Origin: Tardiphaga sp. 709 | Lineage (GTDB): Bacteria > Pseudomonadota > Alphaproteobacteria > Rhizobiales > Xanthobacteraceae | Assembly: GCF_032401055.1 (NCBI RefSeq) | Contig: NZ_CP135529.1 | Coordinates: forward strand, 1,240,001-1,304,000 | Length of the DNA stretch: 64,000 bases | Direction of reading: 5' to 3' | Shown here: one piece after another, positions 1 through 64,000 of the stretch | How the letters are laid out: each line of letters begins with the position of its first letter | How positions within the stretch are numbered: position 1 is the first letter of the stretch | Program-made: the position numbers and the translations under genes | Notes under the pieces: model-generated | Database searches by the model: none | What the model was told of the DNA's origin: nothing | What the model saw: only the letters and a program-made list of their open reading frames with translations

Positions 1-732
1 ATCCAGCACGCCTTCCTTGTAAACGCGATCGCCGACCGCCCGCATGTGATCGCGGTTCGGGATATCCAGCACTTCGGAGCCGGCGATGACCTTCTGCAAC
101 TCCTGCGCGGAGCCGCTGATCTCGTCGGTCGTTCCCACCGCGATCAGCAGCGGCACCTTGATGGCGGCGGCTTCCTCATTCGTCATCAGCCGGCGCGAGC
201 CGCGCAGACAGGCTGCGAGCGCGCGGCGATCCGAACGGGTCTGATCGGCGAAAGCGCGGAACGTGCGGCCGACGGGGTCGGTGACGTCGTCGAGCGAGTC
301 CGCCTCGAGCGCAAGCGCAACGTTCTCGCCGGGACCGCCGCCCTTGATGAGGCCGATGCCGAGACCGCCGAAGATCGCGCTGCGGATCAATTCGGGATGG
401 CTATAGGCGATATAGGCAGTGATGCGCGCCCCCATCGAATAACCCATCATATCGGTGCGCACGATACCAAGATGCGCGAGCAGCGCGCGCACGTCGGCGG
501 CCATCGCACCGATGCTGTATTGTTCGGAATCGTAGAGCTTGCTGGAATCGCCATGGCCGCGATTGTCGAGCGCGATGACGCGGCGATTGTGCTTCTTCAA
601 TTCCGACACCCAGGTCGGATAGACCCAGTTGACGTTCTTGCTCGATGCGAAGCCGTGCACGAGAACGATCGGATCGCCCTCGCCTTCATCGAGATAAGCA
701 ATTTCGACAGCGCCGTTGTGAAAGCTCGGCAT
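1..732 (-). CDS. Alpha/beta hydrolase, 3' end cut by window edge
   Basis: The minus strand is open from an ATG at 732 to the left edge, giving 244 codons without a stop. The protein starts MPSFHNGAVEIAYLD and shows the alpha/beta-hydrolase layout: an HGF oxyanion motif near residue 26, DNRGHGDS near 57, the nucleophile elbow GYSMG with Ser99, a VGTTDE acid-loop segment and a late DHMRAVG segment that should hold the catalytic His. The family hydrolyses esters, amides or epoxides, and the substrate cannot be read from sequence. I chose the ATG because it sits directly before the conserved first strand. Only a few C-terminal residues should be missing. The plus-strand open frame over the same bases is an antisense shadow. 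Confidence 0.85.
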   Translation of the reverse strand, partial: MPSFHNGAVEIAYLDEGEGDPIVLVHGFASSKNVNWVYPTWVSELKKHNRRVIALDNRGHGDSSKLYDSEQYSIGAMAADVRALLAHLGIVRTDMMGYSMGARITAYIAYSHPELIRSAIFGGLGIGLIKGGGPGENVALALEADSLDDVTDPVGRTFRAFADQTRSDRRALAACLRGSRRLMTNEEAAAIKVPLLIAVGTTDEISGSAQELQKVIAGSEVLDIPNRDHMRAVGDRVYKEGVLD

Positions 733-802
733 CCAGAATTCCGTTACGATTGAGATGATGGGTGATTGAGAGAATGAATGGTGGTGATGGGAGGCGCGCA
801 GT

Positions 803-2011
803 TTACCCGCGGACGAGCACCGGCGCCAGTGAGTGGGCCGGCGCCGGATGGCGGAGAGCCATGTCCCTGAGTAATGCGTCCTTGCGTGAGATGTCCTGCA
901 GCAGAGCGTCCTGTCGTACCGCCAGGTCGCGGCGCGCGCGCTTCGCTTTGGAGCGCTGCAGCCACGACCAGGTGATGCGCTCGGTGGTGGCCTTGATCGA
1001 CACGACAAATCCAAGCAGCGCGAACAATGCCCAGAACACCCACATCGAAAGATTGAAGGCGCCAGCCGCCAGCAGCAGCGCACCGCGCCCAAACATCTTC
1101 ATGATCGCGCGGGTCTGGCCGCCTTTCACTTCGGCGAGCCGCGCCGCGCGCGCGACGTCCTTCGGGCTCTGGGCGATACGCAGCGTATCGAGCGCGCCGC
1201 GCGTGCCGGCCTTCTCGCCGACACGACCGACATCGCCGGCGAGACGGACGATGCCGCCCGCCTTCTCGGTGCGGAACGCCGCCTTCACCGCGGTGATGGT
1301 CTGGCCCGGCCGCAGCAGGGAGGCATCGGCCACCGCAGCCCGCAGCATCGGACCATCCACCACGCCGCGCGCCGAGCGCGCCGCCCAGGTGGTAAGCCCC
1401 TCGCCGATCCGTCCGACCTTGCGCGCATCCTTCACCAGCGTGAGGCCCGCACGCACCGGCGCGACGCCGCCAACGCTGACATAGGTCGCGGCGGTCACAG
1501 CGAGGCCTGCGGCAGCAAGGCCGAGAATGAGATGATCGGTGTCCTCGCCCATCGCCATGTGCTTGCCCTCGCGCACCACGTCGCGGATATCGCCGAACAC
1601 GAAGAGATCGCCGGCAACGGTGCCGGACAGGCTGCCGACATCGTCGGCATTGCCGGTGACGAAACCGGTCGCAAAGCGGCTGGCGAAATGGGAGGCGGAA
1701 TTCTCGTCCGCAACCGCCTCGGTCACACGTCTGGCGAGGTCGTCCGGCAGTTGAACATTTCTGGCAGCCGCAACGTCGGCAAAGCTCTTGGCGAGGTCGG
1801 CATCCCTGGCCGCAAGGGCCTCCTCGATATTGCGGGCGAGCACCGCGGGATCCTTCCGCAATGCAGAGCTGAGTTGCGCATCGGCCAGAGCAACCGGGTC
1901 CTCCTGCGCGGCCAGCACGGCGCCGGCATCGCGGGCATGCGGCAGCAACAGCAGGCCGGCGGTCGCGCAGACCGCTACCCCCGTCAAAGCTGTGTCGAGC
2001 CGGAACCACAT
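803..2011 (-). CDS. Conserved hypothetical membrane protein
   Basis: A 402-residue protein. It has a hydrophobic N-terminus (about residues 8-23) that looks like a signal anchor, a second hydrophobic stretch around residues 160-180 (LILGLAAAGLAVTAATYV) and a long double hydrophobic segment around residues 315-345 (ALLLAAGAFNLSMWVFWALF). The C-terminal tail after that is strongly charged and helical (KAKRARRDL, QDALLQDISRKDALL), so it is probably cytoplasmic. The region between the first two hydrophobic segments is acidic and Ala-rich. I do not recognise a catalytic motif and assign no function. A longer overlapping minus-strand frame (744-2069) is arginine/cysteine-rich and is a shadow. Confidence 0.7.
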   Translation of the reverse strand: MWFRLDTALTGVAVCATAGLLLLPHARDAGAVLAAQEDPVALADAQLSSALRKDPAVLARNIEEALAARDADLAKSFADVAAARNVQLPDDLARRVTEAVADENSASHFASRFATGFVTGNADDVGSLSGTVAGDLFVFGDIRDVVREGKHMAMGEDTDHLILGLAAAGLAVTAATYVSVGGVAPVRAGLTLVKDARKVGRIGEGLTTWAARSARGVVDGPMLRAAVADASLLRPGQTITAVKAAFRTEKAGGIVRLAGDVGRVGEKAGTRGALDTLRIAQSPKDVARAARLAEVKGGQTRAIMKMFGRGALLLAAGAFNLSMWVFWALFALLGFVVSIKATTERITWSWLQRSKAKRARRDLAVRQDALLQDISRKDALLRDMALRHPAPAHSLAPVLVRG

Positions 2012-2240
2012 GGCGGAAAACCCTATCCTTGCACCTCTTTAGAAATGGTGCGTCACATCGTGGACACAACTGCCCCGACGAAAGAAGGGCTATTCGGAGA
2101 CACCCGAATTGTGTCGAATTTGTACGGATGAATGACCCCTGCGCGGTCTAGGAATCATGGTTCCGGACCAGTATGGTGCGCCGCACTGAATGGCGCGCCG
2201 GCTCATACGCCCGCGGCTGTTGCGAGCAAAGGTAGAGAAG
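2012..2240. other. Intergenic region between membrane protein and zinc-finger gene
   Basis: About 230 bases between two divergent genes. It must carry the promoters of both. I see a GGTAGAGAAG ribosome-binding region just before the zinc-finger ATG at 2241, but no convincing operator or terminator. Confidence 0.35.
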
Positions 2241-2486
2241 ATGTCCGACCACGTGGTTCCGCACTTTCACAATGACGCCGGCGTTCCGATCATCGAGATC
2301 GGCTCGCAGGAATTCATGTGCGTGGGTGCCAATCCGCCGTTCGATCATCCGCATGTCTTCCTCGACCTTGGCAACGACAACGAGATCATCTGCCCGTATT
2401 GCTCGACCCTGTACCGCTTTGCCGCCGATCTCGCTGCCGGCCAGTCGCGTCCGCCGGAATGCGTGGTGAAAGACAAGGTTGCCTGA
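2241..2486 (+). CDS. Zinc-finger domain protein (zf-CHCC, NDUFS6-like)
   Basis: An 81-residue protein starting MSDHVVPHFHNDAG. The ATG at 2241 has a GGTAGAGAAG ribosome-binding region just upstream, which I prefer to the longer in-frame extension from 2190. The core EFMCVGANPPFDHPHVFLDL followed by IICPYCSTLYRF gives the Cys-His-Cys-Cys zinc set of the zf-CHCC family. The mitochondrial relative is complex I subunit NDUFS6, and short bacterial versions are common in Alphaproteobacteria, where a role in respiratory-chain assembly is suspected but not shown here. It sits 9 bases before an FAD monooxygenase gene, so the two are likely co-transcribed. Confidence 0.85.
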   Translation: MSDHVVPHFHNDAGVPIIEIGSQEFMCVGANPPFDHPHVFLDLGNDNEIICPYCSTLYRFAADLAAGQSRPPECVVKDKVA

Positions 2487-2495
2487 TTTCCGGCC

Positions 2496-3662
2496 GTGAC
2501 GGCCCCGCGCACCATCGTCATCGCTGGTGCGGGCATCGGTGGACTGACGGCTGCGCTGGCGCTGGCCGCCCAGGGTTTTCGCGTCCTTATCTGTGAGAAG
2601 ACCGGACGGCTCGAAGAAGCCGGCGCCGGACTGCAGCTCTCGCCCAATGCGACCCGCATACTGATCGGCCTCGGCCTGCAACCGCGCCTTGCGCCCCATG
2701 TCACGACGCCGGCCAGTGTGAGCATCATGACCGCGCGCAGCGGCGGCGAGGTGATCCGTCTGCCGCTCGGCAGCGCCCGCGATCATGCACCCTACTGGCT
2801 GGTGCATCGTGCCGATCTGCAATCGGCATTGCTCGGCGCAGTCACCGCGCATCCCGACATTGAACTGCGCCTTGGCTGTCCGGTGGACACATTCCGCGCG
2901 CAGCCCGGCGGCATTGCCGTAAATGACGAGTCTGCGCTGGCCTTGATCGGCGCCGATGGCGCATGGTCGACCGTTCGGCGACAGGTATTTCCCGAAACGC
3001 GACCGCAATTCTCCGGCCTGATCGCCTGGCGCGGGACGCTGGAAACGAGCCGGCTGGACAGCGACCTGTTCCCCCATGGCGTCCAGCTCTGGATGGGGCC
3101 GAAGGCCCATCTCGTCGTCTATCCGGTGTCATCGGGCGAGCGGATCAACATGGTCGCGATCATGCCCGGCGCCGTGATGCAGCCTGGCAGCAGCGATACC
3201 GGCGACACCGGCGAGATCAGGCGACATTTTGCAGCGTCGCACTGGCCCGCCAATGCGCGCGCCATGATCGAGAGCGTCGAGAACTGGCGGCGCTGGCCGC
3301 TGTTCACGATACAGGACGGCGGCATGTGGCACGAAGGCTCCGTGGCGCTGCTTGGCGACGCCGCCCATGCGATGCTGCCCTTTGCCGCGCAGGGCGCGGG
3401 CATGGCCATCGAGGATGCGGCGGTGCTGGCGCAATGCCTTGGCACGGCCGGCCACGATGCAGCAGGGATTGCGCCCGCGCTGGAGCGCTACGCCCAGCTA
3501 CGCCAGCCGCGCGTCACCCGCGTCCAGCGCACCGCCCGGCAATCCGGCCAGATCTATCATCTGCGCGGGCCCATGGCGCTGGCGCGCGATCTGACGATGC
3601 GCGCGCTCGGTGCAGGACGTCTGCAGGCGCGGCAGGACTGGATCTATAACTGGAAGCTTTGA
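2496..3662 (+). CDS. FAD-dependent monooxygenase (UbiH / salicylate hydroxylase type)
   Basis: A 388-residue flavoprotein with a GTG start at 2496. The N-terminal Rossmann motif IAGAGIGGLTAALALA binds FAD, followed by ICEKTGRLEEAGAGLQLSPNA, a GADGAWS motif near residue 150 and the second FAD motif GDAAHAMLPFAAQGAGMAIEDA near 285. This is the class A single-component aromatic hydroxylase layout, using NAD(P)H and O2 to hydroxylate an aromatic ring. The substrate is unknown; salicylate-type hydroxylation or a ubiquinone ring step are both possible. It follows the zinc-finger gene by 9 bases and is probably in the same transcript. Confidence 0.85.
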   Translation: MTAPRTIVIAGAGIGGLTAALALAAQGFRVLICEKTGRLEEAGAGLQLSPNATRILIGLGLQPRLAPHVTTPASVSIMTARSGGEVIRLPLGSARDHAPYWLVHRADLQSALLGAVTAHPDIELRLGCPVDTFRAQPGGIAVNDESALALIGADGAWSTVRRQVFPETRPQFSGLIAWRGTLETSRLDSDLFPHGVQLWMGPKAHLVVYPVSSGERINMVAIMPGAVMQPGSSDTGDTGEIRRHFAASHWPANARAMIESVENWRRWPLFTIQDGGMWHEGSVALLGDAAHAMLPFAAQGAGMAIEDAAVLAQCLGTAGHDAAGIAPALERYAQLRQPRVTRVQRTARQSGQIYHLRGPMALARDLTMRALGAGRLQARQDWIYNWKL

Positions 3663-3672
3663 GCCGGACGGC

Positions 3673-4080
3673 TCAGGAGCGCGCGCCGGCCCGCGGGCGC
3701 GGCGCAGCCGACGGCGGCGCGACCGGCGCGCTCGCGACACACTTGCTCTTCTGCCAATTCTCTTCCGCCAGCTTGGCCTGCGCCCGCGTCGAGATGTAGT
3801 CGTTGCGATAGGCGAGTTCGCTGACCACCGCGCCGCCCGTGCCGGTCTGGGCCTTGTCGATCAACCCCTGCAACTCGGCCGTCCGCGTCGCCAGCGTTTT
3901 GCGCTCGGCCTCGAGCTGCTTGCAGTCGTAGAGGTCGTATCTTGCGGGATCGACGAAGGCGCCCGACACCATGCCGTCCCCCATGCTCGCGCAGCCGCCG
4001 AGATATCCGGCCAGGACGAGCAACGACGCCATCGCGGCAGCGCGCGTCGGCAGGCGGGAACGGGGGTGACGGTCGATCAT
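3673..4080 (-). CDS. Small predicted lipoprotein
   Basis: A 135-residue protein with an Arg-rich N-terminus, a hydrophobic stretch and a lipobox LGGC with Cys30, so it is likely lipidated and membrane-anchored after signal peptidase II cleavage. The mature part holds a short helical region (QLEAERKTLATRTAELQGLID) and a Pro/Ala-rich tail. No enzymatic motif is visible. It converges on the monooxygenase gene with only 10 bases between the stop codons. Confidence 0.75.
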   Translation of the reverse strand: MIDRHPRSRLPTRAAAMASLLVLAGYLGGCASMGDGMVSGAFVDPARYDLYDCKQLEAERKTLATRTAELQGLIDKAQTGTGGAVVSELAYRNDYISTRAQAKLAEENWQKSKCVASAPVAPPSAAPRPRAGARS

Positions 4081-4161
4081 CGGGACTTTCTAGCCGGGCA
4101 GGATTGACGTGCGTAAAGCAGCCGCCGGTGGCCGGATTGAGGCCGAAGTTCCCCTGAAGGC

Positions 4162-4248
4162 TGGTGCGGACGGCGGGAATCGAACCCGCACGACGTTGCC
4201 ATCGAGGGATTTTAAGTCCCTTGCGTCTACCAGTTCCGCCACGTCCGC
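4162..4248 (-). tRNA. tRNA-Leu (anticodon TAA)
   Basis: The minus strand folds into a complete class II tRNA. The acceptor stem pairs GCGGACG (4242-4248) with CGTCCGC (4166-4172), followed by discriminator A and an encoded CCA (4162-4164). The D arm is TGGCGGAACTGGTAGACGC, the anticodon stem-loop is GGGACTTAAAATCCC with anticodon TAA, there is a long variable arm (CGATGGCAACGTCG), and the T arm contains GGTTCGATTCC. I see no integrated element or duplicated tRNA end beside it. Confidence 0.97.
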
Positions 4249-4325
4249 GCTGGCACCTACTTAGCCGGTTTTCGCCGCAAGTCGATCCCATATCGGCGGG
4301 GCCTCAGAACACGCATACAGCCGCG

Positions 4326-5090
4326 CTACGCCCCCGCCACCACGATATGCGCCCCTGCACTCTCCATCAGCCTGCGCTGCTCCGCCGAGGCGCCAGCGCC
4401 CGTCACCAGCGTCCAGCGCGGCGGCAGCGGCGCCCAGGCGTCCTGTTCGGCGCGGCCGAGCTTGCCGGCGTCGGCGAGCACGATGACCTCCTTGGCCTGC
4501 TGCATCATCAGCGACTTCAGGGCGACCTGATCGAGGTCGGCCTCGCACAACCCGCGGCCGCTGACGACACCGTCGGCGCTCATGATGGCGCGGTCGGCCG
4601 TGAGCCGGCGCAGTCCCTCGCTGGCCAGCGGCCCCATGGTGCTCATGCTGGTTGAGCGCAGCGCGCCGCCGAGCACCACGAGTTCGATGCTTGGTGCCTT
4701 GGCGAGAAACGGCAGCAGCGCGATATTGTTGGTGATGATGCGCAGGCGGCGCTGCAACAGCAGCTTGCCGAAAGCAGCAACTGTCGATCCGGCATCGAGG
4801 ATCAGCGTGTCACCGTCCTCGATCAGGTCGATCGCGGCGCGCGCGATCGCTTGCTTTTCCTTGCCCTGGACCGCGAAGCGCTGGTCGAGCGTCGTCTCCG
4901 CAACATGGCCGGTGAGAATCGCACCGCCATAAGTGCGGCGTACCGCGTTGTTCTTGGAGAGATGCTGCAGGTCGCGCCGCACGGTCGAGCCGGACACGCC
5001 AAAGCGCCGCGCGAGATCGTCGACATCGATCTCGCCTGCGTTCAGGGCGTCCAACAGGCGGGCACGACGTTCCTTATTGCGCATCGACAT
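4326..5090 (-). CDS. DeoR/GlpR-family transcriptional regulator
   Basis: A 254-residue regulator. The N-terminal winged helix-turn-helix (RRARLLDALNAGEIDVDDLARRFGV, then SGSTVRRDLQHL) is the DeoR type. The C-terminal half is the DeoR effector domain, with DAGSTV near residue 100, TNNIALL, LGGALR, and a late KEVIVLADAGKLGR segment that in this family binds phosphorylated sugar intermediates. It lies downstream of and in the same direction as the permease-kinase-dehydrogenase cassette, separated from pdxA by a dispersed repeat. It is the obvious candidate to control that cassette, probably sensing a phosphorylated acid sugar (inferred). A second ATG two codons in (5084) is an alternative start. 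Confidence 0.88.
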   Translation of the reverse strand: MSMRNKERRARLLDALNAGEIDVDDLARRFGVSGSTVRRDLQHLSKNNAVRRTYGGAILTGHVAETTLDQRFAVQGKEKQAIARAAIDLIEDGDTLILDAGSTVAAFGKLLLQRRLRIITNNIALLPFLAKAPSIELVVLGGALRSTSMSTMGPLASEGLRRLTADRAIMSADGVVSGRGLCEADLDQVALKSLMMQQAKEVIVLADAGKLGRAEQDAWAPLPPRWTLVTGAGASAEQRRLMESAGAHIVVAGA

Positions 5091-5125
5091 CGAACCTCAG
5101 CACTGAATCAGGTGCTTCCATCCTT

Positions 5126-5208
5126 CGTCATACCCGGCCTTGTGCCGGGTATCCACGCCTTCATCACGCGCCAAGACGTGGATGGCCGGGACAAGCCCGG
5201 CCATGACG
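5126..5208. repeat. Dispersed palindromic repeat, family A, copy 1
   Basis: An 83-base imperfect inverted repeat. The left arm is CGTCATACCCGGCCTTGTGC then CGGGTATCCACGCC; the right arm is AAGACGTGGATGGCCGGGAC then AAGCCCGGCCATGACG. Close relatives occur at 10304-10413 and 30106-30192. It lies between pdxA and the DeoR gene, where the hairpin could act as an attenuator or mRNA stabiliser (inferred). Confidence 0.85.
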
Positions 5209-5216
5209 GAGAATCC

Positions 5217-6214
<998 letters not shown>

Positions 6215-6218
<4 letters not shown>

Positions 6219-7477
6219 GTGAAGCTTCCTTGAGTTCGGACGGTGTGAAGACGTTCGCGAATTTTGATCAGGCTGTTCTCGTCGCCGAAGGCGCCGGCCT
6301 TGGTGGCGATCGGAACGGACAATGCGCCAAGCGTCAGCCCGAGCGAAACGCCGGGCTCGATCTCGTCGGCCAGACGGATGCCGTTGATACCGAAGCGCGA
6401 TAGCAGCGTCGCTGCGGTTTCGCCGCCGGTTGCGGCAAAGGCGCCGATGCTGGATGCCACGGGCATGAGTGCATGGGCGAGATTCTGCGCGAGCTGCGGG
6501 CCGAGCGACATTTTCGGATTGTCATCCATCACGATCTCGACCAGGACATCGCCGCCTGCGGTCAGTCCTTCGGTCACGCGGGTGGCCAGTGCCGCCTGTC
6601 CGGCTTTGTCGCCGAGCAGAACTTCCGGCGTAACCGGCAGATGGGTGACCGTGCCGCTCGCGACGAGCTTGCGCGCTGCGGAGCGCGACGCGCCGGCGAG
6701 CGATCCGACGACGATCAGGGTGCCATATGCACTGGGCGGAATTTCCAGCGTCTCGGCAGAGCTGGAATCATCGAGCTCAGCCAGCGCATGCGCGAGGCCT
6801 GCGCTGCCGATGAACAGCGCCGCCGGCGAAATCTTCAGACTGGCTTCCGCGATCAAATGCAGGTCGTACTCGGTCTCCGCATCGCAGATCGCAACGACGC
6901 TGTCGCCGGATGCGATACGCGCAAGATGCGCCTTGAGATCGCCACCGCGGATGGTTTCGAGCAACACCTTCTCGCTGGGAATACCAGCCGATGCCAATAC
7001 ATCAGCGATGTCGGCATTATCGTAGGTGTGATCGCGCTTCCAGACCTCGGCTTCCTCAAGCGGACGACCATTGACGACGACGCGACCATTGATCGTGGTG
7101 CGGTTCGTCGCGGGAAAGGCCGGCGCAAAGATGCCGAAGGCCGAACCCGACTGCGCCTTGAGATGCGCCAGCGCAGCCGCCGTCTCGGACGCCGGCTGGC
7201 CGCGCAGCGTGGAGTCGATCTTCTTGAACAGGAGCCGACCCGGCTCCATCAGTTGTTGCAATATCTCGGCGTGCCGACGCGCAGCGGCCTCGGCCGTAAG
7301 GCCGCGGCTCGCTGCATCATAGGAGAGAACCGGATGCTGGCGATCCCCGGCACTTGCCCCGGCGCCTGCGATCTCGCCCCAGGTCACGGCAGCCGCAAGG
7401 CCCCGGCGACCGAAGGCGATGGCGCAGTCCGCTGCACCGGTGAGATCATCGGCAAGGATCAGCCAGCGTCCCGCCAT
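6215..7477 (-). CDS. DUF1537 four-carbon acid sugar kinase (threonate kinase type)
   Basis: A 420-residue protein starting MAGRWLILADDLTGAADCA, the N-terminal signature of DUF1537 kinases (DtnK, LtnK and OtnK types). Further family segments are DSTLRGQP near residue 90, SGSAFGIFAPAFPATNRTT, and a C-terminal ATP-binding part with FAATGGETAATLL and RLADEIEPGVSLGL. These enzymes phosphorylate four-carbon acid sugars such as D-threonate at C4. I chose the ATG at 7477, one base after the permease stop, over an Arg-rich upstream extension (to 7576) that would overlap the permease gene. It overlaps pdxA by 4 bases, so permease, kinase and dehydrogenase should be translationally coupled. Confidence 0.88.
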
Positions 7478-7478
7478 C

Positions 7479-8507
7479 TTAGCGCCCAGCCACTGGTGCG
7501 GGTGATGCGACGCTTGGCGCAGCAGGCGTCGTCGCCTCCGCTTCCGGCTCGACATCACGGCCGACGATGCCGGCAACCCACGAGGTGAGGATCGGCGTCA
7601 GGATCGCCGTCACGACCACGCAGGCCGCGATGAGGATGGTCGCCGGGCCGGCAGCAGCCGCATAGGCCGGATTGGCCGCAGCGACGATCGCAGGGACAGC
7701 CGCCGCATTGCCGGCGGTCGACGCCGCAGCAACCCCCGCAACGCCGTTGCCGCCGGTGAGACGATCAACGAAGAACAGCGGGATGCCGGTCACGATGACG
7801 ACTGCAACGCCCATGCCGACGCCGAGCAGACCCGCCTGCCAGACCTGCGTCAGGTTCAGGCCGGTGCCGAGCGCAAAGGCGAAGAACGGGATCATCACAG
7901 GCACGGCCTTGCTGAGGAAGTCGCGCAGTTCGCGATCGAGATTACCAAGGATCATGCCGGCCACCAGCGGCAGGATCGCGCCAACGAGCGCGGGCCACTG
8001 GAAAGACGACAGACCGGCAACGCCGAGCGTCACCATGGTGAGGAACGGACCGCTTTCCAGCGTCATGATGCTGTAGGCACCGACGTCGCGCGGACGGCCA
8101 TACTGGCCCATCAGCGCCATGTAGAGGCCGCCATTGGTGTCGTTCATGGCGGCGACGATCGCCAGCGTCGACACGCCTGCGAAGATGCCGGCGGTGACCG
8201 GCGCTTCACCGAGGAAGCGGCCGAAGATCAGGCCCAAGATAATTGCGGTGCCGACCTTCACGATCATCAGGGCGCCGCCCTTCTTCACGATGTAAGGCGT
8301 CGCCTTGAAGTCGATGCTCGCGCCCATGCACACATAGAACACGGCGAGGATGCTGAGGGCGCCGCCGGAGAACAGCGCGCCGGTGAAGGAGCCGAAGAAT
8401 TTCGGGGTGTTGGGGGCAAAGGTCGCGAACAGCGCGCCGATCAGCAGCGGCACCGTCATCATGCCGCCCGGCACCTTCTCAATCGCCCGCTTAATTGGAA
8501 TCTGCAT
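7479..8507 (-). CDS. 2-keto-3-deoxygluconate permease family transporter (KdgT-like)
   Basis: A 342-residue, very hydrophobic protein starting [25 protein letters not shown], which matches the start of KdgT-family proton symporters (TC 2.A.10). About ten membrane segments can be drawn, including [20 protein letters not shown] and a Gly/Ala-rich core near residues 250-290. In this operon it most likely imports the sugar acid that the kinase then phosphorylates, for example a threonate or erythronate (inferred), rather than ketodeoxygluconate. It is the first gene of a leftward operon whose promoter region holds two identical palindromes at 8591-8636. Confidence 0.85.
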
Positions 8508-8590
8508 GGTCTATTTCCTTCCCGCGTCCCGCGCGTCACTGATTATTCTGCGCAATTTCCGTCAGGAGCCCCTGCGCACATCGCCAAATA

Positions 8591-8636
8591 TGCGCAAATT
8601 GCGCAGCCATCAAACACTTTTTGCGCAAATTGCGCA
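8591..8636 (-). promoter_or_regulatory. Paired palindromic operator upstream of the acid-sugar operon
   Basis: The sequence TGCGCAAATTGCGCA occurs twice exactly, at 8591-8605 and 8622-8636. Each copy is a palindrome of TGCGCAA and TTGCGCA arms around one central base. The copies are 31 bases apart, about three helical turns, so a regulator could bind both on one DNA face. A half-site TGCGCAATTT lies at 8549, nearer the permease start. The position 84-129 bases before the permease ATG suits an operator, and the DeoR protein at 4326-5090 is the nearest candidate (inferred). Confidence 0.7.
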
Positions 8637-8740
8637 ATTTCTAAAAATTAGTTAAATGACCAAGGTATGTCCGTAAGCCATCCAAAGCGGGCGTTTCGCT
8701 GACCGGAACGTCGAGCGTTGCCATGCGCGGGATCAAACGC

Positions 8741-8777
8741 AAACAGGCGGCAACGGATGAACCGTTGCCGCCTGTTT
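8741..8777 (-). terminator. Strong hairpin terminator after the ferredoxin-reductase gene
   Basis: A perfect 16-base stem, AAACAGGCGGCAACGG (8741-8756) pairing with 8762-8777, around a 5-base loop. It lies 18 bases downstream of the leftward reductase stop at 8796, and on that strand is followed by a short T-rich stretch (GCGTTTG). It separates the reductase transcript from the acid-sugar promoter region. Confidence 0.8.
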
Positions 8778-8795
8778 GACCTTCAGATCAGGACG

Positions 8796-9752
8796 TCAGA
8801 GATCGAGAACCAGGCGATCCCCAGCGGAACCTGCCACGCAAACCAGCAGGCTGCGTTCACGTTCCGCCGGCGACAGCACGCGGTCGCGATGCACCGGCTG
8901 ACCTTCCAGCCAGTCTACCTTGCAGGAGCCGCAGATACCGCCGCAGCAGGATGCCGGCACGTCGATGCCGATATTTGTCAGCGCCGACAGCATGGTCTGT
9001 CCGGCAGTCACGGTGATTTCCCGCTTCGATTTCGCCAGCGCCAGCACATAGGGCTTCGCGTCGGGATCGATCGGCAGCGGCGGCGGCACGAAGCGCTCGA
9101 TATGCACGCGATCGGCGGGCCAGTCGCGCGACGCTTGTTCGAAGTCATCGATCATGCCGTCGGGACCGCAGCAGGCGAGCGCGACGTCCGACAGTGGCCG
9201 GCCGACCAGTGCCGCGATATCCGGGCGTTGCCCGCTCGATGTGTCGTGGATCACCACATGACCGGACTTGCGCAGCGGCGCGAGCAGATCGGCCAGCGGC
9301 GGCTCGCCGCGTGCGATCATGTGCAGCGTGAATTTTGAACGGCCCATGCGCTTGAGCCAGGTCGCCGCCGACAGGAACGGTGTGACGCCGATGCCGCCGC
9401 CGATGAAGGTGAAGCGCGTCACATCCGCAGACAGATCGAGCCCGCCGCGCGGCAGCGTCACGCCGATGGTGTCGCCGACCTTGACCTCGTCATGCAGCAC
9501 GATCGAGCCGCCCCGCCCTTCGGCCTCGCGTTTCACTGCCACGACATAGCGCTTGTCGTCGGCCGGATCGTTGCAGAGCGAATAAGTCCGCACCAATCCG
9601 CGGGGCAGATGCAGATCGATATGTGCACCCGGCCGGAACGACGGCAGCTCCCAGTGATCGGGATCGACCAGCGAGAACAGCTTGATGCCTTTGCCGCCGT
9701 CCTCGATCTTGTCGACGATGGTCCTGACCCTGGTGATCGGCACCGCGCTCAT
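8796..9752 (-). CDS. Ferredoxin reductase-type oxidoreductase (FMN/FAD, NAD, C-terminal 2Fe-2S)
   Basis: A 318-residue protein with the phthalate-dioxygenase-reductase layout. The flavin domain comes first (HIDLHLPRGLVRTYSLCND near residue 50), then a nucleotide-binding domain (FIGGGIGVTPFLSAA near 110, ACCGPDGMI near 210), then a C-terminal 2Fe-2S domain with PASCCGGICGSCKVDW near 270 and a final LLVC Cys ligand. It passes electrons from NAD(P)H through flavin to the iron-sulfur cluster and on to a partner. The ATG at 9752 overlaps the MOSC gene stop by 4 bases, so the MOSC protein is the likely partner. A longer frame to 9878 lies inside the MOSC gene and is not used. Confidence 0.88.
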   Translation of the reverse strand: MSAVPITRVRTIVDKIEDGGKGIKLFSLVDPDHWELPSFRPGAHIDLHLPRGLVRTYSLCNDPADDKRYVVAVKREAEGRGGSIVLHDEVKVGDTIGVTLPRGGLDLSADVTRFTFIGGGIGVTPFLSAATWLKRMGRSKFTLHMIARGEPPLADLLAPLRKSGHVVIHDTSSGQRPDIAALVGRPLSDVALACCGPDGMIDDFEQASRDWPADRVHIERFVPPPLPIDPDAKPYVLALAKSKREITVTAGQTMLSALTNIGIDVPASCCGGICGSCKVDWLEGQPVHRDRVLSPAERERSLLVCVAGSAGDRLVLDL

Positions 9753-10270
9753 TGCACGTTCCGCACGGCATCGCCGACGCGCACCGTGCCGCCCTGGAGG
9801 ATCCTGCAGTTGAGGCCGGAGCGGTTGATCAGCGGATCGAAGATCGCCTTGCCGGTGATCTCCTCGATATGCCGGCACGGGATCGACAGCCGCGTCGATT
9901 CCAGCAGCGTCTCGCCGAGCCAGAACTGGCGACCGACGAGATGCGTCAGCGGCACGCCGGACACCGTGACATTACGGCGATGTTCCTCGGGACCGAGATC
10001 GATATTGTGATCGCGCTTCAGGGCCACCAGCGTCTCGTATTCAAACAACGTGACCTGACGCCCCTCTTCGGGCTTGTGCGAATAGAAGCCCTCCTCGCGG
10101 CCGATCATGTAGCGATCGCCCTCGATACCCTTGCCGGCGACCAGCGTGAGTTCGGGCATTTCGCGCATCGGCAGGAACGCGCGCGGCGTGATGTGGAGAT
10201 AGCGCACTACGCCAGTCCATGACGGGACCACGGCGCCGGCTACAGGTTTGGCAGTCAACGTATCGAGCAT
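9749..10270 (-). CDS. MOSC-domain molybdenum-cofactor protein
   Basis: A 173-residue protein starting MLDTLTAKPVAGAVV. MOSC-family features include GKGIEGDRYMIGR near residue 50, QVTLFEYETLVAL, RRNVTVSGVPLTHLVGRQFWLGE with the conserved RNVT stretch, and IPCRHIEEITGKAIF holding the conserved Cys that binds the molybdenum cofactor in this fold. Relatives such as YiiM, YcbX and mARC reduce N-hydroxylated compounds. I chose the ATG at 10270 because AAGGA sits 8 bases upstream; the ATG at 10279 has the same motif directly against it. The 4-base overlap with a flavin/2Fe-2S reductase suggests a two-component N-reductase (inferred). Confidence 0.88.
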   Translation of the reverse strand: MLDTLTAKPVAGAVVPSWTGVVRYLHITPRAFLPMREMPELTLVAGKGIEGDRYMIGREEGFYSHKPEEGRQVTLFEYETLVALKRDHNIDLGPEEHRRNVTVSGVPLTHLVGRQFWLGETLLESTRLSIPCRHIEEITGKAIFDPLINRSGLNCRILQGGTVRVGDAVRNVQ

Positions 10271-10303
10271 TTTTGTCATCCTTGCGTGCCTGAACAGCTT
10301 CGC

Positions 10304-10413
10304 CGTCATGCCCGGCGCATGCCGGGCATCCACGTCTTTCTCTTATGCAGCCAAGACGTGGATGGCCGGGACATCTAGCGAAGCCGCGCTTCGCGCTTTG
10401 CCCGGCCATAACG
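10304..10413. repeat. Dispersed palindromic repeat, family A, copy 2
   Basis: It shares CGTCATGCCCGGC, GCCGGGCATCCACGTCTT and AAGACGTGGATGGCCGGGAC with the other copies. The right arm is interrupted by about 25 extra bases (ATCTAGCGAAGCCGCGC, then TTCGCGCTTTG) before CCCGGCCATAACG. It lies between the MFS stop and the MOSC start. Confidence 0.82.
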
Positions 10414-10422
10414 GTGTGTGTG

Positions 10423-11739
10423 TTACGTCAGTTCCTTGTTCGCCATTTCCGGCGCGAAGGACGTCGCGATGGCGGTGATGCAGGCGCAGAAGATCAGGAA
10501 TACCGATACCGGCCAGGTCGCACCGGCCCATGTCATCAGCGATGCCGCGATCAGCGGGCTGAGACCGCCCGAGATGGCTGCGCCGACCTGGAAGCCGAGC
10601 GACGCACCGCTATAGCGCAGCTTCGCGGTGAACAGTTCCGAATACCAGGGCGCGCCGATGCCGAACATCACCATCTGGCCGAAGGAGATCGCGACGACGA
10701 TGGTGAGGATCACGATGGTTGGATCGCGGGTGTCGAGCAGCCAGAACATCGGGAATGCGAAGGCTGCGCAAAAGAGACAGCTTGCATAGAACATCGCCTT
10801 GCGACCGACCTTGTCCGACAGCCAGCCGAAGAACGGGATCGAGAACAGCGCAACGAAGGATGCGATGAAGGCGCCGTTCAGCACCAGCCCGCGCGACAGG
10901 CCGAGCTTCGACGTCGCATAGGACATGATGAACACGCCGGCGATCGAGGCATAGGCGATTTCCGAGATCTTCAGGCCAACGGCCGTGAAGAACGGACGGC
11001 GGTGATACTTGAAGATTTCAACGATCGGCATTTTGGCAACTTCGTTCTTCGCCTTCAACGCGCGGAATGCCGGCGTCTCTTCCATGCTCATGCGGATCCA
11101 GAGGCCGACGCCGACCAAAAGGATCGAGATCAGGAACGGAATGCGCCAGCCATAGCTCATGAAGTCTTCTTCAGGCAGTTGCGAGACCAGTGCGAACATG
11201 CCGATGGCCGCGAGATTGCCGACGGGGTTGCCCACCTGCACCATGCTGCCAAGGAAGCCGCGTTTATGCGTGGGACAGTTCTCGACCACCATCAGCACTG
11301 CACCGCCCCACTCGCCGCCAAGGCCGATGCCCTGCAGGAAACGGAGCGCGATGAGCAGGATCGGCGCCGCGATTCCAATTTGTGCATAGGTCGGCAGCAA
11401 ACCGATCGCGAATGTGCCAAGGCCCATCACCATGATGGTAATAGCGAGCATCGCCTTACGGCCGACACGGTCGCCATAGTGACCGAAGATCGCGGCACCC
11501 AGCGGACGTGCGAGAAAGCCGACCGCATAGGTGCCGAACGCTGCAATAGTTGCGAGTGCCGGATCGCCGGCGGCGAAGAACACCTTGTTGAACACCAGCG
11601 CGGTTGCCGCGCCGTAGATCAGGAAGTCGTACCACTCCACAGCGGTGCCGATCACGCTCGACCAGACGATCTTGCGCAGCACTGCGTCGTCGGGATGGTC
11701 GGCAGTTGTAACTGCATTGAATTCTTCTGCGACGGTCAT
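10423..11739 (-). CDS. MFS transporter, metabolite:H+ symporter (MHS) family
   Basis: A 438-residue protein with about 12 membrane segments. The N-terminal part VWSSVIGTAVEWYDFLIYG is the MHS-subfamily signature (relatives ShiA, ProP, KgtP). The loop 2-3 MFS motif appears as FGHYGDRVGRKAML near residue 85 and again as FGWLSDKVGRKAMFY near 305. The family imports organic acids, betaines or other small metabolites with protons, and the substrate is not readable here. It lies between ridA and the MOSC pair in the same direction, with gaps of 138 and 152 bases, so co-transcription is possible but unproven. Confidence 0.87.
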   Translation of the reverse strand: MTVAEEFNAVTTADHPDDAVLRKIVWSSVIGTAVEWYDFLIYGAATALVFNKVFFAAGDPALATIAAFGTYAVGFLARPLGAAIFGHYGDRVGRKAMLAITIMVMGLGTFAIGLLPTYAQIGIAAPILLIALRFLQGIGLGGEWGGAVLMVVENCPTHKRGFLGSMVQVGNPVGNLAAIGMFALVSQLPEEDFMSYGWRIPFLISILLVGVGLWIRMSMEETPAFRALKAKNEVAKMPIVEIFKYHRRPFFTAVGLKISEIAYASIAGVFIMSYATSKLGLSRGLVLNGAFIASFVALFSIPFFGWLSDKVGRKAMFYASCLFCAAFAFPMFWLLDTRDPTIVILTIVVAISFGQMVMFGIGAPWYSELFTAKLRYSGASLGFQVGAAISGGLSPLIAASLMTWAGATWPVSVFLIFCACITAIATSFAPEMANKELT

Positions 11740-11877
11740 CGTTCACTCCTTCAAAAGACATGTTCAGTTTCAGGCGCATGGGCTCGTTCCGTGCCACGAC
11801 ATCTCGCGGCGCGGTCCGGGTCTTCTCGTGAACTTTCGCTGTTGCTTCAGTCGCCCCAGCGCAGGCGATGGTGATGC

Positions 11878-12225
11878 TTAAGGAATGGCAGCGATGGCTG
11901 CGATCTCGACGCAGATCGACGGATTGGCGAGCCGTGCTTCGACACAGGCGCGCGCGGGCGATGCGCCTGCCGGCACCCACTCATCCCAGACCGTATTGAA
12001 AGCCGCGAAATCCGCGATGTTCGGCAACCACACCGTGGCGCTCAGGATCGATGACTTGTCGGTACCTGCTTCGCTCAGCAGCGCATCGATCTTGGCGAGC
12101 ACTTCAGCGGCCTGCGCTTCGACGCCGACGGACAGATCGTCCGGCACTTGCCCTGCGAGATAAACGAGACCACCATGCACAGTGGCCATGCTGAGCCGCT
12201 TACCGGGCTTCAAACGCTTGATCAT
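11878..12225 (-). CDS. RidA-family protein (reactive enamine/imine deaminase type)
   Basis: A 115-residue protein, the typical RidA length, with MATVHGGLVYLAGQVPDD near residue 13, VWLPNIADFAAFNTVWDEW near 65 and PARACVEARLANPSICVEI near 90. The Arg in PARACVEA corresponds to the substrate-binding Arg of RidA enzymes that hydrolyse 2-aminoacrylate-type imines. Subfamily cannot be fixed by eye. It is the first gene of the leftward set facing the XRE-cupin regulator across a 329-base gap, so the two may be co-regulated. Confidence 0.85.
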   Translation of the reverse strand: MIKRLKPGKRLSMATVHGGLVYLAGQVPDDLSVGVEAQAAEVLAKIDALLSEAGTDKSSILSATVWLPNIADFAAFNTVWDEWVPAGASPARACVEARLANPSICVEIAAIAAIP

Positions 12226-12554
12226 CTATCTGCCTTCGTGTCGTTTTCTGAGGACATATTCCCGTCATCAAAATCCAACATGTTTACTGCTGGAAATCAA
12301 CGTCACGAAAATCGGCATCTGATGCCTAAATCGGCAAAATGCAGCCGATGCACATACCGGAGGCGATAAATCGGCATTTCCCCGCGCTTTTGCCTAAATT
12401 ATCCTTGCTCGTGCTGGAAATATCTGCAGCAATGTTTTCCAACAGAAACACTCCGGTATCGCTCTGGAGCTCTTTCAAAGAGATCAGCGAGACGGCCCTT
12501 CCACCATCGCCGCGCGCCCTCTAAAAGAACAAGCACCTCATCAGGAGATCGACG
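12226..12554. other. Divergent promoter region with short repeated motifs
   Basis: This 329-base AT-richer gap separates ridA from the XRE-cupin gene. AAATCGGCA occurs three times in one direction, at 12309-12317, 12328-12336 and 12368-12376 (steps of 19 and 40 bases). TGCCTAAAT occurs twice, at 12323-12331 and 12391-12399. The second word recurs in reverse orientation in front of the two peptide-binding protein genes. These are candidate operator parts, and no protein coding is supported here. Confidence 0.5.
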
Positions 12555-13118
12555 TTGCTCGACGTCAGCAAGAATGCGGTTGGCTTCAACTTGCGCCAGC
12601 TACGCACCACCAAGGGACTGACGCTGGATCAGCTCGCCACCCAGAGCGAACTGACCCGCGGCTATATCTCCCTCGTCGAGCGCGGCCTGAAAACGCCGTC
12701 GGTCAATGCGCTGCTGCGCCTGGCCGCCGCGCTCGATGTCAACGTCACCTATCTGTTCGACCCCAACCCAACGCCGGCCCCGCGCTACACGCTATTCCGG
12801 CAGGACGAACAGCAAACGCCCATGCAGGACGACGGCGTTGATCTGCTGGCGCTGGCCGCGGGCCGCACACGCAAGATGATGGAGCCGTTCCTGATCCGGC
12901 CGCCGCTGAAATTCGCGCCGCGCGCATCGCATGCGGGCGAGGAATTCCTGTTCGTCATATCAGGCAAGATGGCGATCAAGATCGAGGACGAAGAGATCGT
13001 CCTGAAGAAAGGCGACTGCCTGTACTTTTCCGGCGAGACACCGCACTGGGTGCGCAGCATCGGCAAGCCCAAGGCCGATGTGCTGCTCGTGGTGTCGGCA
13101 GCATCGCCCGAGCGTTAG
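12555..13118 (+). CDS. XRE-family regulator with C-terminal cupin sensor domain
   Basis: A 187-residue protein with a TTG start at 12555 preceded by AGGAG seven bases upstream. Residues 10-65 form an XRE helix-turn-helix (LRQLRTTKGLTLDQLA, then LTRGYISLVERGLKTPSV). Residues about 110-180 form a cupin_2 barrel (RASHAGEEFLFVISGKMAIK, then LKKGDCLYFSGETPHWVRS). This arrangement is that of PuuR/SutR-like regulators, where the cupin binds a small ligand. It sits between the ridA/MFS set and the peptide-uptake island and could control either. Sequence words shared between its own upstream region and the binding-protein promoters favour the latter (inferred). Confidence 0.88.
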   Translation: MLDVSKNAVGFNLRQLRTTKGLTLDQLATQSELTRGYISLVERGLKTPSVNALLRLAAALDVNVTYLFDPNPTPAPRYTLFRQDEQQTPMQDDGVDLLALAAGRTRKMMEPFLIRPPLKFAPRASHAGEEFLFVISGKMAIKIEDEEIVLKKGDCLYFSGETPHWVRSIGKPKADVLLVVSAASPER

Positions 13119-13164
13119 TACCGGCTCATCCCCGTCATTACGAGGTCATTCGCAAAAACAAAGA

Positions 13165-13190
13165 CGCCGGCCTGATCACTCAGGCCGGCG
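13165..13190 (-). terminator. Terminator of the first peptide-binding protein gene
   Basis: An 11-base perfect stem, CGCCGGCCTGA (13165-13175) and TCAGGCCGGCG (13180-13190), with a TCAC loop. On the minus strand it is followed by TCTTTGTTTTTG, so it fits a Rho-independent terminator about 40 bases after the stop of the gene ending at 13228. A near-identical copy ends the second paralogue. Confidence 0.85.
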
Positions 13191-13227
13191 CTCTCTTATT
13201 CAAACCTGCCCGCCGCAGCGGCGCCGG

Positions 13228-14853
13228 TTACTCCTTCTTGTCGATGTTCCAGAACACCGGAGTGGCGGCGCCCGGCAGCACGCCGGTCAGCGACTTCCGC
13301 CATATGCTGGGGATCCGGTATTCGCCAAGCGGCAGATACGCGACCTGCTCGAGCGCACGGGCCTGGACTTCCGCAGCGGCAGCCTTCTGTTCCGCAGGCG
13401 TCGCTGCGCGCGCATACTTGTCGCGCAGTTCTTCGATCTTGGCGTCCTCGAACCATCCGAACCAGCCGCCATTCTTGCCGCGGCCCGAAGTCGAGACGTT
13501 GGAAACCGGGTTAAGAATGTCAGCAGCGACCCAATTGGTGAAGAACATGTTCCAGCCGCCCTCCTTGACGGGCTTCTGGCTGGCGCGGCGCGTCACCACG
13601 GTCTGCCAGTCGGTGGCTTGCACTTCGACCTTGAAGCCGGCATCGCGCAGAAGCTGCGCTGCAACGATCGGCTGCGCCTTTAGCGACGACACGTCGGTCG
13701 GCGCCATGATGACTACGGGCGTGCCATCGTAACCGGAATCGGCCAGCGCCTTCTTGGCTTCCGCCATGCCGCTGCCCTTGACCATGGTTTCCGAACCGAC
13801 GTCGGTGTCATTCGGCGTGCCGCAGCCGAACATGGCACCGCAGATCTTCATGTAGTCGGGATTACCGACCAGCGCATCGAGCACCGGCTTCTGGTTCATC
13901 GCGAGGAATGCCGCGCGGCGCACCTTGACGTTGTCGAAGGGAGGCAACAGGAAGTTCATACGCCCCAACGTCTGGTAACCGAGCTCGTTCAGAACCTCGA
14001 TCTTGAGGTCCTTGTCCTTGACGAGAATCGGCAGCAGGTCGTAGGGACCGTTCTCCATGAAATCGATGTCGCCGGACTGCAGCGCGTTCACCGCCGTCTG
14101 CGCATCGGGCATCGTGACCCATTCGACGCGGTCGACCTTAACGACCTTGCCACCGGCCGCCCAGCTCGCAGGCTCGGAGCGCGGCACGTAGTCCTTGTTC
14201 TTCTCATAGACCGCCTTCACGCCCGGCTGGAATTCAGCCTGCACGAACTTGAACGGACCCGAACCGATCTGCTCCGGAATGGCCTTGCCGGCGGGCGTCT
14301 CGGCGAGACGCTTCGGCATCATGAACGGCACCAGCGACGATGGCTTGGCGATCGAATCCAGCACCAGACCGTAGGGCTCCTTGAGCGTCAGCACGATGGT
14401 CTTCGCGTCGGGGGCTTCGATGCTCTTGGTGAAGTCCATGAGCTTCTGGCCCATGCCGTCATTGCGGCCCCAGCGCTGCAGCGAAGCGACGCAATCTTCC
14501 GCAGTGACAGGCTTGCCGTCATGCCACTTCAGGCCGTCGCGCAGCGTGAAAGTGTAGACCATCTTGTCATCGGAGACCTTGTACTCCGCCATCTGCGGCT
14601 GGACTTTGAAGTTTGCGTCCATCGCCAGCAACGTGTCGTAAACCATGTAACCGTGATCGCGCACGATATAGGCCGTGGTAATACCCGGATCGAGCACGCG
14701 CAGATCCGAGTGCATCACTGCGGTGATTGTCTTGCCGGCAGCATGCGCGGGCGACGACAGCACCGGCAGCGCGAGCGCAACGGCTACCGCCAGACCTGGT
14801 AGCGTCAATTTCGTGAAGGCCGCAGAACGCTGCCAACGTGACATGTAGGACAT
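13228..14853 (-). CDS. ABC transporter peptide-binding protein (SBP family 5), paralogue 1
   Basis: A 541-residue periplasmic binding protein of the DppA/OppA class. The ATG at 14853 (MSYMSRWQRSAAF) has AGGAGAG six bases upstream. A signal peptide runs to about residue 38 (VLSSPAHAA, then GKTITAVMHSDLRVLDPG). Family segments include YTFTLRDGLKWHDGKPVTAEDCV near residue 95 and IMAPTDVSSLKAQPIVAAQLL near 390. It captures oligopeptides or related compounds for the DppBCDF transporter at 18.6-22.1 kb. It is a tandem paralogue of the gene at 15248-16876, with most residues identical and shared flanking sequence including the terminator. Its codon use and length give no sign of decay. Confidence 0.92.
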   Translation of the reverse strand: MSYMSRWQRSAAFTKLTLPGLAVAVALALPVLSSPAHAAGKTITAVMHSDLRVLDPGITTAYIVRDHGYMVYDTLLAMDANFKVQPQMAEYKVSDDKMVYTFTLRDGLKWHDGKPVTAEDCVASLQRWGRNDGMGQKLMDFTKSIEAPDAKTIVLTLKEPYGLVLDSIAKPSSLVPFMMPKRLAETPAGKAIPEQIGSGPFKFVQAEFQPGVKAVYEKNKDYVPRSEPASWAAGGKVVKVDRVEWVTMPDAQTAVNALQSGDIDFMENGPYDLLPILVKDKDLKIEVLNELGYQTLGRMNFLLPPFDNVKVRRAAFLAMNQKPVLDALVGNPDYMKICGAMFGCGTPNDTDVGSETMVKGSGMAEAKKALADSGYDGTPVVIMAPTDVSSLKAQPIVAAQLLRDAGFKVEVQATDWQTVVTRRASQKPVKEGGWNMFFTNWVAADILNPVSNVSTSGRGKNGGWFGWFEDAKIEELRDKYARAATPAEQKAAAAEVQARALEQVAYLPLGEYRIPSIWRKSLTGVLPGAATPVFWNIDKKE

Positions 14854-15091
14854 TCGATCTCTCCTGACTTGAAACTGACCATCGGTCGATGATTGCTTGT
14901 GCAACGCGATAGAAATTTAGGCGCGACCACGCGTTGCCTTTATCTTTTAGACATCAAAGACTTGCATCAAGCGTGATGCGCGTCAATCGCGTTTTCCACG
15001 CGCTACATCCACATGCTGCAGAATGCATTCCAACGCACGTCGTCAATTTGCAAAGGAGATTACCTGCTGCTGCCAAGTCACGCACGCAGTC

Positions 15092-15158
15092 AACGGCATG
15101 CTCGCCCCGCTGCGCGCGACATGGCAATCATGGGTGCGACCATCGAACGCATCGCTCG
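15092..15158 (+). pseudogene. Remnant of the M20 peptidase 5' region left by tandem duplication
   Basis: AACGGCATGCTCG followed by GCGCGCGA, ATGGGTGCGACCATCGA and CGCATCGC reproduces the M20 gene from 17284 to about 17350, with scattered substitutions. The fragment lacks the gene's start codon and first 99 bases, and it runs directly into GTCATTCGCAAAAACAAA, the left boundary of the duplicated block. It is about 67 bases long and non-functional. It shows that the duplicated unit once reached from the binding-protein terminator into the peptidase gene. Confidence 0.8.
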
Positions 15159-15181
15159 TGGAGAGTCATTCGCAAAAACAA

Positions 15182-15213
15182 AAACGCCGGCCTGATCACT
15201 CAGGCCGGCGTTT
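15182..15213 (-). terminator. Terminator of the second peptide-binding protein gene
   Basis: A 14-base stem, AAACGCCGGCCTGA (15182-15195) and TCAGGCCGGCGTTT (15200-15213), with a TCAC loop, followed on the minus strand by TTGTTTTTGCG. It is the copy of the hairpin at 13165-13190 and ends the gene that stops at 15248. Confidence 0.87.
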
Positions 15214-15247
15214 GTTACTTCACACAGACCGCCGCAGCGGTGCCGGG

Positions 15248-16876
15248 TTAGTCCTTCTTGTCGATATTCCAGAACATCGGAATGGCAGCGCCCTGGGTGA
15301 CGCCGGTTAGCGAGGTGCGCCAGATGCTCGGCACCTTGTATTCGCCGAGCGGGATGTAGATCACCTTCTCGTAGATTTCCTTCTGAATCTCGGCAGCAAG
15401 CTTCTTCTGCTCTTCCGGTGTGGTCGCACGTGCGTATTTGTCGCGCAGCACTTCCAGCTCGGCATCTTCGCTCCAGCCGAACCAGCCACCATTGCTCTTG
15501 CCGCGGCCCGAGGTCGCGACATTGCTGATGGGATTGAGAATGTCGGCGCCGACCCAGTTCGAGAAGAACATGTTCCAGCCGCCTTCCTTGACGGGCTTCT
15601 GGCTCGGACGACGGCTGAGGACCGTCTGCCAGTCGGTGGCCTGCACTTCGACCTTGAAGCCGACATTGCGGAGCAACTGCGCGGCAACGATCGGCTGAGC
15701 CTTGAGTGTGGTCACGTCGGTCGGCGCCATGATGGTCACCGGCGTGCCGTCGTAGCCGGCTTCAGCAAGCAGCTTCTTGGCTTCCTCGACGCCATTGCCC
15801 TTCACCAGGCTTTCCGAACCCACATCCGTCGCATTCGGCGTATCGCAACCGAACACGGCGCCGCAGACCTTGTAGTATTTGGCATCGCCAACCAGCGCAT
15901 CCAGCACCGGCTTCTGGCTCATCGCCAGGAACGCAGCACGGCGAATCTTCGGATTGTCGAAGGGCGGGTTGAGGAAGTTCATGCGGCCGAAGGTCTGGAA
16001 GCCCAGCGGGTTGAGCACTTCGATCTTGAGCTCCGGATCCTTCGCCAGGACCGGCAACAGGTCGTAGGGACCATTTTCCATGAAGTCGATGTCACCCGAC
16101 TGCAGCGCATTCACCGCGGTCTGCGCATCGGGCATGGTGATCCATTCGACGCGATCCACCTTCACCACCTTGCCGCCGGCCTGCCAGTCGGTCGGCTCGG
16201 AACGCGGCTTGTAGTCCTTGAATTTCTCGTAGACCGCCTTCACGCCGGGCTGGAATTCAGCCTGCACGAACTTGAACGGACCCGAACCGATCTGCTCGGA
16301 AATCGCCTTCCCTGCCGGCGTTTCGGCGAGACGCCTCGGCATCATGAACGGCACCAGCGACGACGGCTTGGCGATGGAGTCGAGCACGAGGCCGTAGGGC
16401 TCCTTCAGCGTCAGTACGATGGTCTTGGCGTCGGGTGCCTCGATGCTCTTGGTGAAGTCCATGAGCTTCTGGCCCATGCCGTCATTGCGGCCCCAGCGCT
16501 TCAGCGACGCCACGCAATCCTCGGCGGTGACCGGCGCGCCGTCATGCCACTTCAGGCCGTCACGCAACGTGAATGTATAGACAAGCTTGTCGTCGGAGAC
16601 CTTCCAGTCGGCCATCTGCGGCTTGATCTCGTATTTCGAGTTCATGCCGAGCAGCGTATCGTAAACCATATAGCCGTGGTCGCGGACAATATAGCCGGTC
16701 GTGATGCCGGGATCGAGCACGCGCAAATCGGAATGCATCACTGCAGTGATGGTCTTGCCTGCAGCATGCGCGGGCGACGACAGCACCGGCAGCGCGAGCG
16801 CAACGGCGACCGCCAGACCGGGCAGCGCAAATTTCGTGAAGGCCGCAGAATGCTGCCAACGTGACATGTAGGACAC
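15248..16876 (-). CDS. ABC transporter peptide-binding protein (SBP family 5), paralogue 2
   Basis: A 542-residue DppA/OppA-class periplasmic protein starting MSYMSRWQHSAAF, with the same signal peptide as paralogue 1 (SSPAHAA, then GKTITAVMHSD). Alignment by eye with the gene at 13228-14853 is collinear over the whole length with one extra residue. Differences cluster in surface and ligand-side segments, for example DPELKIEVLNPLGFQTFG versus DKDLKIEVLNELGYQTLG. It faces the M20 peptidase gene across a 308-base promoter region and should feed the same permease. Two close paralogues beside one transporter suggest separated ligand ranges (inferred). Confidence 0.92.
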   Translation of the reverse strand: MSYMSRWQHSAAFTKFALPGLAVAVALALPVLSSPAHAAGKTITAVMHSDLRVLDPGITTGYIVRDHGYMVYDTLLGMNSKYEIKPQMADWKVSDDKLVYTFTLRDGLKWHDGAPVTAEDCVASLKRWGRNDGMGQKLMDFTKSIEAPDAKTIVLTLKEPYGLVLDSIAKPSSLVPFMMPRRLAETPAGKAISEQIGSGPFKFVQAEFQPGVKAVYEKFKDYKPRSEPTDWQAGGKVVKVDRVEWITMPDAQTAVNALQSGDIDFMENGPYDLLPVLAKDPELKIEVLNPLGFQTFGRMNFLNPPFDNPKIRRAAFLAMSQKPVLDALVGDAKYYKVCGAVFGCDTPNATDVGSESLVKGNGVEEAKKLLAEAGYDGTPVTIMAPTDVTTLKAQPIVAAQLLRNVGFKVEVQATDWQTVLSRRPSQKPVKEGGWNMFFSNWVGADILNPISNVATSGRGKSNGGWFGWSEDAELEVLRDKYARATTPEEQKKLAAEIQKEIYEKVIYIPLGEYKVPSIWRTSLTGVTQGAAIPMFWNIDKKD

Positions 16877-17184
16877 TCAAATCTCTCCTGACTGGAATCT
16901 GACCATCGATCGATGATCGATTATGCAACGCGATAGAATTTTAGGCGCCTTCGCGTATTGCCTTTATCATTTAGGCTTCAAGGACTTGGCATCAAGCGTG
17001 ATGCGCGTCAATCGCGTTTTCCACGCGATGCATCCACACGGTGTAGAATGCATTGCAATGCACATCGTCGATTTGCAAAGGCGATTGCGCTGCTGCTAAG
17101 TCATGCCCGAATTCGCGCAATACGCAGATGCATCTTGCACCTGATAATTTGTGACAAAAATTCTCATCCAAGAGGAATGACTTG
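16877..17184. other. Divergent promoter region of binding protein 2 and M20 peptidase
   Basis: A 308-base gap between divergent genes. It contains TTTTAGGC at 16939-16946 and ATTTAGGC at 16969-16976, the reverse complement of the GCCTAAAT word seen upstream of the XRE-cupin gene. AAGAGGAATGA before 17185 is the peptidase ribosome-binding region. No ORF is supported. Confidence 0.5.
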
Positions 17185-18318
17185 ATGAACCCCGCCGAAC
17201 TTCCGTTTGATCTCGAGAACATGTTGCAGGGCCTGCGCACCTGGGTCGAATGCGAGAGCCCCACATGGGATGCGAACGCGGTTAACGGCATGCTCGATCT
17301 CGCGGCGCGCGATATGCAGATCATGGGTGCGACCATCGAGCGCATCGCGGGTCGTCAGGGATTCGGCGGCTGCGTCCGCGCACGTTTTCCACATCCGAAA
17401 TTCGGCGAACCCGGCATCTTGATCGCGGGTCATATGGATACCGTTCATCCGGTCGGCACCAAAGAGATTCTGAAGTGGCGCCGCGAGGGCGAGCTTTGCT
17501 ACGGCCCGGCGATCTGTGACATGAAGGGTGGGAATTACCTGTCGCTGGAAGCGATCCGCCAGCTCATGCGCATCTCCTACACGACGCCGCTACCGATCAC
17601 TGTGCTGTTTACGCCCGACGAAGAAGTCGGCACGCCATCGACCCGCGACGTCATCGAAGCCGAGGCCGCGCGCAACAAATATGTGCTGGTGCCGGAGCCC
17701 GGCAGTGCGAATAATGGCGTCACCAGCGGACGCTATGCAATCGCCCGCTTCAATCTTGAAACCATCGGCCGGCCCAGCCATTCCGGCGCAACGCTATCGA
17801 ACGGCCGTTCCGCGATTCGCGAAATGGCGAAGAAGATCGTGCAGATCGACGAGATGACAGGACCGGACTGCACCTTCAGCGTCGGCATCGTGCATGGCGG
17901 GCAATGGGTCAACTGCGTTGCCTCATCCTGCACCGGCGAAGCATTGAGCATGGCCAAGCGGCAGGAAGATCTCGACAAGGGTGTCGAGCGCATGCTCGCT
18001 CTCTCAGGCACTGAGAATGACGTGACGTTCAAGGTGACCCGTGGCGTCACCCGCCCGGTCTGGGAACCCAATGCGGGGACCATGGCCCTGTTCGAAAAGG
18101 CCAAGGCCATCAATGCGAGCCTCAAGCTGCCCGAACTAACCCATGGCAGCAAGGGCGGCGGCTCCGACGGTAATTTTACCGGCGCGATGGGCATCCCCAC
18201 TCTCGACGGGCTCGGCGTTCACGGCGCCGATATGCACACGCTCAACGAATATATCGTTGCGCAGAGCCTTGTTGACCGTGGCCGCCTGATGGCGGGATTG
18301 CTGGCAACCCTCGATTAA
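17185..18318 (+). CDS. M20 family metallopeptidase (carboxypeptidase G2-like)
   Basis: A 377-residue protein starting MNPAELPFDLENML. I use the ATG at 17185; a TTG immediately before it is an alternative. Metal-site motifs are present: AGHMDTVHPVGT near residue 85, GPAICDMKGGNYLSL near 110, and TPDEEVGTPSTRD near 150 with the catalytic Glu and a ligand Glu. RPSHSGA lies near 200 in the dimerisation domain, and the terminal metal His is in GVHGADMH. It is cytoplasmic with no signal peptide, and should hydrolyse imported peptides or acylated amino acids. It lies between the binding-protein genes and the permease genes, so its substrate probably enters by that transporter. Confidence 0.9.
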   Translation: MNPAELPFDLENMLQGLRTWVECESPTWDANAVNGMLDLAARDMQIMGATIERIAGRQGFGGCVRARFPHPKFGEPGILIAGHMDTVHPVGTKEILKWRREGELCYGPAICDMKGGNYLSLEAIRQLMRISYTTPLPITVLFTPDEEVGTPSTRDVIEAEAARNKYVLVPEPGSANNGVTSGRYAIARFNLETIGRPSHSGATLSNGRSAIREMAKKIVQIDEMTGPDCTFSVGIVHGGQWVNCVASSCTGEALSMAKRQEDLDKGVERMLALSGTENDVTFKVTRGVTRPVWEPNAGTMALFEKAKAINASLKLPELTHGSKGGGSDGNFTGAMGIPTLDGLGVHGADMHTLNEYIVAQSLVDRGRLMAGLLATLD

Positions 18319-18328
18319 TGCAACCTCG

Positions 18329-18365
18329 CCCGGTTCGCGCCGCACATCGCATGGCGTGAACCGGG
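18329..18365 (+). other. Intercistronic hairpin
   Basis: CCCGGTTCGCGCC (18329-18341) pairs with GGCGTGAACCGGG (18353-18365) with one wobble position, 10 bases after the peptidase stop. The downstream run is G-rich rather than T-rich, so it may be an mRNA-stabilising hairpin or a Rho-dependent site rather than a strong terminator. Confidence 0.5.
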
Positions 18366-18567
18366 GGGGATGGCACAGGACTTGCTACCTTTACGTTTAA
18401 GTTTAGCGAACTTCGGGTTGAGGCAAGTTGCGACAGTGAATCAGCGTTTCTCGAAAAATCTGTGTTTCTCGCGGACAATGACGACCAAGAGCAGCGAGCC
18501 CGTGACGTTTCCGGTTGACCGACGCGGTCCAGTTACGTTCGATCAACACCACCACTAGGAAAGCGCC

Positions 18568-19509
18568 ATGCTCGGATACCTCATTCGCCGGATTCTTGCG
18601 GCCATACCCGTTATGGGCGTGGTGGCCCTATTTGTCTTCCTGCTGCTTCGGCTGACGCCCGGCGATCCCGCTGCGATCATCGCCGGCGATAACGCGACGC
18701 CCGAACAGCTCGACCGCATCCGGACGCAGCTTGGGCTCAACGAACCGCTCTATACCCAGTTCTTCAGTTGGGTCTGGCGACTGATGCACGGTGACTTCGG
18801 CACCTCACTAATCTCCAACGTGCCCGTGCTGCAGATGGTCAACCAGCGTATCGAGCCGTCGCTGAGCATCGCGCTGAGCGTGATGATCCTGTCGATCCTG
18901 GTCGCTGTCCCGCTCGGCGTCATCGCCGCCTGGAAGCATGGCACCTGGATCGATCGCTTCGTGATGGCGCTGTCGGTGATCGGCTTCTCGGTCCCTGTAT
19001 TCATGATCGGTTACGTGCTGGTCCAGATCTTCGCGATCGAATTGCGTTGGGTGCCTGTGCAGGGCTTCCGCAGCATCACACGCGGCTTCGGACCGTTCTT
19101 CGAACGCATTATTCTTCCAGCCGTCGCGCTATCCTTTGTCTATGTCGCGCTGATCGCGCGCATGACTCGCGCGGCAATGCTCGGCGTGCTCGGCGAGGAT
19201 TATGTCCGCACCGCCCGCGCCAAAGGTATCAACGAGGGTGGTGTGCTATTTCGCCATGCGTTGCGCAACGCCGCGGTGCCGGTCATTACGGTGATCGGCA
19301 CCGGCTTCGCGCTGCTGATCTCCGGCGTCGTCGTCACCGAAAGCGTGTTCAACCTGCCCGGCATCGGTCGCTTGACGGTCGATGCGGTGCTGGCGCGCGA
19401 TTTTCCCGTGATCCAGGCCATGATCCTTTTGACGTCGGGCGTTTATGTCGGGATCAATTTGCTGATCGACCTTGCCTACGCTCTGCTCGATCCCAGAATT
19501 CGTTACTAG
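18568..19509 (+). CDS. ABC transporter permease (DppB family)
   Basis: A 313-residue permease starting MLGYLIRRILAAIPVMGVV, the typical DppB N-terminus. LRLTPGDPAAIIAGDNATPEQ is the periplasmic family signature. The EAA loop that contacts the ATPase is visible in DYVRTARAKGINEGGVLFRHAL near residue 212. It is one half of the membrane channel, with the DppC-type protein encoded 13 bases downstream. About six membrane segments are expected. Confidence 0.93.
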   Translation: MLGYLIRRILAAIPVMGVVALFVFLLLRLTPGDPAAIIAGDNATPEQLDRIRTQLGLNEPLYTQFFSWVWRLMHGDFGTSLISNVPVLQMVNQRIEPSLSIALSVMILSILVAVPLGVIAAWKHGTWIDRFVMALSVIGFSVPVFMIGYVLVQIFAIELRWVPVQGFRSITRGFGPFFERIILPAVALSFVYVALIARMTRAAMLGVLGEDYVRTARAKGINEGGVLFRHALRNAAVPVITVIGTGFALLISGVVVTESVFNLPGIGRLTVDAVLARDFPVIQAMILLTSGVYVGINLLIDLAYALLDPRIRY

Positions 19510-19522
19510 GAATCCGTATCTG

Positions 19523-20403
19523 ATGGCGATCGAGTCCGTTCCCAACCCAGCCCTCCCCTCGCGCAGTGGCCCGTCGCTGGGCTTTCTCACCGCGACGCCG
19601 ATCATCGCGGTGGCGACGCTCTGCCTGACGCTGGTGATCCTGTCGGCGATCTTTGCGCCGTGGCTGTCGTCGCACGATCCTCAGCTGCTCGCGCCGGCCC
19701 TGCGGCTGAAGCCGGCCAGTTCGGAATATCTGCTCGGCACCGATGCCTATGGTCGCGATGTGCTGGCGCGCATTCTCTATGGCGGCCGCATCTCGCTGCT
19801 GATCGGCCTTGGCGCGGCCGTCACCAGTATTGTCATCGGCCTGTTCATCGGCCTGTTCTCGGGCTTCTTCAAATGGATGGACGCCATCCTGATGCGCATC
19901 ATGGACGGCCTGATGGCGATGCCCGGCGTGCTGCTGGCCATCGCCGTCGTGTCGCTGTCAGGCGCCACCCTGACGACGGTGCTGATTGCGATCACTATTC
20001 CGGAAATCCCCCGTGTCGCGCGACTGGTGCGTTCCGTGGTGCTGTCGGCGCGTGAGGAGCCCTATGTGGAGGCGGCGATCTCGCTCGGCTCCAGCATGCC
20101 GAAGATCATGTGGAAGCATCTGATGCCCAACACGGTGGCGCCGCTGATCGTCCAGGGCACTTTCATCGCCGCATCCGCTATTCTCACCGAGGCGATCCTG
20201 TCGTTCCTCGGCGCCGGCATCAGCCCGGAAACCCCGACCTGGGGGAATATCATGGCCGAGGGCCGCGCCTTCTTTCAGGTCAAGCCATCGCTGATCTTCT
20301 GGCCGGGACTACTGCTCTCGATTGCCATTCTCTCCGTCAATCTGATCGGCGACGCTGCCCGCGATGCGCTCGATCCCCGCATGAAACAGCGTGAGGCCGG
20401 CAA

Positions 20404-20407
<4 letters not shown>
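19523..20407 (+). CDS. ABC transporter permease (DppC family)
   Basis: A 294-residue permease starting MAIESVPNPALPSRSG. The ATG at 19523 is preferred over an upstream frame that would overlap the DppB gene. Family signatures are YLLGTDAYGRDVLARILYG near residue 72 and the EAA loop EEPYVEAAISLGSSMPKIMWKHLMP near 180, followed by LSFLGAGISPETPTWGNIM. It pairs with the DppB-type permease. Its stop overlaps the GTG start of the ATPase gene by 4 bases. Confidence 0.93.
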
Positions 20408-22089
<1,682 letters not shown>

Positions 22090-22119
22090 GCGCACACCGA
22101 AACTGACCCTGGATTCTGA

Positions 22120-23643
22120 ATGACCCGTATCGCTGTCGGCGGCTTTCTGCACGAGACGAACACGTTTGCGCCGACCAAGGCGACCTATGAGGCCTTTGTA
22201 CATGGCGGCGGCTGGCCGTCGATGACGCATGGCGCCGACGTCCTCAAGGTGATGCGCGGCATCAATGTCGGCCTCGCAGGCTTCATCGAGGAAGCCGAGA
22301 CACGTGGCTGGGAGCTGATCCCGACCATCGCCTGCGGCGCGAGCCCTTCGGCGCATGTCACCAAGGACGCGTTCGAGCGCATCGTCGGCAAGATGATCGA
22401 TGGCATCAGGGCAGCGCTGCCACTGGATGCGGTCTATCTCGATCTGCACGGCGCCATGGTCACCGAACATCTCGACGACGGCGAAGGCGAGATTGCGCGG
22501 CGCGTGCGCGAGGTGATCGGGCCGGACATTCCATTCGTGGTCAGTCTCGATCTCCACGGCAACATCTCGCCGGAGACGGTCGAATATACCGACGCGCTGA
22601 TCGCCTATCGCACCTATCCGCATATCGACATGGCCGACACCGGCCGCGCCTGCGCACGTCACATGGACTTGCTGCTGGCCGGCAATCGCTTCGCCAAGGC
22701 ATTCCGCCAATTGCCATTCCTGATTCCGATCAGCTGGCAATGCACCAATGACGAACCGACCAAAGGCATCTATCTCAAGCTCGCAGCGCTCGAAGACGAC
22801 GAGATCCCGACACTCTCCTTTTGCCCCGGCTTTCCCGCAGCCGATTTCCCGCATTGCTGCCCGAGCGTGTTCGCCTATGGCGTCACGCAGGCCCATGCCG
22901 ACGCAGCGGCTGATACGGTCGTCAAACTGGTGATGGGCCACGAGAACGACTTCGACGGCAAGATCTACAGGCCGGACGAAGGCGTGTTGCATGCCATGGA
23001 ATTGGCGAAGACCCTCACCAAGCCGGTCGTCATCGCCGACACCCAGGACAATCCCGGCGCCGGCGGCGACAGCGACACCACCGGCATGCTGCGCGCGCTG
23101 GTGAAGAACAAGGCGATCAAGGCTGCCCATGGCGTGATCTACGATCCCGCCGCCGCGAAGGCTGCGCATGAAGCCGGCGAAGGCGCCACGGTCAAACTCT
23201 CCATCGGCGGCAAGTCGGGCATCCCCGGCGATGCGCCCTATGAGAACACGTTCGTGGTCGAGAAACTGTCGGACGGCAAGTTCGTCGCTCCCGGCCCCTA
23301 TTATGGCGGTCGCGACATGGATATGGGCCTCTCGGCCTGTCTGCGTATCGACGATGTTCGCGTCATCATCAGCTCGCACAAGGCGCAGCTCGCCGACCAG
23401 TCGATGTATCGCTATGTCGGCATCGAGCCGACTGAGCAGAACATTCTCGTCAACAAGAGCTCGGTGCATTTCCGCGCGGACTTTGAGCCGATCGCCGGCA
23501 AGCTGCTGATCTGCGCCGCCCCCGGCGCGATGCCGGCGGATACGTCCGTGCTGCCCTGGAAACATCTGCGTCCGGGCATTCGGCTGAAGCCGAACGGCGC
23601 CCCCTTTACGCCCCAGACCTCATCACCTGCCCTCGTGCCGTGA
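22120..23643 (+). CDS. M81 family metallopeptidase (MlrC / microcystinase C-like)
   Basis: A 507-residue protein starting MTRIAVGGFLHETNTFAPT, the M81 signature. Further family segments are DAVYLDLHGAMVTEHLDDGEGE near residue 105, VSLDLHGNISPE near 140, YPHIDMADTGRAC near 165, and DTQDNPGAGGDSDTTGMLRAL near 307. MlrC in microcystin degraders cleaves small linear peptides containing unusual residues; other M81 members have unknown substrates. It lies directly after the ABC genes (30-base gap) and 12 bases before an M20 amidohydrolase, so it should act on imported peptides. The gene is full length. Confidence 0.9.
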   Translation: MTRIAVGGFLHETNTFAPTKATYEAFVHGGGWPSMTHGADVLKVMRGINVGLAGFIEEAETRGWELIPTIACGASPSAHVTKDAFERIVGKMIDGIRAALPLDAVYLDLHGAMVTEHLDDGEGEIARRVREVIGPDIPFVVSLDLHGNISPETVEYTDALIAYRTYPHIDMADTGRACARHMDLLLAGNRFAKAFRQLPFLIPISWQCTNDEPTKGIYLKLAALEDDEIPTLSFCPGFPAADFPHCCPSVFAYGVTQAHADAAADTVVKLVMGHENDFDGKIYRPDEGVLHAMELAKTLTKPVVIADTQDNPGAGGDSDTTGMLRALVKNKAIKAAHGVIYDPAAAKAAHEAGEGATVKLSIGGKSGIPGDAPYENTFVVEKLSDGKFVAPGPYYGGRDMDMGLSACLRIDDVRVIISSHKAQLADQSMYRYVGIEPTEQNILVNKSSVHFRADFEPIAGKLLICAAPGAMPADTSVLPWKHLRPGIRLKPNGAPFTPQTSSPALVP

Positions 23644-23655
23644 ACGGATAGATCC

Positions 23656-24816
23656 ATGCCCACACTCGAACGTATCGACGCTTTCGCCGACGAACTCACC
23701 GCTATCCGCCGCGACCTGCACGCGCATCCGGAAATCGGCTTCGAGGAAGTCCGCACCTCTGGCATCGTTGCCGACAAGCTGACCTCCTGGGGCGTCGAAG
23801 TGCATCGCGGCTTGGGGGGCACCGGCGTCGTCGGCGTGCTGAAGGGCAAAGGCTCGGGTACGAAGCGCATCGGCCTGCGCGCCGACATGGACGCGCTGCC
23901 GATGGAAGAAAACACCAATCTCGCCTGGCGCTCGACCATTCCCGGCCGTTTTCACGGCTGCGGCCATGACGGCCACACCACCATGCTGCTCGGCACCGCA
24001 CGCTATCTCGCCGAGACCCGCAATTTCGACGGCACCGTGCATTTCATCTTCCAGCCCGCCGAAGAAGGCCTCGGCGGTGCCCGCGCGATGATCAAGGAAG
24101 GTCTTTTCAAGCAGTTTCCCTGCGATGAAATCTATGGCCTGCACAACGCGCCGGACATGAATCACGGCGAAGTCGGCATCTTCCCAGGCCCCGCAATGGC
24201 TGCCGCCGACTTCTTCGACATCACCATCCGGGGCTATGGCGCGCATGGCGCAATGCCGGAGCGCTCGAAGGACCCTGTCGTGATCGCGATGTCGCTCGGT
24301 CAGGCGATGCAGTCGATCGTCAGCCGCAACGTCAATCCGTTCGAATCCGCGGTGCTGTCGATCACCCAGATCCATTCGGGCTCGGCCTATAACGTCATTC
24401 CGGATGACGCGAAGCTCTGCGGCACCGTGCGCTGTTTCTCCGAGAAGGTCCGGATGCAGATCCGCGAGCGGATGCACGCCTTGGCCGCCGGCATGGCGAC
24501 GGCGTTCGATTGCGAAATCAAGGTCGATATCCGCGACGGCTTCAGTGTGCTGGTCAATCAGGAAGAACATTCCAAGGCTGTCGAGGACGTCGCCCGCACG
24601 ATCGTTGGCGACGCCAATGTGATCACCCGCGCGAAGCCGAAAATGGGTTCCGAAGATTTCGCCGACATGCTGCATGCCGTGCCCGGCGCCTATTTCTGGG
24701 TCGGCCATGAAGGCTCGGTGCCGGTGCACAATCCCGGCTATTATCTCGACGATAAAATCCTGCCCATCGGCGCCAGCATGTTCGCCCGCATCGTCGAAAC
24801 CCGGCTGCCGGTGTAA
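23656..24816 (+). CDS. M20 family amidohydrolase (hippurate hydrolase type)
   Basis: A 386-residue protein with the M20D amidohydrolase layout. LTAIRRDLHAHPEIGFEE lies near residue 15, LRADMDALPMEE near 78, FHGCGHDGHTTMLLGTA near 100 with the metal Cys and His, and FQPAEEGLGGARAM near 133 with the catalytic Glu pair. GYGAHGAMPERSKDPV is near 193 and PKMGSEDFADML near 325. Enzymes of this type hydrolyse N-acyl amino acids such as hippurate or indole-acetyl conjugates. As the last gene of the island it would finish degradation of what the transporter brings in. Confidence 0.92.
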   Translation: MPTLERIDAFADELTAIRRDLHAHPEIGFEEVRTSGIVADKLTSWGVEVHRGLGGTGVVGVLKGKGSGTKRIGLRADMDALPMEENTNLAWRSTIPGRFHGCGHDGHTTMLLGTARYLAETRNFDGTVHFIFQPAEEGLGGARAMIKEGLFKQFPCDEIYGLHNAPDMNHGEVGIFPGPAMAAADFFDITIRGYGAHGAMPERSKDPVVIAMSLGQAMQSIVSRNVNPFESAVLSITQIHSGSAYNVIPDDAKLCGTVRCFSEKVRMQIRERMHALAAGMATAFDCEIKVDIRDGFSVLVNQEEHSKAVEDVARTIVGDANVITRAKPKMGSEDFADMLHAVPGAYFWVGHEGSVPVHNPGYYLDDKILPIGASMFARIVETRLPV

Positions 24817-24822
24817 CTTGTT

Positions 24823-24952
24823 GTCATTCCGGGGCGCGCGCATCTTCGCGCGCGAACCCGGAATCCAGTAGTAATGAAAACACATCGGGATTCCGGGTTC
24901 GCGCCGAGTGGCGCGCCCCCAGCCACTCCAAATTGGAGTGGCGGGAATGACC
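24823..24952. repeat. Dispersed palindromic repeat, family B
   Basis: A 130-base compound inverted repeat. The outer arms are GTCATTCCGGGGCGCGCG and its degenerate complement ending GCGCGCCCC and GGGAATGAC. The inner arms are CGCGAACCCGGAATCC and GGGATTCCGGGTTCGCGCC. A smaller hairpin GCCACTCCAAATTGGAGTGGC lies at the right end. It resembles non-autonomous palindromic elements. A half-copy (GCGCGCGCCCCGAAATGAC) is at 28199-28217. Confidence 0.75.
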
Positions 24953-24986
24953 AGTGAACCAAAATAAAAACAGGGAAGAAACCATC

Positions 24987-25877
24987 ATGGCCTATGAGAC
25001 CATCCTCTACAGCGTCGAGGAACAGATCCTCACCATCACGCTGAACCGCCCCGAAAAGCTCAACGCCTATAACGCCACCATGCAGGCCGAGCTGATCGAT
25101 GCCTTCGACAAAGCCGATGCGGACGACAATGTGCGCGCGATCATCGTGACCGGCGCCGGACGTGGCTTCTGCGCGGGTGCTGATCTCTCCTCGGGTGCTG
25201 ACACCTTCGATCGCGACGCGCGGCGCGGCCCGGTGAAGCGGCTCGCCAGCGGCGATGTCGACTACAGCGATCCAATGGTGCGCGACGGCGGCGGTCAGGT
25301 GACACTGCGCATCTTCAAATGCCTCAAGCCGGTCATCGCCGCGGTGAACGGCCCGGCCGTCGGCATCGGCGCCACCATGCAGCTCGCGATGGACATCCGC
25401 ATTGCCTCGGAAGCCGCACGCTTCGGCTTCGTGTTCTCCCAGCGCGGCATCGTGCCGGAAGCCGCCTCGAGCTGGTTCCTGCCGCGCCTCGTCGGCATCT
25501 CGCAGGCGCTGGAATGGTGCTACTCCGGCCGCGTCTTCCCGGCGCAGGAGGCCCTCGCCGGTCGCCTCGTCAGCAAGGTGGTCGCACCCGATGACCTGTT
25601 GCCGACCGCGCGTGCACTCGCCAAGACCTTCATCGACAAGACCGCCCCAGTCTCCGTCGCGCTGATCCGCCAGATGATGTGGCGCATGATGGGCGCCGAC
25701 GATCCGATGGAAGCGCACAAGATCGACAGCCGCGGCATCTATGCGCGCGGTCGCTCGGAAGACGTCAAGGAAGGCGTCGTGGCCTTTCTCGAGAAACGCC
25801 CGGCCGCGTTCAAGAACAAAGTCAGCACGGACATGCCGAGCTACTTCCCCTGGTGGGACGAGCGCGACTACAAATAG
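24987..25877 (+). CDS. Enoyl-CoA hydratase/isomerase family (crotonase) protein
   Basis: A 296-residue crotonase-fold protein. The ATG at 24987 (MAYETILYSVEEQ) follows AGGGAAGAA. Oxyanion-hole segments are TGAGRGFCAGADLSS near residue 57 and VNGPAVGIGATMQLAMDIRIA near 115. FSQRGIVPEAASSWFLPRL near 148 carries a Glu at the position used as an acid/base in hydratases. It acts on acyl-CoA thioesters, but the specific substrate cannot be read. The next gene, an alpha/beta hydrolase, follows after 8 bases. Confidence 0.9.
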   Translation: MAYETILYSVEEQILTITLNRPEKLNAYNATMQAELIDAFDKADADDNVRAIIVTGAGRGFCAGADLSSGADTFDRDARRGPVKRLASGDVDYSDPMVRDGGGQVTLRIFKCLKPVIAAVNGPAVGIGATMQLAMDIRIASEAARFGFVFSQRGIVPEAASSWFLPRLVGISQALEWCYSGRVFPAQEALAGRLVSKVVAPDDLLPTARALAKTFIDKTAPVSVALIRQMMWRMMGADDPMEAHKIDSRGIYARGRSEDVKEGVVAFLEKRPAAFKNKVSTDMPSYFPWWDERDYK

Positions 25878-25885
25878 GACGACGA

Positions 25886-26557
25886 ATGAATCCGACGCCC
25901 TCTGGTCGTCCACTCGAGGGCGTCATTTTCCTGCACGGCATTAGCCGGTCGTTCCGATCTTTTATCAAGATGCAGCAGGCGGTCGAAGCCGCAGGCTTCG
26001 CCACGCGGAACATCGGCTATCCCAGCCGGCGCAAGACGCTGTCTGCGCTGGCCGACGACATTCACCCCGCCATCGCGCCGTTTGTCGAAGCCAACGAAGG
26101 CTGCACGCATTTCGTCTGCCATTCGATGGGCGGTCTGCTTGCGCGGGTCTATCTGGCGCGCCATCGCCCCTCACGTCTCGGCCGCGTGGTGATGCTGGGC
26201 ACGCCGAATGGCGGCAGCGAGATTGCGGACCGTCTCAAGAACTGGCTGCCCTATCGCCAGTATTTCGGCCCGGCGGGGCAACAACTCGTTACGACGCGGG
26301 ATGACGTAACTGAGGCGATGCTTCCCCTAGTTGACTATCCGGTCGGCATCATCGCCGGCGACCGCACGCTCGATCCGATCGCTTCGCGCTTGATGTTGCG
26401 TGGCCCGAATGATGGTCGTGTCACCGTCGCGCGCACGAGGCTTGAAGGCATGACTGATCACCTCGTCATCCACGCGTCGCATGCGATGATGATCCGGAAG
26501 AGGGAAGCGATCATGCAGACCATCGCCTTCCTGAAGGACGGCCAGTTTCGGCGCTGA
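25886..26557 (+). CDS. Alpha/beta hydrolase (lipase/esterase-like)
   Basis: A 223-residue protein starting MNPTPSGRPLEGVIFLHGIS. The oxyanion HG lies at residues 18-19, the nucleophile elbow CHSMGG has Ser80, and VVMLGTPNGGSEIAD is a segment typical of PGAP1/lipase-class hydrolases that follow a GTPNGGS pattern. The catalytic His is probably in DHLVIHASHAMMI near the end. It likely hydrolyses an ester. It is probably co-transcribed with the crotonase 8 bases upstream and converges with the quinone oxidoreductase gene. Confidence 0.83.
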   Translation: MNPTPSGRPLEGVIFLHGISRSFRSFIKMQQAVEAAGFATRNIGYPSRRKTLSALADDIHPAIAPFVEANEGCTHFVCHSMGGLLARVYLARHRPSRLGRVVMLGTPNGGSEIADRLKNWLPYRQYFGPAGQQLVTTRDDVTEAMLPLVDYPVGIIAGDRTLDPIASRLMLRGPNDGRVTVARTRLEGMTDHLVIHASHAMMIRKREAIMQTIAFLKDGQFRR

Positions 26558-26561
26558 GCGC

Positions 26562-27539
26562 TCAGCCCATGGTCAGCGCCACACGGCCGATCGCCTTGCG
26601 CTCCGTTAGCAGCCGCATGGCAGCTGCGACATCCGCCAGCGGCAGGCGATGCGAAACATTTGGCCTGATCTTTCCTGCCTCTGCCCATGCGAGGAGCTGC
26701 GCAATGCGGGCTTCGCCGATCTTCGGATCACGCCGCGCCGCCTCGCCGGCACGAACGCCGAGCACGCTGGCGCCTTTGATGAGCACGAGATTGGTTTTCG
26801 CCACGCCGATGCCACCGGTGAAGCCGATCACGAGCAGCCGCGCACCCCAATTGATGCAGCGGAGGCTCTGCTCGAAGATTTCGCCACCGACCGGATCGAA
26901 CACCACATCGGCGCCGCGCCCCTCGGTGATGCGCTTGACCGCGTCACGGAACGGTTCGGAGCCATACAGTACGCCATGATCCGCACCACGCGCTTTGGCG
27001 ACTGCAAGCTTCTCTTCCGACGATGCAGCCGCGATGACCGTGGCGCCCAGCAGCTTGCCGATCTCCACCGCTGCCAAACCGACGCCGCCGCCGGCGCCGT
27101 GTACCAGCAGCACTTCGCAGGATCTGATCTGCCCGCGATCGACCAGCGCGTGATGCGCGGTGCCATGCGCCGCAAGAAACGTCGCCCCCTCCGCATAGTC
27201 GAATGTCGACGGCAGTGAAGTGAGTTGCGCTGGCGTCACCACAACTTCGTCCGCATAGCCGCCATGACGCAGCTTGACGATAACGCGATCCCCGACCGCG
27301 ATGCCCGGCACATCGCTGGCGATTTCGCTGACGTCGCCGGCGGCTTCCATGCCCGGCGTGAACGGCAGTTCGGGCTTGAGCTGATATTCGCCGGCCGCCA
27401 TCAGGATGTCCGGAAAATTGATTCCGGCGGCGCGCACGGCAACGCGGACCTGCCCGGGTTTCAGCGGCACTGATGCAAATTGTTCGAGGCGCAGGCTTTC
27501 AGGTGACCCGAGCTCACGGCAAACGATTGCTCTCGGCAT
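26562..27539 (-). CDS. NADPH:quinone oxidoreductase-type MDR protein
   Basis: A 325-residue medium-chain dehydrogenase/reductase without catalytic zinc ligands. The N-terminal substrate domain includes VRVAAGINFPDIL-like residues (VAVRAAGINFPDILMAAGEY near 35). The nucleotide-binding motif is LLVHGAGGGVGLAAVEIGKL near 145, with ASSEEKLAVAKARGADHG beyond it. Members reduce quinones or enoyl-CoA-type double bonds with NADPH. Its ATG shares one base with the stop of the isomerase gene (TGATG), so the two are translationally coupled. Confidence 0.88.
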   Translation of the reverse strand: MPRAIVCRELGSPESLRLEQFASVPLKPGQVRVAVRAAGINFPDILMAAGEYQLKPELPFTPGMEAAGDVSEIASDVPGIAVGDRVIVKLRHGGYADEVVVTPAQLTSLPSTFDYAEGATFLAAHGTAHHALVDRGQIRSCEVLLVHGAGGGVGLAAVEIGKLLGATVIAAASSEEKLAVAKARGADHGVLYGSEPFRDAVKRITEGRGADVVFDPVGGEIFEQSLRCINWGARLLVIGFTGGIGVAKTNLVLIKGASVLGVRAGEAARRDPKIGEARIAQLLAWAEAGKIRPNVSHRLPLADVAAAMRLLTERKAIGRVALTMG

Positions 27540-28168
27540 CAGGCTGCGCTCTCGGCGCTTGCAGCGCCAACGCGGCGACGCTGCAGCGCCTCGCGGATCA
27601 GCGGCAGGCGGTCATTGCCGAAATACATGTCGGTCTTGTCGAGATAGATGGTCGGCGAGCCGAAGCCGCCCCGTGCGATCACCTCATCGGTATTGACCTT
27701 GAGCTGGTCCTTGTTCGCCTGATCGCCGATGCCTGCGAAGAATTTCGCGGGATCGATGCCGGTGCGCGTACAAATCTCCGTGAGAACATCATCTCTCGAG
27801 ATATCCTTGTCGTCGCCCCAATAGGCTTCGAACACCGCGCGCGCGAACGGTACCATGGCGTCGTTACCGAGCCAGATGCAACCGCGCATCGCCTTAACGC
27901 TGTTCACCGGAAACACCGTCGGCGGCATCTTGATAGCCAGGCCTGCCGAGCGCGCCCAATCACCGAGATCCTTCTTCATGTAGCGCGCCTTCGCCGGCAC
28001 CGGCGTCTTGCGCGATTCATAGACGCTGGGATTGATCGAATTGAAGATGCCGCCGACCAGAATAGGCCGCCACGAGATTTCCTCGCGGAATTCCTTCGCC
28101 AGCGGCTGGATGTTGTGGAAGGCGAGATAGGTCCAGGGGCTGGAACAGTCGAAGAAGAATTCGATCAT
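27539..28168 (-). CDS. 2-hydroxychromene-2-carboxylate isomerase family protein (DsbA fold)
   Basis: A 209-residue protein starting MIEFFFDCSSPWTYLAFHN. This kappa-class GST / HCCA-isomerase family uses a thioredoxin fold with a Ser in the CSSPW segment in place of a redox pair. Further segments are WRPILVGGIFNSINPSVYES near 33, ARAVFEAYWGDDKDIS near 110, and the family C-terminus RGGFGSPTIYLDKTDMYFGNDRL. It isomerises a glutathione-linked aromatic intermediate in naphthalene-type pathways, or more generally conjugates glutathione. Its neighbours (quinone oxidoreductase, GST) fit a small detoxification set. Confidence 0.88.
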   Translation of the reverse strand: MIEFFFDCSSPWTYLAFHNIQPLAKEFREEISWRPILVGGIFNSINPSVYESRKTPVPAKARYMKKDLGDWARSAGLAIKMPPTVFPVNSVKAMRGCIWLGNDAMVPFARAVFEAYWGDDKDISRDDVLTEICTRTGIDPAKFFAGIGDQANKDQLKVNTDEVIARGGFGSPTIYLDKTDMYFGNDRLPLIREALQRRRVGAASAESAA

Positions 28169-28222
28169 GGGTGTTTCCTCATTTTGTTATTATTTTATGC
28201 GCGCGCCCCGAAATGACGAGCT

Positions 28223-28927
28223 CTATTGCTGCGCCTGCGCATGCGCCGGTGCATCGACACCGAACATGATCTTCCTCGCCTGCTCATCCATCGGCTTCTT
28301 CTCCTGCTTGCCGACGGCAAGCCCCGCCTGCACCTGCGGCCGTGCGCGGACCTGCGCAAACCAGCGCTTCACGTTCGGGAAATCATCCAGCGTCAGCCCC
28401 TGCGCCTTATGGGTCATGATCCACGGAAAGCACGCCATGTCGGCGATGGAGTAGTCGCCGGCGATGTAATCGCGGCCTTCCCCGAGATGCGCATCGAGTA
28501 CGCCGTACAGGCGTTTGGCTTCGCGGGTATAGCGATCCATCGCATAGGGAATCTTTTCGGGGGCATAGAGCAGGAAATGTCCGTTCTGGCCGAGCATGGG
28601 GCCGAGCCCGCCCATCTGCCACATCAGCCATTGCATGACGTCGAAACGCTTTCGCATCTCGGCCGGCATGAACCGGCCGGACTTCTCCGCGAGATAGATC
28701 AGGATTGCGCCGCTCTCGAAAATCGAGACCGGTGCGCCGCCATCGGCGGGCGCATGATCGACAATGGCCGGCATGCGGCCGTTGGGGCTGAGTTTCAGAA
28801 ACTCCGGCTGGTGCTGGTCGCCGCGACCGAGCTGCATCGGGACGACCGTATAGGGCAGCCCGCATTCCTCCAGCATGATCGAGATTTTCCAGCCGTTCGG
28901 CGTCGGTGCGTAATGCAGGTCGATCAT
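28223..28927 (-). CDS. Glutathione S-transferase (Ure2p/YfcG-like)
   Basis: A 234-residue GST. The ATG at 28927 (MIDLHYAPTPNGWKISIMLE) places the PTPNGWK motif of the Ure2p-like (Nu) class at the glutathione site. LSPNGRMPAIVDH near residue 48 and FESGAILIYLAEKSG near 70 complete the thioredoxin-fold domain, with a helical C-terminal domain after it. It conjugates or reduces with glutathione; Nu-class members often act as disulfide-bond reductases. An upstream extension to 29074 is not supported because it runs into the divergent methionine synthase promoter. Confidence 0.9.
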   Translation of the reverse strand: MIDLHYAPTPNGWKISIMLEECGLPYTVVPMQLGRGDQHQPEFLKLSPNGRMPAIVDHAPADGGAPVSIFESGAILIYLAEKSGRFMPAEMRKRFDVMQWLMWQMGGLGPMLGQNGHFLLYAPEKIPYAMDRYTREAKRLYGVLDAHLGEGRDYIAGDYSIADMACFPWIMTHKAQGLTLDDFPNVKRWFAQVRARPQVQAGLAVGKQEKKPMDEQARKIMFGVDAPAHAQAQQ

Positions 28928-29061
28928 GTAATTTTCCCGGCGTCCTCGATACGTTTTGGGCGATCCTAGCCCTCCCTTATGGATGCGCCAATCCCATATA
29001 CGGAGGGTCAGGAACGTGGCAGATAGGCCTCCGCAAAACACAATTTCCGGGGAGCGAACAA

Positions 29062-30084
29062 ATGCTGTTTCCAACCACCATCGCCGGCTCGCTGCCGAAG
29101 CCCGAATGGCTCGCCGAGCCGAACAAGCTGTGGCCGACCTGGCGCTCCTCCGGCGACGAACTGCTGCGCGCCAAGCGCGACGCGACGCTGCTGGCGGTGA
29201 AAGTGCAGGAAGATGCCGGCGTCGACATCGTCACCGAAGGCGAGCAGGCGCGGCAGCATTTCGTCCATGGCTTTCTGGAAAAGGTCGACGGCATCGACTT
29301 CGCCCACAAGGTCGAGATGGGCATCCGCAAGGACCGCTACAAAGCGATGGTGCCGCAGGTGATCGCGCCGCTGCAGCTCAAGGGCCGCGTGCACGCCTTC
29401 GAGGCGCAGGCTGCCCGCGCGCATACGACGAACAAGTTCAAGTTCACGCTGCCCGGCCCAATGACCATTATCGATACCCTGTCGGACAGCTATTACGGCG
29501 ACCGCGTCAAGATGGCCTTTGCCTTCGCCGAACTGCTGAACCAGGAAGCGCTCGCGCTGCAGGCCGACGGCGTCGACATGATCCAGTTCGACGAGCCTGC
29601 CTTCAACGTCTTCATGGACGAAGCCGCCGACTGGGGCGTCAAGGCGCTGGAGCGCGCCGCGCAGGGCCTCACTTGCGCGACTGCGGTTCACATCTGCTAC
29701 GGTTACGGCATCAAGGCCAATACCGACTGGAAGGAAACCCTCGGCAGCGAGTGGCGACAGTATGAAGAGATCTTCCCCGCCATCGACGCCAGCCCGATCC
29801 AGCAGGTCGCCATCGAATGCCGCAATTCGCGCGTGCCGCTGGAATTGCTGGGACTGCTGAAGAACAAGATCGTGCAGGCCGGTGTGATCGACGTCGCCAG
29901 CGATGAGGTCGAGACGCCGGAAGACGTCGTCGCCGCCATCGAGGCCGTGATGAAGCACGTGCCGAAGGACAAGATCGTGCCGACGACCAATTGCGGCATG
30001 GCGCCGATGCAGCGCGATATCGCCGAGGCGAAGCTGAGGGCGCTGGGTGCAGGTGCGAAGCTGGCGAGGCAGAAACTGGGGTAA
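29062..30084 (+). CDS. MetE-type cobalamin-independent methionine synthase, catalytic domain only
   Basis: A 340-residue protein starting MLFPTTIAGSLPKPEWLAEP at an ATG preceded by GGGGAGCG. It covers only the C-terminal catalytic domain of MetE (E. coli MetE is about 750 residues). All four zinc ligands can be placed: His210 and Cys212 in AVHICYGYG, Glu252 in AIECRNSR, and Cys311 in TTNCGMAP. It should transfer a methyl group to homocysteine, with a methyl donor that may differ from the folate used by full MetE. It is divergent from the GST gene. I looked for a SAM-type riboswitch in the 134-base gap and did not recognise one. Confidence 0.88.
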   Translation: MLFPTTIAGSLPKPEWLAEPNKLWPTWRSSGDELLRAKRDATLLAVKVQEDAGVDIVTEGEQARQHFVHGFLEKVDGIDFAHKVEMGIRKDRYKAMVPQVIAPLQLKGRVHAFEAQAARAHTTNKFKFTLPGPMTIIDTLSDSYYGDRVKMAFAFAELLNQEALALQADGVDMIQFDEPAFNVFMDEAADWGVKALERAAQGLTCATAVHICYGYGIKANTDWKETLGSEWRQYEEIFPAIDASPIQQVAIECRNSRVPLELLGLLKNKIVQAGVIDVASDEVETPEDVVAAIEAVMKHVPKDKIVPTTNCGMAPMQRDIAEAKLRALGAGAKLARQKLG

Positions 30085-30105
30085 GACGTTCCCCGCAACA
30101 AACGC

Positions 30106-30192
30106 CGTCATGCCCGGCCTTGTGCCGGGCATCCACGTCTTAACACCAAGCAAGAAAAGACATGGATGGCCGGGACAAGCCCGGCCATGACG
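30106..30192. repeat. Dispersed palindromic repeat, family A, copy 3
   Basis: An 87-base inverted repeat, with left arm CGTCATGCCCGGCCTTGTGC then CGGGCATCCACGTCTT and right arm AAGACATGGATGGCCGGGAC then AAGCCCGGCCATGACG. It sits between the converging methionine synthase and TTG-start genes, where it may terminate both transcripts. Confidence 0.87.
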
Positions 30193-30196
30193 AATT

Positions 30197-30820
30197 CTAG
30201 TTTCCCGCGGCAGCACTCGCATGCAGCACCGGACGATAGCCGGCGCGAAATGCATTCAGCGTCGATGGCGGCGTCAGCAATTGCGCGTCGACGAGCTCGA
30301 CATCCACTACGCTATACCCGGCAAACGACCATCGCAGCGCACACCCCTGCGCGATCAGAAAGCTCTCACCACCCGCCTGCACCATCGCTCCGTCCGGCAG
30401 TGCGGCAATCGTTCCATCCAGCGGATGCACTCGCTTCTTCCTGTGATCCACCCGCTCACGATGCAGCACCGCATCGATCTCCGTCGCCCGCACACGCGTG
30501 ACGCCGTTGCCCTCCTCCCACGCTGCGCGAAAGCGGTTCGCGTCATCACGGCGGCAGTAGAAGCATGGGCGGTGACCGGCGGCGAAGGATGTGGCCTCGT
30601 CGAGGAAGAACAGCTCGGTCCAGCTACGTGTCGCCATCACATCGCGGCGACGCCCGCGAAACTCGCAGACGCAAGTGATCCAGGCCGGATTGGACCAGCG
30701 CCTGTTCAGGAGCGTTTTGGTCGAAGGATCGTGGATGATGCCACGATTGCCGGTGAACGTCCCGCGCTCCGGTGTCGCGACGATATCGCCTGACGGCATG
30801 ACACGATTTTGCAGCGGCAA
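30197..30820 (-). CDS. Conserved hypothetical protein with CxxC-type motifs
   Basis: A 207-residue protein if started at a TTG at 30820, preceded by GAGGAGA and giving MPLQNRVMPSGDIVATPERG. The only in-frame ATG nearby (30799) would drop a conserved-looking start, and the longer frame to 30895 runs into the upstream gpt gene. Visible features are TGNRGIIHD, ITCVCEFRGRRRDVM, TELFFLDEATSFAAGHRPCF, and YCRRDDANRF. The CVC and CFYC cysteines could form a metal site. I recall unnamed homologues of this pattern in other bacteria but no function. It follows gpt by 23 bases in the same direction. Confidence 0.72.
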   Translation of the reverse strand: MPLQNRVMPSGDIVATPERGTFTGNRGIIHDPSTKTLLNRRWSNPAWITCVCEFRGRRRDVMATRSWTELFFLDEATSFAAGHRPCFYCRRDDANRFRAAWEEGNGVTRVRATEIDAVLHRERVDHRKKRVHPLDGTIAALPDGAMVQAGGESFLIAQGCALRWSFAGYSVVDVELVDAQLLTPPSTLNAFRAGYRPVLHASAAAGN

Positions 30821-30843
30821 TCGCGTCTCCTCGCAACGAGCGC

Positions 30844-31368
30844 CTAGCCCGCGCCTTCGCGCATCGGCGGCTGGAACGACAGGCCGAGATCCCACGGAAA
30901 GAAGATCCAGGTGTCCTGCGAGACTTCGGTGATGTACGTATCCACCAGCGGCCGCCCCATCGGCTTGGCATAGACAGTCGCGAAGTGAGCTTTCGGCAGC
31001 ATGTCGCGAACGATGCGCGCCGTCTTGCCGGTATCGACGAGGTCGTCGATGATCAAGAGGCCCTTGCCGTCGCCGCCGCCGAGTTTCAACGCATCGGCCG
31101 AGAGCCCCTTCAGTACCTGCAACTCGCCGCGCTTGTTGTGCTCATAGCTCGCGATGCACACCGTATCGATGACACGGACGCCGAGCTCGCGCGCCACGAT
31201 CGCAGCCGGCACAAGCCCGCCACGGGTGATGGCGATGATCGCATGAAATGGACCGGCGCTGTTCAGCCGCCAGGTCAGCGCGCGGCAATCGCGATGGAAT
31301 TGATCCCAGGACACCGGGAATGCCTTGCCGGCGCGCTCCTCAGCACTCAATTCCGGATGATCGGCCAT
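30844..31368 (-). CDS. gpt: Xanthine phosphoribosyltransferase
   Basis: A 174-residue type I phosphoribosyltransferase. [20 protein letters not shown] near residue 41 and the PRPP-binding motif [19 protein letters not shown] near 103 are diagnostic, and the C-terminal [12 protein letters not shown] is typical of Gpt. It salvages xanthine (and guanine or hypoxanthine) with PRPP to give nucleotides in the cytoplasm. It may be co-transcribed with the hypothetical gene downstream. The window also holds a nucleoside transporter (37921-39171) that would suit salvage, though it is not linked in one operon. Confidence 0.94.
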
Positions 31369-31441
31369 GTTCGTCTCCTCACATCGGTCGCCCTCAGGCG
31401 GCCGGACTTATGTTGATCTACTCGTTAGTTCACTCTTGATT

Positions 31442-32176
31442 TCACTTAGGCGCGTTGATTGTCGCCAACATCGCTTTGACGGCCTCCATTGCCGCATTGA
31501 GCTTATCCTGATCGCGCGAACGCACCACCAGATTGGTGTTCGGCTTGCCCTGTTCGTCCATGAACGGATAGCTGCCGATGATCGTATCCGGATGCGCCTT
31601 CGCGATATCGCGCAGCGGACCACCGACGTCCCCCTCCCGCGCATTGGCCTTCACCGTATCGGATAGCATCCGCAAACCAGATTTCAGCTTCGGCGACACG
31701 ATGTCCATCATCGCCTGCATGATCGTCGGCACGCCGGCCATCACGATCACATTGTCAATCTTGAAGCCGGGCGCCAGAATGGTCGCGCTCTGGATCAGGT
31801 CGGCGCCGTCAGGGATGCGTGCCATCCGCAGCCGGGCTTCGTTCAGGTCGGCGCCGAAGCGCTCCTGGAAACGTGCGACCACTTCGGGATGATGATCGAT
31901 CTTGACGCCGAACGCCTTGGCGACCGCATCCGCTGTGATGTCATCGTGGGTGGGGCCGATGCCGCCAGTGGTAAAAACGTAGGTGTAGCGTTTACGCAGC
32001 GCATCGAGCGCAGCGATGATGTCCGGCTCGTCGTCGGAGACGACGCGGACTTCCTTGAGATCGATGCCGATATTGGTGAGATACTCAGCGATGAAGCCGA
32101 TGTTCTTGTCCTTGGTCCGGCCTGACAGAATCTCGTCGCCAATCACCAGGATGCCCGCAGTTACAATCTCGGTCAT
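31442..32176 (-). CDS. CinA N-terminal-type molybdopterin-binding (MoCF_biosynth) protein
   Basis: A 244-residue protein starting MTEIVTAGILVIGDEILSGR, the MoCF/CinA signature. FTTGGIGPTHDDITADAVAKAF near residue 70 is the conserved phosphate-binding part, and VIVMAGVPTIMQAMM near 145 follows the family pattern. Stand-alone proteins of this kind lack the C-terminal nicotinamide-nucleotide amidase domain of full CinA, and their activity is poorly defined (FAD- or ADP-ribose-type pyrophosphatase has been suggested for relatives). I chose the ATG at 32176 since the 13 residues before it are not conserved-looking. It faces away from the ATP-grasp operon. Confidence 0.87.
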   Translation of the reverse strand: MTEIVTAGILVIGDEILSGRTKDKNIGFIAEYLTNIGIDLKEVRVVSDDEPDIIAALDALRKRYTYVFTTGGIGPTHDDITADAVAKAFGVKIDHHPEVVARFQERFGADLNEARLRMARIPDGADLIQSATILAPGFKIDNVIVMAGVPTIMQAMMDIVSPKLKSGLRMLSDTVKANAREGDVGGPLRDIAKAHPDTIIGSYPFMDEQGKPNTNLVVRSRDQDKLNAAMEAVKAMLATINAPK

Positions 32177-32397
32177 TTGTCGTTCCCTACCATTCCCGGG
32201 ACCATGCGCAGGCAAAGTCCCGATGTCACGGGGTTTTGCTGCCGAAACGAGCAGCGTCCAGCCGTTTTTTCAGGCAGCTTTACACGCATCTCATACGAAT
32301 TGCTCTTGTTGAATGCATATCGTGCTGGCCCGCCCCTTGCTACCATCCCTTTCAGTCGTGCAATCTCCGTACGGCCTCGAAACAACAGTCAGGGTAC

Positions 32398-33816
32398 ATG
32401 GCAGTCGCGTTCGACGAAATGAACGGGCCTCAAGGCGAGCTCCGCCCGGCCTATGAAGAACTCTCCCGCTGGCTCAAGGAGACGCCTCCGGACGCTTTGG
32501 AACATCGCCGCCAGGAAGCGGAGCTGCTGTTCCGCCGGATCGGCATCACCTTCGCGGTTTACGGCGACTCCGAATCCACCGAACGGCTGATCCCCTTCGA
32601 CGTCATTCCGCGGATCATTTCCGGCAAGGAATGGACCCTGCTGGAAAAGGGCCTGAAGCAGCGCACCCGCGCCATCAACATGTTCCTCAAGGACATCTAT
32701 CACGGCCGGGATATTCTCCGCGCCGGCCTGATCCCCGATGACCTGATCTTCCAGAATCCAGTGTTCCGTCCGGAGATGAACGGCCAGGACGTCCCCCACG
32801 ATGTCTATGTGCACATTGCCGGGATCGACATCGTCCGCACCAATCCGGACGAATTCTTCGTTCTCGAAGACAATGCCCGCACGCCCTCCGGCGTCTCCTA
32901 CATGTTGGAGAACCGCGAGATCATGATGCGGCTTTTCCCCGACCTGTTCGCGCGGCATCGCGTCGCGCCGGTCGAGAAATATCCCGACGAGCTATTGTCC
33001 TGCCTGCGCTCCGTCGCACCGCGCTCGGCCTCGACAGAGCCCACCGTTGCGCTGATGACACCCGGCGTCTACAACTCGGCCTATTACGAACACTCGTTCC
33101 TCGCCGACAAGCTCGGGGTCGAACTGGTCGAGGGCCGCGACCTCATCGTCAAGAACGATGAAGTCTTCATGCGCACCACCGAAGGCCTCAAACGCGTCGA
33201 CGTGATCTATCGCCGCGTCGATGACGATTTCCTCGATCCCCTCACCTTCCGCCCGGATTCAGCGCTCGGCGTCCCCGGCCTGATGTCCGCCTATATGGCT
33301 GGCAACGTCACGCTGGCCAACGCAGTCGGCACCGGCATCGCCGACGACAAGGCGATCTACAGCTACATGCCGGAAGTGGTGAAGTTCTATCTCGGCGAAG
33401 AGCCGATCCTGAAGAACGTTCCGACCTGGCGCTGTCGCGAAGCGGGCGATCTCGCTTATGTGCTCGATCACTTAAGCGAACTCGTCGTCAAGGAAGTCCA
33501 CGGCTCCGGCGGTTACGGCATGCTGATCGGGCCTGCTGCTACAAAAGCAACGATTGAAGCTTTCCGCGACAAGCTGAAGCGCGAGCCGGAAGGCTTCATC
33601 GCCCAGCCGACGCTGGCGCTCTCGACCTGCCCGACCTGCACCGAGTCAGGCCTCGCACCGCGGCATGTCGATCTTCGTCCCTTCGTGCTCACCGGCAGCA
33701 AGAACGTCTCCATCGTCGCAGGCGGGTTGACCCGCGTCGCGCTGAAGGAAGGCTCGCTGGTGGTGAATTCCAGCCAGGGCGGCGGCACCAAGGACACATG
33801 GATACTGGACGAATAA
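32398..33816 (+). CDS. Circularly permuted ATP-grasp protein (type 2)
   Basis: A 472-residue protein starting MAVAFDEMNGPQGELRPAYE. Family segments include RIGITFAVYGDSESTERLIPFD near residue 50, FFVLEDNARTPSGVSYMLENR near 158, LTPGVYNSAYYEHSFLA-like residues near 218, and VVKEVHGSGGYGMLIGPAAT near 363. The family (DUF404/DUF407 region) carries a permuted ATP-grasp fold of amino-acid or peptide ligases, activating a carboxylate as acyl-phosphate. It is the first gene of an operon with alpha-E, transglutaminase and Anbu genes. Published comparative genomics predicts a peptide-synthesis or protein-tagging role for such clusters; the substrate is unknown. Confidence 0.92.
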   Translation: MAVAFDEMNGPQGELRPAYEELSRWLKETPPDALEHRRQEAELLFRRIGITFAVYGDSESTERLIPFDVIPRIISGKEWTLLEKGLKQRTRAINMFLKDIYHGRDILRAGLIPDDLIFQNPVFRPEMNGQDVPHDVYVHIAGIDIVRTNPDEFFVLEDNARTPSGVSYMLENREIMMRLFPDLFARHRVAPVEKYPDELLSCLRSVAPRSASTEPTVALMTPGVYNSAYYEHSFLADKLGVELVEGRDLIVKNDEVFMRTTEGLKRVDVIYRRVDDDFLDPLTFRPDSALGVPGLMSAYMAGNVTLANAVGTGIADDKAIYSYMPEVVKFYLGEEPILKNVPTWRCREAGDLAYVLDHLSELVVKEVHGSGGYGMLIGPAATKATIEAFRDKLKREPEGFIAQPTLALSTCPTCTESGLAPRHVDLRPFVLTGSKNVSIVAGGLTRVALKEGSLVVNSSQGGGTKDTWILDE

Positions 33817-33878
33817 CTCTCGATATAGGCAACCGGACTTCGACCGACGACCCAATTTTCAAAGAGTAACATCCCCGC

Positions 33879-34823
33879 ATGCTGTCGCGCACCGCCGAGA
33901 ACCTTTACTGGCTAGCCCGCTATGTCGAACGCGCCGAATATCTCGCGCGCACGATCGAGGCGACACTGCGCGTCACCGCGCTGCCGAATACCTATATCGG
34001 CCAGACCAACGAATGGGATTCGGCGTTACTGACCGCAGGCGTCAGCGCGGCCTTTTACGAGATCTATGAGGAAGCCAACGAGACCAATGTCGTCGAATAT
34101 CTCTCGTTCTCGACGGCCAATCCCTCCTCGATCCGCAACTGCATCGAAGCCGCACGCCTGAACTCGCGCTCGGTCCGCACCGCACTGACCGGCGAGATGT
34201 GGGACACGATCAACAGCGCGTGGCTGGAGCTGCAATCCGCCTGGAGCGGCGGCGCCAAGACACGCGAGCAACTGGCGAACTTCCTCCGCTTCGTGCAGGA
34301 AACATCGCTGCGCTTCGACGGCTCAGCCTACCGGACCATGTTGCGCAACGACGCCTACTGGTTCTCGCGGCTCGGCCTGCATCTGGAGCGCGCCGACAAC
34401 ACCGCGCGCATTCTCGACGTCAAATATCATCTGCTGCTGCCCGAGGACGAACATGTCGGCGGCCCGCTCGACTACTATCAGTGGACTTCGATCCTACGCT
34501 CGGTCTCCGCGCTGACGGCCTATCACTGGGTCTATCGCGAGACGCTGAAGCCCTGGCTGATCGCCGACCTGCTGATCCTCAACGACACGCTGCCGCGCTC
34601 GCTGGCGAGCTGCTATGGCAATCTGGTCCGCAATCTCGACCAGATCGGCGTGTCCTATGGCCGTCAGGGCGCAGCGCAGCGCCACGCCCGCGGCGTCCGA
34701 AACCGGCTCGAACACAGCAACATGCAGGATATTTTCCAGCATGGGTTGCATGAATTCATCCAGGAATTCATTGCAGATAACAGCCGTCTGGGCGACATCA
34801 TTGCCAAACAATACCTGATTTGA
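33879..34823 (+). CDS. Alpha-E domain protein (DUF403)
   Basis: A 314-residue, almost entirely helical protein starting MLSRTAENLYWLARYVERAE, the family signature. Further typical segments are FLRFVQETSLRFDGSAYRTM near residue 138, YWFSRLGLHLERADNTARIL near 163, and a C-terminal LHEFIQEFIADNSRLGDIIA. It has no known enzymatic motif and always travels with the permuted ATP-grasp protein, so it is presumably a partner or scaffold of that ligase. It starts 62 bases after the ATP-grasp stop. Confidence 0.92.
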   Translation: MLSRTAENLYWLARYVERAEYLARTIEATLRVTALPNTYIGQTNEWDSALLTAGVSAAFYEIYEEANETNVVEYLSFSTANPSSIRNCIEAARLNSRSVRTALTGEMWDTINSAWLELQSAWSGGAKTREQLANFLRFVQETSLRFDGSAYRTMLRNDAYWFSRLGLHLERADNTARILDVKYHLLLPEDEHVGGPLDYYQWTSILRSVSALTAYHWVYRETLKPWLIADLLILNDTLPRSLASCYGNLVRNLDQIGVSYGRQGAAQRHARGVRNRLEHSNMQDIFQHGLHEFIQEFIADNSRLGDIIAKQYLI

Positions 34824-34863
34824 GCTAGCGTCCCGGCTCATCTGCAGATTCGGACACGTTGCC

Positions 34864-35706
34864 ATGCGCCTGCGTATCGCCCATTCGACGACCTATCGCT
34901 ACGAGCCGCCGGCTTCGGGCGTGATCCAGATTTTGCGGATGACGCCGGGCAGCCATGACGGCCAGTATGTCGCCGAGTGGCAGATCGACGTCTCCACCGA
35001 TTCCCGCCTCGATCTCCATGAAGATGCATTCGGCAATGTGACCCATGTGCTGACCCATGGGCCGATCGCCGACCTCACCGTGACCGTCGAAGGCCTGATC
35101 GACACCCAGGACACCGGGGGCGTGCTGAAGGGCACCGATGAGCGATTTCCGCCGAGCTTCTTCCTGCGCCAGACCGACCTGACCGACGCCAGCGCAGCGA
35201 TGCAGGCTTTTGCCAAGGACCTTGCGCCAAGCGCCGAAACCGACGTGCTCGGCTTCCTGCACGCGCTGATGATGGCCATCAACGAGCACATGACCTTCGA
35301 CGTCGATCCAACCAGCACCGGCACCTCGGCCAGCGAGGCCTTCATCGGCAAGCGTGGCGTCTGCCAGGATTACGCGCATATCTTCATCGCCTGTGCCCGC
35401 TCGGCCGGCGTCCCTGCCCGCTTCGTCTCCGGCCATTTCTGGCGTGCCGATGGCGAGACCAACCAGCAGGCCGGGCATGCCTGGGCCGAGGCCTACGTGC
35501 CGGATCTCGGCTGGGTCGGCTTCGACCCTGCCAATGCCATCTGCACCACCGACGCCCATGCCCGCGTTGCCATCGGCCTGGATTACCTTGGCGCAGCCCC
35601 TGTCCGCGGCACCCGTTATGGCGGCGGCACGGAAACCCTGACCGTCGCCGTCAAGGTCGATCAGGCCAATGGCCGCGGCCAGTCGCAGTCGCAGAGCCAG
35701 TCCTGA
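34864..35706 (+). CDS. Transglutaminase-like cysteine peptidase family protein
   Basis: A 280-residue protein starting MRLRIAHSTTYRYEPPASGV, the bacterial transglutaminase N-terminal domain. The catalytic triad is complete: Cys167 in RGVCQDYAH, His205 in QAGHAWAEAYV and Asp221 in GFDPANA. The C-terminus is a Ser-Gln run (QSQSQSQS). It is cytosolic with no signal peptide, and could cleave or form amide bonds on peptides made by the ATP-grasp ligase. It lies 40 bases after the alpha-E gene and 78 before the Anbu gene. Confidence 0.92.
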   Translation: MRLRIAHSTTYRYEPPASGVIQILRMTPGSHDGQYVAEWQIDVSTDSRLDLHEDAFGNVTHVLTHGPIADLTVTVEGLIDTQDTGGVLKGTDERFPPSFFLRQTDLTDASAAMQAFAKDLAPSAETDVLGFLHALMMAINEHMTFDVDPTSTGTSASEAFIGKRGVCQDYAHIFIACARSAGVPARFVSGHFWRADGETNQQAGHAWAEAYVPDLGWVGFDPANAICTTDAHARVAIGLDYLGAAPVRGTRYGGGTETLTVAVKVDQANGRGQSQSQSQS

Positions 35707-35784
35707 ACAACCTCAAACTGGTTTTCCGAGGTTGCCCGGTCGATACCCACCGCGTAAGACGCTTCCCTGATTAAGGGACCGACG

Positions 35785-36531
35785 ATGACTTATTGCTGCG
35801 GAATTCTCGTCAAGGACGGCCTGGTGATGATCGCGGACACGCGCACCAATGCCGGGCTCGACAATATCTCGACCTTCCGCAAACTGCATATCTTCAACCA
35901 GCCCGGCGACCGCATCATGGCGGTGGCCTCCGCGGGCAATCTGGCAATCAGCCAGTCGGTGCTCTCCACCCTGAGCGAGGGCCTCGAGAACCCGACCACC
36001 GGCGAGCTGGAGACCCTGCTGAACGCACCTACGATGTTTCAGGCTGCGCAGCGCATCGGCCGCGCCATCCGGCACGTCAACGCTACCGAGGGCAAGGCGC
36101 TGGAGGCCGAGGATATCAATTTCGACGTCTCGTTCCTGTTCGGCGGCCAGATCAAGGGCGCCAAGATGCGGCTGTTCATGATCTACCCGGCCGGCAATTT
36201 CATCGAATGCACGGTGGACACACCCTATCTGCAGATCGGCGAGCACAAATACGGCAAGCCGGTACTCGACCGCGCGATGCATTACGACGTCGAATTGTAC
36301 GAGGCGCTCAAGACCGGCCTGATCTCGATGGACTCGACCATGCGCTCGAATATCGGCGTCGGCCTGCCGATCGATGTGCTGGTGGTGCGCGCCGATGTCT
36401 GCGATGCCGATCTCAATCACCGTATCGAAGCCGGCGAGCCCTATTTCCACGACCTGCGCTCGCGCTGGTCGGCAGCACTGCGCGCGGCACATCAAAACAT
36501 TCCGCGCCCGCCCTACAAGAAAGACAATTGA
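35785..36531 (+). CDS. Anbu-type proteasome-like peptidase
   Basis: A 248-residue Ntn-hydrolase starting MTYCCGILVKDGLVMIADTR. After Met removal Thr2 would be the nucleophile, with Asp18 in IADTRTNAG and Lys33 in STFRKLHIF in the places expected for a proteasome beta active site. ADVCDADLNHRIEAGEPYF follows the Anbu pattern at the C-terminus. Anbu (ancestral beta subunit) forms open-ring or helical oligomers with weak or unknown peptidase activity. Its presence after ATP-grasp, alpha-E and transglutaminase genes is the recurrent Anbu operon; the natural substrate is not known. Confidence 0.92.
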   Translation: MTYCCGILVKDGLVMIADTRTNAGLDNISTFRKLHIFNQPGDRIMAVASAGNLAISQSVLSTLSEGLENPTTGELETLLNAPTMFQAAQRIGRAIRHVNATEGKALEAEDINFDVSFLFGGQIKGAKMRLFMIYPAGNFIECTVDTPYLQIGEHKYGKPVLDRAMHYDVELYEALKTGLISMDSTMRSNIGVGLPIDVLVVRADVCDADLNHRIEAGEPYFHDLRSRWSAALRAAHQNIPRPPYKKDN

Positions 36532-36542
36532 GCGCGGCCGCG

Positions 36543-37061
36543 ATGACTGCCGCCCCGATGAAATGGCGCATCATGACGGAGGCAGATCTGTCGTCCGTCC
36601 TCGCCATCGCCGATGCCGTTCATCCCGATTTCCCCGAAGATGAGGTCGTGTTCGCGAACCGCCTGGCGCTCGATCCCAACGGTTGCGCCGTGCTCGAAGC
36701 CCAGGACGGGATCAAGGGTTATCTCGTCAGCCATCCCTGGCAATTCAGGGAGCCGCCGTCACTGAACAGCCTGCTGACAATGCCCGCAGCGCCCTCGACC
36801 TTCTACATTCACGATCTCGCATTGCTGCCCGAAACCCGCAGATCCGGCGCGGCGACTGTGGCCGTCGATATGATGGCGGCACGCGCCCGGCTGATGCAAC
36901 TGCCCAACATGACGCTTGTTGCCGTCAACAATTCAGTTCATTTTTGGCAACGGCACGATTTCACCATCATGCGCGATTCCGAACTGGATCAAAAACTGCA
37001 AAGCTACGGCGACAACGCACGTTTCATGGTCCGGGACCTCACTCAAAAAGACCTCTCGTAA
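36543..37061 (+). CDS. GNAT family N-acetyltransferase
   Basis: A 172-residue protein starting [20 protein letters not shown]. The GNAT core is visible: [20 protein letters not shown] (the acetyl-CoA pyrophosphate-binding segment, with RRSGAA replacing the usual R/QxxGxG/A), then [17 protein letters not shown] (the second half of the fold). It begins 11 bases after the Anbu stop, so it is part of the same transcript and may modify a product of that system; this linkage is inferred. The substrate is unknown. Confidence 0.87.
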
Positions 37062-37083
37062 AAAGAAAACAGGGACGAAACAG

Positions 37084-37842
37084 ATGACCAACAAGATCGC
37101 ACTTGTGACCGGAGCTGGCACCGGCGTCGGCCGTGCCGCATCGCTCGCGCTGATGAATGCGGGCTTCACCGTCGTGCTCGCCGGTCGCCGGCTCGAACTG
37201 CTGCAAGAGACCCAAAAGCTCGGCGCGGCCAATGGCGGCAAGAGCCTCCCCGTGAGCGCCGACATGGCGGACCCCGCCTCCATTGCCGCGCTGTTCGCTA
37301 GGACCATGCAGGAATTCGGCCGGCTCGACGTGCTGTTCAACAATGCCGGCATGGGCGCGCCCGCGATTCCGTTCGAAGACCTCGGCCTCGAACAGTGGCA
37401 GGCTGTGGTGAACACTAATCTCACCGCGCCGTTCCTGTGCACGCAGCACGCCTTCCGCATCATGAAGGATCAGACGCCCCGCGGCGGCCGCATCATCAAT
37501 AATGGCTCGATCTCGGCGCATGCACCGCGCCCGTTCTCCGCCGCCTACACGTCGACCAAACACGCCATCACCGGCTTGACCAAGGCCAGCAATCTCGACG
37601 GCCGCGCCTATGACATCGCCGTCGGCCAGGTCGATATCGGCAACGCCGCCACACCCATGACCGACCGCATGGTCAACGGCCCCGGCGTGCTGCAGCCCGA
37701 CGGCACCTCGAAGCAGGAGCCACGCATGGACGCCAAAGCCGTCGGCGACGCTGTCGCCTATATGGCTGGCCTGCCGCTCGACGCCAATGTGCTGACCATG
37801 ACGGTCATGGCGACAAAGATGCCGTTCGTCGGACGCGGCTAA
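37084..37842 (+). CDS. SDR family oxidoreductase
   Basis: A 252-residue short-chain dehydrogenase starting [20 protein letters not shown], with the TGxxxGxG cofactor motif. NNAG lies near residue 91, a catalytic Ser in [10 protein letters not shown], and Tyr-x3-Lys in [19 protein letters not shown] after the second strand suggests NADP or NAD binding. It follows the GNAT gene by 22 bases and ends the operon before a hairpin at 37885-37910. Substrate unknown. Confidence 0.9.
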
Positions 37843-37884
37843 AACGTAACCTGCCCCAGCGGCATTGCGATTGCATGACATGGG

Positions 37885-37910
37885 AAGCCGCGGCATCATC
37901 GCCGCGGTTT
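37885..37910 (+). terminator. Hairpin after the ATP-grasp/Anbu operon
   Basis: AAGCCGCGGC (37885-37894) pairs with GCCGCGGTTT (37901-37910), one G-T wobble, loop ATCATC. It lies 42 bases after the SDR stop and 11 bases before the transporter ATG. The T-run is short, so termination may be partial. Confidence 0.6.
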
Positions 37911-37920
37911 CGGGGGATTT

Positions 37921-39171
37921 ATGCTGCAGCTACAATCGGCGTTCGGCGTCATCGCACTTTTGGGGATCGCCTGGGCGCTCGGTGAAAACCGCAGCAAGGT
38001 GTCGCTGAGACAGGCCGCGATCGGTCTCGCATTGACGATCGTCGCTGCCGTGATCCTGCTTAAGCTTCCCGTCGTGACGCGCGCCTTCAGCAGCATCAAC
38101 GATGCTGTCAGTACCATCGCCGCAGCGTCGCGTGCTGGCACATCCTTCGTGTTCGGTTATCTCGGCGGCGGCGCATTGCCGTTCGATCTCAAGAATCCCG
38201 GCGCGGATTTCGTTCTCGCGCTTCAAGCACTTCCCGTGGTGCTGGTCATCAGCGTGCTGACCAGCCTGTTGTTCTACTGGCGTATCCTGCCGCCGATCGT
38301 GCGCGGCATGGCGTGGCTGCTCGAACGCACGCTCGGCATCGGCGGCGCGGTCGGACTGTCAACGGCCGCGAACATCTTTCTGGGCATGGTCGAGGCCCCG
38401 TTGTTTATTCGCCCTTACCTCGCGCAGCTCACGCGCAGCGAACTGTTTCTGGTGATGACGGGCGGTATGGCGGGGATCGCCGGTACAGTGCTGGTGCTCT
38501 ACGCCACTTTCATGGCGCCACTGATCTCCGATGCATCGGCGCATTTCGTGATTGCTTCCGTGCTCTCGGCGCCAGCTGCGATCCTTGTCAGCCTGATCAT
38601 GGTGCCTGAGACGGAGGATCGTCGCACCGGTGGATTGCTCGCCAATCCGGACGCATCGGCCACGAGCACGATAGATGCGATCGTCAAGGGCACGAGTGCA
38701 GGCATCGAGCTACTCGTCAACATCATCGCCCTGCTGCTGGTGTTCGTGGCGCTGATGTATCTCATGAACGCGATCCTCATGATGATGCCCACCGTGGGAG
38801 GCAACACGCTGTCAGTACAGCGCATGCTGGGTTACGTGATGGCACCGGTGTGCTGGCTGATGGGCCTGCCGTGGGACCAGGCGCTGACCGCGGGCTCGCT
38901 GATGGGCGTCAAGACGATCCTCAACGAGTTGATCGCCTATGTTCAATTGGCGAAGCTCGGTCCCGATGCGCTGGATGCACGCTCGCGCCTCATTATGCTT
39001 TATGCGCTGTGCGGATTTGCAAATTTTGCCAGCCTCGGAATTATGATCGGAGGCCTGGGCACCATGGCGCCGGAACGTCGTAACGAAATCAACGCGCTCG
39101 GTGTGAAGTCGATCGTCTCGGGGACGCTGACGACCTGCCTGATGGGCGCGATCGTCGGCATGCTCACCTGA
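37921..39171 (+). CDS. Concentrative nucleoside transporter (CNT/NupC family)
   Basis: A 416-residue membrane protein starting MLQLQSAFGVIALLGIAWAL. CNT signatures are present: FVFGYLGGGALPF-like residues near 78, LSTAANIFLGMVEAPLFIRPY near 143, LTGGMAGIAGTVLVLYA-like residues near 180, and CGFANFASLGIMIGGLGTMAPERR near 362. It imports nucleosides with protons or sodium. Its start is 78 bases after the SDR stop, so it may be partly read from the operon upstream. It converges with the dipeptidase gene. Confidence 0.92.
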   Translation: MLQLQSAFGVIALLGIAWALGENRSKVSLRQAAIGLALTIVAAVILLKLPVVTRAFSSINDAVSTIAAASRAGTSFVFGYLGGGALPFDLKNPGADFVLALQALPVVLVISVLTSLLFYWRILPPIVRGMAWLLERTLGIGGAVGLSTAANIFLGMVEAPLFIRPYLAQLTRSELFLVMTGGMAGIAGTVLVLYATFMAPLISDASAHFVIASVLSAPAAILVSLIMVPETEDRRTGGLLANPDASATSTIDAIVKGTSAGIELLVNIIALLLVFVALMYLMNAILMMMPTVGGNTLSVQRMLGYVMAPVCWLMGLPWDQALTAGSLMGVKTILNELIAYVQLAKLGPDALDARSRLIMLYALCGFANFASLGIMIGGLGTMAPERRNEINALGVKSIVSGTLTTCLMGAIVGMLT

Positions 39172-39190
39172 GATACGCCGCCAGCGCCGG

Positions 39191-40252
39191 TCAGCCGATC
39201 GTCCGCTGCAGCAGATCGAGCCAGTTGCCCGAGCCGAGCTTGCCGAGCAGCGTCTCGGAATAGCCCTTGTCGCGCAAGGCCAGGAACAGCGCCTGCAGGC
39301 CCGCGGCGGAGTCGATGGCCTCGGGCACCACCGCGCCGTCGAAATCCGATCCCAGCCCGACGTGATCCTCGCCCAGCTTCTCCAGCAGATAGTCGATCTG
39401 CTGCACCATTAGCTCGATGCCGGTGTCGGGCCGCATGCTGCCGTCGGGGCGCAGGAAGCAGGTCGCGAAATTCAGGCCGACCATGCCGCCGGTGTCGCGG
39501 ATCGCGGCGAGCTGCTTGTCGGTGAGATTGCGCGGCGACGGGCACAGCGCATGGGCATTGGAATGGGTCGCCACCAGCGGCGCCTTCGACAGCCGCGCCA
39601 CATCCCAAAAGCCCTTCTCGGTGATGTGCGACAGGTCGACCAGAATCTTCAGGTCATTGCAGGCGCCGATCAACCGCTCGCCGGCCGCGGTGAGACCGTC
39701 GCCGAGATCGGGCCCGGACGGGAAGTGAAACGGCACGCCATGGCCGAAGATGTTGGTCCGGCTCCACACCGGCCCGATCGACCGCAACCCCGCCGCATAG
39801 AGAACGTCGAGGAATCTGAGCTCGGCGTCGATGGCCTCCGCGCCTTCCAGATGGACCACCACGGCCAGCGCCTTGCGCTCAATGGCGGACCGGATTTCGG
39901 CGGTGGTGGTGCAGATCGCCACCGCGCCTGCGGAAGCGCGTTCGAGCTGCAGCAGGATGGCCAGTTCGGCGACGACGGAATTGCGGGCCTCGTCCATCGT
40001 CAGCGGCTCGGGAAGCGGCACGGCGTAGCGTCCGCCCGTCATCTGCGCCATGAATCCCGCTGACGCCTGAGCCGCCGGCGAATATAGCGCGAACAGCCCG
40101 CCGACGAACGCGCCGGCCTTCGCCTTCGGCAGGTCGATGTGACCGGCGGCTTCCCCGGTCAGGAAGTCGGATACCGGATCGTGCGATTGCGATTTGTACA
40201 GCCGCAGCAGCACATCGTTGTGACCGTCGAAAACCGGAACGGATGCAGTCAT
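39191..40252 (-). CDS. Membrane dipeptidase family protein (M19)
   Basis: A 353-residue protein with M19 zinc-site features: PVFDGHNDVLLRLYKS near residue 5 (HxD), VVHLEGAEAI near 133 with a bridging Glu, KILVDLSHITEKGFWDVA near 197, PLVATHSNAHALC near 225, and LGSDFDG near 298. There is no signal peptide, so it is cytoplasmic. It cleaves dipeptides, often with D-amino acids at the C-terminal side, and could feed from either the peptide-uptake island or peptidoglycan turnover. Confidence 0.92.
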   Translation of the reverse strand: MTASVPVFDGHNDVLLRLYKSQSHDPVSDFLTGEAAGHIDLPKAKAGAFVGGLFALYSPAAQASAGFMAQMTGGRYAVPLPEPLTMDEARNSVVAELAILLQLERASAGAVAICTTTAEIRSAIERKALAVVVHLEGAEAIDAELRFLDVLYAAGLRSIGPVWSRTNIFGHGVPFHFPSGPDLGDGLTAAGERLIGACNDLKILVDLSHITEKGFWDVARLSKAPLVATHSNAHALCPSPRNLTDKQLAAIRDTGGMVGLNFATCFLRPDGSMRPDTGIELMVQQIDYLLEKLGEDHVGLGSDFDGAVVPEAIDSAAGLQALFLALRDKGYSETLLGKLGSGNWLDLLQRTIG

Positions 40253-40353
40253 AAGATACTCGTTGAGGGCCAGGGCAGCGACGGGCTCAGCATAGCTGAT
40301 TCAACGCCGCTGCGACGCGCAAACAAGGCACGCGTCGCATTTCCGCACGCGAA

Positions 40354-40899
40354 CTACCGGACTTCCACCGTCTTGAATTCCGCCGGAAGGATCACTTCAA
40401 GCAATTCGCAATTGTCGGAGTAATCGCGGATCAGATGCCTGACGCGCGGCGGCTGGGTCCAGCTCGAGCCCTGGCGCATCAATGTCTCGCCCTCGCCCTC
40501 CATGTAAGTCTTCACCCAGCCGTTCAGCACATAGACCAGCTGAAACTCGGCATCGTGATAGTGAAGTTTGGAGACCTCTTTCGGATCGCAAGGTCCGATC
40601 AGCCGGATGACATGCGCGTGTGCCAAACCTCCGGTCGCAGCGGCGACGCCGAGATCGCGATACTTCGCATAAGCGCGCAGGCCGTCGCCGAGAAATGCTT
40701 CTTCCTGATAGTGGCTGATCGCGACGCGTTGCTTGCGGCGCGGGCCGGGTTTCGCCGCGGTCTTGGCGACAGCTTTTGTGCTCGCCTTGGCCGGCTTACC
40801 AACAGAGAGCTTTGCCGCTTTCGCTACTGCCTGTGTCGCAGGCTTCTTCGTCGCAGCCGTTTTCGCCGCGCTCTTTGACGTTCGCTTCAGCTTCGCCAT
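40354..40899 (-). CDS. Cupin-domain protein with Lys/Ala-rich basic N-terminal tail
   Basis: A 181-residue protein starting MAKLKRTSKSAAKTAATKKP. The first 60 residues are an Ala/Lys repeat tail (AKAAKLSVGKPAKASTKAVA) like those of histone-H1-like or PhaF-type nucleic-acid-binding tails. Residues about 65-175 form a cupin barrel, with KLHYHDAEFQLVYVLNGWVK and a QGSSWTQPPRVRHLIRDYS segment providing the usual two cupin motifs. No function is assigned. The tail suggests DNA, RNA or polyanion binding by a cupin sensor (inferred). The ATG at 40899 is chosen because the tail starts there. Confidence 0.8.
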   Translation of the reverse strand: MAKLKRTSKSAAKTAATKKPATQAVAKAAKLSVGKPAKASTKAVAKTAAKPGPRRKQRVAISHYQEEAFLGDGLRAYAKYRDLGVAAATGGLAHAHVIRLIGPCDPKEVSKLHYHDAEFQLVYVLNGWVKTYMEGEGETLMRQGSSWTQPPRVRHLIRDYSDNCELLEVILPAEFKTVEVR

Positions 40900-41006
40900 G
40901 TCGTGTTTCCCACCCGGCGCAATGCCTAACAAACGGCCAGCGCGTCTGGGAACCTAGCTGTAGTTCAGCACAGCGGCAATTCATCCGGCGCGTTGAGGGG
41001 CGCGGA

Positions 41007-41291
41007 CTAGTGCAACCGGAAGACGCCATCCACTGCACGAAGCTCGGCTGGCTTGATCAGTTTCGAATGCGCGACGGTTACCGCAAAGAGCGGGCCATCG
41101 AGCTTCTCTTGCCAGAAATCCAGGAAATCCTTCAGCGCGGGAAACTTCGGAAACAGATCATAGTTCTGCCAGACATAGGTCTGCAGCAGCGAGGGGTGAT
41201 CGGGCATGCGGTAGAGGATCTGCGCCGTCGTCAGTCCGTAGCCAAGCACCTGCTTTCTGAAATCGTCAGAAGCTGCATTTCTCGAGACCAT
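41007..41291 (-). CDS. usg: Usg family protein
   Basis: A 94-residue protein. The ATG at 41291 has GGAGG six bases upstream. The sequence LGYGLTTAQILYRMPDHPSL followed by LLQTYVWQNYDLFPKFPALK and a C-terminal AELRAVDGVFRLH matches the Usg family, first named from an ORF in trp operons. Its function is unknown. Here no tryptophan gene is near; it lies alone upstream of the GroESL promoter region on the opposite strand. Confidence 0.88.
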   Translation of the reverse strand: MVSRNAASDDFRKQVLGYGLTTAQILYRMPDHPSLLQTYVWQNYDLFPKFPALKDFLDFWQEKLDGPLFAVTVAHSKLIKPAELRAVDGVFRLH

Positions 41292-41555
41292 GTTCAACCT
41301 CCATGGACAGAGCGCATTCGGCTAAGTGGATTCCGGTTTGACGTCGAACTTCGCTCTGCTCTCCTGTGACCGTGCTGACTGCAGCGAACCGGCTTCCACT
41401 TCGCCCATGACAACACGATGCATGAAATGTGACGCAAGCAACGTCTTCATCACAAGCTTAAAAGTTTAATAATGAGTTGAAAGTCGAGCGTTAGCAGCAG
41501 CTTACCGCGAATGCTAACGCATTCGATGGCCGGTATCGGAGGATTTTAACCAATT

Positions 41556-41582
41556 CTGGCACCCGTCATATTTGAGTGCCAA
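41556..41582 (+). promoter_or_regulatory. CIRCE-like HrcA operator
   Basis: CTGGCACCC (41556-41564), a 9-base spacer, then GAGTGCCAA (41574-41582). The right arm matches the CIRCE consensus and the left arm differs at two of nine positions from a perfect inverted repeat (TTGGCACTC). HrcA bound here would repress groESL. hrcA itself is not in the window. Confidence 0.8.
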
Positions 41583-41599
41583 AATATTTGATACAGACC

Positions 41600-41631
41600 C
41601 TTGCCGGTGGGGAACGTTCGGCCTATGTCCG
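41600..41631 (+). promoter_or_regulatory. RpoH (sigma-32)-type heat-shock promoter for groESL
   Basis: CTTG at 41600-41603 and CCTATGTCCG at 41622-41631, 18 bases apart. This matches the alphaproteobacterial heat-shock promoter pattern CTTG-N17/18-CYTATNTNNG at every specified position. It lies 80 bases upstream of the groES ATG and just downstream of the CIRCE element. Confidence 0.75.
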
Positions 41632-41710
41632 GACCAGCTGCGCTGGCACTTGTTGGCTCAGACTGCCAATTTAAATTTCTCAAGCATCTACAGAAACTTA
41701 GGAGGACTGC

Positions 41711-42028
41711 ATGAAATTCCGTCCGCTTCACGATCGCGTTGTGGTCAAGCGTATCGACGCCGAAGAGAAGTCCGCTGGCGGCATCATCATTCCGGATAGC
41801 GCCAAAGAGAAGCCCTCCCAGGGCGAGATCGTCTCCGTCGGCCCGGGCGGCCGCGACGAAGCCGGCAAGCTGATCCCGATCGATCTGAAGGTCGGCGAGC
41901 GCGTGCTGTTCGGCAAGTGGTCGGGCACCGAGGTCAAGATCGATGGTCAGGACCTGCTGATCATGAAGGAAAGCGACATCATGGGCGTCCTCGAAGGTGC
42001 CGCTCCCGCCAAGAAGAAGGCCGCTTAA
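41711..42028 (+). CDS. groES: Co-chaperonin GroES
   Basis: A 105-residue protein starting [20 protein letters not shown] with strong AGGAGG upstream. The mobile loop is [20 protein letters not shown] and the roof region follows (GPGGRDEAG). The C-terminal AAPAKKKAA tail is longer than in E. coli GroES, as in other rhizobial copies. It forms the heptameric lid of the GroEL folding chamber. groEL follows after 42 bases. Confidence 0.98.
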
Positions 42029-42052
42029 GCGCCTTTTCCCCACCCATCCTGA

Positions 42053-43714
<1,662 letters not shown>

Positions 43715-43748
43715 GTCCAGCCATTCAGGCACGTATCAAGAATGCAAA

Positions 43749-43774
43749 ACCCCGGCAGCGATGCCGGGGTTTTT
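43749..43774 (+). terminator. Rho-independent terminator of groESL
   Basis: ACCCCGGC (43749-43756) pairs with GCCGGGGT (43763-43770) around AGCGAT, followed by TTTTG. Adjacent A and T residues extend the stem. It lies 34 bases after the groEL stop and also faces the converging ArsR gene. Confidence 0.9.
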
Positions 43775-43783
43775 GTTGCTGCC

Positions 43784-44122
43784 TCAGGCGACCTCGACCA
43801 CCGTTGGCTGCTCGACTGAACAAGCCAGGATCGCCATCAGCAACCCGGGAAACCGCGCTTCGATATCGGCCGCCCGCACCGCGTTTTGATGCTCGACGCC
43901 CTTCTTGCTGGTCTGGATCAGACCCGCCTCGCGCAACACGCGAAAATGGTTCGACAAAGTGGACTTGGCGATGGTCGGGCATGGCGACGCCGCCGTGCAG
44001 GACAGGCAGCCGCTCTCCTGCAGCAAGCCCCGGACGATCTGCAGCCGAATGGGATCAGCCAGCGCCGAGAGCACGCCGGCCAGCGTGATGTCCTTGGTCG
44101 CGGGGTGAACGAACTGAGCCAC
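43784..44122 (-). CDS. ArsR-family transcriptional regulator
   Basis: A 112-residue winged-helix protein with a GTG start at 44122, giving MAQFVHPATKDITLAGVLSA; the longer frame to 44191 would cover the operator region. ALADPIRLQIVRGLLQESG is the ArsR N-terminal helix, and KSTLSNHFRVLREAGLIQ is the recognition helix. Three cysteines lie together in SGCLSCTAASPC just before it, which may sense metal or thiol stress (inferred). It is divergent from an SDR gene with an inverted repeat between them, suggesting it represses both itself and the SDR gene. Confidence 0.88.
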   Translation of the reverse strand: MAQFVHPATKDITLAGVLSALADPIRLQIVRGLLQESGCLSCTAASPCPTIAKSTLSNHFRVLREAGLIQTSKKGVEHQNAVRAADIEARFPGLLMAILACSVEQPTVVEVA

Positions 44123-44152
44123 AAAAAAGATATAGGCGCCCCCTTGCGTTGG

Positions 44153-44183
44153 TTCAATAGTTCCATACTTCCGAACTACTGAA
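44153..44183. promoter_or_regulatory. Inverted repeat, probable ArsR operator
   Basis: TTCAATAGTTC (44153-44163), a 9-base spacer, and GAACTACTGAA (44173-44183) form an inverted repeat with one mismatched pair. It lies between the divergent ArsR and SDR genes, 22 bases before the SDR ATG and 30 bases before the ArsR GTG, a position from which a repressor could block both promoters. Confidence 0.7.
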
Positions 44184-44205
44184 GCACCCAAGAGGGATCA
44201 CGACC

Positions 44206-44958
44206 ATGACCAAGACATTCGAAGGCAAAGTTGCGCTGGTGACCGGCGGCTCAAAGGGCATCGGCGCTGAAATCGCCATCCAGCTCGCCGCCGGGGGCGC
44301 TGCTGTCGCCGTCAATTACGCATCCAGCAAGAAGGGCGCCGACGAGGTCGTTGCGAAGATCACCGCCAAGGGCGGCAAGGCCATCGCCGTGCACGGCAAT
44401 CTCGCCGAACCGGACGGCGCCAAATCCGTGGTGGCCGAGACCGTCAAGGCGTTCGGGCCGATCGACGTTCTCGTCAACAATGCGGGCGTCTACGAATTTG
44501 CCCCTCTCGACAGCATTACGCCGGAGCACTTTCACAGGCATTTCGATCTGAACGTGCTCGGGCTGCTGCTCGCCTCGCAGGAAGCGGCCAGACACTTCAA
44601 CGCCAATGGCGGCAGCATCATCAACATCTCATCGGGCGTCTCGACGATCACTCCACCGGGCTCGGCGGTCTACACCGCGACCAAGGCCTCGGTCGATGCG
44701 ATCACATCGGTACTGGCAAAGGAGCTTGCGCCACGCAAGATCCGCGTCAACGCCGTCAATCCCGGCATGATCGCGACCGAGGGCGTGGTGTCGGCCGGAT
44801 TCCATGAAGGCGACATGCGCAAGTGGATTGAATCCGTCACGCCCATGGGCCGCATCGGCAAGGTTGAGGAAATCGCGTCCGTCGTGGCCTTCCTGGCTTC
44901 TGATGCGGCATCCTATGTGACCGGCGAAACGCTGCACGTTACTGGCGGATTCAGATAA
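44206..44958 (+). CDS. SDR family oxidoreductase (3-ketoacyl-reductase-like)
   Basis: A 250-residue short-chain dehydrogenase starting MTKTFEGKVALVTGGSKGIG. It has the TGGSKGIG cofactor motif, NYASSKKGAD suggesting NADPH use, VLVNNAGVYEF near residue 86, catalytic Ser in INISSGVSTI, and Tyr-x3-Lys in AVYTATKASVD. The C-terminus FLASDAASYVTGETLHVTGG is typical of FabG-like enzymes. It is divergent from the ArsR gene and probably induced when that repressor is inactivated. Substrate unknown. Confidence 0.92.
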   Translation: MTKTFEGKVALVTGGSKGIGAEIAIQLAAGGAAVAVNYASSKKGADEVVAKITAKGGKAIAVHGNLAEPDGAKSVVAETVKAFGPIDVLVNNAGVYEFAPLDSITPEHFHRHFDLNVLGLLLASQEAARHFNANGGSIINISSGVSTITPPGSAVYTATKASVDAITSVLAKELAPRKIRVNAVNPGMIATEGVVSAGFHEGDMRKWIESVTPMGRIGKVEEIASVVAFLASDAASYVTGETLHVTGGFR

Positions 44959-44991
44959 CGCGCAGTTCGACGGTTCGTCCGACATACCTCA

Positions 44992-45016
44992 AAGGCGGCG
45001 CAATCGGCGCCGCCTT
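44992..45016. terminator. Hairpin terminator between converging SDR and hypothetical genes
   Basis: AAGGCGGCGC (44992-45001) pairs perfectly with GCGCCGCCTT (45007-45016), loop AATCG, followed by CTTCTTCG. It lies 33 bases after the SDR stop and 32 bases beyond the stop of the leftward gene ending at 45049, so it may serve both. Confidence 0.75.
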
Positions 45017-45048
45017 CTTCGTTCGCGTCAAACCTGGTCCGCTTTGCA

Positions 45049-45402
45049 TCAATCATCATCACCGCTGGCCGGCGGCATCTGTGGCATCGACGGTGTCTGC
45101 ATGCGATCCGGAGCCGAAGGCTGTGCTCGCTCGCGCATTGGCATCTGCCCACGCATCATCTGAGCCTGATCGTGCTCGATCTGCGGAAAGAACACATCAT
45201 AGCAGGCGCGGCTCAAGCGCGGTCCTGCGCTGCGCAAGCAATTTTCTACCCGCCCCTCATCCGGCATTGCCGATGTACAGAGGCGAAACGCATCCGGCGT
45301 GCAGGCTTCGCGCTGCGCCTCCGTGCCGCTGCCCAAAGCCACGACGCTGGAACCCGCAATCAATGCCACCGCGGTCGTCAGGCTTGTCAGAGTGTTTGCC
45401 AT
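45049..45402 (-). CDS. Small exported Cys-containing hypothetical protein
   Basis: A 117-residue protein starting MANTLTSLTTAVALIAGSSV with a hydrophobic signal-like N-terminus ending near ALGSGTEAQ. The mature part has a cysteine-spaced block (REACTPDAFRLCTSAMPDEG, RVENCLRSAGPRLSRACYDV), which gives four Cys likely to form two disulfides in the periplasm, and a Met/Pro/Gln-rich tail. The Cys pattern resembles small Bradyrhizobium-type secreted proteins and Cys-rich GLG1-like repeats; no function is assigned. The upstream extension to 45474 is not used. Confidence 0.72.
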   Translation of the reverse strand: MANTLTSLTTAVALIAGSSVVALGSGTEAQREACTPDAFRLCTSAMPDEGRVENCLRSAGPRLSRACYDVFFPQIEHDQAQMMRGQMPMRERAQPSAPDRMQTPSMPQMPPASGDDD

Positions 45403-45529
45403 CGGTCCTGTCCTTACGAAGTTATGACAGGTGAAATTCTCAGCGGCGCGCTCGGTTCCTTCCTGGCCGCTCACATGCTGCTGAAAATGCAGGCCTAAGC
45501 GAGTGTAACGACAGAGCCCACAAAGCGAG

Positions 45530-46357
45530 TCAGTTGACCGCCTGCGTGCTTTCGTCGATCTCGTCGGTCCACACCTTGAAACTCACCAGCGTGTTCGGCC
45601 CAAAAGTTTGCGTGATCGGCACATCCGCGGCATCGCGGCCCTGCGCGATCAACACACGTCCGATGCGCGGGATGTTGTTGCGGGCGTCAAATGTATACCA
45701 GCGGCCGCCGATATAGGCTTCGAACCAGCCGGCGAAATCGCCGTCGGCCCATGGCTTCGGCATACCGATGTCACCGAGATAGCCGGTGCAGTAGCGCGCT
45801 GGAATATTCATGCAGCGGCAGAAGGTGATGGCCAGATGTGCGTAGTCGCGGCAAACGCCCTTCCCCTCGTTGTAAGCGTCCCAGGCGGTCTTGGTCGCGC
45901 GTGCGTGCTCGTAACCGAACTGGATATGGTTATGCACGAAATCGCAGATTGCCTGCACGCGCGCCCAGCCAGGCACAGTCTTCTCAAACAGCTGCCAGGC
46001 GACGTCCGACAGCCGATCCGTCTCGCAGTAACGGCTGCCGAGCAGATAGACGATCGTCTCGGCCGGCAGATCCTCTACCGCGTGCTGGATGGCTGACGGC
46101 ACGATAATGTCCGGCTTGCCGCTATCGTTGACGATCCCGTCGGCTTTGAACGTGATGCGGCCCGTCGGCGCAACAATGCGGCTGCACCAGTTGCCAAAGC
46201 CATCGCGATAGGGCGTGATCGGAACTGAGGGATTTATCGTGAGATAGTCCGGCACCACCACGTCGGAGGCACGCGTGAAGTGCATGCCCATCACGATCAT
46301 GACGGGCGTCGGCTGCGGGAAATCATAGATCATCTCGTAGCCAACACGGATCTTCAT
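45530..46357 (-). CDS. Transglutaminase-like protein lacking the canonical catalytic His
   Basis: A 275-residue protein starting MKIRVGYEMIYDFPQPTPVM. The Cys of the triad is Cys169 in GKGVCRDYAHLAITFCRC, and Asp224 lies in YTFDARN. The position that holds His in the related protein at 34864-35706 (HAWAEAY) is Ala209-Gly210-Trp211 here (DFAGWFEAY), so the usual His is absent. It may be inactive, or use a different residue, such as His174 in DYAHLA (inferred). It is cytosolic, with no signal peptide. It stands alone, with no ATP-grasp gene next to it. The ATG at 46357 is chosen over a longer Cys-rich extension. Confidence 0.88.
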   Translation of the reverse strand: MKIRVGYEMIYDFPQPTPVMIVMGMHFTRASDVVVPDYLTINPSVPITPYRDGFGNWCSRIVAPTGRITFKADGIVNDSGKPDIIVPSAIQHAVEDLPAETIVYLLGSRYCETDRLSDVAWQLFEKTVPGWARVQAICDFVHNHIQFGYEHARATKTAWDAYNEGKGVCRDYAHLAITFCRCMNIPARYCTGYLGDIGMPKPWADGDFAGWFEAYIGGRWYTFDARNNIPRIGRVLIAQGRDAADVPITQTFGPNTLVSFKVWTDEIDESTQAVN

Positions 46358-46634
46358 GCAAAACACCTCATCCCGGCAAATCGTTGATTTCAAAAGCGAG
46401 ACATCGCAAGCGTTGCACATTGCACGACGATCTTGCGAGAAAAACCCAGCGCAAGCGTCGGCGAGAATGTCATCGATGTCAGATACATCCTCGAAATGGC
46501 GACAAAACGTCCAATAACAAGACAATCATAGCGAAATTCGACGAAACACCGGATCGCTCAAAGAAATCGATGGCTAATGTCTGTGAATAGGCGCACGCTG
46601 AACGGATGCCGGATCTCAGCAGCGACATGCGCGC

Positions 46635-46898
46635 GTGACCACGAGATCGCGCCGTGAGACCGTTACTTTCAAGCATCCTTTCCAGTTGAAGGGCCTTGGT
46701 CGTTTGATCCCGGCAGGGTCGTATGACGTCATCACCGATGAGGAGATGATCGAGGGACTGTCCTTCGCCAGCTATCGGCGCACGGCGACCATGATCATCG
46801 TGCCTGGTGCACCGCCCCATACAAGTTCCATGGAGATGATCTCCATTGGGTCGCTTGAGCTGGCGGATGTGCAGCGCATTGATGCGAGCGCACCATGA
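46635..46898 (+). CDS. Small hypothetical protein (87 aa)
   Basis: Read from a GTG at 46635, since the ATG just upstream is out of frame and stops at once. The protein reads MTTRSRRETVTFKHPFQLKG then GLGRLIPAGSYDVITDEEMI. The second half is hydrophobic and ends in IGSLELADVQRIDASAP. Its stop overlaps the ATG of the next small gene by 4 bases (ATGA), which supports it being coding. The ribosome-binding site is weak. Function unknown. Confidence 0.65.
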   Translation: MTTRSRRETVTFKHPFQLKGLGRLIPAGSYDVITDEEMIEGLSFASYRRTATMIIVPGAPPHTSSMEMISIGSLELADVQRIDASAP

Positions 46899-47191
46899 CC
46901 GACACTCCCGTCGAGCTGGATAGCCGCCGCGGCATGGCGGCACAGAAAGCCACCGATATCCGACGCAGTCTCGCCGAAGTCAGATCCAATGCCGCAGCAC
47001 TGCGTGAGCGGCAGCTGGCACTCGAAGAGCAGTTACTGACCACGCCGGCCACCACATGGCCTGAGGCTGCAGCAAAGGCGCGCTACGTCCTCAATCTCTA
47101 CGGCGCATCGCTCAGCGCACAGGATACCCAGCACCGCGATCTGATCGCGATCGTGCTGGACGACTTCACGCGGCTTGCCGCCAACGACTGA
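46895..47191 (+). CDS. Small hypothetical protein (98 aa)
   Basis: Starts MTDTPVELDSRRGMAAQKAT. The first half is helical and charged (IRRSLAEVRSNAAALRERQLAL), likely a coiled coil; the second half is TWPEAAAKARYVLNLYGASL. It overlaps the upstream small gene by 4 bases. The composition resembles short regulatory or partner proteins rather than enzymes. No family recognised. Confidence 0.65.
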   Translation: MTDTPVELDSRRGMAAQKATDIRRSLAEVRSNAAALRERQLALEEQLLTTPATTWPEAAAKARYVLNLYGASLSAQDTQHRDLIAIVLDDFTRLAAND

Positions 47192-47253
47192 TCCCATCAT
47201 TACGCAGGTCGCAGCGATCCCGCAGCAGCCAGCGCTCAACCGAAAGCATCCTC

Positions 47254-47433
47254 ATGCAGAACCTCTTGCACCGTCACGTTCAAGTCGCAGAATCTCTCCG
47301 CCTCGGCGTCGAGTCCGGCTGGTACAGCACCAAGATCAGCGGAACCTTTGTTACGGGCCCACATCCCACCGAGGCCGAATGCTTGCGCAAGATCGCTGAA
47401 CTCAACCCTGTTGTGCCGAAGCGCAAGGCCTAA
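47254..47433 (+). CDS. Very small hypothetical protein (59 aa)
   Basis: An open frame from ATG 47254 to TAA 47433. The protein is MQNLLHRHVQVAESLRLGVE then SGWYSTKISGTFVTGPHPTE, AECLRKIAELNPVVPKRKA. It looks protein-like, with a helix, a short sheet region and a basic end, and lies in line between other small genes on the same strand. It was chosen by reading the frame directly. Function unknown. Confidence 0.55.
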   Translation: MQNLLHRHVQVAESLRLGVESGWYSTKISGTFVTGPHPTEAECLRKIAELNPVVPKRKA

Positions 47434-47448
47434 CGCGGGAAGACGACG

Positions 47449-47724
47449 ATGGCGCTTACACACGGTGTTTTCCAAAGCTTCGAATATAATCGCATGGTTG
47501 TCCTGTTCTCGATGATGAATGACGCGACCGAAGTCACCTGCGCGATCAGCACCAGTGCGATGGACGAGCTCGAAAAGGCGAAACGCACCAAGCCTGAACA
47601 ACGCGAGGAGCAATTCGTCCGGCTGCGTGATCGCATCGAGGCCTGCGCAGCGCGCAAATTCGCGAACGCCGAATTTGAGGGCAAGCCGCCCGGTATCGTG
47701 CTGCGCAGCATCGATTTCCGGTAG
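47449..47724 (+). CDS. Small protein, probable DUF1488 family (91 aa)
   Basis: Starts MALTHGVFQSFEYNRMVVLF after GGAAG. The middle MNDATEVTCAISTSAMDEL and the charged RREEQFVRLRDRIEACAARK-like segment (EEQFVRLRDRIEACAARKF) fit DUF1488, small proteins of unknown function. It lies 15 bases after the 59-residue gene in the same direction and just before the TPR gene. The large antisense open frame here (47236-47766) is a shadow. Confidence 0.7.
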   Translation: MALTHGVFQSFEYNRMVVLFSMMNDATEVTCAISTSAMDELEKAKRTKPEQREEQFVRLRDRIEACAARKFANAEFEGKPPGIVLRSIDFR

Positions 47725-47793
47725 CCTCTCCCACCATTGAACCCTTCCTCCTCGCGGTGTGACCAACGCCTGTCACACGCGAGAGGTCGAGCC

Positions 47794-48708
47794 ATGCGCC
47801 ACTTTCCAAGCCTGAACCGTTGCGCCATCCGCGTCCTGTTCGCTGCCATGCTGGCGAGCGCAGCAATGCCGATCGCGCAAGCTGCCGCCGACGATGCACA
47901 GCAATGTACCGATGCCTCCGGCGTCCTGGCGATCGCGGCCTGCGACCGCGCCATCGCGTCAGGCAACTACCGCGGCCGCCAGCTTGCCGAGCTGCATTTC
48001 AACCGTGCCTTCGAATATAATGAACGGCACGAGAGCGGCCCTGCCATGGCTGCCTTCGACGAAGCCATCCGCCTGAACCCGGATTATGCCCGCGCCTATT
48101 TCATGCGCGGCAATCTCTGGCTCGCCCGCGGCGACAACGACCGCGCCATCCGCGACTTCAACGTCGCGCTGGATCTCGATCCCAACAACACCGATGCCTA
48201 TGTTAATCGCGGTGTCGCCTGGTACGCCAAGGATGACAACGACCGCGCCATTGCCGACTACGACATGGCGATCCGTCTCAATCCGCAGGAAGCCGGCGCC
48301 TATAGCAATCGCGGCGGCGCCTGGCTGGTGAAGGGCGATCATGCACGCGCCATCGCCGATTTCGGCGAAGCAATCCGGATCAATCCGAACGACCCCTGCC
48401 CGGTGTTCAACCGCGGCTTCGCCTTCAGCCTGAAGGGGGACAACGATCGTGCCATCGCCGACTACAACGAGGCGATCCGCATCGCACCGACCTATGTGGC
48501 GGCGCTGACCAATCGTGGCAGCGTGTGGTCCGACAAGGGTGACAATGACCGCGCCATGGCCGATTTCAATGCGGCGCTGCGCATCAATCCGAAATACGCC
48601 AAGGCGCTCTATTTGCGCGGCATGACACGGCTTGAAATGGGCGACATTACGGGCGGCGCGGCAGATGTCGCGAGCGCACGAAAGATCGATCCGAAGGTCG
48701 GCTCATAG
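47794..48708 (+). CDS. Exported tetratricopeptide-repeat protein
   Basis: A 304-residue protein starting MRHFPSLNRCAIRVLFAAML with a signal peptide ending near PIAQAAADD. From about residue 65 it is a string of seven TPR units (AFDEAIRLNPDYARAYFMRG, AIADYDMAIRLNPQEAGAYS, and so on), the repeated DNDRAIADY linker being almost identical between units. It is expected in the periplasm or membrane as a protein-interaction scaffold. No catalytic domain is attached. Confidence 0.9.
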   Translation: MRHFPSLNRCAIRVLFAAMLASAAMPIAQAAADDAQQCTDASGVLAIAACDRAIASGNYRGRQLAELHFNRAFEYNERHESGPAMAAFDEAIRLNPDYARAYFMRGNLWLARGDNDRAIRDFNVALDLDPNNTDAYVNRGVAWYAKDDNDRAIADYDMAIRLNPQEAGAYSNRGGAWLVKGDHARAIADFGEAIRINPNDPCPVFNRGFAFSLKGDNDRAIADYNEAIRIAPTYVAALTNRGSVWSDKGDNDRAMADFNAALRINPKYAKALYLRGMTRLEMGDITGGAADVASARKIDPKVGS

Positions 48709-48753
48709 TGCCGACCACGCGTCACCTTTACGGGCGACAGGTTGTTACTTCGG

Positions 48754-49950
48754 TCAGTCGAGCTTGGCGACTACGATGAGGCGCTTCACTTCGCCGTTGC
48801 GATAGGCCTGCAGGAACTTGTTGTAGTCCCGGAACGAGACGCAGCCGTTGGAATCGCCATTGGGGCCGAGCATGTAGGTATGGGCGAGCAGACCCGTGCG
48901 GCCATGGATCGCGCCCTCGCCGCCCACCGGCGTGAGGCGCAGCGCGGCCACACCATGGAACAGAGCCTCGCGCGGCTTCAGATCATAGATGTGCGGCGGC
49001 GTCACGCCGCGCATCTTCTCATGGGCATAAGCGGGATTGTCGAGACGGCTGCCGAGGCCGGAATGCGCTTCCAGCTTGGTGCCGTCGGGCATGTACACTT
49101 TACGCGCGGAGATGTCGTAGACCGCGGTGGTGCGATCGCTCAGGGTAGGCTCATTGCTGGCCGCCGCATCGGTGCCGTTGCTCAGCACGCCACCGTCGGA
49201 GCCTGCATAAGCGAGCACAGGGCCCGACTGCGGAGCGTTGCCACCGAACAGTTTTTCAAAGACGTTGAAATTGCCGGACTTGGGCTGCGCAGCCAGCGCC
49301 AGCCGCGCCTTCTGAACCAGCGAGTCGTGGCCGTAGGCACCGCCCCTGGCGGCGCTGGCCTGTGCGACCGGCTGCGACGGCGCTTGTGTTGTCTGCTGCG
49401 GCGCGGACGGCGTACGGGCATCGGAGGGTCGCGCGGCCGGCATCGGAATGCTGTCGACGAGCTGGCGTACCGTCGGTGCCGGCTGCATCAGTGCGACTTC
49501 CTGCGGCTTCGCGGCTGGTGCAGGTACAACAGCTTCAGAAGCCGGGTTGCGCTTGACGAAGCGCTCGGGCGCGGCGCCCATCGAATAGGTCGGGTCGAAC
49601 CAGGCGACCTGACGCTTCGGTTCGGTCTGCGCGGCAGCGAGCGGCGCATTGACGGCCGGCTCGAAACGCTCGGAGAAGGATGTGCGGTGTTCGGTGCGTG
49701 AGAAGCGGCCGTCGAAGCGCTCGGCGAAGGACGACTGGCCAACGCCTGCATCATTGCCGAGATTGGCCGAGACCATCGCAGGCTCCACGCCATTCTGGAA
49801 AAGCTTGCCGGCGAGCGTCCATCCACCGGTCAATGCGACGGCGGCAAGAGCTGCGCCCGTCACGAACATGCGTGAACTGGATTTAGACACCTGGTGCGGG
49901 CCTCGGCGTGAGGGTGCAGAATGGTTCAACGCACGTTTACTGCTGCTCAT
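48754..49950 (-). CDS. Membrane-anchored DUF2778 (Tlde1-like) L,D-transpeptidase-family protein
   Basis: A 398-residue protein starting MSSSKRALNHSAPSRRGPHQ (ATG 49950). A hydrophobic anchor follows (MFVTGAALAAVALTGGWTLA). A long Pro/Ala/Gln-rich linker spans about residues 60-260. The C-terminal domain carries HSGLGSRLDNPAYAHEKM, IYDLKPREALFHGVAALRL, GAIHGRTGLLAHTYMLGPNG then DSNGCVSFRDYNKFLQAY, giving a catalytic-type His in IHGRTG and Cys in NGCVSF. This is the DUF2778 / Tlde1 fold related to YkuD L,D-transpeptidases, acting on peptidoglycan in the periplasm. The neighbouring genes are not a type VI secretion set. Confidence 0.85.
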   Translation of the reverse strand: MSSSKRALNHSAPSRRGPHQVSKSSSRMFVTGAALAAVALTGGWTLAGKLFQNGVEPAMVSANLGNDAGVGQSSFAERFDGRFSRTEHRTSFSERFEPAVNAPLAAAQTEPKRQVAWFDPTYSMGAAPERFVKRNPASEAVVPAPAAKPQEVALMQPAPTVRQLVDSIPMPAARPSDARTPSAPQQTTQAPSQPVAQASAARGGAYGHDSLVQKARLALAAQPKSGNFNVFEKLFGGNAPQSGPVLAYAGSDGGVLSNGTDAAASNEPTLSDRTTAVYDISARKVYMPDGTKLEAHSGLGSRLDNPAYAHEKMRGVTPPHIYDLKPREALFHGVAALRLTPVGGEGAIHGRTGLLAHTYMLGPNGDSNGCVSFRDYNKFLQAYRNGEVKRLIVVAKLD

Positions 49951-50107
49951 ACGCCTGACGTCCAACACACGTTTACTAAGCTCCCTGCCCGTTGTGCCTG
50001 ACGAGACACACAGGTCTCGAAAAGCACCGCACAGCGATGCGAAACGCCATTAAGGCGAGTTTTAGTTAAATGCGGATTAATTGGAGGTCCCCCACCGATA
50101 CCTACCT

Positions 50108-50135
50108 AAAGGCCTGCCAATCATGGCCTTTTTGA
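50108..50135 (+). terminator. T-tailed hairpin on the plus strand
   Basis: AAAGGCC (50108-50114) pairs with GGCCTTT (50125-50131) around a 10-base loop and continues TTGAG. No annotated plus-strand gene ends here, so it may terminate a small RNA starting in the AT-rich stretch near 50070-50090 (inferred). Confidence 0.6.
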
Positions 50136-50161
50136 GTAAGTGAAAGGACAAATTCGGGGAA

Positions 50162-50189
50162 CCTGCGAGAGCTCTAGAGCTCTCGCAGG
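50162..50189. repeat. Perfect 28-base palindrome
   Basis: CCTGCGAGAGCTCT is followed immediately by its exact reverse complement AGAGCTCTCGCAGG, with no spacer. The outer flanks do not pair. It may be a protein-binding site or the stem of a strong hairpin. Confidence 0.85.
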
Positions 50190-50368
50190 CCGGTCTCAGG
50201 CGCGCTGGGGTTTTGGGTCACGCCCGGCCCGAACTATTGGCGCGCTGTGATTAGGCCATTGGCCTAGTGTGGGGCTGTTGCGCCGGGAACCATGTCCGCT
50301 ACGGCGGTCTCCCGGCAACGCTTATGATCCTCTTTCAGGGAGCTATTGGCTACCAAACCACAGAAACC

Positions 50369-51070
50369 TCAATAGCTTAGCTTCGGATACCAGTCGGTGC
50401 CCCGCCCCTCCGGCGTAACGTCCAGAATCGTCCAGAGCGGCATCAGATCCGGCGCCCCGCGCGGGTCTTGGCCGGGATCGGCCGTGGATCCATCCATCTC
50501 GCCGCTCCAGAAATGGCGAATCTTGCCGCTGCGGCGGGTGAAGACGTTGAAGGCAGCGTCGTCGCCACCGTCCTTGGTCAGCCCGTGATAGTCACGGCTG
50601 AATTCGCCGGAGGTGTCCGAGAACAGCGGCAGGTAATGCCAGCCACGCTGCTTCTTGAAGGCGACCAGCCGCTCGATCGGCGAGCGCGCCACAACGGCCA
50701 GCGCCACGCGCTGAGTAATGTCAGGCACCTCGCCGTCCCATGCCGACAGCAGCGATGTGCACATCGGACAAGGTTTCTCGCGCTGCGGCCCATACATGTA
50801 GGAGTAGATGACAAGCGTCTGCTTGTCGCCGAACAGACCCGCGAAATTCACGGGGCCCTTCTCGCCGATGAAGCCGTAGTCCTTGGTCACCTCGCCGCCA
50901 TCTGGCAGCGCACGACGCAGCTCCGCGACGCGCTCGATCTGACGCCGTAGTTCGATCTCCTCGACAAGCAACGCATTACGCGCATCGCGGTATTCACGGC
51001 TCTCATTGGGATAGCGAAAACTGGCCTTCTTCACGAGTTCGGGCGCAGGCGTCAGGCTGGAACCGGTCAT
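50369..51070 (-). CDS. DUF899 family thioredoxin-like protein
   Basis: A 233-residue protein. The N-terminus is helical (SREYRDARNALLVEEIELRR), typical of DUF899. The thioredoxin-fold part runs through LFGDKQTLVIYSYMYGPQRE, PCPMCTSLLSAWDGEVPDIT, and ALAVVARSPIERLVAFKKQR. PCPMC gives a CxxC-like active site. DSGEFSRDYHG and GDDAAFNVFTRR follow the family pattern. Likely a redox or detoxification protein; its substrate is not known. Confidence 0.86.
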   Translation of the reverse strand: MTGSSLTPAPELVKKASFRYPNESREYRDARNALLVEEIELRRQIERVAELRRALPDGGEVTKDYGFIGEKGPVNFAGLFGDKQTLVIYSYMYGPQREKPCPMCTSLLSAWDGEVPDITQRVALAVVARSPIERLVAFKKQRGWHYLPLFSDTSGEFSRDYHGLTKDGGDDAAFNVFTRRSGKIRHFWSGEMDGSTADPGQDPRGAPDLMPLWTILDVTPEGRGTDWYPKLSY

Positions 51071-51225
51071 GACATGATCCTCCCTTGGTGAATTTCAACG
51101 TGTTCCGTCTGAAAGACGTTCCGGGACCGGCCGATCCGACATGACAAAGCAACAAGTTCATTGTGCGCGGTTCAAGAGTCCGCATCGCAGTTGACGCCCT
51201 GCACGCCGACGCCCATGAGTGCGCC

Positions 51226-51747
51226 ATGCGCCTGTTTCATTTCAGCGACGAGAACAACATCGAAGTCTTCATGCCACGGCCGGTGAAGGTGGCAACGCCT
51301 CGCGCCCAGGGACAAGAGTGGCTCAACGGTCCCCTGGTCTGGGCGATCGATGACTGGCATGCGCCGATGTATCTGTTCCCACCAGACTGCCCGCGTATTT
51401 TTGTCTGGCCGACAGCGAGCACGACGCCGGAATACCTCACGGCCTACAAGAAGATGACCACCTGCCGCATGGTTGCGCATATCGAACTCAGCTGGCTGGA
51501 CAGACTCTCCCATACCACCATCTATCGCTACGAGCTTTCGCCGGACGGGTTTGAAGCGCTGGACGATGCGGGTATGTGGATTTCGCGCACGCCTTCCATG
51601 CCGCTGAACATGGAGCGGATCGACAACATCGAAAAGGCACTGGAAGCCGCCGGCGTCGAATTGCGCGTCCTGCCGTCCCTGAAGACGCTGGCGCCCTTGT
51701 GGGAGACATCGCTGCATGTCAGCGGCATTCGCCTCCGCAATGCATAG
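51226..51747 (+). CDS. Hypothetical protein, DUF6886-like
   Basis: A 173-residue protein starting MRLFHFSDENNIEVFMPRPV. The pattern LVWAIDDWHAPMYLFPPDCP followed by RIFVWPTASTT recalls a family of small bacterial proteins I believe is DUF6886. HFSDE at the start suggests an ADP-ribosyltransferase-like or RES-like fold entry, but no clear catalytic set is visible. The ATG at 51226 is preferred to the frame extended to 51163. Confidence 0.72.
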   Translation: MRLFHFSDENNIEVFMPRPVKVATPRAQGQEWLNGPLVWAIDDWHAPMYLFPPDCPRIFVWPTASTTPEYLTAYKKMTTCRMVAHIELSWLDRLSHTTIYRYELSPDGFEALDDAGMWISRTPSMPLNMERIDNIEKALEAAGVELRVLPSLKTLAPLWETSLHVSGIRLRNA

Positions 51748-51911
51748 GACGGATCGATCGAGCTGCCTTAAACCGACAAAGCATGCCTGGATTTCAGAAG
51801 CCGTAGGATCGTAGCATCTTCGCGACATTCGTCGCTCGTTGTCGCGATGTGTGACGGGTATAGCTTCAGCGAAGTGCCGACGTTTTATCCATCTCACAAT
51901 GACCCACGAGC

Positions 51912-54461
51912 TCAGGCCGCAGTATCGGCCTTCGCACGGCGATGACTGACCACGACGCGGTTGCGACCCTCACGTTTGGCCTCGTAAAGCGCGGCGTCGG
52001 CGGCCGCGAGCAGGTCGTCACCGTTAGCGACGTGCACCGGCATCACTGCCAGACCGATCGACAGTGTGACGCCATCGAGCATGGCCGATGGCAACGTCAC
52101 CTGCATGCGATGCACGGCATCGAGCACCTGCTGCGCCCGCTGCGCTGCAACCTCGACCGTGACGCCCGGCATCAGCATCAGGAACTCCTCGCCGCCGAAC
52201 CGGCCGATGATATCCGAGGCGCGCGTCGTCTCGCGCAATATCCTGCCGAGGCCGCGCAGCACGGCATCACCCGCCTCATGGCCGTGACTGTCATTGATAC
52301 CCTTGAAGTGATCGATGTCGAGCATCGCCAGCGCGAGCGGCTTGCCGTCCTGCTGGCTGCGCGTGGTCTCGCGCACCAGGGCATCTTCGAGGTAGCGGCG
52401 GTTGTGAAGATCCGTCAGCGGATCGCGCACCGCCTGCTGACGCAGTAACTCGCGGAGTTCGAGATTGGCCATCGCCAGCGACACCTGTTCGGCCAGCATC
52501 GTCGCCAATTGATCCGCCCCCTCACCGAACACAGAGGTATGCTCGCGATACAGCAGACCAAGCAGGTTGTTCTGCGCGATCAGCGGCTGACAAACGAACC
52601 CCGTACCGGTGATACCGCACGGACCGGCATGATTGCAGACCAATCCCTGACTCGCCTCTGAAATCGGGAATGTCGTGCCGCGACGCAGCGCCCAGCAGTC
52701 ATCGACCGGAAACGATACCGCATCGGCCTGTAGTGCGCCCCAATGGGCGCCGCGCTGAACTGCGTTGCGTGCGTTATTTAGATAGTACAGCGCGCCCGCC
52801 TCTTCCGTGAACAGGTAGCCTGCATAGGTCTGAACCGCCGCAAAAATCTCTTCGCGCGACTGACACGACTGCAGCACGCCCGAGAGTTCAGTGAGCAGCA
52901 CGATTTCCTTGGCGCGAATTTCCGATAATTGCAGCGAGGTCGTCAGCCGTTCGTTGGCCTCCTCCATAGCCTGCGCATGTGCCCGCCGCTCCGCCTCGAC
53001 AGCAAGTGCGTCGGTCTTGTCCTGGATCACCCAGAGGATATCGCCGGTAGCCAGCGGCTTGCCATAGGCATCCACCAGCAGCGTGGAGCCGTCGCTGCGG
53101 CGCAGATGCAGTTCGACTTCCGTCGCCATGGCGCTGTCACGAATACGATTCAACGCGGCATCGAACGCCTCCCCGTCCGCCTTCGTCGCAACCAACTCGT
53201 CGATCGTGTTGCCGGGAAGCGCAGTGGAGCTGCGACCGCAAAGTTCGGCGATCCGGCGATTGCCGCGCAGGATGCGATGGCCGGCCGTAAACAGGATGCC
53301 TGCCAGCGGATTGTCGACCAGCGCGCGCTGCTCGGCATCGAGCGTGCTGAGATTGCCGGACAACCGGCGCGACCGCATCGTGATCACGGCGAGCAGCATC
53401 ATCAAGAGGCTGATGGCGCTGCCGCTAGCGAGGACGACGTTCGGCACTATATGGCTGACCTCGTAGATCGAGCCGGGATTGGCGGTGAACAGGACGCGCC
53501 ATACGCGCTCGCCGACAACCAGCGAACGATCCGCCGAGATCCCCGCCGACATCACCATCTGCGTCACGAGACCGAGATTGGGCTCAAGACTGTCATACAT
53601 GAGGGTCGGAGTGACGGTCGCATCTTCCGGCTCGCCAATCATGACGCCTTCCGGCGTCGGCTTGGCATAACCGCGATCAACCACCTGGATATGCATTTGC
53701 TGCAGCGTGCGCGGATCGAGGATGCCGCGCATCAGGTCATTGGTACGATAGACCGATGCAACGAAACCGTGGAGCGCTGCGTTTCGCTGCGAGACGGTCT
53801 GCGTGGGCTCGCCGGCCCGGTAGATCGGTGCGCGGATAATGAAGCCGAGACCACCCGAGGTGTCCTGCACCAGTTTGACCGGCGGCGTCGCGACAATCCG
53901 GCCGGTCTCCGCGGAACGCCGCAGCGAGTCCAGCTGTGCAGGATTGGCGCCGGCATCGAAGCCCAGCGCACTTTCGTTGCCGCGCATCGGCTCTACGAAT
54001 TCGACCACGTTGTAGATTGATCGTGGCCCCGGCGGACGCAGGGCGAAATCCGGCTGTCCGGAATGCTCGATGCTCTTGTCGGCACGAACTTCGGCAACGA
54101 AGGCATCGAGATGGTCCGGCGTCACATGACGCAGCGACTGCAAGGCCTGGAAGCCGGGATAGCGGCGGCCAAGATCGAGCACATCGATGTAGCGTCGGAA
54201 CTGGGCGCGATCGACACGGCCAATCGAGGCGTACAACCCCTGCATGCTGACCAGTACTTCGGCGTGGGTGCGCAGCCGTTCGCTGATCGCATTGGAAATA
54301 TCGACGGCGTCGGCAGCGAAGCGACGCTGCATATCGGCCGCGATCAGGCGTTCCGAGAATTCGCGAATGGCGAATGTCGCGGCAAGGCCGGCTCCGAGAA
54401 TGGCTGCTGCAACGAAAGTCGTCCGCCGCGCCTGCGGCGCCAGCAAGTCACGCAATGCCAT
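51912..54461 (-). CDS. Diguanylate cyclase with CHASE, PAS and GAF sensor domains
   Basis: An 849-residue protein (ATG 54461 after AGGGAA). An N-terminal membrane segment (TTFVAAAILGAGLAATFAI) and a second one near residue 360 (VVLASGSAISLLMMLLAVIT) bracket a periplasmic CHASE domain (about 40-355). Then come a PAS domain (about 385-495), a helical linker (QAMEEANERLTTSLQLSEIR), a GAF domain (about 530-670, with DDCWALRRGTTF and CNHAGPCG), and a GGDEF domain with active-site GGEEF and the inhibitory RxxD site (RASD) five residues before it. It should make cyclic-di-GMP and be product-inhibited, in response to an external ligand. Confidence 0.94.
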   Translation of the reverse strand: MALRDLLAPQARRTTFVAAAILGAGLAATFAIREFSERLIAADMQRRFAADAVDISNAISERLRTHAEVLVSMQGLYASIGRVDRAQFRRYIDVLDLGRRYPGFQALQSLRHVTPDHLDAFVAEVRADKSIEHSGQPDFALRPPGPRSIYNVVEFVEPMRGNESALGFDAGANPAQLDSLRRSAETGRIVATPPVKLVQDTSGGLGFIIRAPIYRAGEPTQTVSQRNAALHGFVASVYRTNDLMRGILDPRTLQQMHIQVVDRGYAKPTPEGVMIGEPEDATVTPTLMYDSLEPNLGLVTQMVMSAGISADRSLVVGERVWRVLFTANPGSIYEVSHIVPNVVLASGSAISLLMMLLAVITMRSRRLSGNLSTLDAEQRALVDNPLAGILFTAGHRILRGNRRIAELCGRSSTALPGNTIDELVATKADGEAFDAALNRIRDSAMATEVELHLRRSDGSTLLVDAYGKPLATGDILWVIQDKTDALAVEAERRAHAQAMEEANERLTTSLQLSEIRAKEIVLLTELSGVLQSCQSREEIFAAVQTYAGYLFTEEAGALYYLNNARNAVQRGAHWGALQADAVSFPVDDCWALRRGTTFPISEASQGLVCNHAGPCGITGTGFVCQPLIAQNNLLGLLYREHTSVFGEGADQLATMLAEQVSLAMANLELRELLRQQAVRDPLTDLHNRRYLEDALVRETTRSQQDGKPLALAMLDIDHFKGINDSHGHEAGDAVLRGLGRILRETTRASDIIGRFGGEEFLMLMPGVTVEVAAQRAQQVLDAVHRMQVTLPSAMLDGVTLSIGLAVMPVHVANGDDLLAAADAALYEAKREGRNRVVVSHRRAKADTAA

Positions 54462-54585
54462 GTCGAGTTCCCTGAACTGACCCGGCCCCCGGCTTCGGAT
54501 CACAGTACCTAGGTCGGGTGATACCGGCATCGGGATTTAGATTCTGTTGCGCTGCCCACCCGCGAACCACCTCAGAACCGGACAC

Positions 54586-54620
54586 TTGACGACATCCTTA
54601 ATCACGGATAATAATTATCC
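54586..54620 (+). promoter_or_regulatory. Sigma-70-type promoter overlapped by a palindromic operator
   Basis: TTGACG (54586-54591) and GATAAT (54607-54612), 15 bases apart, resemble -35 and -10 boxes. The -10 lies inside the perfect palindrome GGATAATAATTATCC (54606-54620). It is 22 bases before the Rrf2-family ATG. A dimeric regulator bound here would block the promoter, so autorepression by the Rrf2 protein is likely (inferred). Confidence 0.7.
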
Positions 54621-54642
54621 ACGATAGAGGTGGAATAAAGCC

Positions 54643-55146
54643 ATGAAGATGAGCGACGGGGTTGAGCAGGCGATCCACAGCGTGGCCATGCTCGCAGGCC
54701 TGCAATCGAACGGCGTGTTGTCCGCCGGCGCCCTCGCCGAATTTCATGGCGTGTCCACCAGCTATCTCCTGAAACACCTGCAGGCGCTTTCGGGGGCCGG
54801 CTTGCTCATCGCACAGCCTGGCCCGACCGGCGGCTATCGCCTTGCCCGGACGCCAGACCAGATCACCCTGCTCGATGTCGTCCTTGCCGTCGAAGGCACC
54901 GCTTCCGCCTTCCGCTGCAGTGAAATCCGCCAGCGCGGCCCCAATCCCCTGCCCGGCAAACCGACGGCGCCCTGCGGCATCAATGCCGCGATGTTGCGCG
55001 CCGAGCGCGTCTATCGCGATGAGCTGGCCAAGGTGAGCATCGCCGATGTGCTCGGCGATCTCCGCGCCAAGGATACTGACGGCGCCATCGCCGCCCGCGG
55101 CTGCGCCTTTCTGGAACTCAATGAACGTCGCCGTAACGCCAACTGA
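54643..55146 (+). CDS. Rrf2-family transcriptional regulator
   Basis: A 167-residue winged-helix protein with the Rrf2 layout: VEQAIHSVAMLAGLQSNGVL, SAGALAEFHGVSTSYLLKHL, and GPTGGYRLARTPDQITLLDV. A single Cys in AFRCSEIRQRGPN and another in TAPCGINAAML are the only candidates for an iron-sulfur or redox site; three closely spaced Cys as in IscR are not seen. It is directly upstream of a carboxymuconolactone-decarboxylase gene in the same direction, a recurrent pair where the regulator likely controls the second gene. Confidence 0.9.
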   Translation: MKMSDGVEQAIHSVAMLAGLQSNGVLSAGALAEFHGVSTSYLLKHLQALSGAGLLIAQPGPTGGYRLARTPDQITLLDVVLAVEGTASAFRCSEIRQRGPNPLPGKPTAPCGINAAMLRAERVYRDELAKVSIADVLGDLRAKDTDGAIAARGCAFLELNERRRNAN

Positions 55147-55177
55147 AACCTGAAACCGCACACCAAGGAGAAAGACC

Positions 55178-55642
55178 ATGCAAGCCCGCCTCAACATCGC
55201 CAAGGCCGCCCCCGACGCCTACAAGGCCGTCGCCGCGCTCGATCAATATGTCGTCAAGGAAAGCGGCCTCGAGCCTGCGATCGTCCATCTCATCAAGCTC
55301 CGCTCATCGATCATCAATGGCTGCGCCTTCTGCGTCGACATGCATGTGAAGGAATCCCGTCACGACGGTCTCAGCGAGCAGTGGATCAACATGATGTCGG
55401 TTTGGCACGAATCCACGGTCTATACGCCGCGCGAGCGTGCCCTCCTCGGCTGGGTCGATGCGGTCACGCTGATCGCGCAGACCCGTGCACCCGATGCCGA
55501 TTATGAAGCGCTGCGCGCGCATTTCTCGGAAGAGGAATGCCTCAAGATCACCGTGGCGATCGGCGCCATCAATGCCTGGAACCGTCTCGCCGTCGGCTTC
55601 CGCGTTCCGCATCCGATCGAGAAGCCGAAGGCTGCTGCCTGA
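55178..55642 (+). CDS. Carboxymuconolactone decarboxylase family (AhpD-like) protein
   Basis: A 154-residue helical protein. The AhpD-like signature is LIKLRSSIINGCAFCVDMHV, with Cys-x2-Cys and His in the CAFCVDMH motif. ERALLGWVDAVTLIAQTRAP follows. Members reduce peroxides or act in stress responses through this dithiol. It lies 31 bases after the Rrf2 gene and ends at a strong terminator. Confidence 0.92.
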   Translation: MQARLNIAKAAPDAYKAVAALDQYVVKESGLEPAIVHLIKLRSSIINGCAFCVDMHVKESRHDGLSEQWINMMSVWHESTVYTPRERALLGWVDAVTLIAQTRAPDADYEALRAHFSEEECLKITVAIGAINAWNRLAVGFRVPHPIEKPKAAA

Positions 55643-55672
55643 ACACAGGCTTCAGCAGATCATCGACAAGCA

Positions 55673-55704
55673 AAAGGCCGGGTTGAAACATCAACCCGGC
55701 CTTT
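55673..55704 (+). terminator. Rho-independent terminator after the Rrf2/CMD operon
   Basis: AAAGGCCGGGTTGA (55673-55686) pairs perfectly with TCAACCCGGCCTTT (55691-55704), loop AACA, followed by CTTGG. It may also serve the leftward TctC-type gene, whose stop is at 55754. Confidence 0.9.
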
Positions 55705-55753
55705 CTTGGCTTCTGCTTTGCCCGACCGATGTGTCAGGCAATATGGCTAGTGG

Positions 55754-56728
55754 TCAGAAAAGCTTCGCGCCAGACGCATCCACGACCTTGCCCCAGCGGG
55801 CGTAATCGTCCTTGATCGTCTTGGCGAAAGACTGAGGCGTCGAGGTCGTGATGCTGAGGCCCTGCTTTTCGAGACGCTCGCGAACATCCGGCAGCGCGCC
55901 GATGCGCACCACTTCGGCGTTCAGGCGATCGACGATGGCATCGGGCGTCCCTGCAGGTACGACGAGGCCGAACCAGGAGTCGACGACAAAGTCAGCCACG
56001 CCTGCTTCCGCCGGCGTCGGCACATCGGGAAGCTGCGACGAGCGCTCGCGGCTGGTAATCACGAGACCCTTGACCTTGCCGTCGCGGATCTGCGGCGCCA
56101 GCACCGTCAGCGTGTCGAAAGACAGGTTCACCTGATTTCCGAGCAGCGCATTCACAGCCGGAGCGCTGCCCTTGAACGGCACGTGCAGCAGATCCGTCTC
56201 TGTCAGGCTCTTGAACAGCTCGCCGCTCAGATGGCAGAGCGTGCCGGGTCCGCACGACGAATAGGTGAACTTGCCGGGCTCACGTTTGGCCGCAGCGACG
56301 AGCTCCTTGACTGATGACACCGGCGTATCCGGGCTGGCCGCGAGCACGTAAGGCACCGACGTCAGCATGGCCACCGGCGTGAAGCTCTTGAAGGGGTCGT
56401 AAGAGATGGTCTTGTTGATATGCGGCAGGATCGTGAGCTGCCCTGCAGGCGCCAGCGACAGCGTGTAGCCATCTGGATCCGCCTTGGCGACAGCGTCGGC
56501 AGCAATAGCCGTACCGGCACCAGCCTTGTTCTCGACCACAATGGTCTGCTTCAGCGCCTCGCCGAGCTTGTCGGCATAGACCCGTGCGGTGATGTCCGCA
56601 GCGCCACCCGGCGGGAACGGAACGATCAGCTTGATCGTCCGGCTCGGCCAGTTGTCAGCGAAAGCCCCTGTTGCGCCGGAAACCAGCAGCACTGCCGCGA
56701 AAGCGCCTGAGAGGAAGCGAGAAGACAT
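55754..56728 (-). CDS. Tripartite tricarboxylate transporter substrate-binding protein (TctC/Bug family)
   Basis: A 324-residue periplasmic protein starting MSSRFLSGAFAAVLLVSGAT with a signal peptide ending near GAFADNWPS. TIKLIVPFPPGGAADITARV near residue 35 and IVVENKAGAGTAIAADAV near 65 are the Bug-family signature, with LLHVPFKGSAPAVNALLG near 170. It binds a carboxylate-type ligand. No TctA or TctB membrane partner lies in the window, so it is an orphan, as most Bug proteins are. The upstream extension to 56818 is not used. Confidence 0.92.
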   Translation of the reverse strand: MSSRFLSGAFAAVLLVSGATGAFADNWPSRTIKLIVPFPPGGAADITARVYADKLGEALKQTIVVENKAGAGTAIAADAVAKADPDGYTLSLAPAGQLTILPHINKTISYDPFKSFTPVAMLTSVPYVLAASPDTPVSSVKELVAAAKREPGKFTYSSCGPGTLCHLSGELFKSLTETDLLHVPFKGSAPAVNALLGNQVNLSFDTLTVLAPQIRDGKVKGLVITSRERSSQLPDVPTPAEAGVADFVVDSWFGLVVPAGTPDAIVDRLNAEVVRIGALPDVRERLEKQGLSITTSTPQSFAKTIKDDYARWGKVVDASGAKLF

Positions 56729-57010
56729 GACGGACCGCACGGTCGTATTCCTTATGATCGATGATGAGAGTATTTTGCCCGTGGCTCCCGCGACGTTTCG
56801 CAGAGATTTCGCAATCATTTCAGCGATGTGGGAGCACGTTTGTTACCACTGAAAATGTCATCGAGACGGGTTTCCGACAAGGAAATGCGATTGCAAATGC
56901 AGCGCAGAGGGTGGTGGATTGCTGTCGCCGAACAAGTCCTTGTGAGAAGTTACTTCTCTCTCGACAGCGGTGTCTTATGTTTGATCGAAACGTCGAAGTC
57001 GGAGAGCGTC

Positions 57011-57898
57011 ATGACAGAGCTGGATCATTCGACCGAAAAGAGCCGCTACCTCAACGCCCCGAAACGCCCGGACTTCACGCTGGACCAGGACTGGGGCTCC
57101 TACTCCGCCGCCGAGCATGATCGCTGGGACCGTCTGTTCGCCCGCGCGCAGACCGTCCTTAAAGGCCGTGCCTGCGACGAATTCCTCGCCGCACTGAAAA
57201 CGCTGCAGCTGTCCGAATCCGGGATTCCTGATCTGGAGAAACTGAGCGCACGTCTAAAGCCGCTGACTGGCTGGCAGATCGTGCCGGTTGCCGAACTGGT
57301 GCCTGACGAGATCTTCTTCGATCATCTTGCCAATCGCCGCTTCCCGGCCGGCGCCTTCATCCGCCCCGAACACGAAATGGATTACCTGCAGGAGCCCGAC
57401 ATCTTCCATGACGTCTTCGGGCACGTTCCGCTATTGGCGAACCCGGTCTATGCCGACTTCATGGAGGCCTATGGAAAAGGCGGCCAGCGCGCGATGGCGC
57501 TCGGCCGATTGAAAAACCTGGCACGATTGTACTGGTACACGGTGGAGTTCGGACTGATGAAGAGCGCGGACGGGTTGCGCATCTTCGGCGCCGGCATTCT
57601 GTCGTCAGCAACAGAGTCGGTCTTCGCCCTGGAAGACGCCTCGCCGAACCGGATCACGTTCGATCTCGAACGCGTGATGCGGACAAACTACATCATCGAT
57701 GATTTCCAGCAGAGCTATTTCGTCATCGAGAGCTTCGAGAAACTGCTGCAGGACAGCTATCAGGATTTCGGCCCACTCTATACCCGCCTGGCCAGAGCAG
57801 ACGACATCGCGGCCGACGATGTAACCCCAGAGGATCACGTCATCAGCCGCGGGACGCTGGACTATTTCAAGCGCAAGCGCGCGTCAGCCATTCATTGA
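57011..57898 (+). CDS. phhA: Phenylalanine 4-monooxygenase
   Basis: A 295-residue protein starting MTELDHSTEKSRYLNAPKRP. The iron site is DIFHDVFGHVPLLANPVYAD (two His) and the downstream Glu in RLYWYTVEFGLM, giving the 2-His-1-Glu set of aromatic amino acid hydroxylases. RFPAGAFIRPEHEMDYLQEP is also family-typical. It converts phenylalanine to tyrosine with tetrahydropterin and O2. The ATG at 57011 follows GGAGAGCG. No pterin carbinolamine dehydratase gene is in the window. The last 15 bases overlap the end of the AraC gene on the other strand. Confidence 0.96.
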   Translation: MTELDHSTEKSRYLNAPKRPDFTLDQDWGSYSAAEHDRWDRLFARAQTVLKGRACDEFLAALKTLQLSESGIPDLEKLSARLKPLTGWQIVPVAELVPDEIFFDHLANRRFPAGAFIRPEHEMDYLQEPDIFHDVFGHVPLLANPVYADFMEAYGKGGQRAMALGRLKNLARLYWYTVEFGLMKSADGLRIFGAGILSSATESVFALEDASPNRITFDLERVMRTNYIIDDFQQSYFVIESFEKLLQDSYQDFGPLYTRLARADDIAADDVTPEDHVISRGTLDYFKRKRASAIH

Positions 57899-58333
57899 CT
57901 GGATGCGGAATTTAGCCGGCGACGCGCCGAAGCGACGACGGAAGCTGCGGTGGAAATAGGATAGTTCGTTGAAGCCGCAGGCGGCCGCGACTTCGCTGAT
58001 CTTCAGGCTGCACTGGCGATCGCCGGTCAGCATGCTGCGGGCCTTTTCAAGCCTCAACTCCATGATCCGATCGGTGATGCTGAGGCCGGAGCCCTGCAGC
58101 AAATCCTGAACGTAGCGGACGGACAGGCCGAGCTTCTCGGCGACCACCCGGGTCGAGAACTGCTGGTCAGCAAAGCTCTCGTTGATCTGACTGATCACGC
58201 TGGCGATCCGCGCTCCGCGCAGGCCGCCGACCTCGGTGAGGTTCACGGGGTCCGGCTTTTCGATGCTGTGCACCTTGGCACGATCGGATCCAAAGTCGGA
58301 GTGGCTGCTGAATGCGAGATTTGTGTTTTCCAT
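57884..58333 (-). CDS. AraC-family regulator, DNA-binding domain only
   Basis: A 149-residue protein. The C-terminal 100 residues are a complete AraC double helix-turn-helix (STRVVAEKLGLSVRYVQDLL, ISEVAAACGFNELSYFHRSF, RRRFGASPAKFR). There is no room for a standard N-terminal sensor domain, so it may respond through a partner or act constitutively. It is tail-to-tail with phhA, overlapping by 15 bases, a tight arrangement. I take the ATG at 58333, though one eight codons earlier (58357) is possible. Confidence 0.82.
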   Translation of the reverse strand: MENTNLAFSSHSDFGSDRAKVHSIEKPDPVNLTEVGGLRGARIASVISQINESFADQQFSTRVVAEKLGLSVRYVQDLLQGSGLSITDRIMELRLEKARSMLTGDRQCSLKISEVAAACGFNELSYFHRSFRRRFGASPAKFRIQSMNG

Positions 58334-58703
58334 GTTCCCAATCACCGCCCATTTCAATGTGTGCGGAGATAGGTCGTCCGGACCCCTGACTTTGGTTCAA
58401 CGCCGACGACGATAATTTATCATCTTTTGAAACCATAGCGGCGCACTGCGCCCCGGTGATGACCCGTCAGTCGTTGGCCGGTGGTCGTCGTGTGGTCCCG
58501 CGATCGCGCTCCCCAGTAGTACTTCCAGGTGAGACCGAGCAGCGACAGCCGCTCACAATGCGACGCCAAGTGCGCGATCCAGCACGAGTCACGCGCTTAC
58601 GACCACGACGAGAGCGGTATTTTTATACATGGTCGCTGCCGAAATGACGCGCGAAGCAGCCCCGATTCCTCGAAGGCCGCCAGCGCACCTGCAAGGAAAC
58701 GAC
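58334..58703. other. Intergenic region before the outer membrane protein
   Basis: A 370-base gap between the divergent AraC and outer membrane protein genes. I see no ORF worth calling (58456-58647 is a short shadow frame) and no clear operator. AAGGAAA before 58704 is the ribosome-binding site of the outer membrane protein. Confidence 0.4.
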
Positions 58704-60080
58704 ATGAAACAGCTTCTCCTCGGCGCCATCGGCATCCTCAGCCTCGGCAATGCCGCCATCGCCGCAGATGTGCCGGCCCGCGCCTACACCAAGGCTCCTG
58801 TGATCGACCCCGCCTATAACTGGACCGGCTTTTACGCCGGCGTTCATGCCGGTTACGGTTTCGGCGCGACTGAATGGCAGATCCTGAATATCGGGACCGA
58901 CGGCGCGCTGGGCGGCATTCAGGCCGGCTACAATCAACAGATCGGCAACCTGCTGCTCGGCATCGAGGCCGACATCAGCTTTAGCGGCATCAAGGGCAAT
59001 CGCTCGGTGAGCGTTCTGAACCAGGCCACACTGACCCAGACGTCGCAAATCAACTGGTTATCGACCGTGACCGGGCGCGTTGGCTTCGCCAATGGCCGCT
59101 GGCTCACCTACGCCAAGGGCGGCTTCGCCTGGGCCAATGAAGATCACGGCTACGACGTTCAGGTCTCGGTGCCGGGGCCGGACAGAATCACACTATCCGG
59201 CAGCGAGACACGGCGGGGTTGGGTCGTCGGCGCCGGCATGGAATATGCGCTTGCCAACAGCTGGTCGCTACGCGGCGAATATAATTTCATCAGCTTCCCC
59301 GACCACGACTTCGACTTTAACGGCACTCAGGCCTCTGCCGGGCCGATCGCCTCCACCACCTCGACCAAGCAGACGCTGCATCTCATCAAGCTCGGCGCGA
59401 ACTACCAGTTCGGCGCTCCGAACGAAGCCAAGCCGATCCCGCCGCTGCAATACGCACAGTCGGGATTCGACTGGACCGGGCTCTATCTCGGTGCGCAGGC
59501 CGGCTACGGATCTGGACAAGGCGACTGGCGCGACTATACGCCGGTTGGCAAGTTCTCGATGACCGGCGGCTTCGGCGGCGGCCAGATCGGTGCCAATGTG
59601 CAGCTCGGCGTGATCGTCATGGGCGTCGAAGGCGAACTGGTCGGCGGTGATATTGGCGGGGGTACCCGCATCAACGTCGGCGGCAATCTCGACATGAGTT
59701 CGCGAACTGACTGGCTAGCGATGGCTACCGCGCGCATCGGTATGGTGACCAACGAGCGCTGGCTGACCTATCTCAAGGGCGGTGTCGCCGTCGCCGGGGA
59801 TCATCATGCGATATCGGCGGTGTCGGGCCCGATGTTCGTAAATCTCGATGGAGCTCGTATCCATACCGGCTACGTGGTCGGTGCCGGCGTGGAATACGCC
59901 TTCGCGCCAAGCTGGTCCGTCAAGGCGGAGTACAACTACATCGGCTTCGGTCATGACAAAGCGAGCCTCGAAGGCGTCATCAACGCGCCTCCGACCGTCG
60001 GCTCCTATTATTTCAATTCCGATATTGCGCAGAGCATGCAGCTCGGAAAGATCGGCGTGAACTATCACTTTGCGCCATAA
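58704..60080 (+). CDS. Outer membrane beta-barrel protein with two tandem Omp31-like domains
   Basis: A 458-residue protein with a signal peptide (MKQLLLGAIGILSLGNAAIA). The mature protein has two homologous halves. The first begins YNWTGFYAGVHAGYGFGATE (residue 39) and the second FDWTGLYLGAQAGYGSGQGD (about residue 254). Internal strand pairs also match: SQINWLSTVTGRVGFANGRW with SRTDWLAMATARIGMVTNER, and VVGAGMEYALANSWSLRGEY with VVGAGVEYAFAPSWSVKAEY. Both halves end in a Phe-containing terminal strand (NYQFGAP and NYHFAP). Typical members of this family are single 8-strand barrels of about 200-250 residues, so this is an intragenic duplication. Confidence 0.92.
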   Translation: MKQLLLGAIGILSLGNAAIAADVPARAYTKAPVIDPAYNWTGFYAGVHAGYGFGATEWQILNIGTDGALGGIQAGYNQQIGNLLLGIEADISFSGIKGNRSVSVLNQATLTQTSQINWLSTVTGRVGFANGRWLTYAKGGFAWANEDHGYDVQVSVPGPDRITLSGSETRRGWVVGAGMEYALANSWSLRGEYNFISFPDHDFDFNGTQASAGPIASTTSTKQTLHLIKLGANYQFGAPNEAKPIPPLQYAQSGFDWTGLYLGAQAGYGSGQGDWRDYTPVGKFSMTGGFGGGQIGANVQLGVIVMGVEGELVGGDIGGGTRINVGGNLDMSSRTDWLAMATARIGMVTNERWLTYLKGGVAVAGDHHAISAVSGPMFVNLDGARIHTGYVVGAGVEYAFAPSWSVKAEYNYIGFGHDKASLEGVINAPPTVGSYYFNSDIAQSMQLGKIGVNYHFAP

Positions 60081-60092
60081 ACGCGACAGCCG

Positions 60093-60122
60093 ACCGCCAT
60101 CGCGCTATCAAGCGATGGTGGT
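60093..60122. terminator. Hairpin between the outer membrane protein and glycosyltransferase genes
   Basis: ACCGCCATCGC (60093-60103) pairs with GCGATGGTGGT (60112-60122) with one mismatch, 13 bases after the stop codon at 60080. The genes converge here, and the stem may terminate both. No T-run follows on the plus strand. Confidence 0.55.
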
Positions 60123-60130
60123 CGCGCTGC

Positions 60131-61639
60131 CTAACGCGGCAACATCTCGGGTGGCGGCGACCGATCAAGTACATCGCCCTTCGCGTCCTGGAGAAGGTTC
60201 AGCTCGACATTCTCCACGACCAGCGGGCCACGCTTGCGTTTGAGGTCAGCCACTTTCTCGATATTCGCAAAAGCCGCCCGCCATTCCGGATTGGCAGCGG
60301 CATTTTGCTCACCCACCAGCAAAAGCTTGCCAGACAGCTGCTCTGCGCTCGGCTCCGGCATGTTCACCCAGCGAATGCGCTGGGTGCGCTGGAAGACACA
60401 GGTCCCCTTCGGCAAATAGAAGGTCAGCCAACCCGTGGTGCCGTAATCGGGCGCCACCACGCATGTCGCCCCGACACGGACGCGAACCGCCTCGACGTCG
60501 GCCGCCAGCTCAACGAACCCCACGCCGATGCTGCGTACTGTCGCGTCACGCTTGTAGCCGGACAGCAGACCCGTATTGGCCTGCACCACCAGTGCTGTGA
60601 ACATCACGACGCCGGTCGGCCCCGCCCAGCGCAGGCAGAAGTCCACCGTGCGCTGCTCTCGCGGCTTCCATTGCACAATGGTTGCCGCGACGGCAGCAAT
60701 GATGGCCAGCGTCGGATAGACCGGCGCGAACCAGTTGGCCTCGACGCGGCTGTGCAGCGCGTGCCAGCCGAAATACAGCACGATGACCCAGAACATTGCA
60801 TTCAGCAGCACCCGCGCCGGCCACGCGCCGGGCCTGCGGACGGCTAGGGCATAGAGGCCCATCACGCCGAGAATGAACACCAGCGGTGTCGCGAAGGCGA
60901 ATTGCGTCGGAATCAGTTCAGCGATGAAGGCCGGATTGAAGTGATCGATCCGGGCACGTCCGAGTTGCTTGATGAAAGACACCCAGCCATGTTCGGCATT
61001 CCAGAACAGCACCGGCGAGAACACTGCGAGCGCTACCAGACCGCCGAGATAGGGCCATGGCGAGATCAACCAGCGCCGCATCTTCGGCACCGCAATCAAC
61101 CAGATCAGGATCGCCGGCCCGAAAAACAGTGCGGTATATTTCGATAGCAGCGCTACGCCGACGGCCAGGCCCACCGCGAGCCACCACGCGCCCTGCCCGG
61201 TGGCCAGCACCTGGGCCAGCGCCAACAACACGAAACTCGAAGCGACCAGTACCGGCGCGTCCGGCGTGACGATCATCAAGCCGACCGACGTGATCATCGT
61301 CGCATTGAGCAGGATCACCGCCGTTGACGCGGTCCGTCGACCGCCGAAGAGCAACTCGGCCGTGCGATACACCGCCCAGCTCATCGGCAACGCCAGCAGG
61401 ACCGAGACGACGCGTACACCGAATTCGGTATCGCCCGCGATCATGGTGCCGAGCCGGATCACCACCGCGACCATCGGCGGGTGATCGTAGTAACCGCCGG
61501 CCAGATGCTTCGACCACATCCAGTAATAGGCTTCGTCGAAGGTCAGCGGCGTCCATGCGGCCGCCGCGAGCCGCAGCAGCACCAGACCGACGACCACGGC
61601 CGCGGTGCCGCGAACCAGCCGCAGTTCCTGCGTGGTCAT
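60131..61639 (-). CDS. Glycosyltransferase family 39-like membrane protein
   Basis: A 502-residue polytopic protein with about 10 membrane segments. The N-terminal periplasmic loop TPLTFDEAYYWMWSKHLAGG then YYDHPPMVAVVIRLG holds the acidic DEAYYW motif typical of PMT/ArnT-like GT-C enzymes. These use a polyprenyl-phosphate sugar as donor on the periplasmic side. It lies 7 bases after a GT2-GtrA gene, which would make such a donor, so the pair probably modifies lipopolysaccharide or another envelope glycan. The C-terminal 150 residues form a soluble domain. Confidence 0.9.
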   Translation of the reverse strand: MTTQELRLVRGTAAVVVGLVLLRLAAAAWTPLTFDEAYYWMWSKHLAGGYYDHPPMVAVVIRLGTMIAGDTEFGVRVVSVLLALPMSWAVYRTAELLFGGRRTASTAVILLNATMITSVGLMIVTPDAPVLVASSFVLLALAQVLATGQGAWWLAVGLAVGVALLSKYTALFFGPAILIWLIAVPKMRRWLISPWPYLGGLVALAVFSPVLFWNAEHGWVSFIKQLGRARIDHFNPAFIAELIPTQFAFATPLVFILGVMGLYALAVRRPGAWPARVLLNAMFWVIVLYFGWHALHSRVEANWFAPVYPTLAIIAAVAATIVQWKPREQRTVDFCLRWAGPTGVVMFTALVVQANTGLLSGYKRDATVRSIGVGFVELAADVEAVRVRVGATCVVAPDYGTTGWLTFYLPKGTCVFQRTQRIRWVNMPEPSAEQLSGKLLLVGEQNAAANPEWRAAFANIEKVADLKRKRGPLVVENVELNLLQDAKGDVLDRSPPPEMLPR

Positions 61640-61646
61640 CCAGCGA

Positions 61647-62780
61647 TCACCGTTTCCGCCACACGAACAGGCCGGACATCCCGTAATTCCAGACCACGCC
61701 CATCAGCGCGCCGGCCGCACCGGCCAGCCACCAGATAGGCTCTTGGTCGAAGACCGACCAAGCCACGCCGACATTGGCGAGCAGACCCACGCTGCAGACC
61801 ACGTAGAAGATCAACAGACCGCGGATGATGCCGAGACCTTTCAGCCGCTGGTCGCGATAGGTGAGGAAATTGTTGAGCAGGAAGTTGCCGGTCATAGCGC
61901 AAAGCGCCGCAATGGCCTGCGCCTCGGCGAATGGCGCATCGAAGACTTCAAGTGCGACGAACAGCACGGCGAAATGCACGAACAGACCGATCGAACCGAC
62001 CAGCGCGAACAGCAGGAAGCGCAGCGATACGGTATCGTTGGTCAGCTTTGCCAGCACGAGGCCCAGGAAATCGAGCGCCACCATGGAATCGAGCTTGCTC
62101 TCGCCATGCAGCCGCGAACCGAAGGTGTAAGGCACTTCGATGACGCGCAGGTCGCCCCCGGCTGTCGCCACGACATCGAGCAGAATTTTGAAGCCCTGAG
62201 TGGACAGTCTCGGTGCCAGTTGTTCAAAACGATCGCGGCGGATCATGAAGAAGCCGCTCATCGGATCGGCGATCTCGACCTTCAGCACCCGCTGCGCGAC
62301 CGCGGTCGCGAACTTGCTGGCACCGAGCCGCTGCTGATTGAAACTGTCGGCGCTGCCGCCCTCGATATAGCGGCTGCCAATCACCAGTTCGGCGGCGCCG
62401 CTCTCGATCAGACCAAGCATCTTGCCTAGCTGGGTCTCATCGTGCTGCAAGTCTCCGTCGATCACGGCCGCGCAGGGCGCGCTGGAGGCCAACATGCCCT
62501 CAATGCAGGCGCCGGACAGGCCGCGCCGGCCGATGCGCCGGATGCAGCGCACGCGCGAGTCACCCCGCGCCAGCTCACGTACCGCGTCGGCCGTGCCGTC
62601 CGGCGAATTGTCGTCGACGAAAATGACTTCCCAGGAAATGCCGACCAGCGCCGCGTCCAGCCGCTGCACCAGGGTGGCGACATTGCCGCGCTCGTTGAAA
62701 GTGGGGACGACGACGGACAGCTGCAGCGGAGCGCCCGCCTGCAATATCTGTCCGGGCCCCGGTCTGATGGCTTCGTTCAT
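61647..62780 (-). CDS. GT2 polyprenyl-phosphate sugar synthase fused to GtrA domain
   Basis: A 377-residue protein. The N-terminal 240 residues are a GT2 domain of the dolichol-phosphate-mannose synthase type (LSVVVPTFNERGNVATLVQR, DDNSPDGTADAVR, AVIDGDLQHDETQLGKML with the DxD-like acidic motif). The C-terminal 120 residues hold four membrane helices of a GtrA domain (FALVGSIGLFVHFAVLFVAL, GNFLLNNFLTYRDQRLKG). It would charge a polyprenyl phosphate with a sugar and help flip it, supplying the downstream GT39-type enzyme. Its ATG is at 62780. Confidence 0.93.
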   Translation of the reverse strand: MNEAIRPGPGQILQAGAPLQLSVVVPTFNERGNVATLVQRLDAALVGISWEVIFVDDNSPDGTADAVRELARGDSRVRCIRRIGRRGLSGACIEGMLASSAPCAAVIDGDLQHDETQLGKMLGLIESGAAELVIGSRYIEGGSADSFNQQRLGASKFATAVAQRVLKVEIADPMSGFFMIRRDRFEQLAPRLSTQGFKILLDVVATAGGDLRVIEVPYTFGSRLHGESKLDSMVALDFLGLVLAKLTNDTVSLRFLLFALVGSIGLFVHFAVLFVALEVFDAPFAEAQAIAALCAMTGNFLLNNFLTYRDQRLKGLGIIRGLLIFYVVCSVGLLANVGVAWSVFDQEPIWWLAGAAGALMGVVWNYGMSGLFVWRKR

Positions 62781-63235
62781 GGCGCCAGCATATATCTGCC
62801 GCGCCGGACCATGCCAAGGCGGACAGGGAACGGCGAGGCCTTAACAGGCGCCGGAACAAGCCATCAGAGGGGGAATGGCCAAAAGCGGCCCAGAAATGCC
62901 AACGACCCCGAACAACAGGCGCACGTACATCCGGCGCACCGAGCTATTCAAGGTCGTTCCAGCGCCGGAGCTGTTAAGCATCAACGTCGCCGTTGCAGAC
63001 AAGATAGGGATGCTGGAGCCGTTCCGCAAGGGTATCCGGCACTGGTTTCAACGCCACAGTCCGGCCGCAACACCGCACTCTGGCACCATTCTGTTGCTGG
63101 CGAGCTATAGCCAGTCTTGCCCGTGCCCGCTACCTTGCCCCGGTCAACAGCGGCGCGTTCGCGCGGTTTTCTGAGGCGGAAGCCCCGCCTGAACCGCGAC
63201 CACAATCGTCTCCGCGCGTGATAATCGGAGATGCC
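62781..63235. other. Intergenic region without recognised genes
   Basis: A 455-base gap between divergent genes. An open frame at 62875-63174 has a Pro/Cys-rich, low-complexity product and no ribosome-binding site, so I do not call it. No operator or terminator is convincing, and ATAATCGGAGATGCC before 63236 is the start region of the next gene. Confidence 0.4.
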
Positions 63236-64000
63236 ATGCGACGCTCGCTCGGACCATGCCTATTCGCTGCATCGCTGACGCTGGCATCCTTCGGCACCAG
63301 CCATGTCACCGCGCAGACAATTGATACCGTCACGACGACACTGCTGTCCGATTCGCGCGTCATGGCTGCGCTCGAGGCCATCAAGGCCGACGACGCCCGC
63401 ACCCTGAAAGAGCAGATCCGGATCACCGAAATTCCCGCGCCTCCGTTCAAGGAGAACGTGCGCGGCAACTATATTCTGTCACGGTTTCAGGAACTGGGCT
63501 TCAAGGACGCCGTGATTGACGCCGAGGGCAATGTGATCGCCCGGCGCAAGGGCACCGCCGGAACGCCGAAGCTGGTCATCTCCGCACATCAGGACACTGT
63601 ATTTCCCGAGGGGACCGACGTCACGGTGAAGGAAAAGGACGGCGTCTATCTGGCGCCCGGGATCGGTGACGATGCCCGTGGGCTCGCGGCCCTGTTGTCT
63701 TTGATGCAGACCCTCAACACGCAGCAGATCGCGACGGTCGGGGACGTCATGTTCGTCGCCAGCGTCGGCGAAGAAGAGCTGGGCAATCTGCGCGGCGTCA
63801 AAGCCCTGTTTCGCGACAACAAGGACATCGACGGCTTCATCTCGATCGACGGCCTCGGCGTCACGCGCATCGTCAACCAGGGAACAGGAAGCCACCGCTA
63901 CGAGATGATCTTCAAGGGTCCGGGCGGTCACAGTTTTCAGGAATTCGGCTTGCCGAGCGCGACCCATGCGCTGGGCCGCGCGGTCGCGAAAATCTCGGAG
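63236..64000 (+). CDS. Exported M20 family metallopeptidase, cut by window edge
   Basis: An ATG at 63236 after GGAG opens a frame that runs to the right edge, 255 codons without a stop. It begins MRRSLGPCLFAASLTLASFG with a signal peptide ending near SHVTAQTID. M20 metal-site features follow: VISAHQDTVFPEG with His and Asp, PGIGDDARGLAALL with the bridging Asp, and VGEEELGNLRGVKAL with the catalytic Glu pair. GPGGHSFQEFG is in the dimerisation domain. It should be a periplasmic aminopeptidase or carboxypeptidase; its C-terminal part is missing from the window. Confidence 0.88.
   Translation, partial: MRRSLGPCLFAASLTLASFGTSHVTAQTIDTVTTTLLSDSRVMAALEAIKADDARTLKEQIRITEIPAPPFKENVRGNYILSRFQELGFKDAVIDAEGNVIARRKGTAGTPKLVISAHQDTVFPEGTDVTVKEKDGVYLAPGIGDDARGLAALLSLMQTLNTQQIATVGDVMFVASVGEEELGNLRGVKALFRDNKDIDGFISIDGLGVTRIVNQGTGSHRYEMIFKGPGGHSFQEFGLPSATHALGRAVAKISE

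Follow-up and report, generated by a model that had tools for sequence, protein, structure and literature searches.

A conserved, predicted sigma54 promoter with NtrC-type dyads upstream of the Anbu operon in Tardiphaga sp. 709 and its relatives

The window analysed here is a stretch of 64,000 nt of the genome of Tardiphaga sp. 709 (contig NZ_CP135529.1, positions 1,240,001 to 1,304,000). It contains a block of six genes on one strand, separated by intergenic gaps of 62, 40, 78, 11 and 22 bases, and encoding an ATP-grasp protein, an Alpha-E protein, a transglutaminase-like hydrolase, the proteasome-like protein Anbu, a GNAT acetyltransferase and a short-chain dehydrogenase (SDR). The open reading frames agree with the preliminary description in direction and spacing. 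A gene for a NupC-type nucleoside transporter is the seventh on this strand, 78 nt beyond the SDR gene. The six-gene block was found again in relatives and is therefore not a chance arrangement. The features are listed in Table 1.

Table 1. Genes and predicted regulatory features at the Anbu locus (positions within the window).
Feature	Position	Strand	Remarks
MoCF-domain gene, divergent	31442-32179	-	PF00994; synteny control
Dyad 1, TGC-N11-GCA	32237-32253		Proposed NtrC-type enhancer-binding protein site
Dyad 2, NGC-N11-GCA	32260-32276		Upstream of sigma54 element
Possible third TGC-N11-GCA match	32301-32317		Directly before -24 element
Predicted sigma54-type -24/-12 element	32326-32341	+	72 nt before ATP-grasp start; score 22.5 of 23.5
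ATP-grasp	32398-33816	+	Circularly permuted, first gene of Anbu operon; PF14403/PF04174, PDB 3n6x
Alpha-E	33879-34823	+	PF04168; ERA at residues 17 and 170
Transglutaminase-like cysteine hydrolase	34864-35706	+	PF08379 and PF01841; C167, H205, D221
Anbu, proteasome-like Ntn hydrolase	35785-36531	+	PDB 5loy, 5nyj, 5nyf, 5nyw, 5lox; T2, D18, K33
GNAT acetyltransferase	36543-37061	+	PF00583; judged passenger
SDR, short-chain dehydrogenase	37084-37842	+	PF00106; judged syntenic neighbour
NupC-type nucleoside transporter	37921-39171	+	PF07662/PF01773; same-strand neighbour

The first four genes are the Anbu operon described by Valas and Bourne (2008) and Iyer et al. (2009), as cited in the accessible text of PMC6376114 and PMC5666114. 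The locus shares with these accounts the four genes, their order and their strand, and its Anbu and ATP-grasp proteins are close to proteins of solved structure; it differs in that a promoter is described here and that GNAT, SDR and NupC genes lie downstream. The earlier view that these four genes form a recurrent set without an established substrate agrees with the published accounts, as far as their accessible text goes. All four genes were present in 58 of the 72 family loci whose upstream sequence was long enough.

The ATP-grasp protein matched Pfam CP_ATPgrasp_2 (E 3.1e-167) and PDB 3n6x (E 9.7e-209), the Alpha-E protein matched Pfam Alpha-E (E 3.4e-90), and the transglutaminase-like protein matched Transglut_core (E 3.1e-23) and Bact_transglu_N (E 1.4e-18). 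Anbu matched Pfam Proteasome (E 3.5e-8), and all five of its PDB matches at E ≤ 1e-5 were Anbu entries or entries named 'Peptidase' (best 5loy, E 4.2e-82). All six residues of the two triads named in the preliminary description, Cys167-His205-Asp221 and Thr2-Asp18-Lys33, are present. The Alpha-E sequence had no relative in PDB at E ≤ 1, and the best PDB match to its predicted fold had E 1.2 (model pLDDT 78.6). A new fold was nevertheless not supported, as residues 184-223 were poorly modelled. In the accessible text of the published work, the activity reported for the ATP-grasp protein of Yersinia bercovieri is phosphate release only, no peptidase activity was detected for Anbu, and the operon proteins showed no specific interaction.

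Upstream of the first gene, we searched for sigma54 elements in the 220 nt before each gene, with a maximum score of 23.5 and a threshold of ≥20; the consensus and its weights are our own. A site at or above the threshold preceded the ATP-grasp gene in 50 of the 59 family-set loci, representing 26 of 31 genera or families. When other genes of these loci were examined in this way, the counts were 0/59 for Alpha-E, 1/59 for the transglutaminase-like gene, 1/59 for Anbu, 0/51 for SDR, 1/51 for MoCF, 1/40 for XGPRT and 7/30 for NupC (0/30 at ≥21). Among named organisms (61 of 80 loci, those with an ATP-grasp start and an upstream stretch), the site was found in 52 of 61. Distances to the ATP-grasp start were 50-105 nt in 46 of 50 cases, most commonly 72 nt. 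The high column information of these sites is not used as evidence, as their selection by score partly produces it. No site reached the threshold in nine of the 59 family-set loci and nine of the 61 named loci, including four of five from Bosea. The exact pattern occurred 18 times in the genome and the reversed pattern 14 times, so that one such site by itself hardly exceeds chance expectation. The genome contains rpoN. The conserved -24/-12 element before the first gene is predicted to be a sigma54 promoter. The preliminary description did not include it, and searches of one open-licence library gave no published description of it. Its novelty is limited, as a sigma54 link for Anbu has already been printed in one line of a survey. 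Scans for sigma70 promoters and terminators gave no excess over chance expectation and were thus uninformative.

The TGC-N11-GCA dyad recurs at -88/-89 in Tardiphaga, Bradyrhizobium, Afipia, Rhodopseudomonas faecalis and others. We compared it with the promoters of glnK, the gene after which we take to be amtB. Of 30 glnK loci, 18 reached a sigma54 score of ≥20 (counted by genome, 30 of 61), and a strict dyad at -160/-161 was present in 10 of the 13 genera involved; four loci (L175, L176, L178 and L186, each with a sigma54 score of 20.5) fell outside the glnK start pattern. The glnK and Anbu operon promoters of this family resemble each other in having a sigma54 site with upstream TGC-N11-GCA dyads, whereas the dyads are at about -160 and -121 before glnK and at -88 and -65 before the Anbu operon. 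The Anbu operon genes, the sigma54 site with its conservation and position, and the like dyad before glnK were all observed here.

Of 27 genera or families, 12 had a site in the Anbu upstream region at p ≤ 0.05 with a matrix built from the glnK dyads, and the other 15 did not; these p values are biased, since it was in the Anbu regions themselves that the pattern first drew attention. This test was restricted beforehand to loci with a usable sigma54 site and upstream stretch, and thus excluded L049, L098, L099, L109, L112, L124 and L129, as well as L101, which was outside the upstream set. In the genus of the window, the best match to the matrix was the -25 site rather than the -89 dyad in 14 of 15 rows. 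In Tardiphaga sp. 709, nirB also has a sigma54 site, one of the 18 genome occurrences, with a dyad at -87 and the start codon 178 nt downstream, and the genome contains an ntrC gene with the GAFTGA motif. Taken together, the sigma54 site and the NtrC-type dyads predict nitrogen control of the Anbu operon.

Reports from other bacteria bear on this prediction. According to the accessible text of PMC5491218, genes I35_5080-83 of Burkholderia cenocepacia H111 are under NtrC and sigma54, and mutation of ntrC lowered their expression 6.0 to 9.4 fold. These genes are like those studied here in encoding DUF404/407 (ATP-grasp), DUF403 (Alpha-E) and transglutaminase-like proteins; they differ in that the transglutaminase-like protein is large and that Anbu is not named in that text. 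In nitrogen-limited Pseudomonas putida, Anbu was raised (Hervas 2008, as cited in the accessible text of PMC5666114 and PMC6376114). The main text of a study of nitrogen stress in Sinorhizobium meliloti (PMC3596328) contains neither 'transglutaminase' nor 'proteasome', which would count against the prediction if that species carries Anbu.

Tardiphaga sp. 709 has a second ATP-grasp/Alpha-E cluster, which resembles Burkholderia I35_5080-83. Sigma54 control of this cluster was considered and rejected, as the best score before its first gene was 18.0, not a good site.

Several other readings of the locus can be set against nitrogen control of the four-gene operon. The preliminary description regarded the GNAT and SDR genes as an extension of the operon and their tight linkage as a hint of acylation and redox steps. 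A six-gene pathway of this kind, in which GNAT acylates and SDR reduces the product of the core four, would fit the shared strand, the short spacers of 11 and 22 nt and the lack of terminator-like sites between the six genes in a simple scan (two in the region, 4.8 expected). The adjacency indeed holds, and it is not confined to one strain, since both genes adjoin Anbu in relatives. The GNAT protein matched Acetyltransf_1 (E 4e-7), and its fold is generic; the best PDB matches, which include Ard1, N-acetylglutamate synthase and serotonin acetyltransferase, gave no hint of its substrate. Among 198 sampled genomes of the family, GNAT was beside Anbu in only 22 of the 85 genomes bearing it, all from three genera, and away from Anbu in the other 63. 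Outside these three genera, its frequency was similar in genomes with Anbu (52/141) and without Anbu (11/35). GNAT thus showed no association with Anbu beyond one lineage. The Anbu-adjacent copies formed one clade (in a tree of 30 of the 85 genomes), and the dN/dS of GNAT (0.29) was the highest of eight genes compared (others 0.05-0.14). GNAT was rejected as a pathway enzyme on its distribution and tree. As for the SDR (adh_short, E 7.5e-47), a six-gene pathway would fit its position near Anbu in 27 of 37 genera, of which 16 have it within 400 nt, and its median dN/dS of 0.07, which indicates strong purifying selection. However, the divergent MoCF gene, our single control for background synteny, was near Anbu in 27 of 36 genera, and the linkage of SDR is no higher. 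Furthermore, SDR relatives occurred in 13 of 25 Anbu-less genomes (25 of the 35 were searched, some of them incomplete) and in four of five chosen genomes whose Anbu sits elsewhere, and no SDR was seen within 7 kb of Anbu in the Methylobacterium loci. In at least eight genera a GGDEF/EAL gene splits Anbu from SDR; the 2.5 kb insert was rejected as a further operon gene, as it encodes this protein of 734-792 codons (nine loci tested). SDR was likewise rejected as a pathway enzyme, on the synteny control and its presence in Anbu-less genomes. Hence, the proposed functional unit and its acylation and redox steps were not supported, and a six-gene pathway is very unlikely. GNAT and SDR are probably neighbours that may share the transcript but are not needed by the Anbu system, and the synteny control ranks them lower as candidate enzymes.

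The signal behind sigma54 control could also be something else than nitrogen, relayed by a different enhancer-binding protein. The spacing of 23 bases between the dyads before the Anbu operon differs from the 32 that we take to separate the NtrC sites of E. coli glnA. Moreover, at least two further GAFTGA proteins (L318 and L320) match the ntrC model below the cut-off, and most Methylobacterium and Methylorubrum loci have a sigma54 site without the TGC-N11-GCA dyad. Against this stand the dyads of like form that precede glnK and nirB in the Tardiphaga genome, and the nitrogen control reported for Anbu of P. putida and for the related Burkholderia genes in the accessible texts cited above, which leave another signal doubtful. 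General protein quality control, in which Anbu degrades misfolded or tagged proteins, is assumed for COG3484 in the accessible text of PMC12316311. Such a role would suit a proteasome-like protein with its triad residues present, but the operon lacks an AAA+ partner and the published tests mentioned above detected no peptidase activity; we consider it unlikely.

We therefore return to nitrogen control of the four-gene operon. Nitrogen starvation probably switches the Anbu operon on, through a sigma54 promoter and an NtrC-type enhancer-binding protein, and the operon would carry out a build-and-recycle chemistry. In this explanation, the promoter would be activated by an NtrC-type protein bound at the dyads, which lie some 65-90 bases before the -24 box, and nitrogen starvation would be the condition that turns the operon on. 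The ATP-grasp protein, with Alpha-E as its partner, may use ATP to form an amide bond. The product may then be removed or recycled by the transglutaminase-like enzyme and Anbu, a step that would conserve amide or peptide nitrogen under scarcity. Binding by NtrC itself, nitrogen as the signal and the chemistry of the core enzymes are all inferred. Only tentatively can one go further and suggest that the operon of these Alphaproteobacteria belongs to the NtrC response to nitrogen starvation, with ATP-grasp and Alpha-E building an amide-linked nitrogen reserve or a protein tag that the transglutaminase-like enzyme and Anbu dismantle.

The conserved, predicted sigma54 promoter and the NtrC-type dyads supply a condition, a regulator and laboratory hosts (Bradyrhizobium, Tardiphaga) for a search for the product. 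If this last, tentative reading is true, a relative of the proteasome would serve the nitrogen economy of the cell rather than general protein quality control.

The six genes of the preliminary description were confirmed in position, intergenic gaps and catalytic residues by open reading frames and a residue check. Comparisons with Pfam and the PDB identified a circularly permuted ATP-grasp protein, an Alpha-E protein, a bacterial transglutaminase-like protein and Anbu (the four core genes), followed by a GNAT and an SDR; the next gene on the same strand encodes a NupC-type transporter. The window lies at 1,240,001-1,304,000 of contig C1 of a 6.36 Mb genome in two contigs. Its Anbu is 95 and 91 percent identical to those of two Tardiphaga MAGs, the nearest named records.

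Features around the Anbu operon (window positions)
Feature	Position	Strand	Context	Basis
Dyad 1, TGC-N11-GCA	32237-32253		tandem with dyad 2	
Dyad 2, NGC-N11-GCA	32260-32276		tandem with dyad 1	
Sigma54-type element	32326-32341		before ATP-grasp gene	pattern score
Membrane dipeptidase (Peptidase_M19) gene	39191-40252	-	convergent with NupC gene	

Anbu was found in 163 of a sample of 198 Xanthobacteraceae genomes (40 of 47 genera). We retrieved 80 loci (79 genomes; 77 loci belong to the family and three to other families in the order) and mapped their genes with tblastn (E ≤ 1e-6). Upstream sequence was sufficient in 72 family loci, and 58 of these (29 of 36 genera) had all four core genes. In four loci (L081, L082, L094, L116) the MoCF gene, which is divergent from the operon in the window, stands directly before Anbu without the other three core genes beside it. 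In these and three further loci (L246, L250, L261) Anbu adjoins MoCF and the interval contains no match to the ATP-grasp, Alpha-E or transglutaminase gene; the three genes have apparently been lost from the locus. In twelve loci (L043, L045, L080, L101, L224-L226, L229, L231, L271, L278, L291) about 1.7 to 3.4 kb of inserted sequence separates Anbu from the transglutaminase gene, and a Hyphomicrobiales MAG (L293) has a tandem pair of Anbu genes, 64 and 57 percent identical to the query, after the other core genes.

A sigma54-type element precedes the ATP-grasp gene. The exact pattern occurred 18 times in the genome, versus 14 times for a reversed control, and hence a single site by itself proves little. 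Conservation of the putative element says more than one site in one genome. With a consensus and weights of our own (maximum 23.5) and start codons assigned by alignment, a score of at least 20 was reached within the 220 nt upstream of the ATP-grasp gene in 50 of 59 loci, which represent 26 of 31 genera or families, although these loci are related by descent and the counts are not independent. The distance to the start codon was 50-105 nt in 46 of the 50, most commonly 72. Nine loci scored below 20 (L049, L097, L098, L099, L108, L109, L112, L124, L129). At the same threshold, sites were found before Alpha-E in 0/59 loci, transglutaminase in 1/59, Anbu in 1/59, SDR in 0/51, MoCF in 1/51 and XGPRT in 1/40; NupC reached 20 in 7/30 and 21 or more in 0/30. 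For named organisms the test could be applied to 61 of 80 loci; 52 scored at least 20 and nine fell below, five of them Bosea or Boseaceae.

Three Bosea or Boseaceae loci (L266, L271, L277) and one of a Rhizobiales bacterium (L269) have a TGC-N11-GCA dyad upstream, with no good sigma54 element found. A second cluster in the genome of the window (L314, C1:1453060-1459125) encodes an ATP-grasp/Alpha-E fusion protein (about 841 codons), a transglutaminase-like protein and a second, large protein of that type (about 1095 codons); an upstream scan revealed no good sigma54 site.

The tandem dyads recur in many genera at a constant distance from the -24 box. As the pattern was first spotted upstream of Anbu, glnK promoters, taken from 30 of 61 family genomes, served as an outside check. 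A sigma54 site scoring at least 20 was found in 18 of the 30, and a strict dyad of the same form preceded glnK in 10 of the 13 genera with such a site, each at -160 or -161. When the glnK-dyad matrix was run over the Anbu upstream regions, where the pattern had first been noticed, 12 of the 27 genera or families reached p ≤ 0.05 relative to shuffled sequence, and 18 reached p ≤ 0.1; in the genus of the window, the best match was a site at -25 rather than the -89 dyad in 14 of 15 rows. At nirB in this genome, a sigma54 site is accompanied by a dyad at -87, although the gene starts 178 nt further on. The genome encodes rpoN and an NtrC that exceeds the curated cut-off and has a GAFTGA loop. We infer that NtrC binds the dyads and that nitrogen is the signal. 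Caulobacter NtrC is described without the loop (PMC10274813), so this reading is not transferable to all Alphaproteobacteria.

The preliminary description had extended the operon by the GNAT and the SDR. A GNAT match was found at one locus each in 85 of the 198 genomes (in two pieces in G011; partial and weak in G062). Comparison of coordinates placed it beside Anbu in 22 genomes: 11 of the genus of the window, which are all of that genus in the sample, ten of g40 and one of g58. Outside these three genera it occurred in 52 of 141 genomes with Anbu versus 11 of 35 without, and hence there is no clear association. Gene mapping with tblastn found no GNAT beside Anbu in L036 and L047, which belong to the genus of the window. 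A tree of 30 GNATs places the 15 Anbu-adjacent copies together on one side of a branch (support 97/96), and the median dN/dS within the genus was 0.29 (7 usable of 10 comparisons), versus 0.05 to 0.14 for the seven other genes. The simplest reading is a single insertion of an independent, fast-evolving gene.

Among the 76 family loci that extend far enough downstream or show an SDR, 59 (27 of 37 genera) have the SDR in the same orientation as Anbu and no more than 5.6 kb away; in 27 of the 59 it lies within 400 nt. MoCF, the sole control gene counted for synteny, is divergent and cannot share a transcript; it is kept at the same level (55 of 72 loci, 27 of 36 genera). A GGDEF/EAL gene of 734-792 codons separates Anbu from the SDR in eight loci of eight genera. 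Relatives of the SDR, 62-76 percent identical, are present in 13 of 25 genomes that lack Anbu, and also in four of five chosen genomes where Anbu is not beside the SDR. Among named loci no SDR match was found within 7 kb in Methylobacterium or in four of five Bosea. For these reasons we regard the SDR as a stable neighbour of the operon.

The four-gene operon has already been described, with its role unconfirmed (PMC6376114, PMC5666114). A 2025 survey names COG3484, a proteasome-type protease, as one of the groups overrepresented in the sigma54 regulons predicted for alpha-, beta- and gamma-Proteobacteria, and interprets this as quality control (PMC12316311). Burkholderia cenocepacia I35_5080-83 is reported to depend on NtrC and sigma54 (PMC5491218), and an association of urea-metabolism domains with those of ATP-grasp, Alpha-E and transglutaminase is reported from marine metagenomes (PMC3597751). 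A sigma54 or nitrogen link is thus not new as such; as far as the open-licence literature searched shows, the novelty lies in the layout of the promoter and in its conservation within Xanthobacteraceae.

Structural work contributes little on mechanism: PDB comparison by sequence and by model fold found no solved relative of Alpha-E, and the GNAT fold is generic. Most likely, the ATP-grasp enzyme would form an amide bond together with Alpha-E, and the transglutaminase-like enzyme and Anbu would reverse or trim the product, a scheme close to the proposal of earlier authors. The putative nitrogen signal would most likely point to amide nitrogen being recovered or stored.
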